From assembly GCA_018828585.1 (NCBI GenBank), contig JAHJVW010000068.1:1-55107 (forward strand): a stretch of 55,107 bases of DNA, given 5' to 3'. This document shows, piece after piece, positions 1 to 55,107 of this stretch. This DNA is from Bacteroidota bacterium (GTDB taxonomy: Bacteria; Bacteroidota; Bacteroidia; Sphingobacteriales; Sphingobacteriaceae). Below the pieces are notes generated by a model. That model was not told the origin of the DNA. It worked only from the letters and a program-made list of their open reading frames with translations, and ran no database searches. Made by a program: the position numbers and the translations under genes. Positions within the stretch are counted from its first letter, which is position 1. The number at the start of each line of letters is the position of its first letter.

Positions 1-160
1 GCAACTAAATATATCATTCAGAAAATTGGTTGCTTTTTTATGCCTGTAAATCACTTATATTTACGTTATACGCAGTTGGCTTTGAGAATCAATTTAGGTT
101 TTTAGACAAACTGACGTTGCGGTCATTGTAGAGAGACACTTCAAAATAAACAGAGAATGT

Positions 161-550
161 ATGACAAAACTTGACCCGATTATTGCAGTAAAAAATGTTG
201 AAGCGAGTGTGAATTGGTATCAACAAGTCTTTGGATTTAAAAACTTGCACAGTGGAGAAAATTTTGCTGTTTTAGCAACAGAAAATGAAGACATTATTCT
301 TTGTCTTCACAAATGGGGCGAACACGAACACCCAAGCCTGACTGACCAAACTACGATTGCGGGTAATGGACTATTGCTTTATTTCAGAACCGACAATATG
401 GAAAACATAAGAAATAAAATTGACAAAATCGGCAGTTTAGTGGTAGAGGAAATTCATTTAAACACTAATTCTTTAAGAAAAGAGTTTTCAATCCGAGACC
501 TTGACGGCTATTTCATAGTTGTAACTGAATTTCATATCTACGAAGGATAA
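161..550 (+). CDS. VOC-fold (glyoxalase/bleomycin-resistance-like) protein
   Basis: A 129-residue protein with the paired beta-alpha-beta-beta-beta layout of the vicinal oxygen chelate superfamily. The first module is near residues 5-55 (IIAVKNVEASVNWYQQVFGF) and the second near 65-125, ending in the typical DLDGYFIVVTE strand. The family includes glyoxalases, dioxygenases and drug-binding proteins. The usual metal ligands (His/Glu) are not obvious, so substrate and activity cannot be assigned. It lies 11 bases upstream of a second VOC gene and both could share a transcript. Both sit beside cassette-like repeats at the window's left edge, which suggests acquisition as a small mobile unit. Family call is firm, function unknown. 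Confidence 0.8.
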   Translation: MTKLDPIIAVKNVEASVNWYQQVFGFKNLHSGENFAVLATENEDIILCLHKWGEHEHPSLTDQTTIAGNGLLLYFRTDNMENIRNKIDKIGSLVVEEIHLNTNSLRKEFSIRDLDGYFIVVTEFHIYEG

Positions 551-561
551 ATTTTCAAAAA

Positions 562-978
562 ATGGAAAAAATATTTCAAACATACAGACCAGACGGTTTT
601 CATACGGTTACGCCGTATTTGTTTGTGGATAATCCTCAACTATTAATTGAGTTTTTAAAAAACACCTTTCTTGCAAAAGAAATTAATCGTTCTATAAATC
701 CGACAAACGGAGAAATCGGAAATTGTATTTTGCAAATAGGCGACACTTGCTTTATGATAAGTCAGGCAAGAGCACAATTTGAAGGAATGAGAACAGCACT
801 TTACCTTTACGTTGACGATGTAGAAGCAATTCATAAAAGCGCCATAGAAAATGGAGCAAAAGTTGAATTTGAACCTGGTGATATGCCTTATGAAGACAGA
901 CAGTCAGGCATTATTGACCCTTGCGGAAATTATTGGTGGATTTCAAAACGACAAGTAGAAAAAGGTTACCACGAGTAA
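562..978 (+). CDS. VOC-family protein, PhnB-like
   Basis: A 138-residue VOC protein whose segments GFHTVTPYLFVDNPQLLIEF (residues 12-31), ALYLYVDDVEAI and GIIDPCGNYWWISK (near the C-terminus) match the PhnB/YdeI-type glyoxalase-like subfamily, usually 135-160 residues. These are cytoplasmic single-domain proteins of uncertain substrate; PhnB itself is not a lyase component. The start codon follows the stop of the preceding VOC gene by 11 bases. Immediately after the stop the sequence becomes repeat-rich and non-coding, so the gene is the last of its unit. The two VOC proteins are only distantly alike and are not a recent duplication. Confidence 0.82.
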   Translation: MEKIFQTYRPDGFHTVTPYLFVDNPQLLIEFLKNTFLAKEINRSINPTNGEIGNCILQIGDTCFMISQARAQFEGMRTALYLYVDDVEAIHKSAIENGAKVEFEPGDMPYEDRQSGIIDPCGNYWWISKRQVEKGYHE

Positions 979-1373
979 CGAGAGATTTTACAAAAAACAA
1001 CGAACTGCTAACATTCGGTTTGGCATTATGCCCAGGCCATGAATATATACTCATCTTTTTGTTCGCTATCATCTGCAGTCCGGGCTGGACTTTTACTATT
1101 GAGCTTTTGTAGTTATCTTCATCATTAGTAATTCTATTCGGCTACGGTTCTGGGCTGGACATTTTTCAAATGCCGCCACATCGCAAAGCCGTGAACGTTA
1201 CAGGTCGCCCTATCGGTCAGCAAACTGCTTTGAGTCTTACCAGAAAGGCAAAAAAAAAAAGGCTAACCTAAATCTCAATAGTGGCTCTCTCCTTGGTAGA
1301 GAATTTATCTACAACAATCTTTATGTCATCCCAATACAATAAACAAAATAAAATATGGTAACACCCTCTCTTA
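979..1373. other. Non-coding region between the VOC genes and the metH leader
   Basis: No credible gene is seen. The left half (1009-1200) is the inverted-repeat element listed separately. Inside it the word GGGCTGGAC occurs twice, at 1082-1090 and 1152-1160. The right half (1201-1373) contains an A10 run near 1251-1260 and is AT-rich and unstructured until the metH promoter. A 63-codon open frame at 921-1112 overlaps the end of the second VOC gene out of frame and is treated as chance. Confidence 0.5.
1009..1200. repeat. Inverted-repeat-bounded cassette-boundary-like element
   Basis: The left end reads TAACATTCGGTTTGGC (1009-1024). The right end, read on the opposite strand from 1200, gives TAACGTTCACGGCTTTGC. 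The two ends are imperfect inverted copies of about 25 bases enclosing about 140 bases. The start of the right end's motif (CTAACGTTCGGTT) recurs at 55081-55093, and an ACGTTATAC word occurs near 64. The arrangement (gene stop, then TAAC..., then an inverted copy ending GTTA) resembles integron attC sites or similar cassette spacers. The exact GTTRRRY core is not matched, so the assignment is only suggestive. Confidence 0.4.
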
Positions 1374-1405
1374 TTTGCTTTTCACCAAACTATGTTGCAC
1401 CTTTG
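1374..1405 (+). promoter_or_regulatory. Probable promoter of the SAM riboswitch-metH-metF unit
   Basis: TTTG at 1374-1377, then 20 bases, then CACCTTTG at 1398-1405. This fits the Bacteroidota TTTG-N19/21-TAnnTTTG pattern with the TA replaced by CA. Transcription would begin just before or at the first riboswitch helix (1411), the expected geometry for a leader that starts with its aptamer. Confidence 0.5.
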
Positions 1406-1410
1406 CACTG

Positions 1411-1516
1411 CTTATAGAGAAAGACGGAGGGATTAGACCCTGCGATGTCTTAGCAACCTGTGTAAACAAGGTGCTACATTCTATTCTGGTGATAAATCAT
1501 CAGAAAAAGATAAGTG
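1411..1516 (+). ncRNA. SAM-I (S-box) riboswitch upstream of metH
   Basis: The aptamer begins CTTAT (1411-1415), which pairs with ATAAG (1510-1514) as helix P1. The conserved core follows: AGAG, GGAGGGATTAGACCC (P2 side), then TTAGCAACC, the P3 stem ACCTGTG...CAAGGTGCTA, and a P4 stem CTGGTGAT/ATCATCAG at about 1485-1503. These are hallmarks of the SAM-I family, which senses S-adenosylmethionine and represses methionine genes. No U-rich intrinsic terminator follows P1. The downstream hairpin abutting the metH start (1575-1635) may therefore be the expression platform. Confidence 0.88.
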
Positions 1517-1574
1517 AAAGTCTACAACCTCTACCCGACTTTTCAAAATAAGCCAAAAAAGTATTGAGATTTTA

Positions 1575-1635
1575 GTATTGAGTATTGCGACTATCTGCAT
1601 ACTACACGCTATTCCCAATACGCTATACTCAATAC
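1575..1635 (+). promoter_or_regulatory. Leader hairpin ending 6 bases before metH ATG
   Basis: GTATTGAGTATTGCG (1575-1589) pairs with CGCTATACTCAATAC (1621-1635) over 15 positions with one mismatch. A further GTATTGAG copy sits at 1561-1568 and could compete for the same partner. The stem closes 6 bases before the metH ATG at 1642. It could act as the riboswitch expression platform by masking the start, or it may simply be spacer repeat. The word GTATTGCG recurs in the hairpin before metF. Confidence 0.4.
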
Positions 1636-1641
1636 GCAGAA

Positions 1642-4600
1642 ATGGATATCAGAAAAGAACTACAAAAAAGAATACTCATCATTGATGGTGCAATGGGAAC
1701 CATGATTCAGCGCTATAGGCTTACTGAAGAGGATTTCCGTGGAGAGCGTTTTAAAGACCATCCATCAGATGTAAAAGGGAATAATGATTTATTAAATCTT
1801 ACCCGTCCGGATGTGATTAGAGCAGTACATGCCGAATATTTAGATGCCGGAGCAGATATTATTGAAACCAATACTTTCAGTACCCAGCGTATTTCCATGG
1901 CTGATTATGGCATGGAAGATTTATCCTACGAATTAAGTTTCGAAGGAGCTAGAATTGCCAAAGAAATTGCAACAGAGTACACGCAGAAAAATCCAGAAAA
2001 ACCAAGATTTGTTGCAGGAGCTGTTGGCCCAACTAACCGAACTTTATCTATGTCTCCGGATGTGAATGATCCAGGATTCAGAGCCATTTCTTACGAGCAA
2101 TTGGAAGAAGCTTATTACGAACAAGTGCGTGGATTGGTTGATGGGGGTGCCGATTTATTATTGGTAGAAACCATCTTTGATACTTTAAATGCTAAAGCTG
2201 CAATTTTCGCTATCAAAAGATATGAGCAGGTAATCGGCAGAAAGCTGGAGATAATGATTTCAGGAACCATTACTGATGCATCTGGGAGAACGTTATCTGG
2301 ACAAACTGTAGAAGCTTTCTTAAACTCTATGCGTCACGGCGATTTACTTTCTATTGGCTTAAACTGTGCTTTGGGAGCAAAAGATATGCGTCCACATATT
2401 GAAGAGCTATCTGAAAAAGCAGATATGTTTGTCACAGCCTATCCAAATGCAGGTTTACCAAACGAGTTTGGCGAATATGATGAAACAGCTTCTCAAACCG
2501 GAAAATTAGTTGAAGATTTTATGGCTTCAGGATTTGTGAATGTAATTGGAGGATGCTGTGGAACAACTCCTGACCATATCAAAGCAATGGCTGAAATTGC
2601 TAAAAAATATCCGCCAAGGAAAATTCCTGAAAGGGAACCTCATCTTCGATTGTCAGGCTTAGAAGCCGTTACTATAAAGCCCGAAACCATGTTTGTGAAT
2701 GTGGGAGAAAGGACAAATGTAACTGGTTCGCCAAAGTTCTCGAAACTGATACTCTCAGGTGATTTTGACACTGCGCTTTCAGTTGCCCGTCAGCAAGTGG
2801 AAGGAGGTGCACAAATCATTGATGTGAACATGGATGAGGGAATGTTGGATTCTGAGGCCGCAATGACTAAATTTTTGAACCTCATTGCATCAGAACCTGA
2901 TATTTCTAAACTGCCTATCATGGTGGATTCGTCTAAATGGAGCGTGATTGAAGCCGGTTTAAAATGTTTGCAAGGAAAAGGAATTGTTAACTCCATTTCG
3001 CTTAAAGAAGGCGAAGAGAAATTCAAAGAATACGCTCATAAAATCAAACAATATGGCGCCGCCACAGTGGTGATGGCTTTTGATGAGCAAGGCCAAGCAG
3101 ATAATCTAGAACGTAGAAAAGAGATTTGCCAACGCTCTTATGATATTTTGGTAAATGAAGTTGGTTTTCCTGCTCAGGATATTATCTTCGATCCAAATAT
3201 TTTAACGGTTGCTACCGGATTAGAAGAACATAATAATTACGCAGTTGACTTTATCGCTGCTACCAAATGGATTAAAGAAAATCTGCCTTTGGCAAAAGTG
3301 AGTGGTGGGGTTTCTAATATTTCTTTCTCTTTTAGAGGAAATAATACAGTTCGTGAAGCCATGCACTCCGCATTTTTATATCATGCCATAAAAGCTGGTT
3401 TAGATATGGGCATTGTAAATGCCGGGATGTTGGAAGTTTATGCGGAAATCCCAAAAGAGCTTCTGGAGAAAGTAGAAGATGTTTTGCTAAACCGCCGACC
3501 AGATGCTACCGAAATATTGGTGGATTATGCAGAAACCGTAAATACCAAAGGAAAAGTTGTTGTTAAAAACGAGGAATGGAGAAATGCACCGGTTCAGGAA
3601 CGTCTTTCTCATGCCTTAGTAAAGGGCATTATTGATTATTTGGATGTGGATGTGGAAGAAGCCCGTTTGCAATATCCTAAACCTATTGAAGTGATTGAAG
3701 GTCCATTGATGGACGGGATGAACATTGTGGGTGATTTATTCGGTGCCGGAAAGATGTTCTTGCCTCAGGTAGTAAAATCTGCAAGGGTAATGAAAAAAGC
3801 CGTGGCTATTTTGATGCCTTATATTGAAGCTCAAAAAGTGGTGGGTACAAGTAGCAGTGCCGGAAAGATATTAATGGCCACTGTAAAAGGGGACGTTCAT
3901 GATATCGGAAAAAACATTGTGGGTGTTGTTTTAGCCTGTAATAATTTTGAGGTAGTAGATTTGGGCGTGATGGTTCCAGCAAATAGAATCCTAGAGGAAG
4001 CCAAAAAACATCAGGTAGATATCATCGGTTTAAGCGGATTGATTACCCCCTCTTTGGATGAAATGGTGCATTTCGCTAAAGAAATGGAGCGTGAAGGTTT
4101 TGATATTCCATTATTAATTGGTGGTGCAACTACTTCCAGAATTCATACCGCTGTAAAAGTTGATTCTCATTATAAAGGAGCGGTGGTTCATGTTTTGGAT
4201 GCTTCTAGAAGTGTGGGGGTTTGCAGTAATTTGTTAAATAAAGAGAGTAAGGAAACCTACACCAAAACTCTAAAAGCTGATTACGAACAAACTCGTGATA
4301 ACTACAATAAAAAGAAAATTGATAAGGTATTTTTGAAAATTGATAACGCTCGTCAACATCAATATCAAATCAATTTAAACGGTTCCATTCCAAAAGCACC
4401 AACGTTCACCGGGACTAAAGTGATTGACAACTATCCTTTAGAGGAATTGGTTCCTTATATCGATTGGACGCCTTTTTTCCATACTTGGGAATTGCGTGGC
4501 TCTTATCCAAAAATATTTGAAGATAAATTTGTGGGTGACGAAGCTAAAAAGCTTTACGATGATGCACAGGAATTATTGAAACGAATTGTTGAAGAAAAAC

Positions 4601-5298
4601 TCTTTACCGCCAAAGCAGTATTTGGTTTCTGGCCTGCAAATTCAGTTGGGGATGACATCTCCCTCTCCCTCGGAGAGGGCCAGGGTGAGGCCACCATCCA
4701 CACCCTCCGTCAACAAGCCGAAAAAGCCAAAGACGAACCTTATTATGCATTGTCAGATTTTATCGCTCCAAAAGAAACTGGAATTCAGGATTATTTTGGT
4801 GGATTTGCAGTAACAACAGGTCATGGTTGCGATGAGTTGGTGGCTCAGTTTGAAGCAGATTATGATGATTATAACAGCATCATGGCTAAAGCATTGGCAG
4901 ACAGATTAGCGGAAGCTTTTGCGGAGAAATTACATGAATTGGTTCGTAAAGAATATTGGGGTTACGCAAAAGACGAAAATTTGGATAGTGAGTCTTTAAT
5001 CAAAGAGAAATATCAGGGAATTCGTCCGGCTCCAGGTTATCCTGCTTGTCCGGATCATACCGAAAAAGGAACGCTTTGGGAATTATTGGATGCAGAAACT
5101 CAAATCGGCTTAAAGCTGACGGAAAGTTTCGCGATGTACCCAACAGCAGCTGTAAGTGGTTTCTATTTTGCACATCCTGAGGCTAGATACTTTGGGTTAG
5201 GAAAAATTGATAAAGACCAAGTGGCTGATTACGCCAAAAGAAAAGGAATGGATTTAGAAACTGCTGAAAGGTGGTTGAGTCCGAATTTAGGTTATTAA
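1642..5298 (+). CDS. metH: Cobalamin-dependent methionine synthase MetH
   Basis: Transfers a methyl group from methyl-THF via cobalamin to homocysteine, making methionine in the cytoplasm. All four modules are present in 1218 residues (E. coli about 1227). The homocysteine domain has zinc ligands at Cys242 and Cys305/Cys306 (GGCCGTTP). The pterin domain begins near [13 protein letters not shown]. The B12 domain has the DVHDIG motif at 751-756, with His753 as the expected cobalt ligand. The reactivation domain has [12 protein letters not shown] near 1128-1139. The ATG at 1642 is chosen because [19 protein letters not shown] fits the family start; an in-frame codon at 1585 would place the start inside leader repeats. 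A palindromic repeat is embedded in frame near residues 1005-1017. Likely repressed through the upstream SAM riboswitch. Confidence 0.97.
4656..4692 (+). repeat. Palindromic repeat element in frame inside metH
   Basis: CCCTCTCC (4661-4668), a CTC loop and GGAGAGGG (4672-4679) form a perfect 8-bp hairpin, followed by CCAGGGTGAGGCC. The segment is much richer in G+C than the rest of metH. It encodes [11 protein letters not shown] between the conserved [12 protein letters not shown] and [12 protein letters not shown] blocks of the reactivation domain. The words resemble the CTCCCTCTCC...GGAGAGGG...GGTGAGG intergenic repeats I recall from several Bacteroidota genomes. The reading frame stays open, so MetH is probably functional. 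Confidence 0.6.
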
Positions 5299-5314
5299 TT
5301 AGATTTGAGATATG

Positions 5315-5374
5315 AGTATTGCGTACTGAGAATTTGCAAAGGAGCTCTATACCCAATACTCACTACGCAATACT
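5315..5374 (+). promoter_or_regulatory. Hairpin in the metH-metF spacer
   Basis: AGTATTGCGTA (5315-5325) and TACGCAATACT (5364-5374) form a perfect 11-bp stem ending 8 bases before the metF ATG. The stem word is the same GTATTGCG family used before metH. It may influence metF translation or RNA processing, or be a spacer repeat only. No promoter or terminator is evident, consistent with co-transcription. Confidence 0.4.
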
Positions 5375-5382
5375 GAACAAAA

Positions 5383-6339
5383 ATGAAAATTACCGATCAC
5401 ATAAAAAACGCCAACGGAAAAACACTTTTCTCGTTCGAGCTCTTACCTCCTGTTAAAGGGCAAAGTATTCAATGGATTTATGATGCCATTGACCCGTTGA
5501 TGGAGTTCAATCCGCCGTTTATTGATGTGACCTACCATCGTGAAGATTATATATACAAACAACAGGCAAATGGATTGTTGGAGAAAGTTTCCTATCGTAA
5601 AAGACCTGGAACTGTAGCCATTTGTGCGGCCATCATGAATAAGTACAAAGTAGATGCGGTGCCACATTTAATTTGTGGCGGATTCACCAAAGAAGAGACT
5701 GAAAACGCATTGATCGATATGCAGTTTTTAGGTATTGATAATGTATTGGTTTTACGTGGCGATGCCCGTCATGCTGATTCTTCCTTTATTCCAACTCCAG
5801 GGGGACATTGTTATGCTACGGAATTATTGCAGCATGTAAAAGACCATAATGAAGGTAAATATCTGCATGAAGACGTGAAGAGCGATGATACCAGTAATTT
5901 TTGTATCGGTGTGGCAGGTTACCCTGAGAAACATTTTGAAGCCCCAAATCTGAAAACCGATTTCAAATACTTGAAACAAAAAGTAGATATGGGAGCGGAA
6001 TTCATCGTCACCCAGATGTTTTTTGATAACCAAAAATACTTTGATTTTGTGAAGAAATGTCGTGAAAATGATATCAACGTTCCTATTATTCCTGGGTTAA
6101 AGCCAATTAGTGCTTTAGGACAATTAATAGCCTTACCTAAAATTTTCCATATCGATTTACCTGAGGATTTAAGCGAGGCTATACAAGATTGCAAAAATAT
6201 CAAAGATGTGAAAAAGGTTGGTACCGAATTTATGATACAGCAATGCAAAGAGCTCATTGATTTTGGTGTGCCCGTATTACATTTTTACACCATGGGTAAG
6301 CCTGAGCAAACTTACGACATTGCTAAAGCAATTTTTTAG
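5383..6339 (+). CDS. metF: 5,10-methylenetetrahydrofolate reductase MetF
   Basis: Reduces methylene-THF to methyl-THF using FAD, supplying the methyl donor for MetH immediately upstream. The 318-residue TIM-barrel protein has the usual size (about 290-320). The conserved early segment FSFELLPPVKG carries the catalytic-region Glu, followed by DVTYHRED. The substrate/FAD-binding stretch NVLVLRGDAR lies near residue 120, and GAEFIVTQMFFDNQKYFDF and VPIIPGLKPI follow. It lies 84 bases behind metH and is probably covered by the same SAM riboswitch. A dispersed palindromic repeat follows its stop. Confidence 0.95.
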   Translation: MKITDHIKNANGKTLFSFELLPPVKGQSIQWIYDAIDPLMEFNPPFIDVTYHREDYIYKQQANGLLEKVSYRKRPGTVAICAAIMNKYKVDAVPHLICGGFTKEETENALIDMQFLGIDNVLVLRGDARHADSSFIPTPGGHCYATELLQHVKDHNEGKYLHEDVKSDDTSNFCIGVAGYPEKHFEAPNLKTDFKYLKQKVDMGAEFIVTQMFFDNQKYFDFVKKCRENDINVPIIPGLKPISALGQLIALPKIFHIDLPEDLSEAIQDCKNIKDVKKVGTEFMIQQCKELIDFGVPVLHFYTMGKPEQTYDIAKAIF

Positions 6340-6367
6340 AAAAGCAAAGCCGCTATCCATAGCTTCA

Positions 6368-6445
6368 GATAGTCCCGTCCCGTTAGCTATCGGGATACGC
6401 TATAGTCCCGATGAAAAATCGGGAGCTGCCGCTTCAACTGGGTTT
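6368..6445 (+). repeat. Dispersed palindromic repeat, copy 1
   Basis: Starts GATAGTCCCGTCCCG, contains CCCGTTAGCTATCGGG, continues ATACGCT, then a second hairpin CCCGATgaaaaATCGGG, and ends CCGCTTCAACTGGGTTT. It shares its head and tail with the copy at 51463-51551 and its core palindrome with 14592-14612. It sits just after metF and before the toxin-antitoxin promoter, so it could end transcription or stabilise the metF 3' end. Confidence 0.6.
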
Positions 6446-6462
6446 ATTTAACTTCTTTCATC

Positions 6463-6502
6463 TATCTAAAAATTATATACTTTTGTATATAATTTTTAGA
6501 TA
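6463..6502 (+). promoter_or_regulatory. Toxin-antitoxin promoter inside a perfect 40-base palindrome
   Basis: TATCTAAAAATTATATAC (6463-6480) and GTATATAATTTTTAGATA (6485-6502) are perfect 18-base inverted arms around TTTT. The -7 box TACTTTTG (6478-6485) matches TAnnTTTG exactly and straddles the palindrome centre. TTTC at 6456-6459 is a plausible -33 element with an 18-base spacer. The palindrome ends two bases before the antitoxin ATG. This is the expected site for autorepression by a ribbon-helix-helix antitoxin dimer or the toxin-antitoxin complex. Confidence 0.75.
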
Positions 6503-6504
6503 TC

Positions 6505-6747
6505 ATGAAGAGTATATTGTTGAAAATTGATGATGAGCTTTTTGAACAACTGGAAGAATCGGTAAAGGAAGCTAACATCTCAAAAACTGCTTTTATAAAG
6601 AAAGCGATAATTACCTATCAAAAAAGAATAAAAGAAATAAAATTAGGTAGGCAACTGGCAGAAGAATCTTGGATGGTCAGAGAGGATTCTATGAAGATCA
6701 ACTCAGAATATGACAGTACATTATCTGCTGGATTAGATGATGATTAG
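6505..6747 (+). CDS. Ribbon-helix-helix antitoxin of a MazF-type pair
   Basis: An 80-residue protein beginning with a short basic beta strand (SILLKIDDELFEQLEE) followed by two helices, one of them KTAFIKKAIITYQKRIKE. This is the CopG/MetJ-like DNA-binding ribbon-helix-helix layout. The acidic, low-complexity C-terminus, from about residue 55, is the part expected to wrap the toxin. It overlaps the toxin gene by 11 bases, the usual translational coupling in such pairs. It probably binds the perfect palindrome directly upstream. The start is the first ATG after the palindrome, giving a very short leader. Confidence 0.82.
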   Translation: MKSILLKIDDELFEQLEESVKEANISKTAFIKKAIITYQKRIKEIKLGRQLAEESWMVREDSMKINSEYDSTLSAGLDDD

Positions 6748-7087
6748 GCAATTTGACATATGGCTTTGCGATCTTAATCCAGCCGGAGGAACTGTTCCAA
6801 GTAAAATCAGACCGGTACTCATCGTTCAAACCAATCATCTCAATAAAGTTGCTCATCCATCCACGGCAATACTACCTTTTACCTCTGTGATTTTTGATAA
6901 AGCGAAAATTTTGCGCATCAATTTGTTACCCGATTCAGAAAATGGATTGGAAAAAGATTCAGCAATACTCATTGATCAAATCAGAGCTATTGACAATAAA
7001 AAACTGATTAAGAAATTAGGGATAATTTCCTCTCCTCAAGTTCAAAAAAATATAAAAGATGCTATCAAGTTATTATTAGATCTGTAA
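6737..7087 (+). CDS. MazF/PemK-family endoribonuclease toxin
   Basis: A 116-residue MazF-fold protein. The N-terminal IRQFDIWLCDLNPAGG...KIRPVLIVQTN contains the strand-loop with the conserved R-P-V-L-I-V signature. The central ILPFTSV and DSAILIDQIRAIDNKKL segments match the core of this family of sequence-specific mRNA interferases. The length is normal (about 105-120) and no lesion is seen, so it is probably active. Either of two adjacent ATGs (6737, 6740) could start it, both inside the antitoxin gene. Its stop is one base from the end of convergent thrC, so the module fits tightly between metF and thrC. Confidence 0.9.
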   Translation: MMIRQFDIWLCDLNPAGGTVPSKIRPVLIVQTNHLNKVAHPSTAILPFTSVIFDKAKILRINLLPDSENGLEKDSAILIDQIRAIDNKKLIKKLGIISSPQVQKNIKDAIKLLLDL

Positions 7088-7088
7088 A

Positions 7089-8390
7089 TTAACTCACCAA
7101 ATGCCCCTTAAATTCATCAAAACTATTCCTCATCTCTAGACAAATTTTCTCCTTCACATACAAATCCTTCACCTGCTCTGGCTCTTCAATCATAATTCCC
7201 ATTTCTTTAAAAACATCAGGGAATTTACATGGATGCGCTGTAGCTAAAACTACATAAGCAGTTTTTTCTTGCTGTTTTTGAGCAATTTTATCAGAAGTTA
7301 CTGCTAAAAATCCAGTTGCTGTATGAGGGCAAACCACATAAGACTTTTCTTTATAAACATAATCTATGGCAGACTTGATCTCTTCATCATTGTAAGAATA
7401 AGAGGTCAACATTTCCTTTAATTGCTCCAAATTATTATCAAACATATCCAAAATACGAACAAAATTACTTGGATCACCCACGTCCATGGCATTGGCTAAA
7501 GTTTGTACAGATGGACGGGCCTTGTAAATTCCGGTCTCTAAAAATTCCGGAACAATATCATTACTGTTGGTGGCTGCTATGAATCTTGAAACGGGCAAGC
7601 CCATTTTCCAAGCCATCATGCCAGCTGCAATATTCCCAAAGTTGCCACTTGGAGTCACGAAAATCAAATTATCAAATTGGTCTTTAAGCTTTGCGTAGGT
7701 GTTGGCATAATAAAACATCTGCGGAATCAGCCTACTGATGTTGATTGAATTTGCAGAAGTCAAATTCAGCTTCTCATTCAATTCCTCATCATGAAAAGCT
7801 TTCTTCACTAAAGCTTGGCAATCATCAAAAGTTCCATCAATGGCAATGGCTTGGATATTATTCCCGTTGGTTGTCAATTGTAATTCCTGTATGGGACTTA
7901 CCTTTCCTTTCGGATATAAAATAGTCACTTTAATTCCCGGAACATTCAAAAATCCAAGAGCAACGGCACCTCCTGTATCGCCAGAAGTCGCCACCAAAAT
8001 TTGAATCTCCTTTTGTTCCTTTTTCAAGAAATGCGCCATGATACGACTCATGAATCGCCCACCAAAATCTTTAAAAGCCAAAGACGGTCCGTGGAACAAT
8101 TCCAACACAAAAACATCTTTTTCCAATTGATGTAAAGGAGCATCAAAGTTTGCAGCATCATCAATGATTGCTTTCAAATCCTCCGCAGAAATATCATCTT
8201 TCAATAAAGCATAAGCCGTTTCAAAAGCAATCTCAGGTAAGGATTTCTTATCCCAATTCGCCATCACTTCCTCATCAATCTGAGGCAAAACAGTAGGCAT
8301 GTATAAACCTTTATCAGCCGGAAGGCTATTGAAAACTGCCGTTTCAAAATCAACTGACAAGTGGTGGTTTTTGGTGGAGTATAATTTCAT
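7089..8390 (-). CDS. thrC: Threonine synthase ThrC
   Basis: PLP enzyme converting O-phosphohomoserine to threonine, the last step of the pathway whose earlier genes lie upstream on the same strand. It has 433 residues, close to the E. coli-type enzyme. The cofactor lysine is expected at Lys107 in GPSLAFKDFGGRFM. A phosphate-binding glycine-rich loop is VATSGDTGGAVALGF, and FVTPSGNFGNIAAG is conserved. The gene is separated from thrB by a four-helix-bundle gene and repeats, but is probably still part of the thr transcript under the leader attenuator. Confidence 0.95.
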   Translation of the reverse strand: MKLYSTKNHHLSVDFETAVFNSLPADKGLYMPTVLPQIDEEVMANWDKKSLPEIAFETAYALLKDDISAEDLKAIIDDAANFDAPLHQLEKDVFVLELFHGPSLAFKDFGGRFMSRIMAHFLKKEQKEIQILVATSGDTGGAVALGFLNVPGIKVTILYPKGKVSPIQELQLTTNGNNIQAIAIDGTFDDCQALVKKAFHDEELNEKLNLTSANSINISRLIPQMFYYANTYAKLKDQFDNLIFVTPSGNFGNIAAGMMAWKMGLPVSRFIAATNSNDIVPEFLETGIYKARPSVQTLANAMDVGDPSNFVRILDMFDNNLEQLKEMLTSYSYNDEEIKSAIDYVYKEKSYVVCPHTATGFLAVTSDKIAQKQQEKTAYVVLATAHPCKFPDVFKEMGIMIEEPEQVKDLYVKEKICLEMRNSFDEFKGHLVS

Positions 8391-8398
8391 TGTTTACG

Positions 8399-8430
8399 TG
8401 GTTGGTTTTTGGTTGGTTGGTTGGTTAGGA
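8399..8430 (-). repeat. GGTT-word microrepeat between thrC and the four-helix-bundle gene
   Basis: The stretch is built almost entirely of GGTTGGTT words on the plus strand. It runs into the stop codon of the neighbouring four-helix-bundle gene. Related words appear on the other side of that gene (8800-8925), so the gene is bracketed by the same repeat family. Confidence 0.6.
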
Positions 8431-8799
8431 CTTACTTGATTTAGAATTTTGGTATCTGATAAATCCGTTGATTAGTTTTCCAACACTTTCAACTTTTTGA
8501 ATACAAATTTCTAATTGATTGTCATCAATAAAATTCAGATCCTTAGAAATGAATATTTGAGTTTCCAGTTCATAAAGTGAGCCTCTTCCGATATTTAGAA
8601 ATTGAATAGTTTCTTTTAGATGTTGTCTTCCACATCCTTCGGCAATATTCGAAGGAATAGAAACGACGGACCTCCTCATCTGAGAGATTAAACCAAATTG
8701 TTCTGCTTTTGGAAAACTAGCGGTAAGCTCATAAATAAAAGAAGCCAATTCTCTTGCTTGCTTCCAAACATCCAACTCTGTATATTTTTGATAACCCAT
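8425..8799 (-). CDS. Four-helix bundle protein (S23 / rRNA intervening-sequence family)
   Basis: A 124-residue, almost all-helical protein of the four-helix bundle family. Signature blocks are ELDVWKQARELASFIYELT (residues 8-26), FGLISQMRRSVVSIPSNIAEG (about 35-55) and RGSLYELETQIFISKDL. Members were first noticed as proteins encoded in 23S rRNA intervening sequences and are also scattered in Bacteroidota genomes. The molecular role is not established. It interrupts the thrB-thrC junction and is bracketed by GGTTAG-type repeats. This suggests insertion as a small mobile unit that left the pathway genes intact. Confidence 0.87.
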   Translation of the reverse strand: MGYQKYTELDVWKQARELASFIYELTASFPKAEQFGLISQMRRSVVSIPSNIAEGCGRQHLKETIQFLNIGRGSLYELETQIFISKDLNFIDDNQLEICIQKVESVGKLINGFIRYQNSKSSKS

Positions 8800-8925
8800 G
8801 TTATTAGTTGGTTAGGTGATTAGTTTGCTGGGTTATTAGTAGATAGTTAGTTGGATATTTAATTATTTCGTTTGTTTCCATTACACAAGTCTAACAAACT
8901 AACCAACCATACAACTAACAAACCA
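8800..8925 (-). repeat. TTAG/GGTT microrepeat spacer with inverted halves
   Basis: The plus-strand left part (about 8803-8856) is rich in GTTAGTTGG/GGTTAGG words. The right part (about 8891-8925) carries their complements, such as CTAACAAACTAACCAACC, so the spacer can fold on itself. The repeat extends into thrB and supplies its last codons and TAG stop (8915-8917). Confidence 0.55.
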
Positions 8926-9841
8926 CCGGTCCTTTTTCGTTAATTTCTGATAAATAAATATTGCTTTCTATGCCTAATGTTGCCAGCATCTTTTTCATCT
9001 CCTGTAAAGATTTTTGGGCCTCCTCTGGAGATCTGAATAAGGAGAAAACCGTTGGGCCAGAACCAGAAATCCCGAAACCTAAAGCACCATTTCCCATCGC
9101 CATTTCTTTCATTCTATCGAATTCCGGAATCAAAATAGAACGAATTGGTTCGATGATCACATCCTTCATACATCTTCCCAATAGTTCGTAATCCTGAGTG
9201 TAAAGTGAGCTGATTAAACCTGCAATATTTCCCCATTGAATTACGGCATCTTTCAATAACACTTTAGATCGGATAATTTGTCTAGCATCTCTGGTCGGAA
9301 CGTCCACATGCGGATACAACAAAGCGCAATATAATTTAGGAACTGGCAGTGCTATCACTTCTAGGGGCTCGTAACTTTTAATTAAAGTGAAGCCACCAAA
9401 CAAAGCTGGCGCAACATTATCCGCATGGCCATGGCCACAAGCTAAAGCTTCGCCTTCCATAGCAAAAGGCAATAACTCCATTTTAGAAAGCGGTTTTCCC
9501 AACAATTCATTGGCAGCAAACAAACCCGCTACCGCACTTGCGGAACTTGAACCTAAACCACTGCCCATTGGCATCTTCTTCTTCAGCTTGATATTTAAAC
9601 CAACATCTTCTCTTTCCAGTTTTTTCAGCAAACTGATGACACTTGCGCTTACCGTATTTTTTGAGGGATCTAAAGGTAATTTTCCTTCGTCTCCTTCAAT
9701 GGATATGATATTTACGCCGGGTTTGCTTGTCATTTCCATGATGAGCTCGTCACCCGGCTCGTTCACTGCAAAACCTAAAATATCAAACCCACAGACTACA
9801 TTGGCTACAGTTGCAGGTGCAAAAACTTTTATTGATTCCAT
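8915..9841 (-). CDS. thrB: Homoserine kinase ThrB
   Basis: GHMP-family kinase phosphorylating homoserine to O-phosphohomoserine. The 308 residues match the family size. The ATP-binding loop is PMGSGLGSSSASAVAG, starting at residue 91. The N-terminal FAPATVANVVCGFDILGFA and the C-terminal GISGSGPTVFSLF are the other two GHMP motifs. It lies 36 bases downstream of thrA. The very C-terminus and stop come from the adjacent GGTT-type repeat, so the end of the protein may differ from relatives. Confidence 0.95.
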   Translation of the reverse strand: MESIKVFAPATVANVVCGFDILGFAVNEPGDELIMEMTSKPGVNIISIEGDEGKLPLDPSKNTVSASVISLLKKLEREDVGLNIKLKKKMPMGSGLGSSSASAVAGLFAANELLGKPLSKMELLPFAMEGEALACGHGHADNVAPALFGGFTLIKSYEPLEVIALPVPKLYCALLYPHVDVPTRDARQIIRSKVLLKDAVIQWGNIAGLISSLYTQDYELLGRCMKDVIIEPIRSILIPEFDRMKEMAMGNGALGFGISGSGPTVFSLFRSPEEAQKSLQEMKKMLATLGIESNIYLSEINEKGPVVC

Positions 9842-9877
9842 TTTAATTTTATTGCTTTTCGCTTTCTGCCTTAGGCT
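9842..9877 (-). repeat. AAGC-word spacer between thrA and thrB
   Basis: Read on the minus strand, the spacer is a run of AAGC/AAAGC/AAGGC words (AAAGCCTAAGGCAGAAAGCG). It is one of several gene junctions here filled with a private short word. No promoter or terminator is evident. Confidence 0.4.
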
Positions 9878-12334
9878 TTAAGCTTTACTTGCTCCTACTT
9901 TAACTAAATCAGCAAATACACCCGCTGCAGTTACTGCTGCTCCTGCTCCCGGACCTTTAACCACCATTTGGGTTTCATTATACCTATCGGTGGTGAATGC
10001 AATGATATTATCACTTCCGGATAAAGCATAAAAAGGATGATCTGCACCTACGGCTTGCATACTTATTTCTACTTTTCCATTCTCCAATTTTCCGATGTAG
10101 CGGAGCACTTTTCCAGCTTTCTCTGCATCCTTTTTCACTTGCTCAAAATAGTCATTTGAGCTTTTCAGCTCCTGATAAAAATCTGCAACACTTGGAGCTT
10201 TAGCACAACTTTCTGGAATAATTTCTCCTAGTTTCACATCATTGGCTTCCATTTCGATCCCTGTATTTCTTGCTAAAATCAACATCTTACGCATAAAATC
10301 CACACCCCCTAAATCATCTCTTGGGTCAGGCTCGGTAAATCCTTTTTCCTGAGCCAGCTTCACCACATCATGAAAATTGGCGTCTCCTTTAAAATTATTA
10401 AAGATGAAGGAAATGGTTCCAGAAAGAATGGCTTCAATTTTTGAAATCTTATCACCACTCACGATTAGATCGTTCAACGTTTTAATGATAGGTAAACCTG
10501 CTCCCACATTGGTTTCATAATAGAAATCAACTCCATGCTTTTGAGCTGTATTTTTTAACTCAGCAAATTGAGCATATTCCCCAGAATTGGCAATTTTATT
10601 ACAAGTCACCACAGAGATATTTGCCTCAAATGCTTCTTTATAAAACTGAGATGGATAAGGGCTGGCAGTGTTATCAATAAATACACAATTAGGTAAATTC
10701 AGCTTTTTCATTTGCTGTATAAATTCCTCCAGATTTGCTTCCTCTTCAGAAGCATTCAATAGCTCTTTCCAATTTCCTAAATCTATTCCATCAACATCTA
10801 TCAACATCTTTTTAGTATTGGTTAAGCCTAATATTTTAATATTGATGAGGTTATTCTTCGCTAAAAATTCCTTGTGTCCTTTAATCTGAGATAATAACTC
10901 TGTACCAATATTTCCAACCCCAACAACAAATACATTTAATGTCTTCTGCAGTTCGGCGAAGAACGCATCATGAACGGCATTTAAAGCTTTGGATAAGTCT
11001 TCGTTGTAAATAATAACCGAAATATTATACTCAGAAGAACCTTGTGCAATGGCCACCACATTCACTCCATTTCTTCCCAAAGCATTGAAAAGCTTACCGG
11101 AAATTCCCGGAGTTTTCTTCATATTTTCACCTACAATGGCCAGGATAGAAAGGTTGGTTTCAATCTTCACAGGTTCCAATTTTCCGGCATGCAACTCCAA
11201 TTCAAACTCCTGCTCAATCAAAATCTTAGCTTTCAAAACTTCATCCGGATTTACGGCAAAAGTGATGGAATGTTCTGACGAGGATTGCGTGATTAATATC
11301 ACATTTACCTGCTCACGGGAAAGTAGAGAGAACAAACGTCCGCTAAAACCCGCTTTGCCCACCATTCCACTACCTTCAATATTGATGATGCTGATACGAT
11401 CAACCGAGGAAATCCCGCGGATGATGGTGTTGGAAGGTTTTAAATCATGTTTAATGAAAGTCCCGGCAAACTCGGGATCAAAAGTATTTTTAATGACAAT
11501 AGGAATTTTCTTTAAAAAAGCCGGAATCATTGTTGGTGGGTAAATCACTTTTGCCCCAAAAAAAGAAAGTTCCATAGCTTCAGTGTAAGAAAGCTCCTCC
11601 ATAGAGAAAGCTTTTTTCACCCGGCGTGGATCGGCAGTCATCATACCGTTTACATCAGTCCATATTTCAATCTGACTCACATTCAAAGCTGCACCAAAAA
11701 TTGCCGCGGTATAATCGCTTCCTCCTCTGCCCAAGGTGGTAATTTTACTTTCGGCATTACTAGCAATAAAGCCGGTAGCTACTACTAAATTTTCACTATT
11801 ATGAGCAAAAAAATCTTGTACCAATAGATTTGTCTGTCCAATATCCACTTTAGCATGCCCAAAGCTACTGTCAGTTTTAATCACTGAAGTAGTATCTAAA
11901 AATTCGGTTTGTAAATGTATAGTTCTCAAAATCCGGCTAATCATAAATGCTGAACTCTTCTCTCCGAAGCTCAAAACTACGTCTTTGGTTTTAGCACTTA
12001 ACTCCTGCAAAGCAGTGATTCCCTGCAAAATATCTTCCAGTTCTTGAAAATATAACTTCAGCTTTGTTAACACCTGATTTTGCTGTTGCAACGGAACCAA
12101 CTCCTTCACAACAACGAAGTGTCTTTTCTCTAAATCTGTTAAGCTAGGCATATAATCGCTACCTTCAACAGCATCTTCAGCCATTTTCAGCAACTGGTTG
12201 GTTACACCGGCCATTGCCGAAACTACTATAATAACAGGCTCTTTCTGATCTAATTCTCTTTTAATTACGCCCATCAGGGCTTTTAGTGCTTCTACGGAAC
12301 CTACGGATGTTCCACCGAATTTTAAGATTTTCAT
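9878..12334 (-). CDS. thrA: Bifunctional aspartokinase I / homoserine dehydrogenase I ThrA
   Basis: Fusion enzyme catalysing the first step (aspartate phosphorylation) and third step (aspartate semialdehyde to homoserine) of the aspartate pathway. The 818 residues match E. coli ThrA (820). The kinase begins at residue 4 with KFGGTSVGS and has the GRGGSDYTA loop. Two ACT repeats occupy about residues 310-455, the site of threonine feedback in this family. The dehydrogenase starts near 465 with VFVVGVGNIGTELL and has YYETNVGAGLPII. It is the first structural gene after the threonine leader attenuator; its ATG lies 20 bases beyond the terminator hairpin. Confidence 0.96.
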   Translation of the reverse strand: MKILKFGGTSVGSVEALKALMGVIKRELDQKEPVIIVVSAMAGVTNQLLKMAEDAVEGSDYMPSLTDLEKRHFVVVKELVPLQQQNQVLTKLKLYFQELEDILQGITALQELSAKTKDVVLSFGEKSSAFMISRILRTIHLQTEFLDTTSVIKTDSSFGHAKVDIGQTNLLVQDFFAHNSENLVVATGFIASNAESKITTLGRGGSDYTAAIFGAALNVSQIEIWTDVNGMMTADPRRVKKAFSMEELSYTEAMELSFFGAKVIYPPTMIPAFLKKIPIVIKNTFDPEFAGTFIKHDLKPSNTIIRGISSVDRISIINIEGSGMVGKAGFSGRLFSLLSREQVNVILITQSSSEHSITFAVNPDEVLKAKILIEQEFELELHAGKLEPVKIETNLSILAIVGENMKKTPGISGKLFNALGRNGVNVVAIAQGSSEYNISVIIYNEDLSKALNAVHDAFFAELQKTLNVFVVGVGNIGTELLSQIKGHKEFLAKNNLINIKILGLTNTKKMLIDVDGIDLGNWKELLNASEEEANLEEFIQQMKKLNLPNCVFIDNTASPYPSQFYKEAFEANISVVTCNKIANSGEYAQFAELKNTAQKHGVDFYYETNVGAGLPIIKTLNDLIVSGDKISKIEAILSGTISFIFNNFKGDANFHDVVKLAQEKGFTEPDPRDDLGGVDFMRKMLILARNTGIEMEANDVKLGEIIPESCAKAPSVADFYQELKSSNDYFEQVKKDAEKAGKVLRYIGKLENGKVEISMQAVGADHPFYALSGSDNIIAFTTDRYNETQMVVKGPGAGAAVTAAGVFADLVKVGASKA

Positions 12335-12350
12335 TTTTTTACTATATATA

Positions 12351-12383
12351 AAAAAAGCGCCTTCCGTTTATCGGAAGGCGCTT
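12351..12383 (-). terminator. Intrinsic terminator of the thr attenuator
   Basis: On the minus strand AAGCGCCTTCCG (12383-12372), loop ATAAA and CGGAAGGCGCTT (12366-12355) form a perfect 12-bp stem, followed immediately by a U run (12356-12351). It lies between the leader peptide and thrA, so it can only stop transcription before the operon. Its 5' arm contains CCTTCCG, which can instead pair with CGGAAGG at 12416-12410 in the leader. Confidence 0.9.
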
Positions 12384-12406
12384 GCATATGTGAATTTCAA
12401 ACATAA

Positions 12407-12466
12407 CTACCTTCCGCTACGCAAATGCGTAGTGCTTGTTGTAGTATATGTTGTTGTAAAAATCAT
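12407..12466 (-). CDS. thrL: thr operon leader peptide (threonine-rich)
   Basis: A 19-codon open frame upstream of thrA encodes MIFTTTYTTTSTTHLRSGR. It contains eight Thr codons, with runs of three, three and two, plus one Ile near the start. Such composition is the signature of a transcription-attenuation leader in which ribosomes stall when charged tRNA-Thr is scarce. The last Thr codons (ACT ACG) form part of the first hairpin arm. The stop codon directly follows CGGAAGG, the segment that would form the antiterminator. A strong promoter lies just upstream. The gene is far shorter than automatic gene calls usually retain. Confidence 0.88.
   Translation of the reverse strand: MIFTTTYTTTSTTHLRSGR
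12410..12432 (-). promoter_or_regulatory. thr attenuator switch segments (pause hairpin and antiterminator strand)
   Basis: On the minus strand CTACGCA (12432-12426) and TGCGTAG (12423-12417) form a 7-bp hairpin. CGGAAGG (12416-12410) follows directly. CGGAAGG is complementary to CCTTCCG in the terminator's 5' arm (12378-12372). A ribosome stalled on the Thr codons would cover the first arm and allow CGGAAGG to pair with CCTTCCG, preventing termination. A ribosome reaching the stop at 12409-12407 would cover CGGAAGG and allow termination. Confidence 0.8.
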
Positions 12467-12487
12467 GTCTTTGTGTAATTGATACAC

Positions 12488-12518
12488 CAAAACTAAGCTT
12501 TACATTTTTAAATGCAAA
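12488..12518 (-). promoter_or_regulatory. Promoter of the thr operon leader
   Basis: On the minus strand TTTG (12518-12515), exactly 19 bases, then TAGTTTTG (12495-12488), a full match to the Bacteroidota promoter consensus. Initiation would fall a few bases beyond 12488, giving a leader RNA that opens just upstream of the leader-peptide ATG at 12466. Confidence 0.8.
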
Positions 12519-12695
12519 TTTTTTGATACAATTATTTTTCAGAGCTTTTCCGGGCTATACATTGATACGTCTTCAGCCATTATCCGCCAGCCATTACACA
12601 TTTCTATCCTTGAGCCAACAATATCAGCATGAAAACACATCAATTTTATTGCTTTTATAGAGGGAACCACCATAATAATTATCTTTACAGCAAAG

Positions 12696-13616
12696 ATGCA
12701 GGGACTAGTTATTAAATCTACAGGCAGTTGGTACACCGTTTTAGGCGACACCGAAAAATATTACGAGTGCAGAATAAAAGGTAAACTCCGGATGAAGGGC
12801 TTGGTGAGTACAAACCCTGTCGCCGTAGGCGACCGAGTTGATTTTGAACTAGAACCCGACCAAGATACTGCTGTGATTTCTAAAGTACATGATCGTAGAA
12901 ACTACATCATCCGTAAGTCCATCAATCTTTCTAAACAAGTTCAAATTATTGGCGCCAATTTAGATTTAGCTTGTTTAGTGGTTACTTTAGCTTCCCCACG
13001 TACTTCATTGGGTTTCATAGACCGATTTCTAGTTACCGCAGAAGCTTATGGTATTCCCGCTATTTTAGTGTTCAATAAGTTGGATTTATTCAATGAAGAA
13101 GGTTTGGAGATTTTAGCCAACTGGATGGATTTATACGAAAGTATTGGCTACCCATGTTATGCTGTTTCCGCAATAAAAGGTCTTAATATTGAAGATTTAG
13201 AGTCAGAATTAAAAGATAAAACCACTTTGTTCTCTGGCCATTCTGGAGTAGGCAAATCCAGTCTCATCAACAGATTAATTCCCGGAAAAGAATTAAGAAC
13301 CGGCAAAATCTCTAATTGGAGCGACATGGGAAAACATACCACCACTTTCGCCGAATTATTTGAACTGCCTTTTGGCGGAAAATTAATTGATACTCCTGGA
13401 ATTCGAGAAATGGGTATTGCAGACATAGAAAAACATGAGCTGGGACATTTCTTCCCAGAGATGAGGGCGCTAATGAATCAATGTCGATTTAACAATTGCG
13501 TTCACGTCAACGAGCCTGGTTGTGCGGTATTGAAAGGCTTAGAAGAAGGAGAAATAGAGCCTACCCGTTACGATAGCTATCAAAGTATTTATTTCGGGAA
13601 TGATACAAGGGCATGA
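12696..13616 (+). CDS. rsgA: Ribosome small subunit-dependent GTPase RsgA
   Basis: Circularly permuted GTPase that checks late maturation of the 30S subunit. In 306 residues it has an N-terminal OB fold and then motifs in the permuted order: NKLDLF (G4), GHSGVGKSSLINRL (P-loop) and DTPGIREMG (G3). A C-terminal zinc knuckle has the pattern C-x4-C-x-H-x5-C (CRFNNCVHVNEPGC). TATCTTTA at 12680-12687 is a plausible -7 box just before the ATG. The gene is divergent from the thr leader; the 177 bases between the thr promoter and rsgA show no gene. Confidence 0.95.
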   Translation: MQGLVIKSTGSWYTVLGDTEKYYECRIKGKLRMKGLVSTNPVAVGDRVDFELEPDQDTAVISKVHDRRNYIIRKSINLSKQVQIIGANLDLACLVVTLASPRTSLGFIDRFLVTAEAYGIPAILVFNKLDLFNEEGLEILANWMDLYESIGYPCYAVSAIKGLNIEDLESELKDKTTLFSGHSGVGKSSLINRLIPGKELRTGKISNWSDMGKHTTTFAELFELPFGGKLIDTPGIREMGIADIEKHELGHFFPEMRALMNQCRFNNCVHVNEPGCAVLKGLEEGEIEPTRYDSYQSIYFGNDTRA

Positions 13617-13689
13617 GAAGACTCAAGAACCAAGAGAAAAGACAAAATAAATATAATTTTTAATCCCACTATAATCCTAACAAACTAAA

Positions 13690-14142
13690 ATGAGAGCAGT
13701 ACTACAAAGAGTTTCTGAAGCGTCCTGTAAAGTAAATGGAGAAATTACCGGTTCAATTGAGCAGGGGTTTTTAGTATTACTAGGAATTGAAGATGCCGAT
13801 ACGGAAGAAGATTTGGTATGGCTAGCACAGAAAATTGCTAACATGCGAGTTTTTAGTGATGAAAATGATTTAATGAACAAGTCATTAGCAGACATTGATG
13901 GTCGTGTCTTATTGATATCTCAATTCACTTTATTTGCACAAACTAAAAAAGGAAACCGACCGTCCTTTATTAAAGCCGCTAGACCTGAAAAAGCGATTCC
14001 TCTTTACGATAAAATGATTTTAGAGCTTGAGAAATTGACTAGAAAAAAAACTGAAACTGGGGTTTTTGGTGCTAATATGAAAGTGAGTTTAGTGAATGAT
14101 GGACCGGTTACGATTGGGATAGACACTAAGAATAAAGAGTAA
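13690..14142 (+). CDS. dtd: D-aminoacyl-tRNA deacylase Dtd
   Basis: A 150-residue Dtd protein that removes D-amino acids (and glycine mischarged on tRNA-Ala) from tRNA. It carries the two family signatures: LISQFTLFAQTKKGNRPSF around residues 76-94 and the C-terminal VSLVNDGPVTI, whose GP motif forms the chiral-proofreading site. Length is typical. The 73-base gap after rsgA is an AAGA-rich purine spacer (CAAGAACCAAGAGAAAAGAC). A MazG-like gene follows within 26 bases and is probably co-transcribed. Confidence 0.94.
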   Translation: MRAVLQRVSEASCKVNGEITGSIEQGFLVLLGIEDADTEEDLVWLAQKIANMRVFSDENDLMNKSLADIDGRVLLISQFTLFAQTKKGNRPSFIKAARPEKAIPLYDKMILELEKLTRKKTETGVFGANMKVSLVNDGPVTIGIDTKNKE

Positions 14143-14167
14143 GGATAAAGACCAAATATTCAAGACA

Positions 14168-14509
14168 ATGGAAGATAAGCAAATTACAATTTCAGAGGCT
14201 CAGAAAATTGTAGATGAATGGATAAAAACTACTGGAGTCCGTTATTTTAACGAGCTCACCAATACTGCCATTCTAATGGAAGAAGTTGGTGAAGTTGCCC
14301 GAATTATGGCTCGTAAATACGGTGAGCAATCCTTTAAAAAATCAGATCAGGACGTCAATTTGGCAGATGAAATGGCTGATGTACTCTTTGTTTTAATCTG
14401 CTTAGCCAACCAAACAGGAATTAATTTAACAGATGCGCTTGAAAAAAACCTCGAGAAAAAAAGTATTCGTGATGCCACTAGGCATCAAAATAATGAAAAA
14501 CTAAAATAA
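14168..14509 (+). CDS. MazG-like nucleotide pyrophosphohydrolase
   Basis: A 113-residue single MazG-type domain. The metal-binding helices carry LMEEVGEVARIMARKYGEQSF and LADEMADVLFVLICLANQTGI, giving the ExxE and ExxD ligand sets of the family that hydrolyses NTPs or dNTPs to monophosphates. It is shorter than E. coli MazG, which has two domains, and resembles the small RS21-C6/iMazG type. It sits 26 bases after dtd in the same direction and is the last gene before a convergent junction with tatC. Substrate is not predictable. Confidence 0.87.
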   Translation: MEDKQITISEAQKIVDEWIKTTGVRYFNELTNTAILMEEVGEVARIMARKYGEQSFKKSDQDVNLADEMADVLFVLICLANQTGINLTDALEKNLEKKSIRDATRHQNNEKLK

Positions 14510-14591
14510 TTAAACTTAGGTTTTTTACTTGAGGAATATTAGAAAATATTGGCTTTTAAGCTAATTCTTTAGCGGCATAAACTTCAAGCCC

Positions 14592-14612
14592 ATCCCCGAT
14601 GGCTATCAGGGG
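14592..14612. repeat. Dispersed palindromic repeat, short copy 2
   Basis: CCCCGATGGCTATCAGGGG (within 14594-14612) is a variant of the CCCGATAGCTATCGGG core found at 6368-6445 and 51463-51551. It lies between the convergent 3' ends of the MazG-like gene and tatC, a position where it could act as a bidirectional transcription stop. Confidence 0.5.
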
Positions 14613-14636
14613 AAAGCTCTTTTCAATTGAATCCCC

Positions 14637-15515
14637 TTAATTATTAAAAAACGCTTTCTCGGCTTTTAACTTCTTTTTTTGAACCCTTGCTGAAACAGCG
14701 ATACTTACCTCGTACAATAAAAATAAGGGAAAACTAACAGTTAGCATGGTTGGAATATCTGGAGTGGGCGTAACAATTGCTGCAATTACTAAAATAATGA
14801 TAACTGCATATCTCCGTTTCTCTTTCATAAATTTAGGCGTCATGATTCCTAAACGAGAAAGAATATAAATAACGATCGGTAGTTCGAATACGGCGCCAGT
14901 ACAAAGCGTTAAAGTAGCTACTGAAGAGAAATATGAATCGATCGTTATTGTATTTTCGATATCAGGACTGATTGAGTAGTTAGATAAGAAATTTACAGAA
15001 AGTGGGGCCACAATAAAATAACCGAAAAGCAAGCCAATGATAAAAAGCATACTAGCATAAAAAACAAATCCGGTAGCTGATTTACGTTCATTATCCTTTA
15101 AAGCGGGTTTTACAAAAAGCCAAACTTCCCATAGTAAATAGGGGAATCCGAGAATAACACCAGTCATCAAAGCAGAATTGATTTGCAATGTAAATTGCCC
15201 TGCCATTTCGGTATTGATAATTTTTCCTGGAATATTGGTGATGCAAAATCCTGGACCCATGTTAAAATAAGCTCCTATTTCGCACATCTTTCGATAAGTC
15301 CAGAAAGTGGGCTTATGAGGCCCCATAATAATGGTATCAAATAGAAAATCGTAGTAATAAAAACAAATAATTGTAAACACAACCACCGCAATGGATGCCC
15401 TAACAAGATGAATTCTTAATGCGGCTAGGTGATCGAAAAAAGACATCTCAGCCTCTATACTTTTACCTTTATTCTTTACCGACTCAACTAAATCTGTTTT
15501 TCTTGATTTGCTCAT
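14637..15515 (-). CDS. tatC: Twin-arginine translocase subunit TatC
   Basis: Polytopic membrane protein that recognises twin-arginine signal peptides and exports folded proteins. The 292-residue protein has the family-start block MSFFDHLAALRIHLVRA near residue 24, about six membrane helices, and conserved PFLLWEVW-like and FELPIVIYIL segments. Its periplasmic loop after the first helix is longer than in E. coli TatC, as is usual in Bacteroidota. No tatA/B gene is adjacent. A strong hairpin separates it from accC upstream, so it is probably transcribed independently. Confidence 0.94.
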   Translation of the reverse strand: MSKSRKTDLVESVKNKGKSIEAEMSFFDHLAALRIHLVRASIAVVVFTIICFYYYDFLFDTIIMGPHKPTFWTYRKMCEIGAYFNMGPGFCITNIPGKIINTEMAGQFTLQINSALMTGVILGFPYLLWEVWLFVKPALKDNERKSATGFVFYASMLFIIGLLFGYFIVAPLSVNFLSNYSISPDIENTITIDSYFSSVATLTLCTGAVFELPIVIYILSRLGIMTPKFMKEKRRYAVIIILVIAAIVTPTPDIPTMLTVSFPLFLLYEVSIAVSARVQKKKLKAEKAFFNN

Positions 15516-15533
15516 CCTTAATTATATTGATAC

Positions 15534-15570
15534 AAAAATACCATTTTGAATTTATCAAAATGGTATTTTT
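15534..15570. terminator. Bidirectional intrinsic terminator between accC and tatC
   Basis: AAAAATACCATTTTGA (15534-15549) and TCAAAATGGTATTTTT (15555-15570) form a perfect 16-bp stem with a 5-base loop, flanked by A and U runs. It lies 19 bases beyond the accC stop on the minus strand and would end the fatty-acid operon. Confidence 0.8.
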
Positions 15571-15588
15571 GTTGATCATCACATTTAT

Positions 15589-16935
15589 TTATTCTTCAGA
15601 ACCGATTTCAAATGATTCCATAAATTTAGTGGTAAAGTTACCCGCTCTAAAGTTTGGATCCTGTAATAATTTCAGATGAAAAGGAATTGTAGTTTTAATT
15701 CCTTCAATTACAAATTCGCTTAATGCTCTTTCCATAGTACATAATGCCTCATCGCGTGTTTGAGCCACGCAAATTAGTTTCGCAATCATCGAATCATAAT
15801 TTGGTGGAATATTATATCCCGCATAAACATGCGTATCTACTCTAACTCCATGACCCCCTGGCGAATGAAAATGAGTAATTTTTCCGGGTGATGGTCTGAA
15901 GTTGTTGTATGGATCTTCTGCGTTGATGCGGCATTCTATCGCATGCATTTCTGGTGTATATGATTTTCCTGATATTGGAATTCCAGATGCCACTTTGATT
16001 TGCTCTTTGATCAAATCAAAGTTAATTACTTCTTCTGTTACAGGATGTTCTACTTGGATACGCGTATTCATTTCCATAAAATAGAAGTTTCGATGTTTAT
16101 CAACCAAAAATTCTACGGTTCCGGCACCTTCATATTTTACTGCAGTAGCACCTTTAATTGCTGCAGCGCCCATTCTTTCTCTTAAATCTGGAGTCATAAA
16201 AGGTGAGGGTGCTTCTTCTACTAATTTTTGGTGACGACGTTGAATTGAACAATCTCTTTCAGAAAGGTGACAAACTTTTCCAAACTGATCTCCAATAACT
16301 TGAATTTCGATGTGACGAGGGTCCTCAATGTATTTTTCTAAATACATTCCATCATTTCCGAATGCTGCTGCAGATTCTTGTCGAGCTGAATTCCAGGCAT
16401 CTTCAAAATCTCCATCTTTCCAAACTTGGCGCATTCCTCTACCACCACCACCGGCTGTTGCTTTTAATATTACCGGATAGCCAATTTTATTAGCAATTTC
16501 AATCCCTTGCTTAACATCTTTTAATAAACCCTCTGAACCTGGAATTGTGGGTACTCCAGCTGCTTTCATAGTATCTTTGGCAGATGCTTTATCGCCCATA
16601 CTGTTTATTTGGTCCGCTGTAGCACCTATAAACTTAATTCCATACTCCTCACAAATCGCTGAGAATTTTGCATTCTCTGACAAGAATCCATAACCAGGGT
16701 GAATGGCATCCGCATTCGTTAATTCGGCAGCCGAAATAATATTTGGGATGTTTAAATAAGAATCCTTACTTGGTGGAGGGCCTATGCATACCGCCTCATC
16801 AGCAAATCGAACATGTAAACTTTCTCTATCAGCTGTTGAGTAAACTGCAACCGTTTTAATCCCCATCTCTTTACAAGTACGGATAATCCGTAAGGCAATC
16901 TCTCCTCTATTTGCAATTAATATTTTCTTGAACAT
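15589..16935 (-). CDS. accC: Acetyl-CoA carboxylase biotin carboxylase subunit AccC
   Basis: Carboxylates biotin on AccB with ATP and bicarbonate, the first half-reaction of malonyl-CoA synthesis. The 448 residues match E. coli AccC (449). The N-terminal [20 protein letters not shown] is diagnostic. The glycine-rich lid [11 protein letters not shown] and the catalytic [14 protein letters not shown] segment are intact. It is the final gene of the DUF177-rpmF-plsX-fabH-accB-accC cluster, 84 bases after accB, and is followed by an intrinsic terminator. Confidence 0.96.
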
Positions 16936-16942
16936 TTTCTAT

Positions 16943-17010
16943 ACAATTTGACGATTTGATAATTTGATCATTTTTCAATTTGATCAACAAATTGATTCAT
17001 CTTCTTATTG
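16943..17010 (-). repeat. AATTTGA-word spacer between accB and accC
   Basis: On the plus strand the spacer is a run of TTTGA/AATTTGA/AAATTGA words, such as AATTTGACGATTTGATAAT. No promoter consensus or terminator stands out. It is another junction filled with a private short-word repeat. Confidence 0.45.
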
Positions 17011-17019
17011 ACAAATTGA

Positions 17020-17499
17020 CTATGCAGGTTCAACCAAAAATAAAGGCTGATCATATTCTACTGGCTGAGAATTGTCTGTTAAAACCTTTACAATTTTACC
17101 AGAAACCTCAGATTCAATTTCATTAAACAGCTTCATGGCTTCAATGATACACAAAACCTGACCCTCAGCAATCTCATCACCAACATTTACAAAACTTGGC
17201 TTATCTGGTGTTGATGAACGATAGAAAGTCCCAATCATTGGAGACTTTATCGTAATGTATTTGGAATCATCTGGAGCTGGCGAGCTGGCTATTGGAGCTG
17301 CTGCAGCAGGAGCAGCGGCAACTGGTGCTGGCGCTGGAACTGATTGCACTTGAGTAGGAACCGTAGCCGTCACGTAAGTTGGCTCTGGGTTTGTTTTTAT
17401 TGTGATTTTAAAGTCTTGTTCTTCAATTGATACTTCGTTCACGCCTGATTTTGATACAAATTTAATCAGATCTTGAATTTGTTTAATATCCATTCCCAT
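17020..17499 (-). CDS. accB: Biotin carboxyl carrier protein AccB
   Basis: Carries biotin between the carboxylase and transferase parts of acetyl-CoA carboxylase. The 159-residue protein has an N-terminal helix-strand region, an Ala/Pro-rich linker (about residues 45-78) and a C-terminal biotinyl domain. Biotin attaches at Lys123 in [11 protein letters not shown], and the characteristic thumb region [11 protein letters not shown] is present. A downstream start at the second Met (MDIKQIQ) is also possible. It is followed by accC, as in most bacteria. Confidence 0.95.
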
Positions 17500-17569
17500 T
17501 GATATAGGTTTTTAAGTGTGTGATTAATTTAGATAACTAATATAGCAATTATCTGCAAATACAAATCTG

Positions 17570-18559
17570 CTAATATGCCCATTTAAGGTAAATGGAACCC
17601 CATGTAAATCCACCTCCAAAAGCAGCTAAAACTAAATTATCTCCTTTTTTAAGTTTATTTTCCCATTCCCAAAGCAATAATGGAATCGTTCCGTTTGTCG
17701 TATTTCCATATTTTTCAATGTTGATCATCACTTTATCTGATCCAACACCCATTCTGTTCGCTGTAGCATCAATAATCCTTTTGTTAGCTTGGTGAGGGAC
17801 TAGCCAGTCTACATCTTCTGCTGTAAGATCATTTTTTTCCATTATTTCGGCTGCAACATCCGCCATATTAGTTACTGCAAACTTAAAAACAGCTTGTCCT
17901 TCCTGAAAAACTGCATGTTCATTGGCATCAACTGTTGCGTGAGATGCTGGACGCATAGACCCTCCAGCCTTTTGATGTAAAAAAACTTTGCCAGAACCAT
18001 CGCTTTTTAATATAGAATCAATAATTCCATATCCGTCAACATTAGGTTCTAAAAGTGCAGCCCCACAACCATCACCAAATATGATACAAGTTACTCTGTC
18101 TTCGTAATTGATAATTGATGACATTTTATCTCCAGCAACTACCAATACTTTTTTATGCTTACCAGACTCTATAAATTGAGCGCCAGTTGCCAAACCAAAA
18201 ATAAAACCTGAACACGCGGCTACTAAATCGTATCCCCACGCGTTTTTTGCACCAATCTTATCTGCTAATATATTTGCTGATGCTGGAAAAGGCATATCTG
18301 GAGTAATGGTACAAAAGATAATCAAATCAATTTCTTCCGCTCCAATTCCTCTTTTCTTTAACAATCCTTCAACAGCAGGAACTGCTAAATCCGTTACTCC
18401 TAATCCTTCTCCTTTTAAAATTCTTCTTTCCTTAATTCCTGTTCGGGAGGTAATCCATTCGTCGTTTGTGTCAACCATGGTTTCTAACTCCTGATTGGTT
18501 AAAATATAATCAGGAACATAACCATTTACAGCTGTTATAGCAGCATGAATTTTACTCAT
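17570..18559 (-). CDS. fabH: 3-oxoacyl-ACP synthase III FabH
   Basis: Condenses an acyl-CoA primer with malonyl-ACP to start fatty-acid elongation. The 329 residues are typical. The catalytic Cys116 lies in DLVAACSGF, the His in DWLVPHQANKRII and the Asn in EKYGNTTNGTIP, completing the Cys-His-Asn triad. It lies 12 bases behind plsX. In Bacteroidota the enzyme often accepts branched primers, which is not decidable here. Confidence 0.95.
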   Translation of the reverse strand: MSKIHAAITAVNGYVPDYILTNQELETMVDTNDEWITSRTGIKERRILKGEGLGVTDLAVPAVEGLLKKRGIGAEEIDLIIFCTITPDMPFPASANILADKIGAKNAWGYDLVAACSGFIFGLATGAQFIESGKHKKVLVVAGDKMSSIINYEDRVTCIIFGDGCGAALLEPNVDGYGIIDSILKSDGSGKVFLHQKAGGSMRPASHATVDANEHAVFQEGQAVFKFAVTNMADVAAEIMEKNDLTAEDVDWLVPHQANKRIIDATANRMGVGSDKVMINIEKYGNTTNGTIPLLLWEWENKLKKGDNLVLAAFGGGFTWGSIYLKWAY

Positions 18560-18571
18560 AATTTCGACTTG

Positions 18572-19513
18572 TTATGAATTGAAAGCTGTTTTAAACTTTT
18601 CAACTATCTTGGTTTCTACCATGTCTCTAGACAATAGCATCATATTCTTAATGGCTTCTGGACTGGATATGCCATGTCCTATAATTACGGGAGCATTTAC
18701 TCCTAAAATTGGACTTCCACCGTATTGCTCGTAATTAAATCGGTCAAAAAACTCATCTTCCATCCCTTTCTTTAATGTTAAAACATAAAATGATTCGGCT
18801 AATTTGAGTATTACATTTCCAGTAAAACCGTCACAAACAATCACATCTGCTTTTTCATTAAATAAATCTCTTCCCTCAATATTCCCGATAAAGTTAATAT
18901 TACTATTTTCCTTCAATAAAGGATAACTGGCCTGCGTTAAAAGATTTCCTTTTTCTTCTTCCTCTCCAATATTCATCATGCCCACTTTTGGATGCTCCAC
19001 TTGATAAACATATTTTGCATACAAACTTCCCATGATGCTAAACTGCACCAAATTTTCAGGCTTACAGTCTGCATTAGCTCCTGCATCTAACAAAATTGAA
19101 AAACCACCTTTTGATTTTGGAATGATCGCAGAAATAGCTGGACGAGTTACGCCTGAAATTGCCTTTACACTAAATAAAGAACCCACTAACATTGCACCAG
19201 TATTTCCAGCTGATGCAAATGAATTGATTTTCTCTTCTTTTAGATATTGAAACCCTACTGCAATGCTTGAGTTTGGTTTTTGAACAATGGCTTTTGTTGG
19301 ATGCTCGCCCATCCCGATCACTTCTGTTGTATCAACATATTCGAAAAGATCAGGATTAAAATTTTGTTCTTTTAATATAGGAGTAATTTGATCTTTATTG
19401 CCAAATAACACCAAATGCTGATTTTCTTTAAGGTGTGGATACGCTGCTATTGCTCCTAAAACAGTTGCATTTGGAGCATAATCTCCACCCATGATATCTA
19501 AGCCAATTTTCAT
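18572..19513 (-). CDS. plsX: Phosphate acyltransferase PlsX
   Basis: Makes acyl-phosphate from acyl-ACP, feeding PlsY in phosphatidic acid synthesis. The 313-residue protein starts with the diagnostic KIGLDIMGGDYAPNA. It has ASAGNTGAMLVGSLF and DVIVCDGFTGNVILKLAE in the expected order. It acts as a peripheral membrane protein. Its place between rpmF and fabH is the widely conserved order linking phospholipid and fatty-acid initiation. A hairpin precedes it at 19585-19634. Confidence 0.96.
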   Translation of the reverse strand: MKIGLDIMGGDYAPNATVLGAIAAYPHLKENQHLVLFGNKDQITPILKEQNFNPDLFEYVDTTEVIGMGEHPTKAIVQKPNSSIAVGFQYLKEEKINSFASAGNTGAMLVGSLFSVKAISGVTRPAISAIIPKSKGGFSILLDAGANADCKPENLVQFSIMGSLYAKYVYQVEHPKVGMMNIGEEEEKGNLLTQASYPLLKENSNINFIGNIEGRDLFNEKADVIVCDGFTGNVILKLAESFYVLTLKKGMEDEFFDRFNYEQYGGSPILGVNAPVIIGHGISSPEAIKNMMLLSRDMVETKIVEKFKTAFNS

Positions 19514-19584
19514 TTAGTTATGGATTCGCTTTTGATGAGAATTAAATCAAAAGATACAACACTTTGATTTATAAGACAATAAAG

Positions 19585-19634
19585 AACCCTTGCACATTTA
19601 TTCATTTTTTAATTGAATGTCCTGTACAAGGGTT
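19585..19634. terminator. Hairpin between rpmF and plsX
   Basis: AACCCTTGCAC (19585-19595) pairs with GTACAAGGGTT (19624-19634) with one wobble, and inner ATTCA/TGAAT bases extend it. A T7 run follows on the plus strand, so the terminator orientation is plus, opposite to the genes. In the minus direction it has no U run and may instead attenuate or process the rpmF-plsX transcript. Confidence 0.5.
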
Positions 19635-19653
19635 TTTTTCATTTTTTATTTCT

Positions 19654-19845
19654 TTAAGCAATAGAGGTATTCTCTATTAATAATTTTCCTTTAAAATAAA
19701 GGTTTCCATCAACATTATACGCTCTGTGTGGTAAGTGAACTGCACCAGTTTCCTTATCAATCCATAGTGATGGAGCTTCAGCTTTATAGTGAGTTCTTCT
19801 TTTATCTCTTCTAGATTTAGAAATTTTTCGTTTTGGATGTGCCAT
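19654..19845 (-). CDS. rpmF: 50S ribosomal protein L32
   Basis: A 63-residue basic protein with the L32 start [21 protein letters not shown] and the conserved [10 protein letters not shown] block. It lies between DUF177 and plsX, as in most bacteria. It has no cysteine at all, so it is a zinc-free L32: the positions that form a CxxC zinc ribbon in many species read [11 protein letters not shown] here. It is probably co-transcribed with DUF177, whose stop-start spacing is 12 bases. Confidence 0.94.
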
Positions 19846-19857
19846 TTTTTCCTATTT

Positions 19858-20394
19858 TTAATTTTTCTTTATACTCTTTAATGCGTCCCAACGAGGGTCA
19901 TTACTTTCATTATTTTCTTCTTCATTGTCTAAAGAAAACTCCTTTAGTTTTAAAAGCATTTCTTTATCACAAGAAGTTGTTTCTCCTGGATTCTCACATA
20001 AATTAATATATGGAGCTGCCAGGTTAATCATTTCATAAATAAACCCCGAAGTATCAACCTCTACATCATTCTTACTCAACACCATTACTTCTTCGCTTTC
20101 TTCTAAATCTTCACTTTCAGAAAATTTAGCAATCAATTTATCTTGTGTGTCTATCTGATGTGGAAAATCAGCCAAACAACGATCGCAACTTAGTTGAATA
20201 TTGCCCTTTATGTGAAAGTTAAGAACCATTAAGGTTTCTTGCTTATCTAAAACAAGGTCAATTTTCAATATACCATTCTTTACCAAAGAATACTCAAAAT
20301 TATCGAAGAAGGTCCCGTCAGCTTCAAAACTAAATTGATGCTGCCCTATCTTTAACCCAGTGAAGGGAATTGAATATTGCTTTAACGATTTCAA
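19858..20394 (-). CDS. DUF177 (YceD-like) protein
   Basis: A 178-residue member of DUF177/YceD, the protein almost always encoded directly upstream of rpmF and implicated in 23S rRNA accumulation or 50S biogenesis. It has the CDRCLADFPHQID block near residue 75 with the CxxC pair, and a second cysteine region CENPGETTSCDKEM near 135-150. The acidic C-terminus ends in the family-typical DPRWDALKSIK. It is the first gene of the operon, preceded by a good promoter at 20414-20445. Confidence 0.88.
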   Translation of the reverse strand: MKSLKQYSIPFTGLKIGQHQFSFEADGTFFDNFEYSLVKNGILKIDLVLDKQETLMVLNFHIKGNIQLSCDRCLADFPHQIDTQDKLIAKFSESEDLEESEEVMVLSKNDVEVDTSGFIYEMINLAAPYINLCENPGETTSCDKEMLLKLKEFSLDNEEENNESNDPRWDALKSIKKN

Positions 20395-20413
20395 AGTTCG
20401 ACAATTAAGCCTG

Positions 20414-20445
20414 CAAAATTATGAAAAATATATGGAGTTGGAAAA
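20414..20445 (-). promoter_or_regulatory. Promoter of the DUF177-rpmF-plsX-fabH-acc operon
   Basis: On the minus strand TTTT (20445-20442), 20 bases, then TAATTTTG (20421-20414), a full match to the Bacteroidota -7 consensus. The predicted start lies only about 10-15 bases before the DUF177 ATG at 20394. Confidence 0.6.
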
Positions 20446-20483
20446 GATTTTTTGAATTATCATTTTTTGATTGATTCCTCATC

Positions 20484-21539
20484 CTAATCTCTGTCTCTAC
20501 TCATTTTAGTGAATGGTAAAGTATTATCCACTAACTCCTTCTGCTCTCTTCTGTTTTTTACAATGTGTGTTGCCTCGTAAAGTGCATCTCTAAAAGATGT
20601 TGGCGAAGCCATATTTTTTCCAGCAATATCATATCCCGTACCGTGATCTGGAGATGTTCTTACGACTGATAAGCCAGCTGTAAAATTAACTCCATGATGA
20701 AAAGAAAGAGATTTAAATGGAATCAATCCTTGATCGTGATACATTGCTAAAACCGCATCAAATTTGGTATAACCTTGATTTCCGAAAAAGCCATCCGCTG
20801 GGTAAGGACCATAAGCAAAAATCCCCTCTTTCGTAGCCATTTCTATCGCTGGAATAATTATCTCTAATTCTTCTAAACCTAATAAACCACTATCGCCAGC
20901 ATGCGGATTTAAGCCCAATACAGCTATTCTAGGTTTCTCGATCCAAAAATCACTTTTTAAGGATTGATGCATCATTCTTAATTTAGAAAGAATGGCATCA
21001 TGCGTAATATTTTCAGCAATTTCTTTTACTGGAATATGCCCAGTTACAACACCTACTTTCAACTCATTGCTCATTAATAACATTAATGAATCAGTTGCGC
21101 CTGACATAGCTTGCACATACTCAGTATGACCTGCATACTTAAAAACTTCGTTTTGAATGTTGTGTTTGTTAATAGGCGCTGTAACTAACGCATCAATTTT
21201 GCCCGAAACTAAATCTTCTGTTGCTCTTTGTAAGGATAAAAAAGCATATTTCCCTCCAATTTCATTTGAAACACCCAATTCAATTTTCACATCCTCTTCC
21301 CAACAATTAATCATATTGGGTTTACCAGCATGCGCTTGATGAGCATCTTGAATGACCTGAAAGATAAACTCATGAATTCCAACTATTTTACGATGAAACG
21401 AAGCCACTTTAGTATGCCCATAAACTATTGGCGTACAGTATTTATAAACTTCTGATTCGGACAAAGTTTTCATAATTACTTCCAAACCAATTCCGTTTAC
21501 ATCACCAATAGAAATTCCAACTTTTAACAATTCGCTCAT
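20484..21539 (-). CDS. pdxA: 4-hydroxythreonine-4-phosphate dehydrogenase PdxA
   Basis: Oxidises 4-phosphohydroxy-L-threonine in pyridoxal phosphate synthesis (DXP-dependent route). The 351 residues start with VGISIGDVNGIGLEVIMKTL. Conserved TAPINKHNI, YAGHTEYV (metal ligand His), GLNPHAGDSGLLG and FDAVLAMYHDQGLIPFK follow, the last two holding the remaining metal-binding histidines. It is convergent with nothing and divergent from rsmA across a 102-base gap. In E. coli pdxA and rsmA (ksgA) are also neighbours, though arranged in tandem there. Confidence 0.95.
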   Translation of the reverse strand: MSELLKVGISIGDVNGIGLEVIMKTLSESEVYKYCTPIVYGHTKVASFHRKIVGIHEFIFQVIQDAHQAHAGKPNMINCWEEDVKIELGVSNEIGGKYAFLSLQRATEDLVSGKIDALVTAPINKHNIQNEVFKYAGHTEYVQAMSGATDSLMLLMSNELKVGVVTGHIPVKEIAENITHDAILSKLRMMHQSLKSDFWIEKPRIAVLGLNPHAGDSGLLGLEELEIIIPAIEMATKEGIFAYGPYPADGFFGNQGYTKFDAVLAMYHDQGLIPFKSLSFHHGVNFTAGLSVVRTSPDHGTGYDIAGKNMASPTSFRDALYEATHIVKNRREQKELVDNTLPFTKMSRDRD

Positions 21540-21641
21540 ACCTGTATGATTTTCAAAATTTCTGCAAAATAAAGATTTTGCAATGAATGTTAATTTTAAA
21601 GATTACAAATTCCGTAATTTGTACCTCATCTTTACACAGAA

Positions 21642-22424
21642 ATGAGCGTAGTAAAAGCTAAAAAGCATCTTGGACAACATTTTTTAACCGATAAAAACAT
21701 TGCTGAAAAGATTGTAAACAGCCTGATACACCATGATAAATATCAGCAGGTTTTAGAAGTTGGACCAGGAATGGGTGTTTTATCAGACTTTTTATTGCAA
21801 AAAAAAGAGTTTGAAACTTACCTGATTGATATTGATAAAGAGTCTTTTGAGTACCTAGAAAAAAAATATCCTCAATTAGGTGATAAATTGTTGAATGCTG
21901 ATTTTCTTCAACTCAACTTTAAGGTAATTTTCCCATCGGTTTTTGCCATCATAGGTAATTTCCCTTATAATATTAGCTCTCAAATTCTATTTAAAGTGCT
22001 AGATAACCGAGACCAAGTGTCTGAAGTGGTAGGGATGTTCCAAAAAGAAGTTGCTGAACGTTGCACCGCAAAACCTGGCAGTAAAGAATACGGCATTTTA
22101 AGTGTGTTTCTACAGGCTTATTTTAAATGCGAGTATTTGTTTACTGTAAAAGCTGGTGTTTTCAACCCGCCACCAAAAGTACTGTCGGCAGTAATTAGAT
22201 TGAGTAGAAATGAAATTAAAAGCTTGAATTGTGATGAGAAATTATTTTGGCAGGTGGTAAAAGCAGGTTTTAATCAAAGAAGAAAAACATTGAGCAATGC
22301 CTTATCCGGCATTATCCCAAAAGATAAACAAGACAATGGAAACGTTTGGACTTTGAGAGCCGAGCGTTTGAGCGTACAGGATTTTGTGGAGTTAACCCAA
22401 TCTATCAGTTTGAAATTAGCATGA
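21642..22424 (+). CDS. rsmA: 16S rRNA (adenine1518/1519-N6)-dimethyltransferase RsmA
   Basis: Dimethylates two adjacent adenines in helix 45 of 16S rRNA. The 260-residue protein begins AKKHLGQHFLTDKNIAEKI, the family start. It has the SAM-binding VLEVGPGMGVLSDFL and the catalytic IIGNFPYNISSQI (NxxY-type). The C-terminal RNA-binding segment includes FNQRRKTLSNAL. Its TGA overlaps the ATG of the next gene (ATGA at 22421-22424), so the two are translationally coupled. Confidence 0.95.
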   Translation: MSVVKAKKHLGQHFLTDKNIAEKIVNSLIHHDKYQQVLEVGPGMGVLSDFLLQKKEFETYLIDIDKESFEYLEKKYPQLGDKLLNADFLQLNFKVIFPSVFAIIGNFPYNISSQILFKVLDNRDQVSEVVGMFQKEVAERCTAKPGSKEYGILSVFLQAYFKCEYLFTVKAGVFNPPPKVLSAVIRLSRNEIKSLNCDEKLFWQVVKAGFNQRRKTLSNALSGIIPKDKQDNGNVWTLRAERLSVQDFVELTQSISLKLA

Positions 22425-23353
22425 GTAGAGGAAAAATATTAATAATAGATGATTTGCATCCTGCTTTTAAAATTGCAGCCGAGCAAATTGGTTTCGAGGT
22501 GGATGATCAACCACTCATCAAAAAAGAAAAAGTTTTAGAAATTTTGAAAGATTATGTGGGTTTGGCTATCAGAACCAAATTTAGGGTAGATAAAGAAGTA
22601 ATTGATATGGCTCCAAACTTAAAATTTGTAGCCCGAGCTGGCGCCGGAATGGATAATATTGATGTGGCTGAAGCTGATGAAAAAAATATACATTTAATAA
22701 ACGCTCCTGAAGGAAATGCTGATGCTGTTGGCGAACACTGTGTGGGTTTATTGCTTTCGCTGATGAATAATTTTAGAAAGGCAGATATAGAAATTAGAAA
22801 TGGCATTTGGGAACGCGAAGGAAACCGTGGTTACGAGTTAAAAGGTAAAACTGTTGGCATCATTGGTTATGGAAATAATGGCGGTGCTTTCGCAAAAAAA
22901 TTAAAAGGCTTTGAAGTTACTGCTTTGGCTTATGACAAGTATAAAACCCGTTTTACCGATGATTTTGCGACTGAAGCCAGCATGGAGGAAATTGTTAAAT
23001 ATAGTGATATCTTGAGTTTTCATATTCCTTTAACCAGAGAAACCAAACAAATGGTAAATGATGAATATTTAAGTCATTTCCGTAAACCTATATTCTTTAT
23101 CAATGCATCAAGAGGAGAGATTGTCAATACCCAATCTGTTTTAAAGGCTATCAAAGAGAATAGGATTTTGGGCGCAGGCTTAGATGTGTTAGAAAAAGAA
23201 AAGTTTCCGGCTTTAGCTGATGCAGATTTTTATCAAGACTTAATTAATGAAGAAAAAGTGATTTTAACCCCTCACATTGGCGGTTGGACTTTTGATTCTT
23301 ATCGAAAAATATCAGAAGTGCTGGCAGAGAAATTGAAAAATTTGGAAATTTAA
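22421..23353 (+). CDS. D-isomer 2-hydroxyacid dehydrogenase (SerA-like, no ACT domain)
   Basis: A 310-residue NAD-dependent 2-hydroxyacid dehydrogenase. The cofactor loop is VGIIGYGNNGGAFA. The catalytic Arg is in INASRGEIVN and the acid-base His in LTPHIGGWT. The family includes phosphoglycerate, glycerate and lactate dehydrogenases. The protein lacks the C-terminal ACT domain of long SerA, so phosphoglycerate dehydrogenase is plausible but unproven. The start at 22421 gives ATGA coupling to rsmA and the motif-like SRGKILIIDDLHP; a 25-codon upstream extension lies wholly inside rsmA and is rejected. Confidence 0.88.
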   Translation: MSRGKILIIDDLHPAFKIAAEQIGFEVDDQPLIKKEKVLEILKDYVGLAIRTKFRVDKEVIDMAPNLKFVARAGAGMDNIDVAEADEKNIHLINAPEGNADAVGEHCVGLLLSLMNNFRKADIEIRNGIWEREGNRGYELKGKTVGIIGYGNNGGAFAKKLKGFEVTALAYDKYKTRFTDDFATEASMEEIVKYSDILSFHIPLTRETKQMVNDEYLSHFRKPIFFINASRGEIVNTQSVLKAIKENRILGAGLDVLEKEKFPALADADFYQDLINEEKVILTPHIGGWTFDSYRKISEVLAEKLKNLEI

Positions 23354-23373
23354 AATCTAATTTTATATCTTCG
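23341..23373 (+). promoter_or_regulatory. Candidate promoter of the greA leader
   Basis: TTTG (23341-23344), 21 bases, then TATCTTCG (23366-23373), one base off TAnnTTTG. The -33 element is inside the end of the dehydrogenase gene. Transcription would start around 23380, immediately before the leader hairpin at 23386. Confidence 0.45.
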
Positions 23374-23385
23374 TACCAAGAGAAG

Positions 23386-23430
23386 CAAGACTATGTATGC
23401 GAAAAGCAGATATAGTCTTGTTTGTTTTTT
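23386..23430 (+). terminator. Terminator-like hairpin in the greA leader
   Basis: CAAGACTAT (23386-23394) pairs with ATAGTCTTG (23412-23420), followed by TTTGTTTTTT (23421-23430). It can end the upstream dehydrogenase transcript. Because a promoter appears to lie just before it, it may also stop transcripts initiated for greA. A second small hairpin (AGAGC...GCTCTTTT, about 23431-23455) follows before the greA ATG at 23486. Confidence 0.65.
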
Positions 23431-23485
23431 AGAGCTTGGCGTTAGTCGGGCTCTTTTAGTCGATAACCAAAATAACAGGAAGAAG

Positions 23486-23959
23486 ATGACAGATGTAGCT
23501 TATTTTACAAAAGAAGGTTTAGAGAAACTAAAAGAAGAATTAAAATACTTAAAAACCGAAGGAAGAAGAAAAATATCTGCAGCAATTGCCGAAGCAAGAG
23601 ATAAAGGTGATTTATCAGAAAATGCTGAATATGATGCTGCGAAAGAAGCTCAAGGACTACATGAAACCAAGATTGCGCAATTAGGGAATACCTTGGCTAG
23701 CGCTCGTTTAATCGATGAATCTAAACTAGATTTAACTAAGGTTTTAGCTTTATCAATTGTTAAGATCAAAAACATAAAAAACGGCGCTGCAATGACTTAC
23801 CAATTGGTTGCAGAAAATGAGGCCGACGTAAAAACAGGCAAAATATCTGTAAAATCACCAATTGCGCAAGGTTTATTGGGTAAATCCGTTGGTGATAAGA
23901 TTGAAATTATGGTTCCTGCAGGTAAAATGGAATTTGAGGTTCTCGAAATCAGCAGATAG
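23486..23959 (+). CDS. greA: Transcription elongation factor GreA
   Basis: Rescues backtracked RNA polymerase by stimulating transcript cleavage. The 157-residue protein has the N-terminal coiled coil starting YFTKEGLEKLKEELKYLKTEG. The acidic tip segment IAEARDKGDLSENAEYDAAKE is the catalytic loop. The C-terminal FKBP-like domain has ISVKSPIAQGLLGKSVGDKI. The ATG at 23486 is chosen because it gives the standard length; the longer in-frame extension to 23393 runs through a terminator hairpin. A HIT gene follows after 54 bases. Confidence 0.95.
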   Translation: MTDVAYFTKEGLEKLKEELKYLKTEGRRKISAAIAEARDKGDLSENAEYDAAKEAQGLHETKIAQLGNTLASARLIDESKLDLTKVLALSIVKIKNIKNGAAMTYQLVAENEADVKTGKISVKSPIAQGLLGKSVGDKIEIMVPAGKMEFEVLEISR

Positions 23960-24013
23960 CTTTTGAAATGCAAAAATAAAGAACACAAGACTAACCATCA
24001 AACAAAAAATCCA

Positions 24014-24412
24014 ATGTCAACTCTATTTAGTAAGATTGTTTCAGGAGAAATTCCAGCACATAAAGTTGCGGAGACTTCCGATTTTTTAGCATTTCTAGAT
24101 ATTAATCCTCTAAAAATGGGTCATGTTTTAGTAATCCCTAAAAAGGAAGTAGATTATATTTTTGATGTTGATGATGAGCTTTATACCGGTTTAATGATTT
24201 TTACTAAAATTGTGGCCAAAGCAATTAAGAAAGCAATCCCCTGCACAAGAATTGGTGTTGCAGTTATCGGGTTAGAAGTACCGCATGCGCATGTTCATTT
24301 AATCCCAATTGATCGAATGTCAGATATGGATTTTGGTAACAATAAACTGGAGCCAACTCAACAAGAACTAAGCGAGGTGGCTCTAAAGATATTGGATGCA
24401 CTGAAGGATTAA
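24014..24412 (+). CDS. HIT-family nucleotide hydrolase (HinT-like)
   Basis: A 132-residue histidine-triad protein. It starts with TLFSKIVSGEIPAHKVAET and ends the core with the catalytic VPHAHVHLIPI (HxHxH). HinT-type enzymes hydrolyse nucleoside phosphoramidates and acyl-adenylates. The start at 24014 matches the family; an extension to 23963 would add 17 lysine-rich residues from the intergenic spacer. The greA-HIT order is common in Bacteroidota. An intrinsic terminator follows at 24428-24464. Confidence 0.92.
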   Translation: MSTLFSKIVSGEIPAHKVAETSDFLAFLDINPLKMGHVLVIPKKEVDYIFDVDDELYTGLMIFTKIVAKAIKKAIPCTRIGVAVIGLEVPHAHVHLIPIDRMSDMDFGNNKLEPTQQELSEVALKILDALKD

Positions 24413-24427
24413 TCTTTTTAATGCTTT

Positions 24428-24464
24428 AAAAATGGCAATCTTAGGGTTGCCATTTTTTATTTTT
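24428..24464 (+). terminator. Intrinsic terminator after the HIT gene
   Basis: AAAAATGGCAA (24428-24438), a short loop and TTGCCATTTTTT (24446-24457) followed by ATTTTT make a strong stem with a U-rich tail 16 bases after the HIT stop. Confidence 0.85.
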
Positions 24465-24555
24465 AAGCTCTATAAAGTCTTTTTTTGCTGCTAAAAAATT
24501 ACCCATTCAATTAAAAAGCAACTTAGTTTTAATTATATTTATACATTAATTGAAG

Positions 24556-24576
24556 AAGAGTGTCCCTCCCACTCTT
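24556..24576 (+). promoter_or_regulatory. Small hairpin directly before the histidine kinase start
   Basis: AAGAGTG (24556-24562), TCCCTCC loop, CACTCTT (24570-24576) is a perfect 7-bp hairpin ending 7 bases before the ATG at 24584. It lies within the likely ribosome footprint and could limit translation. No U run follows, so it is not a terminator. Confidence 0.4.
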
Positions 24577-24583
24577 ATAATTT

Positions 24584-27184
24584 ATGAATAAACTAATAGA
24601 AAAAATCAGGTACAAATACCTATACTTCCTTTTACTCGTAGTGGCTCTAATTTTTTCAAATCAGGCTATTCTTCAATATAGCTTAAGTTTACAAAAAGAA
24701 GGCGCTCAAATAATTAATCAATCTGGCCGGCAAAGAATGCTTAGTCAAAGAATTTCGAAACTCGTTTTATTCATTAACTATAACCATTCAATTTCACATC
24801 TCAAATATAATTTAGATTCGCTAAATTTTTTAGTTAATCAATGGGAAAGCTCAAATAATGCTCTTGTCAAAAAAAATCAAATTGATCAGAACTCAGAGAT
24901 TGAATCTTTATTAAAAATAAATTCACCAAGATTAGAAAGCATTGTAGGTGCTTGTAGAAAAATTAGCAAAAATCCTTCTGAGAATGTAATCGATAGTTCG
25001 ATTAATATTATTAAAAAAAACGAGCTACCATTTCTTATGACCATGGAAGAAACGGTAAATACCTATCAAAAACTTGCTGAAAATAAACTTAATAACCTAA
25101 AAATATTGGAGATGATTCTCTCCATAATTTCTGTTATCATTTTAATCAGTACGTTCTTATTATATGTTATTCCAGTTATCAAGGAATTAATTAAAAGAGG
25201 AAATGATTTAAATGAAGCAAACCTACTACTAATAGCTAGTGAAGAAGAAGTCAAGGCAAACTTAGAAGAACTTAAGACACTAGGTGCAGAAATAGAATTT
25301 AAAGACCAAAACAATAAAATATTTATTGAACAGGCACCTGGAGCAATTGCCATGTTTGATGATAATATGAATTACTTGGCTGCTTCTCAAAATTGGATAA
25401 CGGATTATAATCTTCAAAACCAAAATATTATTGGAAAGTCTCATTATGAAATCTTTCCTGAAATTGGTGATGATTGGAAGAAAATACACCAAGAATGTTT
25501 AGCAGGATCTATAAATATTAGCAGTGAAGCTCCATTTAAAAGAGCCGATGGATACACGCAATGGTTATCATGGGAAGTTAAGCCTTGGCACACTGCCGAA
25601 AATAAAATTGGAGGCATTATCATGTACACTAACGATATTACAGCTATCAAAGAAAAAGAAGCTGAACAATACCGAATACAAAAGATTTTGGAAAAAACCA
25701 ATGAAATTTCTAGAACGGGTACTTGGGAGGTAGACTTAGTGAACAATAAAATTATTTGGAGTAAAGTCACCAAAGAAATACACGAAGTTAGTCCTGATTT
25801 TGAACCTGACTTAGCAACAGCCATTGATTTTTTCAAAGAAGGAAATAGCAAAAAAACCATTACTGAAGTTGTTAATGAAGCAATAGTTCATGTATCTCCA
25901 TATGACGTTGAATTAGAAATAATTACAGCAAAGAATAGAATTGTTTGGGTAAGAGCTATTGGACAGGCCGAAATAATAGATGGCAAGTGTATTCGCCTTT
26001 ATGGAGTTTTTCAAGATATTAACGAGCTGAAATTAGCAGAAGAAAAAATAATTAGAACAAATACCGAGTTAAATGCTATCCTAAATTCAGGACCAATTTC
26101 GATTATCACTACAGATATGAATGGGCTAATTACTCATTTCAATAAAGGTGCAGAGCAACTCTTACAATATACTGCCAATGAAATGATTGGCAAATTAACC
26201 CCAGCTGTTATTCATTTAGAAGAAGAAGTCACCAACAGAGGAAAAGAATTAACTGAACAATATGGAAAAGAAATTAGTGGCTTTAATGTCTTTGTAGAGA
26301 AAGCAAAACGAGGAGAATATGAGTCGCGACAATGGACATACATTAAAAAAGATGGAACGCAATTCCCGGTAGAATTACTGGTGACTGCTTTGATAAATTT
26401 GAAAAATGAAATCACTGGATTTTTAGGAGTAGGGACAGATATTAGTGCTAGGATAGCTTCGGAAAAGGAAATACTAGACGCTAAAAACAGCTTAGAATTA
26501 CTCACTAAAAAATTAACTAAACAAAATAATCAATTGGCTAGTTTTGCACATATTACCTCTCATAATCTCAGATCTCCAGTTAGTAATTTAAACTCGCTTT
26601 TATATTTTTACAATAACAGTGAAAGCATGGAAGATAAGGCGGAACTTTTTGAGAAGTTTGAAATCGTAATCAAACACCTAACTTCAACCTTAAACACATT
26701 AGTTGATACTTTAAAGATTAAAGAAGAGACAAACCATGAAATTGAAAAATTGGTTTTTGATGACCTTTTAAATAAGACTAAAGAAATATTATCTGGTCAA
26801 ATAATTGAAACTCAGGCACACATCACCAGTGACTTTTCAAAAGCTCAAAAAATCAATTACAGTAGAACCTATTTAGAAAGTATTTTTTTAAATTTGATCA
26901 GTAACGCTATCAAATATCAATCTCCTGAAAGGGCCTTAAAAATACATTTAGAAACTATCCATCAAAATGGAAAAACTGAGTTGATAATAACTGATAATGG
27001 CTTGGGTATTGATATGGACAAACATGGCAGCAAATTATTTGGATTAAATAAAACATTCCATAGGCATGCCGAAGCTAAAGGAATTGGATTATACCTCACC
27101 AAAACACAAATAGAATCTATGGGTGGAAACATTTCTGCTAAAAGTAAAGTTAATGAGGGAACATCTTTTATTGTAACATTTTAA
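24584..27184 (+). CDS. Membrane sensor histidine kinase with PilJ-like and multiple PAS domains
   Basis: An 866-residue kinase. It has a first membrane helix at about 12-32 and a PilJ/NarX-type sensory start GAQIINQSGRQRMLSQRISK (40-59). A second membrane helix lies at about 176-199. About three PAS/PAC modules span 245-630, with DGYTQWLSWEVKPW, WVRAIG and TDMNGLITHFNKGAEQLL landmarks. The phospho-acceptor His660 lies in HITSHNLRSPVSN. The ATPase N-box is NLISNAIKYQSPE, with DNGLGIDM and GIGLYLTK. The H-box and PAS style are typical of Bacteroidota kinases. The stimulus is unknown. A response regulator follows after 10 bases. Confidence 0.92.
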   Translation: MNKLIEKIRYKYLYFLLLVVALIFSNQAILQYSLSLQKEGAQIINQSGRQRMLSQRISKLVLFINYNHSISHLKYNLDSLNFLVNQWESSNNALVKKNQIDQNSEIESLLKINSPRLESIVGACRKISKNPSENVIDSSINIIKKNELPFLMTMEETVNTYQKLAENKLNNLKILEMILSIISVIILISTFLLYVIPVIKELIKRGNDLNEANLLLIASEEEVKANLEELKTLGAEIEFKDQNNKIFIEQAPGAIAMFDDNMNYLAASQNWITDYNLQNQNIIGKSHYEIFPEIGDDWKKIHQECLAGSINISSEAPFKRADGYTQWLSWEVKPWHTAENKIGGIIMYTNDITAIKEKEAEQYRIQKILEKTNEISRTGTWEVDLVNNKIIWSKVTKEIHEVSPDFEPDLATAIDFFKEGNSKKTITEVVNEAIVHVSPYDVELEIITAKNRIVWVRAIGQAEIIDGKCIRLYGVFQDINELKLAEEKIIRTNTELNAILNSGPISIITTDMNGLITHFNKGAEQLLQYTANEMIGKLTPAVIHLEEEVTNRGKELTEQYGKEISGFNVFVEKAKRGEYESRQWTYIKKDGTQFPVELLVTALINLKNEITGFLGVGTDISARIASEKEILDAKNSLELLTKKLTKQNNQLASFAHITSHNLRSPVSNLNSLLYFYNNSESMEDKAELFEKFEIVIKHLTSTLNTLVDTLKIKEETNHEIEKLVFDDLLNKTKEILSGQIIETQAHITSDFSKAQKINYSRTYLESIFLNLISNAIKYQSPERALKIHLETIHQNGKTELIITDNGLGIDMDKHGSKLFGLNKTFHRHAEAKGIGLYLTKTQIESMGGNISAKSKVNEGTSFIVTF

Positions 27185-27194
27185 ATTATTTACC

Positions 27195-27611
27195 ATGAGT
27201 AAACCATTTATCATTTGTATCGTAGATGACGATGCAGTTTATCAATTTACTACTCGAAAAAGTATTGAAGTTCATAATCTAGCTCGAAAAATCTTAATTT
27301 TTTCGGATGGAGAAGAGGCAATTAATTTTATGATTGATAATGTTGCGAATGCAACTGATTTGCCAGATATTATTTTCCTAGATATTAATATGCCAATAAT
27401 GGACGGCTTTCAGTTTATGGAAGAATATGCCCGGTTAAAACCAAGAATTGGTAAACGGATCACAATATACATGGTCACTTCTTCGGTAGATTCTGAAGAT
27501 ATTGAACGAGCAAAAAGTATTTCAGAAATTTCCGACTATATTGTAAAGCCTATCAATCCTGAACAATTTAAGGAGATTATTAACGCTTTAGAAGCTGAAG
27601 GAAAATTGTAA
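27195..27611 (+). CDS. Single-domain (CheY-like) response regulator
   Basis: A 138-residue receiver domain with no output domain. The acidic pocket is VDDDA (residues 10-14). The phospho-acceptor Asp63 lies in IIFLDINMPIMDGF. The switch Thr/Ser is in MVTSSVDSED and the Lys in DYIVKPINPEQF. It sits 10 bases behind the PAS-rich kinase and is almost certainly its partner. With no DNA-binding part, it must act by protein contact or as a phosphorelay intermediate. Its stop touches the end of convergent ruvC without a spacer. Confidence 0.92.
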   Translation: MSKPFIICIVDDDAVYQFTTRKSIEVHNLARKILIFSDGEEAINFMIDNVANATDLPDIIFLDINMPIMDGFQFMEEYARLKPRIGKRITIYMVTSSVDSEDIERAKSISEISDYIVKPINPEQFKEIINALEAEGKL

Positions 27612-28178
27612 TTATTTTATCCTTTTCTGATTATCTTTTGCAAAAGACTCCCAGCCACTGTATGATTTTCCACTGCCAGCACTTGTGATTTTTTGGAAAG
27701 AATGACATACTGCCACTCCTAATCCATCCGTAGCATCTAAAAACTCGGGAGTTTCTTTAAAACTTAGCAGCTGCTTTAGCATCGCTGCAACTTGTTCTTT
27801 TGTTGCATTACCGTTTCCGGTAATGGATTGTTTAACTTTCTTTGGCGAGTATTCAAAAATGGGTAATCCTTTAGCTAGGCCTGCCGCCATGGCAACACCT
27901 TGTGCCCTACCTAATTTTAGCATTACTTGAATATTTTTACCATAAAATGGTGCTTCTAAAGCCATACAATCTGGCTGATATTGTTCTATTAAACTGGTAG
28001 TTCTTTCAAAAATTCTTTGAAGTTTTAGAAAATGATCATCTAAATGAGTCATTTTAACGACGCCCAAACTTATCAATTCGATTTTGTTTCCAGCCTCCTT
28101 AAGTAATCCATAACCCATTACAGCAGTACCAGGGTCAATCCCTAAAATAATGCGTTCTTTGGATTTTTCTTTCAACAT
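27612..28178 (-). CDS. ruvC: Crossover junction endodeoxyribonuclease RuvC
   Basis: Resolves Holliday junctions with RuvAB. The 188-residue protein has the four acidic catalytic positions in IILGIDPGTAVMGYG, CMALEAPFYGKN and DATDGLGVAVCH, plus the GRAQGVAMAAGLAKG helix. Length is slightly above the usual 160-185. Its 3' end abuts the stop of the convergent response-regulator gene, so no terminator separates them. No ruvA or ruvB is nearby. Confidence 0.94.
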   Translation of the reverse strand: MLKEKSKERIILGIDPGTAVMGYGLLKEAGNKIELISLGVVKMTHLDDHFLKLQRIFERTTSLIEQYQPDCMALEAPFYGKNIQVMLKLGRAQGVAMAAGLAKGLPIFEYSPKKVKQSITGNGNATKEQVAAMLKQLLSFKETPEFLDATDGLGVAVCHSFQKITSAGSGKSYSGWESFAKDNQKRIK

Positions 28179-28227
28179 GAAAACAATATTAAGCTAAATT
28201 CTTAACATTGCACAAAGCATTACCGGT

Positions 28228-29199
28228 TTGAACAAGACTCAAAAAAAAATATTTAGCTATACTATTAAACTACTTATAGTTACACTCGCCGGTATTTTTA
28301 TCTATCGTAAATTATTAGATAATGATAATCTAAAGAACTTCAATGAAATTATCTTAGGATTAAAAAAATGGCAGGTTTGGCTTACCCTTATTGTTATTTT
28401 CTTGTTGATGTTTGTCAATTGGTTTTTAGAAAGTATTAAATGGAAATTCTTGATCAGTAAAGTCGAAAAAATTAGCTTATACAAAGCAATTGAATCAGTT
28501 TTTTGCGGCTTAACATGGGCCATTTTTACACCAAACCGAGTGGGCGAATATGGGGGTAGAATTTTCTTTCTTTCTCCCCGAAAAAGAATACAAGGAATGG
28601 TTGCGATGGTTGTCGGTAGTATTTCTCAATTAATCATTACTAATATTTTAGGGTCGATAGCGACATTATGGTTCTTATCCAAATTTATACCTATGGATAA
28701 TGTTTTACTATTTGCAATCAGTATTCTGGTAATCGGTTTTTGCTTATTCTTCCTAATATTTTATTTTAATATCAAGTGGTTATTTAAACTTTTGAACTCC
28801 ATCGGTTTTCTTAAAAAATTTCAAAAATTTTTTAGTGTATTAACACGATACAATAAAAGAGAACTAAGCAAAATTTTATTACTGAGCATAAGTAGGTTTA
28901 CAGTTTTTACCACACAATATTTACTAGTGATCCATTTGTTAATTCCTGATATCCATTTATACGAATCAGCTTTTATGATATTCATTTTGTTCTTTGTACA
29001 ATCGGCTTTGCCATCATTAGATTTATTAGATATTGGCGTAAGAAGTATGACAGCAACCTATTTTTTTTCTTTTATTACGCATCAAGAAATTGCAGTGATG
29101 ACAGCTACTGCGTTAATTTGGTTGATTAATCTTATTATTCCTGCTATTTTAGGTTCTTTCTTCGTTTTTAAACTCAACTTCTTTGATCAACGTAATTAG
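28228..29199 (+). CDS. LPG-synthase-TM / UPF0104-family membrane protein
   Basis: A 323-residue polytopic protein of the lysylphosphatidylglycerol-synthase membrane-region (flippase-like) family, with about eight hydrophobic helices. The recognisable block TPNRVGEYGGRIFFLSP corresponds to the conserved PxRxGE motif. It lacks the cytosolic aminoacyl-transfer domain of MprF, so it is not an MprF enzyme and may handle lipid substrates across the membrane. The start is TTG: the first in-frame ATG is about 60 codons in and would remove the first helix. The downstream GT2 gene overlaps it by 17 bases, suggesting joint action on a lipid-linked sugar. Confidence 0.82.
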   Translation: MNKTQKKIFSYTIKLLIVTLAGIFIYRKLLDNDNLKNFNEIILGLKKWQVWLTLIVIFLLMFVNWFLESIKWKFLISKVEKISLYKAIESVFCGLTWAIFTPNRVGEYGGRIFFLSPRKRIQGMVAMVVGSISQLIITNILGSIATLWFLSKFIPMDNVLLFAISILVIGFCLFFLIFYFNIKWLFKLLNSIGFLKKFQKFFSVLTRYNKRELSKILLLSISRFTVFTTQYLLVIHLLIPDIHLYESAFMIFILFFVQSALPSLDLLDIGVRSMTATYFFSFITHQEIAVMTATALIWLINLIIPAILGSFFVFKLNFFDQRN

Positions 29200-30313
29200 T
29201 ATTATCTCCTTATTGCTTACTTTTTTGTATGCATTTTTAGTTCTTTTTTTGCGAAGAGGATGGCTTAAAATTCCAGATTTTACTCCAAGTGCTGCATCTC
29301 CAAAAACTATGGTTTCAATTTTAATTGCAGCCAGAAATGAGGAGGACAAAATTCATCTCACCATAGAAGATATATTAAATCAGGATTATCCAAAAGATTT
29401 ATTTGAATTAATTATAGTTGATGATCACTCAACAGACCAAACCTCAAAAATAATTAAAAGCTATACTTCACAAGGAGTTAAGCTGATGCAATTGAATGAG
29501 AATAAACCGCTTAACTCTTATAAAAAGAAAGCCATTTCAGAAGCTATTCAGCTTGCTGAAGGTGAATTAATTATCACAACTGATGCTGATTGTAGAATGA
29601 AGCCATTTTGGTTGAAAACAATTGTAGAATATTATGAGCAAAATAATTTTAACCTCATTAGCGCTCCCGTAGTTTATTTTGAAGAAAAGAGTCTGTTTGA
29701 AAAACTTCAAACACTCGAGTTTCTATACCTGATAGGTTTAGGAGCCGCTGGCATTGGTAATAAAATGCCTTCAACTTGTAATGGTGCTAATTTAGCTTAT
29801 AAAAAATCTGTATTTATCAAATTAGATGGTTTTAAAGGAATTGATGATTTAGCATCTGGAGATGATGAACTTTTCTTGCATAAAGTGGCGCATGCTTATC
29901 CAGGTAGTATTGGGTTTTGTAAAGCAGAAGAAGCTATAGTTTTTACACATGCCAAACCAAACCTTAAAGAATTTTTACAACAAAGAAAACGTTGGGCAAG
30001 TAAAAGTGTAAAATACAAAGATGCAAAGATAATTGTCTTAGCTATATCCTATTGGTTATTCAATGTTACTCTGATTACTAATTTAATTTTTGGATTTATT
30101 AATCCGATTTTTTTTAAGTTAGCATGTATCCAATTTATAATTAAATTTATTCTTGAGATTTTTTATTTAAAGCCTTTACTTTCCTTTGCTAAAAGAAAGA
30201 GTTTAATGATTCTTTTAATATTGCTAACATTTATACATGTTTTATACTTCGTCTATATCGGTATTTTAGGAAATTCTGGAAAATATCATTGGAAAGGTCG
30301 AATGGTTAAGTAA
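29183..30313 (+). CDS. Family 2 glycosyltransferase, membrane-anchored
   Basis: A 376-residue GT-A transferase. It has an N-terminal membrane helix (about residues 1-24), the nucleotide-sugar domain with VSILIAARNEEDKI, FELIIVDDHSTDQT and the metal-binding ITTDADCRM (DxD). The acceptor motif LASGDDELFLHKV (ED-like) and QQRKRWASK (Q/RxxRW) follow, with three or four C-terminal membrane helices. It resembles processive or lipid-linked GT2 enzymes. The TTG start overlaps the upstream gene by 17 bases and preserves the N-terminal helix; the first ATG would begin inside the catalytic domain. Confidence 0.87.
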   Translation: MINVISIISLLLTFLYAFLVLFLRRGWLKIPDFTPSAASPKTMVSILIAARNEEDKIHLTIEDILNQDYPKDLFELIIVDDHSTDQTSKIIKSYTSQGVKLMQLNENKPLNSYKKKAISEAIQLAEGELIITTDADCRMKPFWLKTIVEYYEQNNFNLISAPVVYFEEKSLFEKLQTLEFLYLIGLGAAGIGNKMPSTCNGANLAYKKSVFIKLDGFKGIDDLASGDDELFLHKVAHAYPGSIGFCKAEEAIVFTHAKPNLKEFLQQRKRWASKSVKYKDAKIIVLAISYWLFNVTLITNLIFGFINPIFFKLACIQFIIKFILEIFYLKPLLSFAKRKSLMILLILLTFIHVLYFVYIGILGNSGKYHWKGRMVK

Positions 30314-30322
30314 TTTAGATTC

Positions 30323-31435
30323 GTGGATAGCCAACAAAAATCTTCGTGGAAAAAATTCAAAAAAAATAAGCTTGCGTTATCTGGTCTTATTTTCATCATT
30401 CTTACGACCTTCATATCTATTGTAGGATACCTTGTTACTCCTGATGATAGCCCAATGGCTAATAATATGAGCCTGCAGCTTAATATTGAAAAACCTGGCT
30501 CCACTTTTACTATCATCAAAATCCCAAAAAATCCAACCCCAAAAAAAGTAGGCTTGATAGAAAAAATGTTCTTTGGTCAACCGTCTTTATATGATGAAAT
30601 TCCAGTCATAAAATATCATTTTCTGCAACAAAAGTTAATCTATCAAGAATATGTTGGTGGTGGCCAAGCTGGGGAATTACATGAAATTTTATTAGAAAAG
30701 TTTCACACCAAAGATATTAATCAGATAAAAAAATACAACATCACTCAAAAGACTTTTTGGCTAGGTACCGATATTTATGGACGCGATTTATTAAGCAGAG
30801 TTATTATCGGCTCAAGAGTATCATTAATGGTAGGCTTTATGGCTGTTCTTATCAGTGTTTTGATAGGTGTTACTTTAGGTGCAATTGCAGGTTATTTTAG
30901 TGGTAAAATTGATGCTGGCATTAGTTGGTTAATGAATGTTCTTTGGTCTTTACCTACCCTATTACTAGTGATAGCCATATCTTTTGCTTTAGGTAAAGGT
31001 TTCTGGCAAGTTTTTATTGCTGTAGGCTTATCCATGTGGGTAGAAGTTGCCCGTTTGGTTAGAGGGCAAGTCATATCAATAAAAAATGCGCAGTTTGTTG
31101 AAGCAGCAAAATCTTTGGGCTACAGTAATTCAAGAATCATTTATAAACATATTTTACCAAATATTTTAGGTCCAATTCTGGTTGTTGCAGCTTCTAATTT
31201 TGCATCTGCAATTTTATTGGAAGCTGGGTTAAGCTTTCTAGGATTTGGCGCTCAGCCTCCTATGCCAACATGGGGAGGTATGATTAAAGAACATTATGGT
31301 TATATTATTATTGATGCTGCTTATCTAGCAATAATTCCAGGATTAATGATTATGTTGATGGTATATGCATTCAATTTAGTAACCATTGGATTAAGAGACT
31401 TATTTGACGTAAAATCACAAAACAGCAATGTTTAG
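30323..31435 (+). CDS. OppC/DppC-type ABC transporter permease
   Basis: A 370-residue inner-membrane permease of peptide/nickel importers. It has an N-terminal OppC_N segment with the first helix (KKNKLALSGLIFIILTTF). A large periplasmic insertion covers about residues 45-150. The conserved FWLGTDIYGRDLLSRVIIGSR leads into five membrane helices, and the cytoplasmic EAA loop is FVEAAKSLGYSNSRIIYKHILPN. It starts with GTG at 30323, 9 bases after the GT2 stop. No OppB partner, ATPase or binding protein is encoded nearby, so the rest must lie elsewhere. Confidence 0.9.
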   Translation: MDSQQKSSWKKFKKNKLALSGLIFIILTTFISIVGYLVTPDDSPMANNMSLQLNIEKPGSTFTIIKIPKNPTPKKVGLIEKMFFGQPSLYDEIPVIKYHFLQQKLIYQEYVGGGQAGELHEILLEKFHTKDINQIKKYNITQKTFWLGTDIYGRDLLSRVIIGSRVSLMVGFMAVLISVLIGVTLGAIAGYFSGKIDAGISWLMNVLWSLPTLLLVIAISFALGKGFWQVFIAVGLSMWVEVARLVRGQVISIKNAQFVEAAKSLGYSNSRIIYKHILPNILGPILVVAASNFASAILLEAGLSFLGFGAQPPMPTWGGMIKEHYGYIIIDAAYLAIIPGLMIMLMVYAFNLVTIGLRDLFDVKSQNSNV

Positions 31436-31490
31436 TTGCAGTTTTATGCAGGATTAACTATTTTAGATATCTTATAAACACACCTAGTTT

Positions 31491-32735
31491 ATGCCCAAAA
31501 ATCATCCATCAGAAAATGATGGTCAGATAGATTTAATAGAGCTTTTATTAGAAAGGCAGGCGGAGCTTAATGCTTTGCTAGAGGTTACAAGAGCAATAAA
31601 TAGTAATGTTCCTAGCGAAACTCTTATCGAGATGCTGGAAATAATTATGAAAGGGAATCTAAAAATTAGAAAATTTAGATTGCTTATTCAAAACATAAAT
31701 GAATTTTATTGTGTCTCTAATTTTGGTGGAGAATTAGAATCGTTTGAAAATTTTCAGGAAATAGCTCAAGAATTAATTCCACTTAAAATACCTATTGAAA
31801 CCACCCATCATCCTGACAAAAAAATAAGTGCATATGACTATTTTATACCTTTTTATCATAAAGATGACCCGCTTGCATTTGTCTTAGTTGGCGACTTTAA
31901 AGAAGCTAAGTTAATTGATAACAAAGTAGATTATATACAAACTTTAATTAATGTAATTATTGTAGCTTTTGAAAATAAGAAGTTATTTAAAGAGCGTATC
32001 CATCGCGAGAGATTACAGAGAGAAGTTGAGCTGGCTGGTCAGGTTCAAAATATGTTAATTCCTCAAGATCTTCCCAATAATCCTATTTTAGATGTTGAAT
32101 CAGTCTATCTACCCCATCAAAATATTGGAGGCGATTTTTTTGATTTCATCCCTTTAAAGGATAATAAATTTCTTTGGTGTGTTGCTGATGTATCTGGAAA
32201 AGGAATCTCAGCAGCATTAATCATGTCTAATTTTCAAGCAAGTTTAAGAGCTTTAGTTTCGCTTGATATCAGTCTTTCGGACCTTATTACGAGGTTAAAT
32301 CAGGTGGTATTTAATAATACCAAAGGAGATCGGTTTATCACTGTATTTATTGGACTTTACAACCAAAAAGATAGGACCGTAAAATATGTAAATGCAGGAC
32401 ATAATGCTTCTTTAATCATCCAAAACAACCAAATTGAAGAACTGAAAAAAGGAACTACCATGATTGGTGTTTTTGATGAGTTGCCTTTTATTAACGAAGG
32501 TGAAATTACTATTGAAAAAGATGCAATAGTTTTCAATTATACGGATGGAATTATAGAATTTGATGGTGAAGAGGATCAGTCTTTATCAGAAGATGAGTTG
32601 AAGGACTTTCTTCAAAAGAATCAGCAAGATGAACTACCCGTTTTACATCAAAAATTGATGAAGAAAATAAGTGAGATGAGGAATAACAGCGAACCTTCTG
32701 ACGATATCACTATTCTTACTTTGAAATTTCATTAA
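31491..32735 (+). CDS. PP2C/SpoIIE-type phosphatase (RsbU-like)
   Basis: A 414-residue protein: an N-terminal coiled/GAF-like region to about residue 165, a linker coiled coil, then a PPM serine phosphatase domain. The domain start LAGQVQNMLIPQDLP, metal-binding IGGDFFDF and VADVSGKGISAALIM, NAGHNASLI, YTDGIIE and the final PSDDITILTLKF are all present. Such proteins dephosphorylate STAS-domain anti-anti-sigma factors in partner-switching systems. No such partner is adjacent. Its last 20 bases overlap the 3' end of the convergent polysaccharide polymerase gene. Confidence 0.9.
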   Translation: MPKNHPSENDGQIDLIELLLERQAELNALLEVTRAINSNVPSETLIEMLEIIMKGNLKIRKFRLLIQNINEFYCVSNFGGELESFENFQEIAQELIPLKIPIETTHHPDKKISAYDYFIPFYHKDDPLAFVLVGDFKEAKLIDNKVDYIQTLINVIIVAFENKKLFKERIHRERLQREVELAGQVQNMLIPQDLPNNPILDVESVYLPHQNIGGDFFDFIPLKDNKFLWCVADVSGKGISAALIMSNFQASLRALVSLDISLSDLITRLNQVVFNNTKGDRFITVFIGLYNQKDRTVKYVNAGHNASLIIQNNQIEELKKGTTMIGVFDELPFINEGEITIEKDAIVFNYTDGIIEFDGEEDQSLSEDELKDFLQKNQQDELPVLHQKLMKKISEMRNNSEPSDDITILTLKFH

Positions 32736-34146
32736 GCTCTTTCTTATGATGGATAGATAACGCTACGGTCATTCCCATCATACCCCAAAAAATGATTGCC
32801 GCTTTATCCTGATCTAGGAAATTATTCATCAAACCATGAAAGAAATAAGTCAATAATCCGAGTAAAATGGCAAGAGCTAACATTTTAACTTCCTTATTTT
32901 TAGATTGATAATAGGTCTTCATATTAGTGCTTAAATAGGTTCCGAAAACTAAAATAATACTTAGGAAACCGATAATTCCACTTTCTACCGCAGGGCCAAA
33001 ATACTCGCTGTGAACTCCTCCCATGGTACCCTGAGTGGTGCTGATACTGGTCATTTCGTGAGCTCTTTGATAGGGTGAGTATTTAAACGCGTAAGTTCCA
33101 GGCCCAAAACCAAAGTAGGGTTTCTCTTTAAACATCCTCCATCCTGATTCCCATCTATTTAAACGTTCTACATTGGATTCATCGGTTTTAACATTAGAAA
33201 TGGATCTAATGTCTCCTTGTAAACTCTTTCCTGAAGTCGTTTTATTAAAACGGAGGTATTGATAAATCTCACCGTTAAAAATCAATCCAACTCCTAAAAA
33301 AATCATTAAGGCAATTGCTAAACTCTTAAATCTAATTTTTAATTTAAGTAAAATATAAAACCCTAATACAAAAACTAAACTGAGCCATGCTGCTCTTGAG
33401 TAGGATAATATGACGCCAATTAAGGCAAGCCCGCCAATATAAATAGCCATTAAACGATCTAAAAATTTGGTTGCTTTATTCCTATACAGAAAAATTACAA
33501 ACGAAAAAGTACAAACTATACTACAAACCGCACCATAAACAGTGTGATCATCCATAAATGGGTTCATCATCGCCCATACCTTCTTATCGCTAAAGCTAGT
33601 TTGAGCATGCCTAATGGTAGTATAAATAACGAGGATGCTCAATCCTAGTCCAAATGCAAAGAGATATTGTTTAATTTTCTTGATATCCTTAAATAACAAC
33701 CCTCCCCAAAAAAAGCCAAAAACTGTACACCAAAATCTTGCTAGAAAAAACTTGAAAGACACAAAAGGTAAACTGCTGGTTATGGTCGTTATCAAAATCC
33801 AAAATAGATTAAAGGTTACGGCTAATGTAAGTGGGTGCCGATAAAAATCTTTGTCAAATCCTTGTTCAAAAACTTTAATAATAAAAAGAAAAAGCATGAT
33901 GATCATCAACGGTTCATCTGGGATATTAATGCCTGAATTACCAAATACGATCTTAATCGAAAGCGGTGTAAAAAAAACAACAATAAGCATCACTTTATCT
34001 AGCGATAGTAGAAAAAGGCTGGCACCAAATAAGATAATAGGAATAGCTAATGAGCCTAAATAAAGCTGTGAATAGGCAATATAAAAACCAATGAACAGCA
34101 GTATAAAGCTGCAAAAATAAAAGCGTTTTAATTGCCAAGTCTGCAT
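32716..34146 (-). CDS. O-antigen ligase/polymerase-family membrane protein (Wzy-like)
   Basis: A 476-residue protein with about ten to twelve membrane helices and a long periplasmic loop around residues 285-365. The loop contains NRWESGWRMFKEKPYFGFGPG, the signature of the Wzy_C/WaaL superfamily that polymerises or ligates undecaprenyl-linked glycans. It is the last gene of a minus-strand set with a Wzz-like chain-length protein and a flippase, so polymerase is more likely than ligase. The stop overlaps the PP2C gene by 20 bases; the start overlaps the Wzz stop by one base. Confidence 0.85.
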   Translation of the reverse strand: MQTWQLKRFYFCSFILLFIGFYIAYSQLYLGSLAIPIILFGASLFLLSLDKVMLIVVFFTPLSIKIVFGNSGINIPDEPLMIIMLFLFIIKVFEQGFDKDFYRHPLTLAVTFNLFWILITTITSSLPFVSFKFFLARFWCTVFGFFWGGLLFKDIKKIKQYLFAFGLGLSILVIYTTIRHAQTSFSDKKVWAMMNPFMDDHTVYGAVCSIVCTFSFVIFLYRNKATKFLDRLMAIYIGGLALIGVILSYSRAAWLSLVFVLGFYILLKLKIRFKSLAIALMIFLGVGLIFNGEIYQYLRFNKTTSGKSLQGDIRSISNVKTDESNVERLNRWESGWRMFKEKPYFGFGPGTYAFKYSPYQRAHEMTSISTTQGTMGGVHSEYFGPAVESGIIGFLSIILVFGTYLSTNMKTYYQSKNKEVKMLALAILLGLLTYFFHGLMNNFLDQDKAAIIFWGMMGMTVALSIHHKKELNEISK

Positions 34147-35246
34147 TAGACTTCTTTTAATCTGGGATTAATAATTTCGTTATAAATAGCCATAAATAAG
34201 CCAATTAAGAAAGCGAAAAATATCGAAACTAAAACTACCATTAGTCTATTAGGGTAAGCTTTCATCTCTGGTTTTTGTGCTTTATCAATAATAAATTTTT
34301 GGTTAATAGTTTGATTATAGTCAACCAAAGCATTTTCATATTTGCTTTGAAGCAGCGCTAAACTTTCCTTTTGTTTCTCAAACATCGCTTCGTTTTCTAA
34401 ATAATCTCCACTATATTTTCCGAAAATTTCGATTCTGGGCTTTAACGATACTACTGCTGCCCTTGCCGCTGCTAACCTTCCTTTAGCTCTGATAATTGTA
34501 GAATCTGGCAAACGTGTTTTATACTGCTCATAAACTTTTAATCTAGCCTTTTCTTCCTGAAATTGAGTTTCAGCCTTAACAATTGCAGTGCTTAAAACTT
34601 CGGATTGTGATTCATAATCATAAATACCTTTAACCCTCAATTTTGTCAATACTGCTTGTAAAGAATCTATTTCCTTTTTCTTAGCAAGATATTGAGTTTT
34701 AATGATCTCAAAAGCTTGCTGAGTTCTTTCTTTTTGAATATTAGTTTTGATACTATCAATAATAAAACCAACATAGTTAGCTATTTGTGCTGCCATTTCA
34801 GGATTTTCATCTGTAATCGTGATTTTAATGGCTAAATAATCCGTACGCTTAAAATCGGCATTGCCCGCAAATTGCTTTTTCACTTTGGTCATCGCATACT
34901 CGGTGTTTTTAGCAATGGAATAATGATTCATCAAATCAAACTTTGAAACAACACGCCGTTTCAATTGATCCGAATTTAGAATTTGTAACATCTGATCAGT
35001 TTGATCTTCTGTACCAAATTCCATCAATTCCTCTAAATTATTATTGTCTAAAATTGATTTTGAAATGGAGCTATTTGCTGATGGATAAAAGATAGTTGAA
35101 GCTTCGTATTTTGGTTTGATAATAAATGCTAAAACCAGTCCTCCTACCAAACCTACCATTGAAATTAAAAGGATATGCTTTCTATACTTTAATCCAGCTT
35201 TAGTAATCCCAATTAAATTTAACTGTTGAAGATGATCTTCATGCAT
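34146..35246 (-). CDS. Wzz-like polysaccharide chain-length determinant
   Basis: A 366-residue co-polymerase with two membrane helices, at about 26-47 and 332-354, flanking a large periplasmic region rich in coiled coil (about 170-310). The N-terminal block includes YEASTIFYPSANSS; the C-terminal junction has the proline-containing QKPEMKAYPNR. There is no C-terminal tyrosine kinase domain. It lies between the flippase and the polymerase, the classical Wzx/Wzy-pathway arrangement, and would set chain length. Confidence 0.87.
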   Translation of the reverse strand: MHEDHLQQLNLIGITKAGLKYRKHILLISMVGLVGGLVLAFIIKPKYEASTIFYPSANSSISKSILDNNNLEELMEFGTEDQTDQMLQILNSDQLKRRVVSKFDLMNHYSIAKNTEYAMTKVKKQFAGNADFKRTDYLAIKITITDENPEMAAQIANYVGFIIDSIKTNIQKERTQQAFEIIKTQYLAKKKEIDSLQAVLTKLRVKGIYDYESQSEVLSTAIVKAETQFQEEKARLKVYEQYKTRLPDSTIIRAKGRLAAARAAVVSLKPRIEIFGKYSGDYLENEAMFEKQKESLALLQSKYENALVDYNQTINQKFIIDKAQKPEMKAYPNRLMVVLVSIFFAFLIGLFMAIYNEIINPRLKEV

Positions 35247-35258
35247 ACGAATTACGTT

Positions 35259-36704
35259 TTAAGCTGTGAATTTAAGTAAAGAAATTATTTTTTTAGGTTG
35301 TATTAGTTTTAAAATAAAAGAAACTAGGAAACCAAATATGACAAAACCACCAAATTTTATCAGCCAATAGGTTTCAAAATACTCAAATAATTTAGTCGAC
35401 AAGCACATTAAAATGCTCAACACAATTAATCTAAAAAGTAGTTTGATATTAGGTTTTGCTTTAAACTGTTGGTGATAAAAATAAACATACATAATGGCCG
35501 CTAAGCCTAAAGAAATGATGGTTGCTAAAGCCGCACCAAACGCATGATAGTTGGGAATCATGAAAACATTAAGCAAAACATTCAAAATTAAGCTGCCAAA
35601 TGCAATGAGATTTAAAATCTTTAAACTTCCTTTTGCCGTTAATGCACTACTAAAAATAAAATAGATACTTATGGGTATGATACTTAAAATTAGAACGGAG
35701 AAAATTTGAGTGAGATAAATCGAATTGTGAGTCGGATACAATAATTTCATCCATTCTTTTGCAAAGAAGGAAAGTGGAATGGCAATAATAATTGCAATTG
35801 AAATGAGTAACTCACTGCTGGTGTTCATCCAGTTCGAAATAGATTTCTTTTCGGCCAATTGCTTACTCAGCATTGGATAAAAGAAAGAAGCAAATAAAAC
35901 GGGAATCATGGTGAATGCGTCTAATAAACGATAAGCAGCAGCATAATTTCCACTTTCAGCTGCTCCGTTATCTAGCATCCGCTCCAGCATAATACTATCC
36001 ACTTTATTATAAGCTAAAACCAAAAACATAAAAAGTGAAAATGGTAAAAGCTGCAAAATAGTTTCCTTCAGCAAGGAGAGTTTAAATCCTTTTAATTGGA
36101 AATTTATTTTATTCTTTACTATAACGATACCTATCAAAATGCTAATAAAGATTGCTACTAGCTGAGCGCTCGCAAAATATTGTATAGAAAGATTTATGGT
36201 GTTGAAATAACTTAAATTTAGTAAAGGGATAAAAAAAATGAGTAGTAAAATTTTATCTAGAACCGAAAATAAAATATCGGTTTTATAAAGTTGTAAACCA
36301 GTAAGATACGAACGCAAAAAGCCAAGAAATGAAAACCCAAATTGATAAAAAATTAAGGTAATTAACAATAAAAATGAGGTTTGTATGTATCCCAAAACAA
36401 AAGCAATCGATAATACCGAGATCAAATAAATTATAGATAATAGCAGTTTTATCTCCAATAAATTAGTCGATTTAATGCTTTGTGTATGTTTATGTGCAAG
36501 GAGTTTGATGTTATAATTGTTAATACCCATGTCACTCAATAAACTGAAAAGATAGGTGAAATTGAACAGCGTAAAATAAAGTCCGTAAGCATCAAAACCA
36601 GTTTTAATCTGTATTACACGCTCCACTCCAAAAATCCATAAAGGTTTTATCAGTAAATTAACTGCAATCAGAAAAAAGACTTTTTGACTAAAGTTTTTAG
36701 ACAT
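35259..36704 (-). CDS. Wzx-like polysaccharide flippase (MOP superfamily)
   Basis: A 481-residue protein with about 12-14 membrane helices of the Wzx/RfbX polysaccharide-exporter type. Conserved features include an early FTYLFSLLSDMGINNYNIKL, the central RMLDNGAAESGNYAAAYRLLDA (gating-helix region) and PVLFASFFYPMLSKQLAE. It would flip lipid-linked oligosaccharides to the periplasm for the polymerase downstream. It heads the minus-strand unit, divergent from a GT9 gene across 76 bases. Confidence 0.88.
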   Translation of the reverse strand: MSKNFSQKVFFLIAVNLLIKPLWIFGVERVIQIKTGFDAYGLYFTLFNFTYLFSLLSDMGINNYNIKLLAHKHTQSIKSTNLLEIKLLLSIIYLISVLSIAFVLGYIQTSFLLLITLIFYQFGFSFLGFLRSYLTGLQLYKTDILFSVLDKILLLIFFIPLLNLSYFNTINLSIQYFASAQLVAIFISILIGIVIVKNKINFQLKGFKLSLLKETILQLLPFSLFMFLVLAYNKVDSIMLERMLDNGAAESGNYAAAYRLLDAFTMIPVLFASFFYPMLSKQLAEKKSISNWMNTSSELLISIAIIIAIPLSFFAKEWMKLLYPTHNSIYLTQIFSVLILSIIPISIYFIFSSALTAKGSLKILNLIAFGSLILNVLLNVFMIPNYHAFGAALATIISLGLAAIMYVYFYHQQFKAKPNIKLLFRLIVLSILMCLSTKLFEYFETYWLIKFGGFVIFGFLVSFILKLIQPKKIISLLKFTA

Positions 36705-36780
36705 TCTAAATTATTAGACTTGAGCAAATTTATTCTTTTAAATTGCAGCAAGAATTTTTACCTCCAACTATTTTCATTTT

Positions 36781-37803
36781 ATGAAGGCTGAAAAGCTGAT
36801 CTATTTTTTATCAATGATTTTATCTAAGATGCTCAATTTCAATAAGCATATTGGGAGGATCGCTGTGAAAAACATCTTAATTATTAAGCTTGATGCGGTT
36901 GGGGATATGGTTTACGCCACACCAGTTTTTAAGCTTTTGATACAAAAATATCCTAAATCTAAGCTTACCGTTTTTTGCCAAGAATCCATCAAAAGTTTAA
37001 TAAAATACGATCCTCATTTAAGTTTAATCATTACTGATTTAAATCAGTTAAAGAAAAAATATGATTTGGTTATTGATTTGCGAGGCAATTTTCAAACGCT
37101 AAAATATGTCTTATTAAATCCACCAACTTTCCGTTTAGACAGAGGAACCATCCGGTTTAGAAATAAGTTAAAGGGTAATCACCCGCATGAGTTGGTTACC
37201 AATGTTCAAATTATTGAACCCATAATAAAGGTGGATTTTAAATCTTTAAAACCAGAAATTTATTTTTCTATTGAAAATGAAAGACTTGTTAAAAACTACT
37301 TAGCGCAAAATCTAATTGGCAACTTTGCGGTTTTGCATGTTGGTGCTAATCGCGATTTAAGAAAATGGTCTCCTCTTAAATTTGCAGAACTGGCAAACTA
37401 TCTAAAAAATCAAATTCAATTAGAGATCATCTTTGTCGGTTCTTCGCAAGATATTATTGATATCCAAAAAGTTCAGAAAGAGATTAATTTCAAGACTTTT
37501 AATGTAGCAGGTGAATTTAGCTGGACAGGATATGCTGCTTTAGTGCAAAAAGCGAAACTTTTTATAGGTAATGAAAGTGGTCCGTTACATGTTGCTGCGG
37601 CAATGCAAACTCCTTTAGTTGGTCTTTTTGGCCCTGGTGAGCCCAATGTATTTTATCCTTTCGGAGAAAAATCTACCTTTGTTCATCATGTGTTGCCTTG
37701 CAACCCATGTAACCAAATTGATTGCATACATCTCGAAAACACATGCATGCAACGTATAACCTTAACTGAAGTAATTGATAAAATTAATGCTTTAGAATTT
37801 TAA
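36781..37803 (+). CDS. Family 9 glycosyltransferase (heptosyltransferase-like)
   Basis: A 340-residue GT-B enzyme. The N-terminal ILIIKLDAVGDMVYATPVFK matches the GT9/WaaF start. The donor-binding C-terminal motif is FIGNESGPLHVAAAMQTPLVG with LFGPGEP, as in ADP-heptose transferases. A Cys-rich tail (CNPCNQIDCIHLENTC) is also typical. The donor sugar is not certain. The first 25-30 residues before AVKNILIIK are atypical, so an internal start is possible. It is followed closely by rnhB and a GT4 gene. Confidence 0.88.
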   Translation: MKAEKLIYFLSMILSKMLNFNKHIGRIAVKNILIIKLDAVGDMVYATPVFKLLIQKYPKSKLTVFCQESIKSLIKYDPHLSLIITDLNQLKKKYDLVIDLRGNFQTLKYVLLNPPTFRLDRGTIRFRNKLKGNHPHELVTNVQIIEPIIKVDFKSLKPEIYFSIENERLVKNYLAQNLIGNFAVLHVGANRDLRKWSPLKFAELANYLKNQIQLEIIFVGSSQDIIDIQKVQKEINFKTFNVAGEFSWTGYAALVQKAKLFIGNESGPLHVAAAMQTPLVGLFGPGEPNVFYPFGEKSTFVHHVLPCNPCNQIDCIHLENTCMQRITLTEVIDKINALEF

Positions 37804-37825
37804 ACCTGAGCTTTAAGCATACAAA

Positions 37826-38425
37826 ATGTTATTGCCATTTTACCAAGACGAATTTTTAGAAGCGGGTTGCGATGAAGCGGGACGAGGTTGTTTAGCAGGT
37901 CCTGTATTTGCAGCAGCTGTAATTTTGCCTAAAGATTTTGACCATCCATTACTCAACGATTCCAAGCAAATCAAAGAAAAAGATCGTTATTCTTTAAGAA
38001 CTGAGATAGAAGAAAATGCTTTAGCTTTTGCAGTGGGAATAGTAGATCATCAAGAGATTGATAAAATCAATATTTTGAATGCTTCTTTTCTGGCAATGCA
38101 CCGAGCCATTGAGAAGTTGAGGCTTCAACCCAATTTTTTAATCATTGATGGGAATCGGTTTAAAACTTATCCAAACATCAAACACGAATGTATCGTTAAA
38201 GGAGATGGAAAATATTTCTCTATTGCGGCAGCTTCTATTTTAGCCAAAACCTATCGAGATGATTTTATGGAAAAAATAGATCAGGAATATCCTATTTATC
38301 AATGGAAGAAGAATAAAGGCTACCCAACTAGTGACCATCGGAAAGCAGTTATCAAATCAGGATTGAGCCCATATCATCGAAAAACTTTTAGAATAACCAA
38401 CCCACAGCTACCTATTTTTGACTAA
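37826..38425 (+). CDS. rnhB: Ribonuclease HII RnhB
   Basis: Cleaves RNA in RNA-DNA hybrids and removes misincorporated ribonucleotides. The 199-residue protein has the catalytic D-E-D set: [21 protein letters not shown] near the N-terminus, FLIIDGNRF (third Asp) and [12 protein letters not shown]. It lies 22 bases after a GT9 gene and 9 bases before a GT4 gene, an unrelated housekeeping enzyme inside a sugar-transfer unit, as in lpxB-rnhB-like mixes elsewhere. Confidence 0.94.
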
Positions 38426-38434
38426 TTTGCCAAT

Positions 38435-39643
38435 ATGCGGATCCTGCTTATTACAAACCGAGTACCTTTTCCTGCTGATGGTGGTTATGCTATCGTGGTT
38501 CGTAATAATATTGAAGCCTTAATCCAATTGAACTGTGAAGTCACTGTTTTTAGTTTAAATACCACAAAACATTACATCAAAGCAAAAGAAGTAAAAGATC
38601 CACTGTTCAAAGAGATTAAGTTTATTCAATATAAAATTGATAATCGTGTAAAAGCAAAAGACGCTTTTTTTAATCTTTTTACAGATCAATCTTATAACAT
38701 CAGCAGATTTTTTGATGCGGGATGTGCCAGTAAATTAGCTTACTTACTTCGAACGCAAGAATTTGATATCATTCAGTTTGAAGGCTTACAAGTTGCTCCT
38801 TATTTAGATGTGGTAAAAGCAACCTCATCAGCAAAATTAGTTTACAGAGCACATAATATTGAACATCAAATTTGGAAGCGGTTAAGTACCAAAGAAAACT
38901 TCTTTTTGCGAAAAATTTATCTTAAAATTTTAAGTAGCAGGCTACAAAGATTCGAGTTTAATATCCTCAATCAGTTCGATGCTTTATTTTCTATCAGTTT
39001 CGTAGATGAGCATTTTTTTAAAAGCATTGGTTGCAAAATTGCCGTTTATACTTTTCCGGTAGCTTTAAATCTAGATCAATATCAAAACAACTATTTATTA
39101 TCTCCTCACAAAAGTGTCGGCTATATAGGTTCTATGGATTGGCGTCCAAATATCGAAGGTGTTGATTGGTTTTTAGAAAAGGTTTGGCCGGCAATTCAAC
39201 AATTAGGCTCGGGTATCACTTTTCATTTGGCTGGAAAAAACATTCCTAAACAGTTCGAGATTATGAGCAGTGATTCATTCATCATGGAAGGCCAAGTTGA
39301 AAATGCTGCAGAATTTATTAGTCGGCAACATGTGCTCATCGTTCCTTTATTATCTGGAAGTGGAATGAGGGTAAAAATAATTGAAGCGATGGCTTTAGGC
39401 AAATGTATCATCGCGACATCTATTGCAGCCGAGGGGATTAATTATCATCATGATAAGGATATTCTGATTGCTGATCAGGCCGATGATTTTTACAAACAGA
39501 TACTTCGTTGCTTTACTGATAAAACATTGATTAATAGAATTGGGGCTAGCGCAAGAAAATTAGTTGAGAAAAATCACAATCAACAAAAAATGAATCAAAA
39601 TCTGCAAAAAGTATATCAAGAAATCATCTCTATAAAAGCTTAA
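38435..39643 (+). CDS. Family 4 glycosyltransferase
   Basis: A 402-residue GT-B enzyme. The N-terminal acceptor domain starts ILLITNRVPFPADGGYAIVVRNNI. The C-terminal donor domain has VGYIGSMDWRPNIEG, followed by the retaining EX7E-type VPLLSGSGMRVKIIEAMALG and IIATSIAAEGI. The pattern resembles exopolysaccharide sugar transferases of the sugar PEP-CTERM/EpsH-associated or WcaC type. It starts 9 bases after rnhB and probably completes the glycan assembly set here. Confidence 0.88.
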   Translation: MRILLITNRVPFPADGGYAIVVRNNIEALIQLNCEVTVFSLNTTKHYIKAKEVKDPLFKEIKFIQYKIDNRVKAKDAFFNLFTDQSYNISRFFDAGCASKLAYLLRTQEFDIIQFEGLQVAPYLDVVKATSSAKLVYRAHNIEHQIWKRLSTKENFFLRKIYLKILSSRLQRFEFNILNQFDALFSISFVDEHFFKSIGCKIAVYTFPVALNLDQYQNNYLLSPHKSVGYIGSMDWRPNIEGVDWFLEKVWPAIQQLGSGITFHLAGKNIPKQFEIMSSDSFIMEGQVENAAEFISRQHVLIVPLLSGSGMRVKIIEAMALGKCIIATSIAAEGINYHHDKDILIADQADDFYKQILRCFTDKTLINRIGASARKLVEKNHNQQKMNQNLQKVYQEIISIKA

Positions 39644-39711
39644 AATTTTCTTAATTTTGCCACCTAATACAATTCTTCGGTTTCCCGATTTCTGACCCAA
39701 ATTATAAAATA

Positions 39712-40797
39712 ATGAAAAATACCGCTTTAACAGATAAACACGTTTCCCTTGGCGCCAAAATGGTTCCTTTTGCTGGCTATAATATGCCTGTTCAATATAT
39801 AGGAATCAATGCCGAGCATGAAACTGTAAGAAAGCATGTTGGTGTTTTTGATGTAAGTCATATGGGCGAGTTTATCTTAAAAGGCGATCATGCCTTAGAC
39901 TTAATTCAAAAAGTAATTTCTAACGATGCTATTAAATTATTTGATGGAAAAATACAATATGCTTACCTACCAAATTTAAGCGGGGGTATAGTAGATGATT
40001 TATTGGTTTATCGCATGGACGAAAAAACTTACATGCTAGTGGTAAATGCATCCAATATTGAAAAAGATTGGAATTGGATTTCTTCTTTCAATACTTTCGG
40101 AGTAGATATGAAAAATATTTCTGATCGTACTTCTTTATTAGCGATTCAAGGCCCTAAAGCTGCCGAAGCATTACAAAGCTTAACAGACGTAAACCTCTCT
40201 GAAATGGAATATTACACTTTCAAAAGAGGTGTTTTTGCTGGGATAGAAAATGTAATCATTTCTGCTACTGGTTATACAGGAGCCGGTGGTTTCGAAATTT
40301 ATTTTGATAACGTTCATGGAATCCATATTTGGGATGCTATTTTTAAAGCTGGCGAGGCTTATGGCATTAAACCAATTGGTTTAGGTGCTCGTGATACTCT
40401 ACGATTAGAAATGGGTTTCTGCCTCTATGGAAATGATATTAACGATGAAACTTCTCCTATCGAAGCAGGACTCGGCTGGGTCACAAAATTCACGAAAGAC
40501 TTCAATAATTCTGCTGCTTTACTAGAACAAAAGCAAAATGGCGTTTCTCAAAAATTAGTCGGTTTTGAGATGATTGAAAGAGGTATTCCTCGGCATGATT
40601 ATGAGATTGTTGATGCTGAAGGAAACGAAATTGGAAAAGTAACTTCTGGAACGCAATCACCATCCTTACAAAAAGCGATTGGAATGGGTTATGTAAAAAC
40701 AGAATTAGCAAAAGAAGGAGAAGAGCTTTTTATCAAAATCCGCGATAAACATGTAAAAGCAAAAGTGGTTAAATTTCCATTTTACAAGAATAAATAA
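39712..40797 (+). CDS. gcvT: Glycine cleavage system T protein (aminomethyltransferase)
   Basis: Transfers the methylene group from aminomethyl-lipoyl GcvH to THF with ammonia release. The 361 residues are typical. Landmarks are [40 protein letters not shown] and [28 protein letters not shown] at 39652-39659 is a good -7 box about 50 bases upstream, so it probably starts a new transcript. No gcvH or gcvP is adjacent. Its TAA overlaps the ATG of comB by one base (TAATG), implying coupling. Confidence 0.95.
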
Positions 40798-41510
40798 TGC
40801 ATAAAAGAAAAATTGAAGTTTGCTTTACGCCTGCTTTACTTCCGCTGTATGATCTAAAAAATGCCATCGTTGTAGTTATAGATATTTTTAGGGCTACAAG
40901 CTCCATTTGCTTTGGAATTGAAAACGGTGCAGAAGCCATCATTCCAGTTGGAACAGTAGAAGAGTGCAGCGCTTTCGAAAAAGAAGGTTATTTGTTAGCC
41001 GCAGAACGAGACGGAAAAGTGGTAGAAGGATTCGATTTTGGAAATTCTCCGTTTGCTTACGCAGAAGATAAAATAAAAGGCAAAACCATCGTGTTAACCA
41101 CTACCAATGGTACTCATGCCATTGATGAATCTAAAAAAACAGCACATCAAGTAATCATTGGTTCATTTTTGAATCTTGATGCTGTTTGCGATTATTTAAA
41201 AAAGCAAAGTAAAGATGTCCTATTATTATGTGCTGGTTGGAAGAAGAAATTTAATTTGGAAGACACTTTATTTGCAGGTGCAGTTGTTCATCAGCTTAAA
41301 GCTGATGACTATTTTTTAGATGACTCTAGCATCGCTGCTGATGATTTATACAATCAAGCAAAAGATGATTTAGTAGGTTATACTGCAAAAACATCTCATA
41401 GTGAAAGATTAAAGAAACTAGGAATAGAAGAAGACATCAAATTTTGTTTAAATGTGAATATTACCAAAAGTATTCCTGTTCTCGTGAAGGATAGACTGGT
41501 AAGACTTTGA
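40797..41510 (+). CDS. comB: ComB-family 2-phosphosulfolactate phosphatase
   Basis: A 237-residue member of the ComB family, defined by the Mg-dependent archaeal phosphatase of coenzyme M synthesis. The N-terminal IEVCFTPALLPLY, VVVIDIFRATSSICFGIENGA and TTTNGTHAIDE (substrate phosphate region) are conserved, as is LLCAGWKKKFNLEDTLFAGAVV. Bacteria without coenzyme M also carry this family, where its substrate is unsettled. It could relate to sulfolactate or sulfonate metabolism, which is inference. It is coupled to gcvT by a one-base overlap. Confidence 0.87.
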   Translation: MHKRKIEVCFTPALLPLYDLKNAIVVVIDIFRATSSICFGIENGAEAIIPVGTVEECSAFEKEGYLLAAERDGKVVEGFDFGNSPFAYAEDKIKGKTIVLTTTNGTHAIDESKKTAHQVIIGSFLNLDAVCDYLKKQSKDVLLLCAGWKKKFNLEDTLFAGAVVHQLKADDYFLDDSSIAADDLYNQAKDDLVGYTAKTSHSERLKKLGIEEDIKFCLNVNITKSIPVLVKDRLVRL

Positions 41511-41556
41511 TTCGAACTATATTAAAATCTTTACACTCATCTTTCTACAAAAAAAC

Positions 41557-41604
41557 TAAATTTGGTTTTAACGATTTTTAAAATCAATCATTTTAAACCA
41601 AATT
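41557..41604 (+). promoter_or_regulatory. -7 box and start-abutting hairpin of the M28 peptidase gene
   Basis: TAAATTTG (41557-41564) is an exact TAnnTTTG -7 box. AATTTGGTTT (41559-41568) can pair with AAACCAAATT (41595-41604), a 10-bp stem ending one base before the ATG at 41606. A similar TTTTAAACCAAATT word precedes the GH97 gene on the other strand. Whether the 5' arm is transcribed depends on the true start, since it overlaps the -7 box. An operator is therefore as likely as an RNA hairpin. Confidence 0.45.
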
Positions 41605-41605
41605 C

Positions 41606-43186
41606 ATGAAAAAAGAAATTCTTTTAAGCGGCTTTTTGGCATTAGGATATCTGGCTCAAGGGCAAGATAAAACTGCAATGAAATATGCTGCAACCATAAC
41701 AGCTGACGATGCATCTAAAAGGTTAAATATTTTAGCCGCTGATGGAATGGAAGGCAGAGAAACAGGGAAAGCAGGAGCTAATAGAGCTGCAGATTATATC
41801 AAATCCCAGTTTCAAAGTTTTGGCTTAAAAGCACCTGTAAATGGATCTAACTTCCAAATGTTGGATCTTAAGGAAAAAACTACACTTCAAAGAAATGTGA
41901 TTATAAACAGCGATCCTCTGGATTTTTTAAAGGATTACTACGTTTTACCAGGTTCATTCGATAATACAAAAAAGACTTTTAAAAATTTTGTTTTTGTTGG
42001 ATATGGCATACAGTCTGACAATTACGACGACCTTTCAAATTTAAACTTAGAAGGTAAAGTTGCAGTTGTATTGCCTGGCGAACCAACTAAAGATGGAGTT
42101 TCCTTAATCACAGGTACTACTAAAATGTCTGACTGGACTACCAGCCGAAGCAAAAAAACAAATGCTCTTAAAGCTAAAAATCCAGACGCTATTATCATAT
42201 TAAATGCAGATATGTCTAGAATGCAAGCAGCAAAAGCATATTTTGAAAGACCTGGATTGATTTTGGGAGAAAATAAATCTGGGAATACACTTACAATTTA
42301 TGCATCAAAACCAGCTATTGATAAACTTTTAAGTATTTCTTCAAAAACTGTTGATGCTTTAACACAACAAATAGCCGATACGAAAAAGTCAGCATCTTTT
42401 AACTTTAGTGGCAATATGGATGTTGATTTTCAAACAAAATTAACTCCACTAGAAGCTAAGAATGTTTTAGGCTTTTTAGAAGGATCTGACCCTAAATTAA
42501 AAAACGAAATATTAGCTATAACAGCACATTACGATCATTTAGGTGTAGGTGAGGATGGTGATGTTTATAACGGTGCAGATGATGATGGATCTGGAACTAC
42601 TGGGGTTTTAGAAATCGCAGAAGCTTTTGCAAAAGCTAAAAAAGAAGGTAAAGGACCAAAAAGAAGTATTCTCTTTATGACCGTTGTTGGTGAAGAAAAA
42701 GGACTTTTAGGCTCCGAATGGTATTCAGAACATCCAGTTTTCCCTCTAGAAAATACCATTACAGATTTAAATATAGATATGATAGGTAGAGTTGGTGATT
42801 TATACAAAGGAAAAGAAGACTCTGCAAATTATGTTTATGTGATCGGTTCTGATAAGCTAAGTTCTACCTTAAAGGTAATCAACGAAAAGAATAATAATAT
42901 TTATACCCACCTAACTTTAGATTATAAATATGATGATCCTAAAGATACAGAGCGTATTTACTACCGTTCGGATCATTATAATTTCGCAAAGCATGGTATC
43001 CCAATTATCTTCTTCTTTAATGGCACTCATGAAGATTATCACAAAAAAACTGATGAAGTGAAAAAAATAAACTTCCCTCTATTGGCAAAAAGAGCTCAAT
43101 TGGTATTTTATGATGCCTGGGATTTAGTAAATAGGTCTGAAAGACCAGTAGTAGATAGTAAAAACGATATGCCAAGCGATCGTTAG
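41606..43186 (+). CDS. Secreted M28-family zinc aminopeptidase with PA domain
   Basis: A 526-residue exported peptidase with an N-terminal signal peptide (about 1-19, cut after LAQG or AQGQ). A PA-like inserted domain spans about 125-260 (FVFVGYGIQSDNYDD). The M28 zinc site has His308 in TAHYDHLGVG, Asp325 in NGADDDGSG, the catalytic Glu pair in VGEEKGLLGSEWY, Asp in NIDMIGRVG and His in GTHEDYHKKTDE. Such enzymes release N-terminal amino acids in the periplasm. It is a single gene with its own promoter region. Confidence 0.92.
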   Translation: MKKEILLSGFLALGYLAQGQDKTAMKYAATITADDASKRLNILAADGMEGRETGKAGANRAADYIKSQFQSFGLKAPVNGSNFQMLDLKEKTTLQRNVIINSDPLDFLKDYYVLPGSFDNTKKTFKNFVFVGYGIQSDNYDDLSNLNLEGKVAVVLPGEPTKDGVSLITGTTKMSDWTTSRSKKTNALKAKNPDAIIILNADMSRMQAAKAYFERPGLILGENKSGNTLTIYASKPAIDKLLSISSKTVDALTQQIADTKKSASFNFSGNMDVDFQTKLTPLEAKNVLGFLEGSDPKLKNEILAITAHYDHLGVGEDGDVYNGADDDGSGTTGVLEIAEAFAKAKKEGKGPKRSILFMTVVGEEKGLLGSEWYSEHPVFPLENTITDLNIDMIGRVGDLYKGKEDSANYVYVIGSDKLSSTLKVINEKNNNIYTHLTLDYKYDDPKDTERIYYRSDHYNFAKHGIPIIFFFNGTHEDYHKKTDEVKKINFPLLAKRAQLVFYDAWDLVNRSERPVVDSKNDMPSDR

Positions 43187-43256
43187 GATTTAATGATGTT
43201 AAATAGAAAAGGACAGCTTAAATAACCGTCCTTTCTATTACTAAACAAAAATTATT

Positions 43257-43703
43257 TTATGCAATTTGTAATTCATCCACTCTTAAGAAGAAACTTTCAA
43301 AGTTTACTGTATTGCCGCTTAACCAATTTAATAGAGTGAAAATTCCCTTTTCTTCTTTAACATTTGTCGACGTTACCAAAACAAATCTTTTCATTACTAT
43401 TGGTATAACTAAAAAAGCTAATTCACTTGCTTTTTCAGTGCTTATGTCATGATAAGAATTTAAACGGTTAGTATATTTTTTAATCATCATCTTAATTAAT
43501 AACTCTTGCTCTGTCTTTTTTCCTTTAAAAGAATTCATTAGATCTCTTGCCTTTCCAGAATCTAGCTGCGACTTTAGAACATCAATTATTACACCTGAAG
43601 CTTCGCTGATAGCATCTCCTAAAGATTCTTTAGCTATCCCTGCCTCAAAGAAGATTTCTTCCTTCGTGTTTTCTCTAATCAGTTGATTTAGTTTATAGAA
43701 CAT
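43257..43703 (-). CDS. Hypothetical helical protein
   Basis: A 148-residue protein I do not recognise. It is predicted to be mostly alpha-helical, with no signal peptide or membrane helix and no cysteine. The middle is rich in Lys/Glu (KGKKTEQELLIKMMIKKYTNR), and the C-terminal half contains FLVIPIVMKRFVLVTS. It is a single gene, with its 3' end 70 bases from the convergent peptidase gene and 192 bases of AT-rich spacer upstream. Codon use is like its neighbours. Probably real because the frame is clean and occupies an otherwise empty gap. Confidence 0.65.
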   Translation of the reverse strand: MFYKLNQLIRENTKEEIFFEAGIAKESLGDAISEASGVIIDVLKSQLDSGKARDLMNSFKGKKTEQELLIKMMIKKYTNRLNSYHDISTEKASELAFLVIPIVMKRFVLVTSTNVKEEKGIFTLLNWLSGNTVNFESFFLRVDELQIA

Positions 43704-43834
43704 TTTCTTTAGATAAAATGATTAATTAATGATTTAAATACAAATAAGCTACTTTAATATTAAAATGGTAATTTTAAAGGATTATTTTAGTAAATATGTA
43801 GCACCTTTAGTAACCAATTACCAATAAAATAATT

Positions 43835-43886
43835 AAATGCTAAAAAAAGGAATCTTGTTAATCAGATTCCTTTTTTTCGAGCATTT
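43835..43886. terminator. Compound bidirectional terminator after the OmpA lipoprotein gene
   Basis: AAAAAAAGGAATCT (43842-43855) and AGATTCCTTTTTTT (43864-43877) form a perfect 14-bp stem. Outer AAATGCT/AGCATTT arms (43835-43841, 43880-43886) extend it. It ends the minus-strand OmpA gene 10 bases after its stop. Confidence 0.85.
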
Positions 43887-43895
43887 AATCTACTT

Positions 43896-44582
43896 TTAGT
43901 TACCTGATGCTGCTTTTGCTTCAGCCTTCATTTTAGCATTTGCAACAATAACAATTTCAACTCTTCTGTTCTGCGCTCTACCGTCTTCGGTATCATTAGA
44001 AGCAATTGGTTCTGATTCTCCTTTACCTACAGTTTTTAATCTGTTAAAATCAACACCTTGTGCTAATGCATAAGTTTTAACTGCATTTGCTCTTTCTAAT
44101 GAAAGCTTAGAATTATAAGCATCGGTACCCTTAGAATCTGTATGACCAATAATCATAATGTCAGTATTTGGATATTTATTTAAAGATGCTGCTAAATTAT
44201 CAATGTTTTGCTTTGCTGTCGCTGTTAAAGCCGATTGATCGAATCCAAAAAGAATACCTGAATCAAACTTCACAATAATACCTTCACCAGCAGGAATAAC
44301 TGTCGCACCAGGAACTGTTTTTTCAATTTCCGCAGCTTGCTTATCCATATTTCTACCAATATAAGCACCAGCTGTACCACCAATTGCACCACCAATAATA
44401 GCCCCAACAGCTGTATTACCAGCTTTTTTACCAATTAACGCACCAATCGTACCGCCTGCGGCAGCACCAATTGCAGCACCTTTTTGTGTTTTTGTTAACG
44501 ATTTACAGGCAGGCATAATAGCGGTAACTCCAAGAATCACAACTAATCCTAATGCTGTTATTTTTAATTTATTAGTTTTCAT
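43896..44582 (-). CDS. OmpA-family lipoprotein with glycine zipper
   Basis: A 228-residue outer-membrane lipoprotein. The signal peptide ends in a lipobox (IMPAC) with the lipidated residue at Cys26. A glycine-zipper domain spans about 34-80 (GAAIGAAAGGTIGALIGKKA). The peptidoglycan-binding OmpA_C domain spans about 105-215: FGFDQSALTATAKQ, MIIGHTDSKGTDAYN (diaminopimelate-binding Asp) and NRRVEIVI (Arg). It likely anchors the outer membrane to the cell wall. A single gene closed by a strong terminator. Confidence 0.94.
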   Translation of the reverse strand: MKTNKLKITALGLVVILGVTAIMPACKSLTKTQKGAAIGAAAGGTIGALIGKKAGNTAVGAIIGGAIGGTAGAYIGRNMDKQAAEIEKTVPGATVIPAGEGIIVKFDSGILFGFDQSALTATAKQNIDNLAASLNKYPNTDIMIIGHTDSKGTDAYNSKLSLERANAVKTYALAQGVDFNRLKTVGKGESEPIASNDTEDGRAQNRRVEIVIVANAKMKAEAKAASGN

Positions 44583-44655
44583 AATTTATTTATTATAGTT
44601 TAAACTTAATACTCAAAGTAGATGCCAAACATCGTATTTTGCAATTTGTTTTTAA

Positions 44656-45495
44656 ATGAAAAATCCTGAAATAGATAAAATAGCTATAATTGGCTGCGGG
44701 TGGTTGGGTTCCCCATTAGCTATCAATTTAATTAAAAAAGGTTATTATGTTAAGGGTAGTACTACTCGTAAAGAGAAAATAGCTACATTATCTGCACAAC
44801 ATATCGACCCTTTTTTAGTACAGTTAAACCCAAACTTAGAGGGTGATGATCCTCAATTATTTTTAGATGCTGATCTCTTAATTATCAATATCCCACCTGG
44901 CAGAAGTTCTGGAAGTGTAACTAATTATCAGCAAAAAATAGAAAATCTTATTACTGAAATTTCTAAATCTCCCATAAAGAAATTAATCTTCATTTCATCC
45001 ACATCAGTCTACAAAGAAATCAATGATAAAGTTGATGAAGCCACATTAGCTTTAGATAATTCTGAGGCTGCATTAAGAATGTTGAACGCTGAGAACAGCT
45101 TAAAATCAATTAAAAATGTTGATTCCTCGATCATAAGAATGGCGGGCTTAATTGGTCCAGGTCGACATCCAGGGAGATTTTTTGCAGGGAAAGAAAATAT
45201 TCCCAATGGATTATCCCCGGTTAATTTAATCCATTTGGATGACTGTATTGGAATAATTGTACATGTAATAGAAAATAATCTTTGGAACGTAACATTTAAC
45301 GGAGCCGCTCCAAGTCATCCATCTAAAGATGACTTTTATGGTTTAGCAAGCAAAAATTTCTACAATAAAAACGCAAAGTTCATTAATGAGCAGGGAAATT
45401 TCAAAATAGTAGATTCTTCAAAAATAATAGCAAAAGGCTATGAGTTTAAGCATCCTGATTTGATGGAATGGCTTCTTCAAACTTCTCAAAATTGA
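44656..45495 (+). CDS. NAD(P)-binding SDR/epimerase-like protein (YeeZ type)
   Basis: A 279-residue extended short-chain dehydrogenase-like protein. The nucleotide loop is IAIIGCGWLGSPLAINLIKKG (GxGxxG). FISSTSVYKEIN has the Ser/Tyr-like core, but the YxxxK motif is degenerate. IIRMAGLIGPGRHPGRFFAG and VNLIHLDDCIGII are typical of the YeeZ/nucleotide-sugar-epimerase group. Substrate unknown. Its last 50 bases are also coding on the opposite strand for the DUF2452 gene. Promoter-like GTATTTTGC lies just upstream. Confidence 0.82.
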   Translation: MKNPEIDKIAIIGCGWLGSPLAINLIKKGYYVKGSTTRKEKIATLSAQHIDPFLVQLNPNLEGDDPQLFLDADLLIINIPPGRSSGSVTNYQQKIENLITEISKSPIKKLIFISSTSVYKEINDKVDEATLALDNSEAALRMLNAENSLKSIKNVDSSIIRMAGLIGPGRHPGRFFAGKENIPNGLSPVNLIHLDDCIGIIVHVIENNLWNVTFNGAAPSHPSKDDFYGLASKNFYNKNAKFINEQGNFKIVDSSKIIAKGYEFKHPDLMEWLLQTSQN

Positions 45496-45934
45496 AAGAG
45501 GCTTTATCTAAAACATCCCAAGTAGAATCTGATAGTAACCGAATAGTTGATAAATAGCGACTAAATGCTTTTGAACGACCCCATTCTTGTGGTGCAATCA
45601 TACTTACCAAAAATTTTCCTTTTTCTTCCTTTTCATACAGATGATAGATTTGACCCATCACTGGTTTAAAACGCATATCCGCTTGATAGATTAGTTCCGA
45701 AATTTTTAAACGATCTTCAATTTCTTGAACTTGCTGCATAATCAATTCGGCTTGTTTGCGTAGCATACCAATTTGCTGATGTGCTTGCATATACATTGCC
45801 TCAACAGCATTGGCTCTTACTTTATTTTTATCTATGAGTTTAATTGCCGGAGAACTTACAGTCATTGGAACTGGAGAAAACTTTGCTTCTCCGGTATAAT
45901 AGGTTGATTTTTCTGATTCTGATTCCTGACTCAT
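45446..45934 (-). CDS. DUF2452 protein
   Basis: A 162-residue protein of DUF2452, a small family of unknown function that is common in Bacteroidota. Recognisable parts are ANAVEAMYMQAHQQIGMLRKQ, a coiled-coil helix QVQEIEDRLKISELIYQAD, then MRFKPVMGQIYHLYEKEEKGKFLVSMIAPQEWG-type text typical of the family. The N-terminus is polar and acidic, and there is no signal peptide. The 3' end overlaps the SDR gene by 50 bases in opposite orientation, with both reading frames intact. Confidence 0.82.
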   Translation of the reverse strand: MSQESESEKSTYYTGEAKFSPVPMTVSSPAIKLIDKNKVRANAVEAMYMQAHQQIGMLRKQAELIMQQVQEIEDRLKISELIYQADMRFKPVMGQIYHLYEKEEKGKFLVSMIAPQEWGRSKAFSRYLSTIRLLSDSTWDVLDKASFNFEKFEEAIPSNQDA

Positions 45935-46149
45935 TTTATACTATTTTACTATGGTGAGCATTGCCTTTGACCTGCCTAAAATTTTAAATTATTTTACAAA
46001 ACAACAATTTTCAATTAAACCCAAAAGTATGGCTTTAGTTTCTACTCGTCTATAAAAAAACACCTTCTAACTTCGTATTTTGCAAGTGGTCGGTTTTTGA
46101 CTAAAAAATGATAGCCATTTCTATAACTTCGCTTTGTTAAATATCAATA

Positions 46150-47190
46150 ATGAAAGACTTTGCAAAGTGCTTATTAGGTGGAATTAAGTTGGGAACTATT
46201 GTTGCCGTAGTGTTGATTTTGTTTTATCTAATTTCGACTAAGAATATACAGTGGACCTATACTGGAGTGACTTTTATGTTTAGTGTCAGTATTGCTACTT
46301 CTATTTCGTTTTTGATCAAACTAGTTGATAATTATAGAAAGAAATATAATCCTCAAAACTTCTTTTTTATTTGGAGCCTATATTATTTAGCGGCAATGTT
46401 AGGGATGACCTTTGCTAGTGAAATTTGCCTATTTATACTTCGTGTTTTTATTGAACATAGCGCTTATACTATTTTTGCCGAACCAAAACAATTGTTAATT
46501 AATTTAGTGATTTCATTAGTTGTAACTACTGTTGTTGGTGTTTACCAAAGTCAACGTAACAGATTAGAGGTGGAGTTAAAGGAGAAGGAATTTGATATTG
46601 TCAAACTAAATCAATTAAAAACTCAAGCCGAATTACAATCTTTACAATCCAGAATTAATCCGCATTTTTTATATAATTCCTTAAACTCTATTGCCAGCTT
46701 GATTCATATTGATACGGATAAGGCAGAGGATATGACGCTAAAACTGTCAAAGTTGTTTAGGTATAGCATCAATACACAAAATGAAAATTTCACCTCAGTA
46801 AAAGATGAAGTAGAAATTGTAAAAACTTATCTGGATATAGAAAGAGTCCGATTTGGAGACCGCATTAATTTTATTTTAGATATTGATGAGGCCGCGTTGA
46901 ATGAACAAATCCCACGATTCATTTTACAACCTTTAGTAGAAAATGCCTTAAAACATGGTTTAAACGATATGGTGAAAGACGGTGAATTGAAATTAAAGGT
47001 AGAAGTTTCAGATAATAATTTGTTTCTTATGATATTAGACAATGGTAAACCTTTTCCTGATGAATTGAATTCGGGGTATGGTTTACAAAGTACTTACGAA
47101 AAACTACAACTGCTTTATTCAAATAATTATGAAATTCAAATCATGAATGGACCCCAAAAGCAAATTAAAATTACCTTACCAAAATCATGA
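46150..47190 (+). CDS. LytS/YehU-family membrane sensor histidine kinase
   Basis: A 346-residue kinase with four membrane helices in the first 135 residues, a short coiled coil and the HisKA_7TM-associated His_kinase domain. The phospho-acceptor is His172 in RINPHFLYNSLNS. The ATPase has FILQPLVENALKHGLND and a short LDNGKPFP...GYGLQSTYEKL. No extracytoplasmic sensor is present, so the membrane bundle probably senses. Its TGA overlaps the ATG of the LytTR regulator (47187-47190), a tight partner arrangement. GTATTTTGC near 46074 is a plausible -7 element. Confidence 0.93.
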   Translation: MKDFAKCLLGGIKLGTIVAVVLILFYLISTKNIQWTYTGVTFMFSVSIATSISFLIKLVDNYRKKYNPQNFFFIWSLYYLAAMLGMTFASEICLFILRVFIEHSAYTIFAEPKQLLINLVISLVVTTVVGVYQSQRNRLEVELKEKEFDIVKLNQLKTQAELQSLQSRINPHFLYNSLNSIASLIHIDTDKAEDMTLKLSKLFRYSINTQNENFTSVKDEVEIVKTYLDIERVRFGDRINFILDIDEAALNEQIPRFILQPLVENALKHGLNDMVKDGELKLKVEVSDNNLFLMILDNGKPFPDELNSGYGLQSTYEKLQLLYSNNYEIQIMNGPQKQIKITLPKS

Positions 47191-47936
47191 CAAATATTTT
47201 CTCTTGCATTATAATAGATGACGAAGAATTAGCCAGACAAAGGCTAATTAGACTATTATCGCCTTATACTTTTATTAATATTATTGCAGAAGCAACAAAT
47301 GGCCAAGAAGGCTTAAAATTAGTAGATCAGCATCAACCTGATTTAATTTTTTTAGACGTAGAAATGCCAGTAATGAACGGTTTTGAGATGCTCTCGAAAG
47401 TTAAAAAGCAACCCAAAGTAATTTTCACAACGGCTTACGATCAGTATGCCATCAAAGCTTTTGAAGAAAATTCTTTGGATTACCTGTTGAAGCCTATTGA
47501 GAAAGAGCGTCTGGAAAAAAGTATAGAGAAACTACAAGAAATGCACAAACCAATGGCTTTGCCTTTGCAGGATTTATTAGATCAACTTAAACCAAAAAAA
47601 GAAATTAAAACATTGACCATTAAAATTGGCGACAAAATTTTATTGATCCAATTGAATCATATTGTAGCCATTGAAGCTGAAGATAAGTATGTTTTTTTAC
47701 ATACCGAAGATGGCAATAAGCACCTAACTGATTTTACCTTAAGTAGTTTGGAGGAGAAACTTCCAGAAAATTTTTGCCGAATACACAGAAGCACCATCAT
47801 TAATACTAGTCATATCAAAGAGATTAGAAAAAGCTTTAATGGCGTCTTGATTTTTGTGATGAATAACAAAGAGCAAAGCAAATTCACTAGTAGTCGAAGT
47901 AATTCTGAGGCAATAAGGGAGCGATTTGATATTTAA
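47187..47936 (+). CDS. LytTR-family response regulator
   Basis: A 249-residue regulator. The receiver has IIIDDEELARQRL and the phospho-acceptor Asp57 in LIFLDVEMPVMNGF, plus TTAYDQYAIKAFEE and LDYLLKPI. The C-terminal LytTR DNA-binding domain covers about 145-249, with VAIEAEDKYVFLHT, RIHRSTIINTSHIKEIRKS and a typical end. It is coupled to the upstream kinase by a 4-base overlap. No clear target gene is adjacent. A bidirectional terminator follows. Confidence 0.94.
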   Translation: MTNIFSCIIIDDEELARQRLIRLLSPYTFINIIAEATNGQEGLKLVDQHQPDLIFLDVEMPVMNGFEMLSKVKKQPKVIFTTAYDQYAIKAFEENSLDYLLKPIEKERLEKSIEKLQEMHKPMALPLQDLLDQLKPKKEIKTLTIKIGDKILLIQLNHIVAIEAEDKYVFLHTEDGNKHLTDFTLSSLEEKLPENFCRIHRSTIINTSHIKEIRKSFNGVLIFVMNNKEQSKFTSSRSNSEAIRERFDI

Positions 47937-47961
47937 AACGCTAGTTTTTTTGAGTAAGAAT

Positions 47962-48003
47962 AAAGCAGGAAATTAGAAAATTAACTTCCTGCTTTCTTTA
48001 TTT
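47962..48003. terminator. Bidirectional terminator between the LytTR and M20 genes
   Basis: AAAGCAGGAA (47962-47971) pairs with TTCCTGCTTT (47986-47995), with a U-rich flank on the plus strand (CTTTATTT) and T-rich sequence on the minus strand. It lies between convergent genes. Confidence 0.75.
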
Positions 48004-49306
48004 AATTACTTTTATTAAGGTAATCAATTGTTAAATCAGACAAAGCCTTTACGCCTAATTTAAATCCACTTTCGTCAATAAAAAAATCAGGTGTGTGGTG
48101 TGATGGAGCCGTTAAAGGATCTTGTCCTTTAGGCATCCCTCCTAAAAAGATAAATATCCCAGGCGCTTTTTCTTGGTAAAAAGAAAAATCCTCTGCACCA
48201 GTTACTGCTGGCCTTAACAATACATTCTCTGCACCTGCAACTGCCTGTAAAGTAGGTAACATTCTGGCCGTTAAAGCTGGATCATTATAAGTAACTGGAT
48301 AATGTATACTAAAAGGAATCTTAACTTCTGCAGTTGCGCCCGCTGCTTCCGCAGTTTTAGTGACAATAGTTTTAATCCTTTCGATGAACATTTTTTCGTC
48401 CTCTTTACTTAGGTTACGAACGGTTCCCATCATCTCTACTTCTTCAGGAATGATGTTAGAACGAACTCCTCCATGTATTGAACCAATAGTTACTACCCCA
48501 GCATTCTCTGTTAAATTTAAATTTCTACTCACAATGGTTTGTAAAGCATTGATAATTTGAGCAGATACAACAACGGGATCAATAGAAGACCAAGGATAAG
48601 CGCCATGAGCTTGTCGACCGTGAACTTTAATTTGCATATCATTCACGCCGGCCATCGTTCCTCCCGGACGATAGGTGATTTTACCTACTTCTGTTTGAGA
48701 ATTAATGTGTAGACCAAAAACCGCATCAACATGCGGATTTTCCATTACACCTTCTTTTACCATTAATTCTGCACCACCTTCTTCTCCAAACGGAGCTCCT
48801 TCTTCGGCTGGTTGAAAAATAAATTTTACGGTTCCTTTTAAATCCGACTTCATCGATGATAAAACCTCGGCAACGCCCATTAAAATCGCCATGTGAGAAT
48901 CATGTCCGCAAGCATGCATCGCACCCACTTCTTGTCCATTAAACTGTGTTTTTACTTTTGAAGCGAAAGGAACAGGCGTTCTTTCCACAACTGGTAAGCC
49001 ATCCATATCAGCTCTTAATGCTACAACCATCCCTGGTTTTCCTCCTTTTAGTAATCCCACAACACCGGTTTTACCTACTCCAGTGGTTACTTCAATTCCT
49101 AAAGATTTTAGGTGTTTGGCGATAATTTCTGCAGTTCTAAATTCGCGATTTCCCAATTCAGGATGCTCGTGAAAGTCTTCACGCCAAGCAATTACTTGCT
49201 TTTCAATAGCATCAGCTTTCGCAGATACCTTTTGCTTTAAAGCTTCGGTTTGTGCCGATGCTGTTATTGATAATCCTAATAAGGAAATGAATAAGAGTTT
49301 TTTCAT
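48002..49306 (-). CDS. Secreted M20-family amidohydrolase
   Basis: A 434-residue metal hydrolase of the M20D/hippurate-hydrolase-like group, which cleaves N-acyl amino acids or similar amides. A signal peptide (about 1-19, ending TASAQ) indicates export. DFHEHPELGNREFRTA, VALRADMDGLPV, MHACGHDSHMAILMG (metal ligands) and FQPAEEGAPFGEEGG are the classical landmarks. The dimerisation domain includes GRQAHGAYPW. A -7-like TATCTTTC precedes it on its strand. Substrate cannot be named from sequence. Confidence 0.92.
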   Translation of the reverse strand: MKKLLFISLLGLSITASAQTEALKQKVSAKADAIEKQVIAWREDFHEHPELGNREFRTAEIIAKHLKSLGIEVTTGVGKTGVVGLLKGGKPGMVVALRADMDGLPVVERTPVPFASKVKTQFNGQEVGAMHACGHDSHMAILMGVAEVLSSMKSDLKGTVKFIFQPAEEGAPFGEEGGAELMVKEGVMENPHVDAVFGLHINSQTEVGKITYRPGGTMAGVNDMQIKVHGRQAHGAYPWSSIDPVVVSAQIINALQTIVSRNLNLTENAGVVTIGSIHGGVRSNIIPEEVEMMGTVRNLSKEDEKMFIERIKTIVTKTAEAAGATAEVKIPFSIHYPVTYNDPALTARMLPTLQAVAGAENVLLRPAVTGAEDFSFYQEKAPGIFIFLGGMPKGQDPLTAPSHHTPDFFIDESGFKLGVKALSDLTIDYLNKSN

Positions 49307-49399
49307 TTGTTTTATGATTTGGAAATGAAAGATAGTAATTAGAATTACTAAAATCCAAAGCGCAATAAAGAAGATACATAAACCCTATTGAAATGCCAG

Positions 49400-49416
49400 C
49401 CTGCCGAATTGGCAGG
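49400..49416. repeat. Small palindromic repeat CCTGCCGAATTGGCAGG
   Basis: CCTGCC and GGCAGG are perfect inverted arms around GAATT. The word belongs to a common class of short Bacteroidota palindromes. It sits in the 286-base gap between aspS and the M20 gene, upstream of the M20 promoter region. An open frame reading through it (49212-49487) is not believed. Confidence 0.5.
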
Positions 49417-49501
49417 AATACTTGCCTAGTGGCTAATGCCTTGTGAAGTATAAATGAAAAGTGGGAGCTCACTAACATAGTAGTCATTGTTTTTCTTTTC
49501 T

Positions 49502-49541
49502 AAAAAACAATGAAGCCTAACCAAAATGGTCAGGCTTTTAA
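49502..49541 (-). terminator. Terminator after aspS
   Basis: On the minus strand AAGCCTGACCA (49537-49527), loop, TGGTTAGGCTT (49523-49513) with one mismatch, then CATTGTTTTTT. It lies about 50 bases beyond the aspS stop and ends its transcript. Confidence 0.7.
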
Positions 49542-49545
49542 TTAT

Positions 49546-49590
49546 CATAATGCAAGTCATCTTGATTCTTGCATCTTAAATCTTGCTTCT
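49546..49590 (-). repeat. CAAGA-word spacer downstream of aspS
   Basis: On the minus strand the 45 bases after the aspS stop are a run of CAAGA/TAAGA words, such as GCAAGATTTAAGATGCAAGA. The composition resembles the AAGA-rich spacers before dtd. Confidence 0.4.
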
Positions 49591-49592
49591 AT

Positions 49593-51338
49593 CTAAGCAG
49601 TCGTTTCAATACTCAATTCCTTCTTCTGCTTATCATCAATGGTGGATGGAGAATCAATCATGACATCACGACCAGAGTTGTTTTTAGGGAAAGCAATGAC
49701 ATCTCTAATCGTATCTAAACCTGCTAAAATGGATACTAAACGATCAAAACCGAAAGCAATACCACCATGCGGAGGAGCACCATATTCAAAAGCTTCTAAC
49801 AAGAAACCGAACTGCTTTTGAGCTTCTTCAGGAGTAAAGCCTAAATGTTTGAACATGATGGATTGCAGTTTCCGATCATGAATGCGGATAGAACCACCAC
49901 CAATCTCAGTCCCGTTGATGACCAAGTCATAAGCGTTTGCTCTTACGTTTCCTGGGTCGGTATCTAACATTGCGATATCTTCTGGCTTTGGCGAAGTGAA
50001 CGGATGGTGCATAGCGTGGTAACGCTCTGTTTCCTCATCCCATTCTAACAAAGGAAAATCGATTACCCAAAGAGGAGCGAAAGTATTTTTATCGCGTAAG
50101 CCTAAACGGTTACCCATTTCTAAACGCAATTCGTTCAATTGCTTACGAGCTTTATCTTTTGCTCCAGCTAAAACTAAAACTAAATCGCCCGGCTCAGTTG
50201 CAAAAGCAGTCGACCATTTTTTCAATTGTTCTTCATCATAAAATTTATCTACTGATGATTTTAAAGATCCATCTTCGTTATGACGCATGTAGATTAATCC
50301 TGTAGCACCAATCTGCGGACGTTTTACATAATCAGTCAACTCATCTAATTGCTTACGGGTATAGGATGCAGCACTTTTTGCATTAATCCCCACCACAAAT
50401 TCTGCATTGTCAAAAACAGGGAAACCCACGCCTTTAACAATGTTGTTCAATTCCACAAACTCCATCCCAAAACGGATATCTGGTTTATCAGAACCATATA
50501 AACGCATCGCATCTGCATAATGCATTCTTGGGAAATCTTCAAACTCAATTCCCTTAACGTTTTTGAACATGTGGCGAGTTAAGCCTTCAAACATGTTCAA
50601 TATATCTTCCTGCTCAATAAAAGCCATTTCACAATCAATCTGCGTAAACTCAGGCTGACGGTCGGCTCTTAAATCTTCATCTCTAAAGCATTTTACAATC
50701 TGGAAATAACGGTCAAAACCAGAAACCATTAACAATTGCTTGAAGGTTTGTGGCGATTGTGGCAGAGCATAAAACTCACCCGGATTCATACGGCTTGGCA
50801 CCACAAAATCTCTGGCACCTTCTGGTGTGGATTTAATTAAAACTGGAGTTTCTACTTCTAAAAAGCCTTCCGCATCTAAATATTTACGGATTTCTTGGGC
50901 CATTTTATGGCGTAAGATTAAATTATTACGAACTGGGTTACGGCGTAAATCTAGGTAACGATATTTCATACGCAACTCATCACCACCATCCGTTTCATCT
51001 TCAATCATAAATGGAGGTAGTTTTGCCACGTTTAAAATTTCCAGATTAGAAACCTTGATTTCTATCTCACCAGTCGGGATTTTTAAGTTCTTGTTAGAAC
51101 GCTCCAATACCGTACCCGTCACTTTAATCACAAACTCACGACCTAAATCCTTTACTTTTGTACGCAAATCATCAGCGTCATCGGTATTTACCACCAATTG
51201 CGTTAAACCGTAACGGTCTCTCACGTCAATAAAAGTAGTTCCTCCTAAATCACGTGTTTTTTGTACCCAACCGCTTAAAATCACCTCCAGACCTAAATTT
51301 GAAAGGTTCAATTCCCCACAAGTGTGCGTTCTATGCAT
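49593..51338 (-). CDS. aspS: Aspartyl-tRNA synthetase AspS
   Basis: Class IIb synthetase charging tRNA-Asp. The 581 residues match bacterial AspRS. They include the N-terminal OB fold ([26 protein letters not shown] region), motif 1 with [13 protein letters not shown], motif 2 [18 protein letters not shown], the bacterial GAD insertion and motif 3 [13 protein letters not shown]. An exact -7 box lies at 51379-51386 on its strand. In this window it is a single-gene transcript closed by a terminator. Confidence 0.96.
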
Positions 51339-51378
51339 TGTATTTGTATTTTTTTGGTTTACACCGTTTTCTGTGCGC

Positions 51379-51386
51379 CAAATATA
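51379..51386 (-). promoter_or_regulatory. -7 promoter box of aspS
   Basis: TATATTTG on the minus strand is an exact TAnnTTTG box, giving a predicted leader of about 35 bases before the aspS ATG. No convincing -33 TTTG is seen at the usual distance. Confidence 0.45.
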
Positions 51387-51462
51387 AGTTTAAATATATT
51401 TTTAGGGAAGTTTAATGTTTTTTAGGTTTTGGCAAAGCAGGGTTTGGTAATTCTTGGGTTCC

Positions 51463-51551
51463 GATAGTAACCGTCCCGATATTCTATCGGGATCCGCTCA
51501 TACGCCGTAAGGCATTAGGCACTGAGGCCGGTATACGCTGCACTCGGGTTT
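51463..51551 (+). repeat. Dispersed palindromic repeat, copy 3
   Basis: Starts GATAGTAACCGTCCCG, contains CCCGATATTCTATCGGG, continues ATCCGCT, and ends CGCTGCACTCGGGTTT. Its head and tail match copy 1 (6368-6445), while the middle about 35-45 bases differ and hold another hairpin (GCCGTAAGGC). It lies just after the stop of the 51565-52011 gene and before the aspS promoter, again at a gene 3' end. Confidence 0.6.
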
Positions 51552-51564
51552 GGAGTGAAAGTTT

Positions 51565-52011
51565 TTAACAAAAATTTATTTGCTGCAAATTTTTCTCTAC
51601 TAATTTCGAATAAAAATCCAATTTATTTAAATAACTATCTAAATTATTCCCTGAAATACTAGTATACTTTTTCGCTTGAACTAACCTTTTCACGCTATCC
51701 TTTCTATCTTTCATTAATTCAGAGATAACAGATTGCCCTTCAATAATTGTCCAAGGAACTTCATCATAAATAAAACTCTTTATAAAAGATTTAAAAGGGA
51801 TATCTAATAATTGAAGTATATTAATTAACTTTTCTGTGAAATCGAATGAATAATTCATTACTAAACCCATTGCTACCACCTCATTTTGAATTTTTCTTCC
51901 TGAATTTAGGGCTGAAACAAAACCTAGAAAGGAAATACTCCCCCTTTCAATAATTTCAATTAAATCTTGTAATTCCCTATTAGAATCAACTTCATCGATT
52001 TTATTAATCAT
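51565..52011 (-). CDS. Hypothetical protein
   Basis: A 148-residue protein I do not recognise. It is acidic at the N-terminus (NKIDEVDSNRELQDLIEIIE), mostly helical, and has one cysteine, at the very end. It has no membrane helix or signal peptide. A 213-base AT-rich spacer precedes it and the dispersed repeat copy 3 follows within 15 bases. The local GC is lower than in its neighbours. The size and context resemble small accessory or defence-associated proteins, but no motif supports a function. Confidence 0.6.
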   Translation of the reverse strand: MINKIDEVDSNRELQDLIEIIERGSISFLGFVSALNSGRKIQNEVVAMGLVMNYSFDFTEKLINILQLLDIPFKSFIKSFIYDEVPWTIIEGQSVISELMKDRKDSVKRLVQAKKYTSISGNNLDSYLNKLDFYSKLVEKNLQQINFC

Positions 52012-52224
52012 AATTATATAGTTTAATAATCATTTATAAGTTTAAAATTAATAAAATTTGAATGTATTTCAGATCAAAACATTTTGTTTTACTTGATACA
52101 TTTATCCTATAGTCAAGATGACGTCAAACCCATGCGTCACCTCGAGGAAAGGAGAGGTCTCATTAAATGTTAGTTAGTTATTCCAATTTAGTATCTAAAG
52201 AATAATAAGTAAATTTGATAAACA
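52012..52224. other. AT-rich spacer between divergent small genes
   Basis: No gene is seen. A higher-GC patch (about 52119-52160, GATGACGTCAAACCCATGCGTCACCTCGAGG region) contains the near-palindrome TGACGTCA and repeated GCGTCA/GACGTCA words. It may be an operator or a repeat remnant. The rest is AT-rich promoter-like sequence for the two flanking units. Confidence 0.4.
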
Positions 52225-52473
52225 ATGCCAACGATACTTTTTATTTACGGCTGGAGATTATTTTTCTACTCCAATGAAGGTACAGAACCTATTCATGTTC
52301 ATGCTGAAAAAGGAGACATGGAATGTAAATTTTGGATTTTGGTAGAAGAAGTAGAAATTAAGGAAGCTTTTTCATTTAATCTTACACCTCAATCCAAAAA
52401 GGAAATTAAAAAGATTATTTACCAGCATTTTGATTTAATTGTAGATTCTTGGAACACTTATTTTAAAAAATAA
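52225..52473 (+). CDS. DUF4160 protein
   Basis: An 82-residue member of DUF4160. The near-diagnostic start is MPTILFIYGWRLFFYSNEGT, followed by EPIHVHAEKGDMECKFWI. The family is usually found next to a DUF2442 gene and is suspected to form a toxin-antitoxin-like or accessory pair. No activity is established to my knowledge. The conserved HVH motif could bind metal. The TAA stop overlaps the ATG of the DUF2442 gene by one base, so the two are translated together. Confidence 0.88.
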   Translation: MPTILFIYGWRLFFYSNEGTEPIHVHAEKGDMECKFWILVEEVEIKEAFSFNLTPQSKKEIKKIIYQHFDLIVDSWNTYFKK

Positions 52474-52697
52474 TGATAGCAACACATCAAATTCAGAATA
52501 TAGATTTTCAAAATGAAATGCTTCTAATAGATGTTGATGGTCGGCATTATCAGTTTCAGTTGAAAGAGATTTCCTCAAAACTCGCAAATGCTACAGATGT
52601 AGAACGAAACTTTTATAAAGTTTCTGCTTCTGGCTATGGTATCCACTGGCCATTAATTGATGAGGATTTATCATTAGATGCTTTATTGAAACGTTAA
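52473..52697 (+). CDS. DUF2442 protein
   Basis: A 74-residue member of DUF2442, with MLLIDVDGRHYQFQLKEISSKLANAT and the characteristic end YGIHWPLIDEDLSLDALL. Single-domain DUF2442 proteins are regularly paired with DUF4160, as here, with a TAATG overlap. They resemble small DNA-binding or antitoxin proteins in size, but function is unproven. A bidirectional terminator follows 22 bases later. Confidence 0.9.
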   Translation: MIATHQIQNIDFQNEMLLIDVDGRHYQFQLKEISSKLANATDVERNFYKVSASGYGIHWPLIDEDLSLDALLKR

Positions 52698-52718
52698 TTT
52701 TTTAAATAAAACTCCAAT

Positions 52719-52757
52719 AAAAAGCCTCTATATCTTTATCAAGAATGGAGGCTTTTT
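52719..52757. terminator. Bidirectional terminator between DUF2442 and GH97 genes
   Basis: AAAAAGCCTC (52719-52728) and GAGGCTTTTT (52748-52757) form a perfect 10-bp stem with A and T tails in both directions, between convergent genes. Confidence 0.85.
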
Positions 52758-52774
52758 ACTTATCAGCTAAAAGC

Positions 52775-54928
<2,154 letters not shown>

Positions 54929-54957
54929 TTAAATTTGGTTTAAAAACTGAGATAAAT

Positions 54958-54965
54958 CAAATTTA
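54958..54965 (-). promoter_or_regulatory. -7 promoter box of the GH97 gene
   Basis: TAAATTTG on the minus strand is an exact TAnnTTTG box about 36 bases before the ATG. The downstream leader contains TTTTAAACCAAATT, the same word found just before the secreted M28 peptidase start. No clear -33 TTTG is seen. Confidence 0.45.
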
Positions 54966-55080
54966 GAATAAAAATTTTGAAATATGATTTAAGACCGTTG
55001 CATAACCGTAGATAAATTTTCTTTGCCTCTATTTTATGATTTTGGAGGATTTTTATAGTTCATTTTCAATAAATTCAGCA

Positions 55081-55107
55081 CTAACGTTCGGTTCAAAGAC
55101 CGACAGA
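55081..55107. repeat. Cassette-boundary-like repeat end at the window edge
   Basis: CTAACGTTCGGTT (55081-55093) matches the TAACATTCGGTTTGG end of the element at 1009-1200 and is followed by an inverted ACCGAC. The element continues beyond the window, so its full form cannot be judged. Confidence 0.35.

Follow-up and report, generated by a model that had tools for sequence, protein, structure and literature searches.

What controls the threonine operon of this member of the Sphingobacteriaceae, and does the short threonine-rich reading frame that lies ahead of the operon take part in that control? The locus is found on contig JAHJVW010000068.1 of a Bacteroidota assembly (GCA_018828585.1), the whole 55,107 nucleotides of which are referred to here as the window. 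Read along the minus strand, the order is promoter, leader ORF (19 codons), terminator (12-bp stem), thrA, thrB and thrC (Table 1). A short ORF carrying codons for the product of the pathway thus lies between the promoter and the first gene, with a terminator ahead of thrA, a layout expected of the attenuator class. Taking sequence comparison and folding models together, we consider it very probable that the operon is under a ribosome-mediated transcription attenuator that would work like thrL of E. coli.

Table 1. Features of the threonine locus in the window, with the evidence for each
Feature	Position	Strand	Evidence
TTTG, -33-type promoter element	12515..12518	-	Sequence; pattern conserved in genus
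TAGTTTTG, -7-type promoter box (TAnnTTTG)	12488..12495	-	Sequence; genus conservation; 19 bases from TTTG
Putative leader peptide ORF MIFTTTYTTTSTTHLRSGR, eight Thr of 19 residues	12407..12466	-	Sequence; genus loci
Outer 1:2 helix, 5' strand ACATATACTAC, within Thr codons	12441..12451	-	Minimum-energy fold
Outer 1:2 helix, 3' strand GTAGTTATGT, around and after leader stop	12401..12410	-	Minimum-energy fold
Small pause-type hairpin CTACGC-AUUU-GCGTAG at last Thr codons	12417..12432	-	Sequence, fold; 6 pairs
Region 2, CGGAAGG, last leader codons, directly before TAG; pairs with region 3 (antiterminator)	12410..12416	-	Sequence; permutation test, pair counts
Region 3, CCTTCCG, terminator 5' arm; common to antiterminator and terminator	12372..12378	-	Sequence; permutation test, pair counts
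Intrinsic terminator, 12-bp stem, 5-base loop	12355..12383	-	Fold; family-wide covariation
Terminator T run	12350..12356	-	Sequence
thrA, bifunctional aspartate kinase/homoserine dehydrogenase	9878..12334	-	NF006959, 1040 bits, cut-off 726
thrB, homoserine kinase	8915..9841	-	NF002288, 381 bits, cut-off 194
thrC, threonine synthase	7089..8390	-	TIGR00260, 292 bits, cut-off 167

The individual parts had been listed in a first-pass annotation and proved to be present in the window: the consensus promoter with its 19-base spacing, the leader frame with eight Thr codons, CGGAAGG just before the stop and the terminator with its T run, which leaves 20 bases between the stem and the ATG of thrA at 12334. 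The pause hairpin proposed for the last Thr codons is also there, with six pairs instead of the seven written, since a seventh would require an impossible two-base loop. The leader region folds with a z-score of -6.8 relative to shuffles, a value owed mostly to the terminator. Among 3001 small-ORF starts in the window, six or more Thr codons within 14 are met at one other place only, at 44438 on the plus strand. All 13 distinct upstreams from the window's genus carry the promoter pattern TTTG-N17..21-TAnnTTTG, against 2 of 650 mononucleotide shuffles, and the TAnnTTTG consensus is quoted in the accessible text of PMC9723704. No such conservation of the promoter is seen beyond the genus: the pattern occurs in 6 of 85 rows, at least five of them named copies of genus members, and the -7 box by itself shows no enrichment (18 of 85 rows, versus 947 of 4250 shuffles). 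Between thrB and thrC, an ORF for a four-helix-bundle protein lies on the same strand (8425-8799, minus; TIGR02436, 127 bits). Elsewhere in the window, a SAM (S-box) riboswitch at 1409-1516 on the plus strand (66 bits) lies upstream of what appear from sequence to be methionine-pathway genes, with a MetF-like ORF at 5383-6339 among those downstream of it.

In the mechanism that we propose, a ribosome translating the leader in the presence of ample charged Thr-tRNA would reach the leader stop and cover region 2, leaving region 3 to pair with region 4, so that transcription would end ahead of thrA. When threonine is scarce, the ribosome would stall in the Thr tract and region 2 would pair with region 3 while region 4 has yet to be transcribed, allowing RNA polymerase to continue into thrA. 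An outer helix between the Thr codons and the stretch past the stop probably adds control in some relatives. Translation of the ORF, ribosome stalling and Thr-dependent read-through are all events that we infer. Folding of partial transcripts of the window leader gives a predicted probability of 0.98 for the 2:3 helix when a ribosome is stalled at codon 9 and region 4 is not yet made, and of 0.98 for the 3:4 helix when the ribosome is at the stop, where it would cover region 2. Among the 23 loci computed (L110 was left out), the stalled state reaches at least 0.85 for 2:3 in 21, the misfits being L060 (0.48) and L102 (0.02). For the full window leader, the terminator is predicted to win at equilibrium even when the ribosome is stalled (0.97), and antitermination must therefore be kinetic. 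Before region 4 is made and with no ribosome present, the predicted value for 2:3 is 0.97 in the window, 0.00 in L014 and L054 and 0.02 in L089. Since the window antiterminator is favoured without a ribosome, the model gives the outer helix no deciding role there, and a ribosome at the stop would be the main terminating signal.

The first-pass annotation had pointed to conservation in relatives as the check on its reading, and the Thr codons, the terminator and the 2:3 pairing are indeed kept across both genus and family. Matches to thrA were found in 16 of the 18 genomes of the window's genus, which includes Pedobacter cryophilus, and in 224 of 251 sampled family genomes; 80 named loci were also collected. 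A Thr-rich leader ORF is present at all 16 genus loci with thrA; its best 12-residue stretch holds 5-9 Thr, and these leaders use all four Thr codons (ACA 55, ACT 23, ACC 23, ACG 13). In most relatives outside the genus the tract is a mixture of Thr and Ile. When a leader is defined by at least seven Thr plus Ile in 14 codons, one is found in 93 of the 94 distinct upstreams from the family that span 300 nt or more (counted without L002 and L003, which belong to other aspartokinases, and L112, which is cut off), compared to 48 of 1880 dinucleotide shuffles and none of the 94 reverse strands.

Of the 79 thrA upstreams taken from elsewhere in the phylum, outside the family, 26 pass the same rule, against 19 of 1580 shuffles and none of the 79 reverse strands. 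By family code, the passes are f2 5 of 5 (one of these cases, L123, has a weak leader by eye), f3 1 of 1, f4 10 of 13, f8 4 of 4, f16 1 of 5 and f23 5 of 14, with none among the upstreams of f17 (9), f12 (4), f28 (4) and the smaller samples of 13 more families. These phylum upstreams, 80 before L154 was left out as having no start motif that could be found, were picked by hand among the matches listed, with f17 thinned the most.

The pairing that a switch of this type would need is also kept. At 106 of 109 loci, where some genomes are counted in two copies, the stretch from leader to thrA contains a terminator-tail pattern; the other three (L059, L084 and L110) have a recognizable hairpin with an interrupted T run. 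Across the family, 9 of 13 terminator pairs are changed on both sides (56 sequences). Region 2 and region 3 change together: GAGGAAG/CTTCCTC in many relatives, CGGAAGG/CCTTCCG in the window, and CGGGAC/GTCCCG (L092), CGGAAC/GTTCCG (L089) or TCGGGAGC/GCTCCCGA (L093, L104) in some Pedobacter. The fit of each region 2 to its own region 3 scores 16.98 and beats all 300 permutations (mean 15.61, maximum 16.24; 86 distinct rows), and at five offsets the pairs occur in types that differ on both sides, as counted over 81 of the 86 rows; this count leans towards pairing, relatedness remains in it, and five rows without a helix of five pairs were left out. The controls for the antiterminator are the permutation and the type-by-type table only, both of which leave relatedness in; the percentage paired is high by construction because the register was picked as the best match. 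The pair counts come from a script that takes a CC of the arm as its anchor, because alignment A2, which was rejected for these counts, has its Pedobacter rows one column out of register. Across the family, an antiterminator that excludes the terminator is kept by compensating changes, and the pairing of region 2 with the terminator arm that the first-pass annotation had pointed out is conserved.

The compensatory changes that the same annotation had asked for are thus seen in antiterminator and terminator at the level of the family and are scant within the genus, where covariation says little because the switching arms hardly vary. The two 1:2 helices of the genus are 86% paired, compared to 19-40% when slid, and only 1 of 500 shuffles attains their covariation score. 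In the ACTAC:GTAGT part of the outer helix, 3 of 5 pairs are changed on both sides, a number reached by 186 of 500 shuffles; in the pause-type hairpin no pair is changed on both sides within the genus, and the inner G-C pairs are invariant. The genus antiterminator is 89% paired, with measures that are reached by at least 29 of 500 shuffles, and the genus terminator has no both-sided change and a covariation below that of its shuffles. In L062, from a Mucilaginibacter MAG, region 3 reads CTACCTC where relatives have CTTCCTC, which weakens both helices and reflects either an assembly error or a decayed switch.

Two other explanations of the locus need to be weighed against attenuation. The terminator could simply end a constitutive leader or small RNA, with the Thr-rich ORF there by accident. 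The case for attenuation is made from sequence and folding, and the terminator arms of the genus, taken alone, lack covariation, both of which leave some room for this idea; we nevertheless judge it very unlikely, as a Thr/Ile-rich ORF stands directly before thrA in all but one of the 94 family upstreams and region 2 lies inside the last codons of that ORF, matched to region 3. Still less credible, in our estimation, is control of thrA by an RNA that binds a metabolite or a tRNA (a riboswitch or a T-box) in place of a translated leader. The leader is long, structured and equipped with a terminator, as such an RNA might be, but a search with Rfam models at their gathering scores returns only the SAM riboswitch elsewhere in the window, and what is conserved at the locus tracks amino-acid identity, with all four Thr codons in use.

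The attenuator favoured here resembles E. coli thrL (Thr_leader, RF00506) in its operon, in its Thr-rich peptide (with Ile too in most relatives), in a region 2 that closes the leader ORF and copies the terminator 3' arm, and in a terminator ahead of thrA. It differs in the sequences of the arms and, in the window's genus, in a peptide dominated by Thr. The earlier description of the peptide as unrelated to thrL therefore holds for the genus and fails for many relatives, whose peptides mix the two residues (MTINNTTITTIITTGINLGGR is an example) and closely resemble that of E. coli; an origin independent of the proteobacterial thr leader is possible, as is common descent with it. Against RF00506 the window scores 28.6 bits, where E. 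coli scores 122 and the gathering score is 55, and it is therefore not a member of the family as modelled. Six Bacteroidota relatives gave 36.5-38.0 bits in three cases and no match at E <= 1 in the other three. Matches at thrA are full-length but weak, and many other Bacteroidota sites reach 35-55 bits. The model was rejected as a detector for the phylum and as evidence of homology: 144 of 296 genomes match at E <= 0.001 with one over the cut-off, and that one (L113) is taken as false because long ORFs of TTTGTTTTG-type repeats lie at the match site. The leaders described here suggest that attenuation of thr operons occurs commonly in several families of Bacteroidota, where the Rfam model misses it.

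The Bacteroid-trp motif is, as its name indicates, linked to trp genes. PMC2864571 lists it (RF01692) in its Table 1 among the cis-regulatory motifs and assigns it to Bacteroidetes; it has no match in the window at its gathering score. The closest precedent is Flavobacterium psychrophilum, of the same phylum, where the available text of PMC9723704 describes strong clues for leader-peptide attenuation, the same proposed mechanism, before amino-acid operons. Threonine and thrA have no occurrence in its main text, and a thr entry in its Table S7 is possible. Long 5' UTRs of Bacteroides thetaiotaomicron hold small ORFs reminiscent of leader peptides, according to the sections available of PMC7366714. 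An earlier study relied on Rfam families and, in the portion at hand, the Bacteroidota row of its Table 2 is Bacteroidaceae. No thr attenuator of Bacteroidota is named in the titles, abstract openings or consulted passages of the literature searched, which included the accessible parts of PMC9723704, PMC7366714, PMC4833913, PMC3766115, PMC7041290, PMC2864571 and PMC6429828; a 2010 survey of attenuation (Lopatovskaya et al.) may cover the phylum, and neither Bacteroid* nor threonine occurs in PMC2965389. The mechanism is already known, and what is new is its spread in the phylum and the association of leader codons with the wiring of the pathway. In many relatives (the L019-L111 leaders, e.g. 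L045 1352-1484) region 2 is GGAGGAAG, a Shine-Dalgarno-like string inside the leader ORF; Bacteroidota are said, in the text available of PMC9723704, to be without Shine-Dalgarno use.

IlvA is the enzyme that leads from threonine to isoleucine, and in E. coli, according to the title of Lynn et al. 1987 (cited in PMC7041290), it is Thr and Ile codons that set the specificity. The window's control tract is Thr-only, and its genome lacks the IlvA regulatory domain PF00585. Within the genus the domain is found in one of 18 genomes, G009, the leader of which (MRRFITGTIITTTITLNA) has four Ile, the genus maximum, the others having 0-2; with G009 IlvA as query, no other genus member gives a match better than the 25-30% identity range. 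Of the 18 genomes, 17 have IlvC. A protein of the ilv-leu cluster in the window's genome has citramalate synthase NF042433 as its best match (680 bits, short of the cut-off of 950; next best 327), and this genome may therefore make isoleucine from pyruvate; the genus probably uses citramalate in place of the IlvA route. Citramalate synthase was tried and rejected as a mirror image of IlvA, since the TIGR00977 matches, below cut-off in 17 of the 18 genus genomes, include G009, which has IlvA, and so fail to separate the two states.

The association extends beyond the genus. Across 90 family genomes, the number of Ile in the best 14 codons is 2-7 (mean 4.8) in the 61 with PF00585 and 0-2 (mean 0.97) in the 29 without; 60 hand-picked family genomes had been added, 49 with PF00585 and 11 from among the thrA-bearing ones without it for which places were listed. 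In 44 further genomes, drawn from 45 of 79 usable named loci with the Thr-rich taken first and L096 left out (the other 34 were repeats of counted genomes, or surplus), the figures are 1-7 for the 37 with the domain and 0-3 for the seven without (p = 0.0002, ignoring relatedness and with genome completeness not established). With both sets together, three or more Ile codons are found in 89 of 98 genomes with PF00585 and in 2 of 36 without; thresholds of 2, 3 and 4, and Ile after residue 3, were tried, and this headline count uses 3. The 26 leaders of other families point in the same direction (17 with, 9 without; p = 0.0009, ignoring relatedness). Exceptions within the family are L057, L106 and L110, which have IlvA and one Ile, and L074 and L085, which have three Ile without IlvA; in other families they are G399 and G298, with the domain and one Ile, and G350, with three Ile and no domain.

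We think it reasonably likely, on this evidence, that a thr attenuator spread across several Bacteroidota families, outside the Rfam Thr_leader model, has had its specificity retuned, Ile codons being dropped where IlvA was lost and kept where IlvA stays, although this layer is less sure than Thr attenuation itself. The competing explanation, that the link reflects the shared ancestry of a few clades and no retuning of the sensor, is the less likely of the two and nonetheless a substantial contender. IlvA changes state few times (six on an 84-row ThrA tree and nine on a quick 128-row tree, both drawn without the IlvA-positive L237, L245, L247 and L263-L265, each with five or six Ile), and the eight exceptions listed above also count in its favour. 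Well-supported branches yield only four independent pairs, with which a pair test cannot reach significance, yet on average 2.3-3.7 of them go the expected way and 0-0.3 the opposite way over the thresholds tried. The direction also recurs within g1, where G009, the only genome with the domain, has the most Ile, within g21 and g15, and in other families. If retuning is the true account, the codon make-up of a leader would report the wiring of the pathway, and the parallel between Ile codons and IlvA would offer natural contrasts for how a codon-reading sensor shifts its specificity when metabolism is rewired.

A different arrangement is seen in four genomes of family f23 (G275, G287, G303 and G347). 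The three thrA upstreams fetched from among them contain no Thr leader. In all four, the IlvA domain is encoded immediately ahead of thrA, in the same orientation and some 50-90 bases away, as if the two formed one ilvA-thrA operon.
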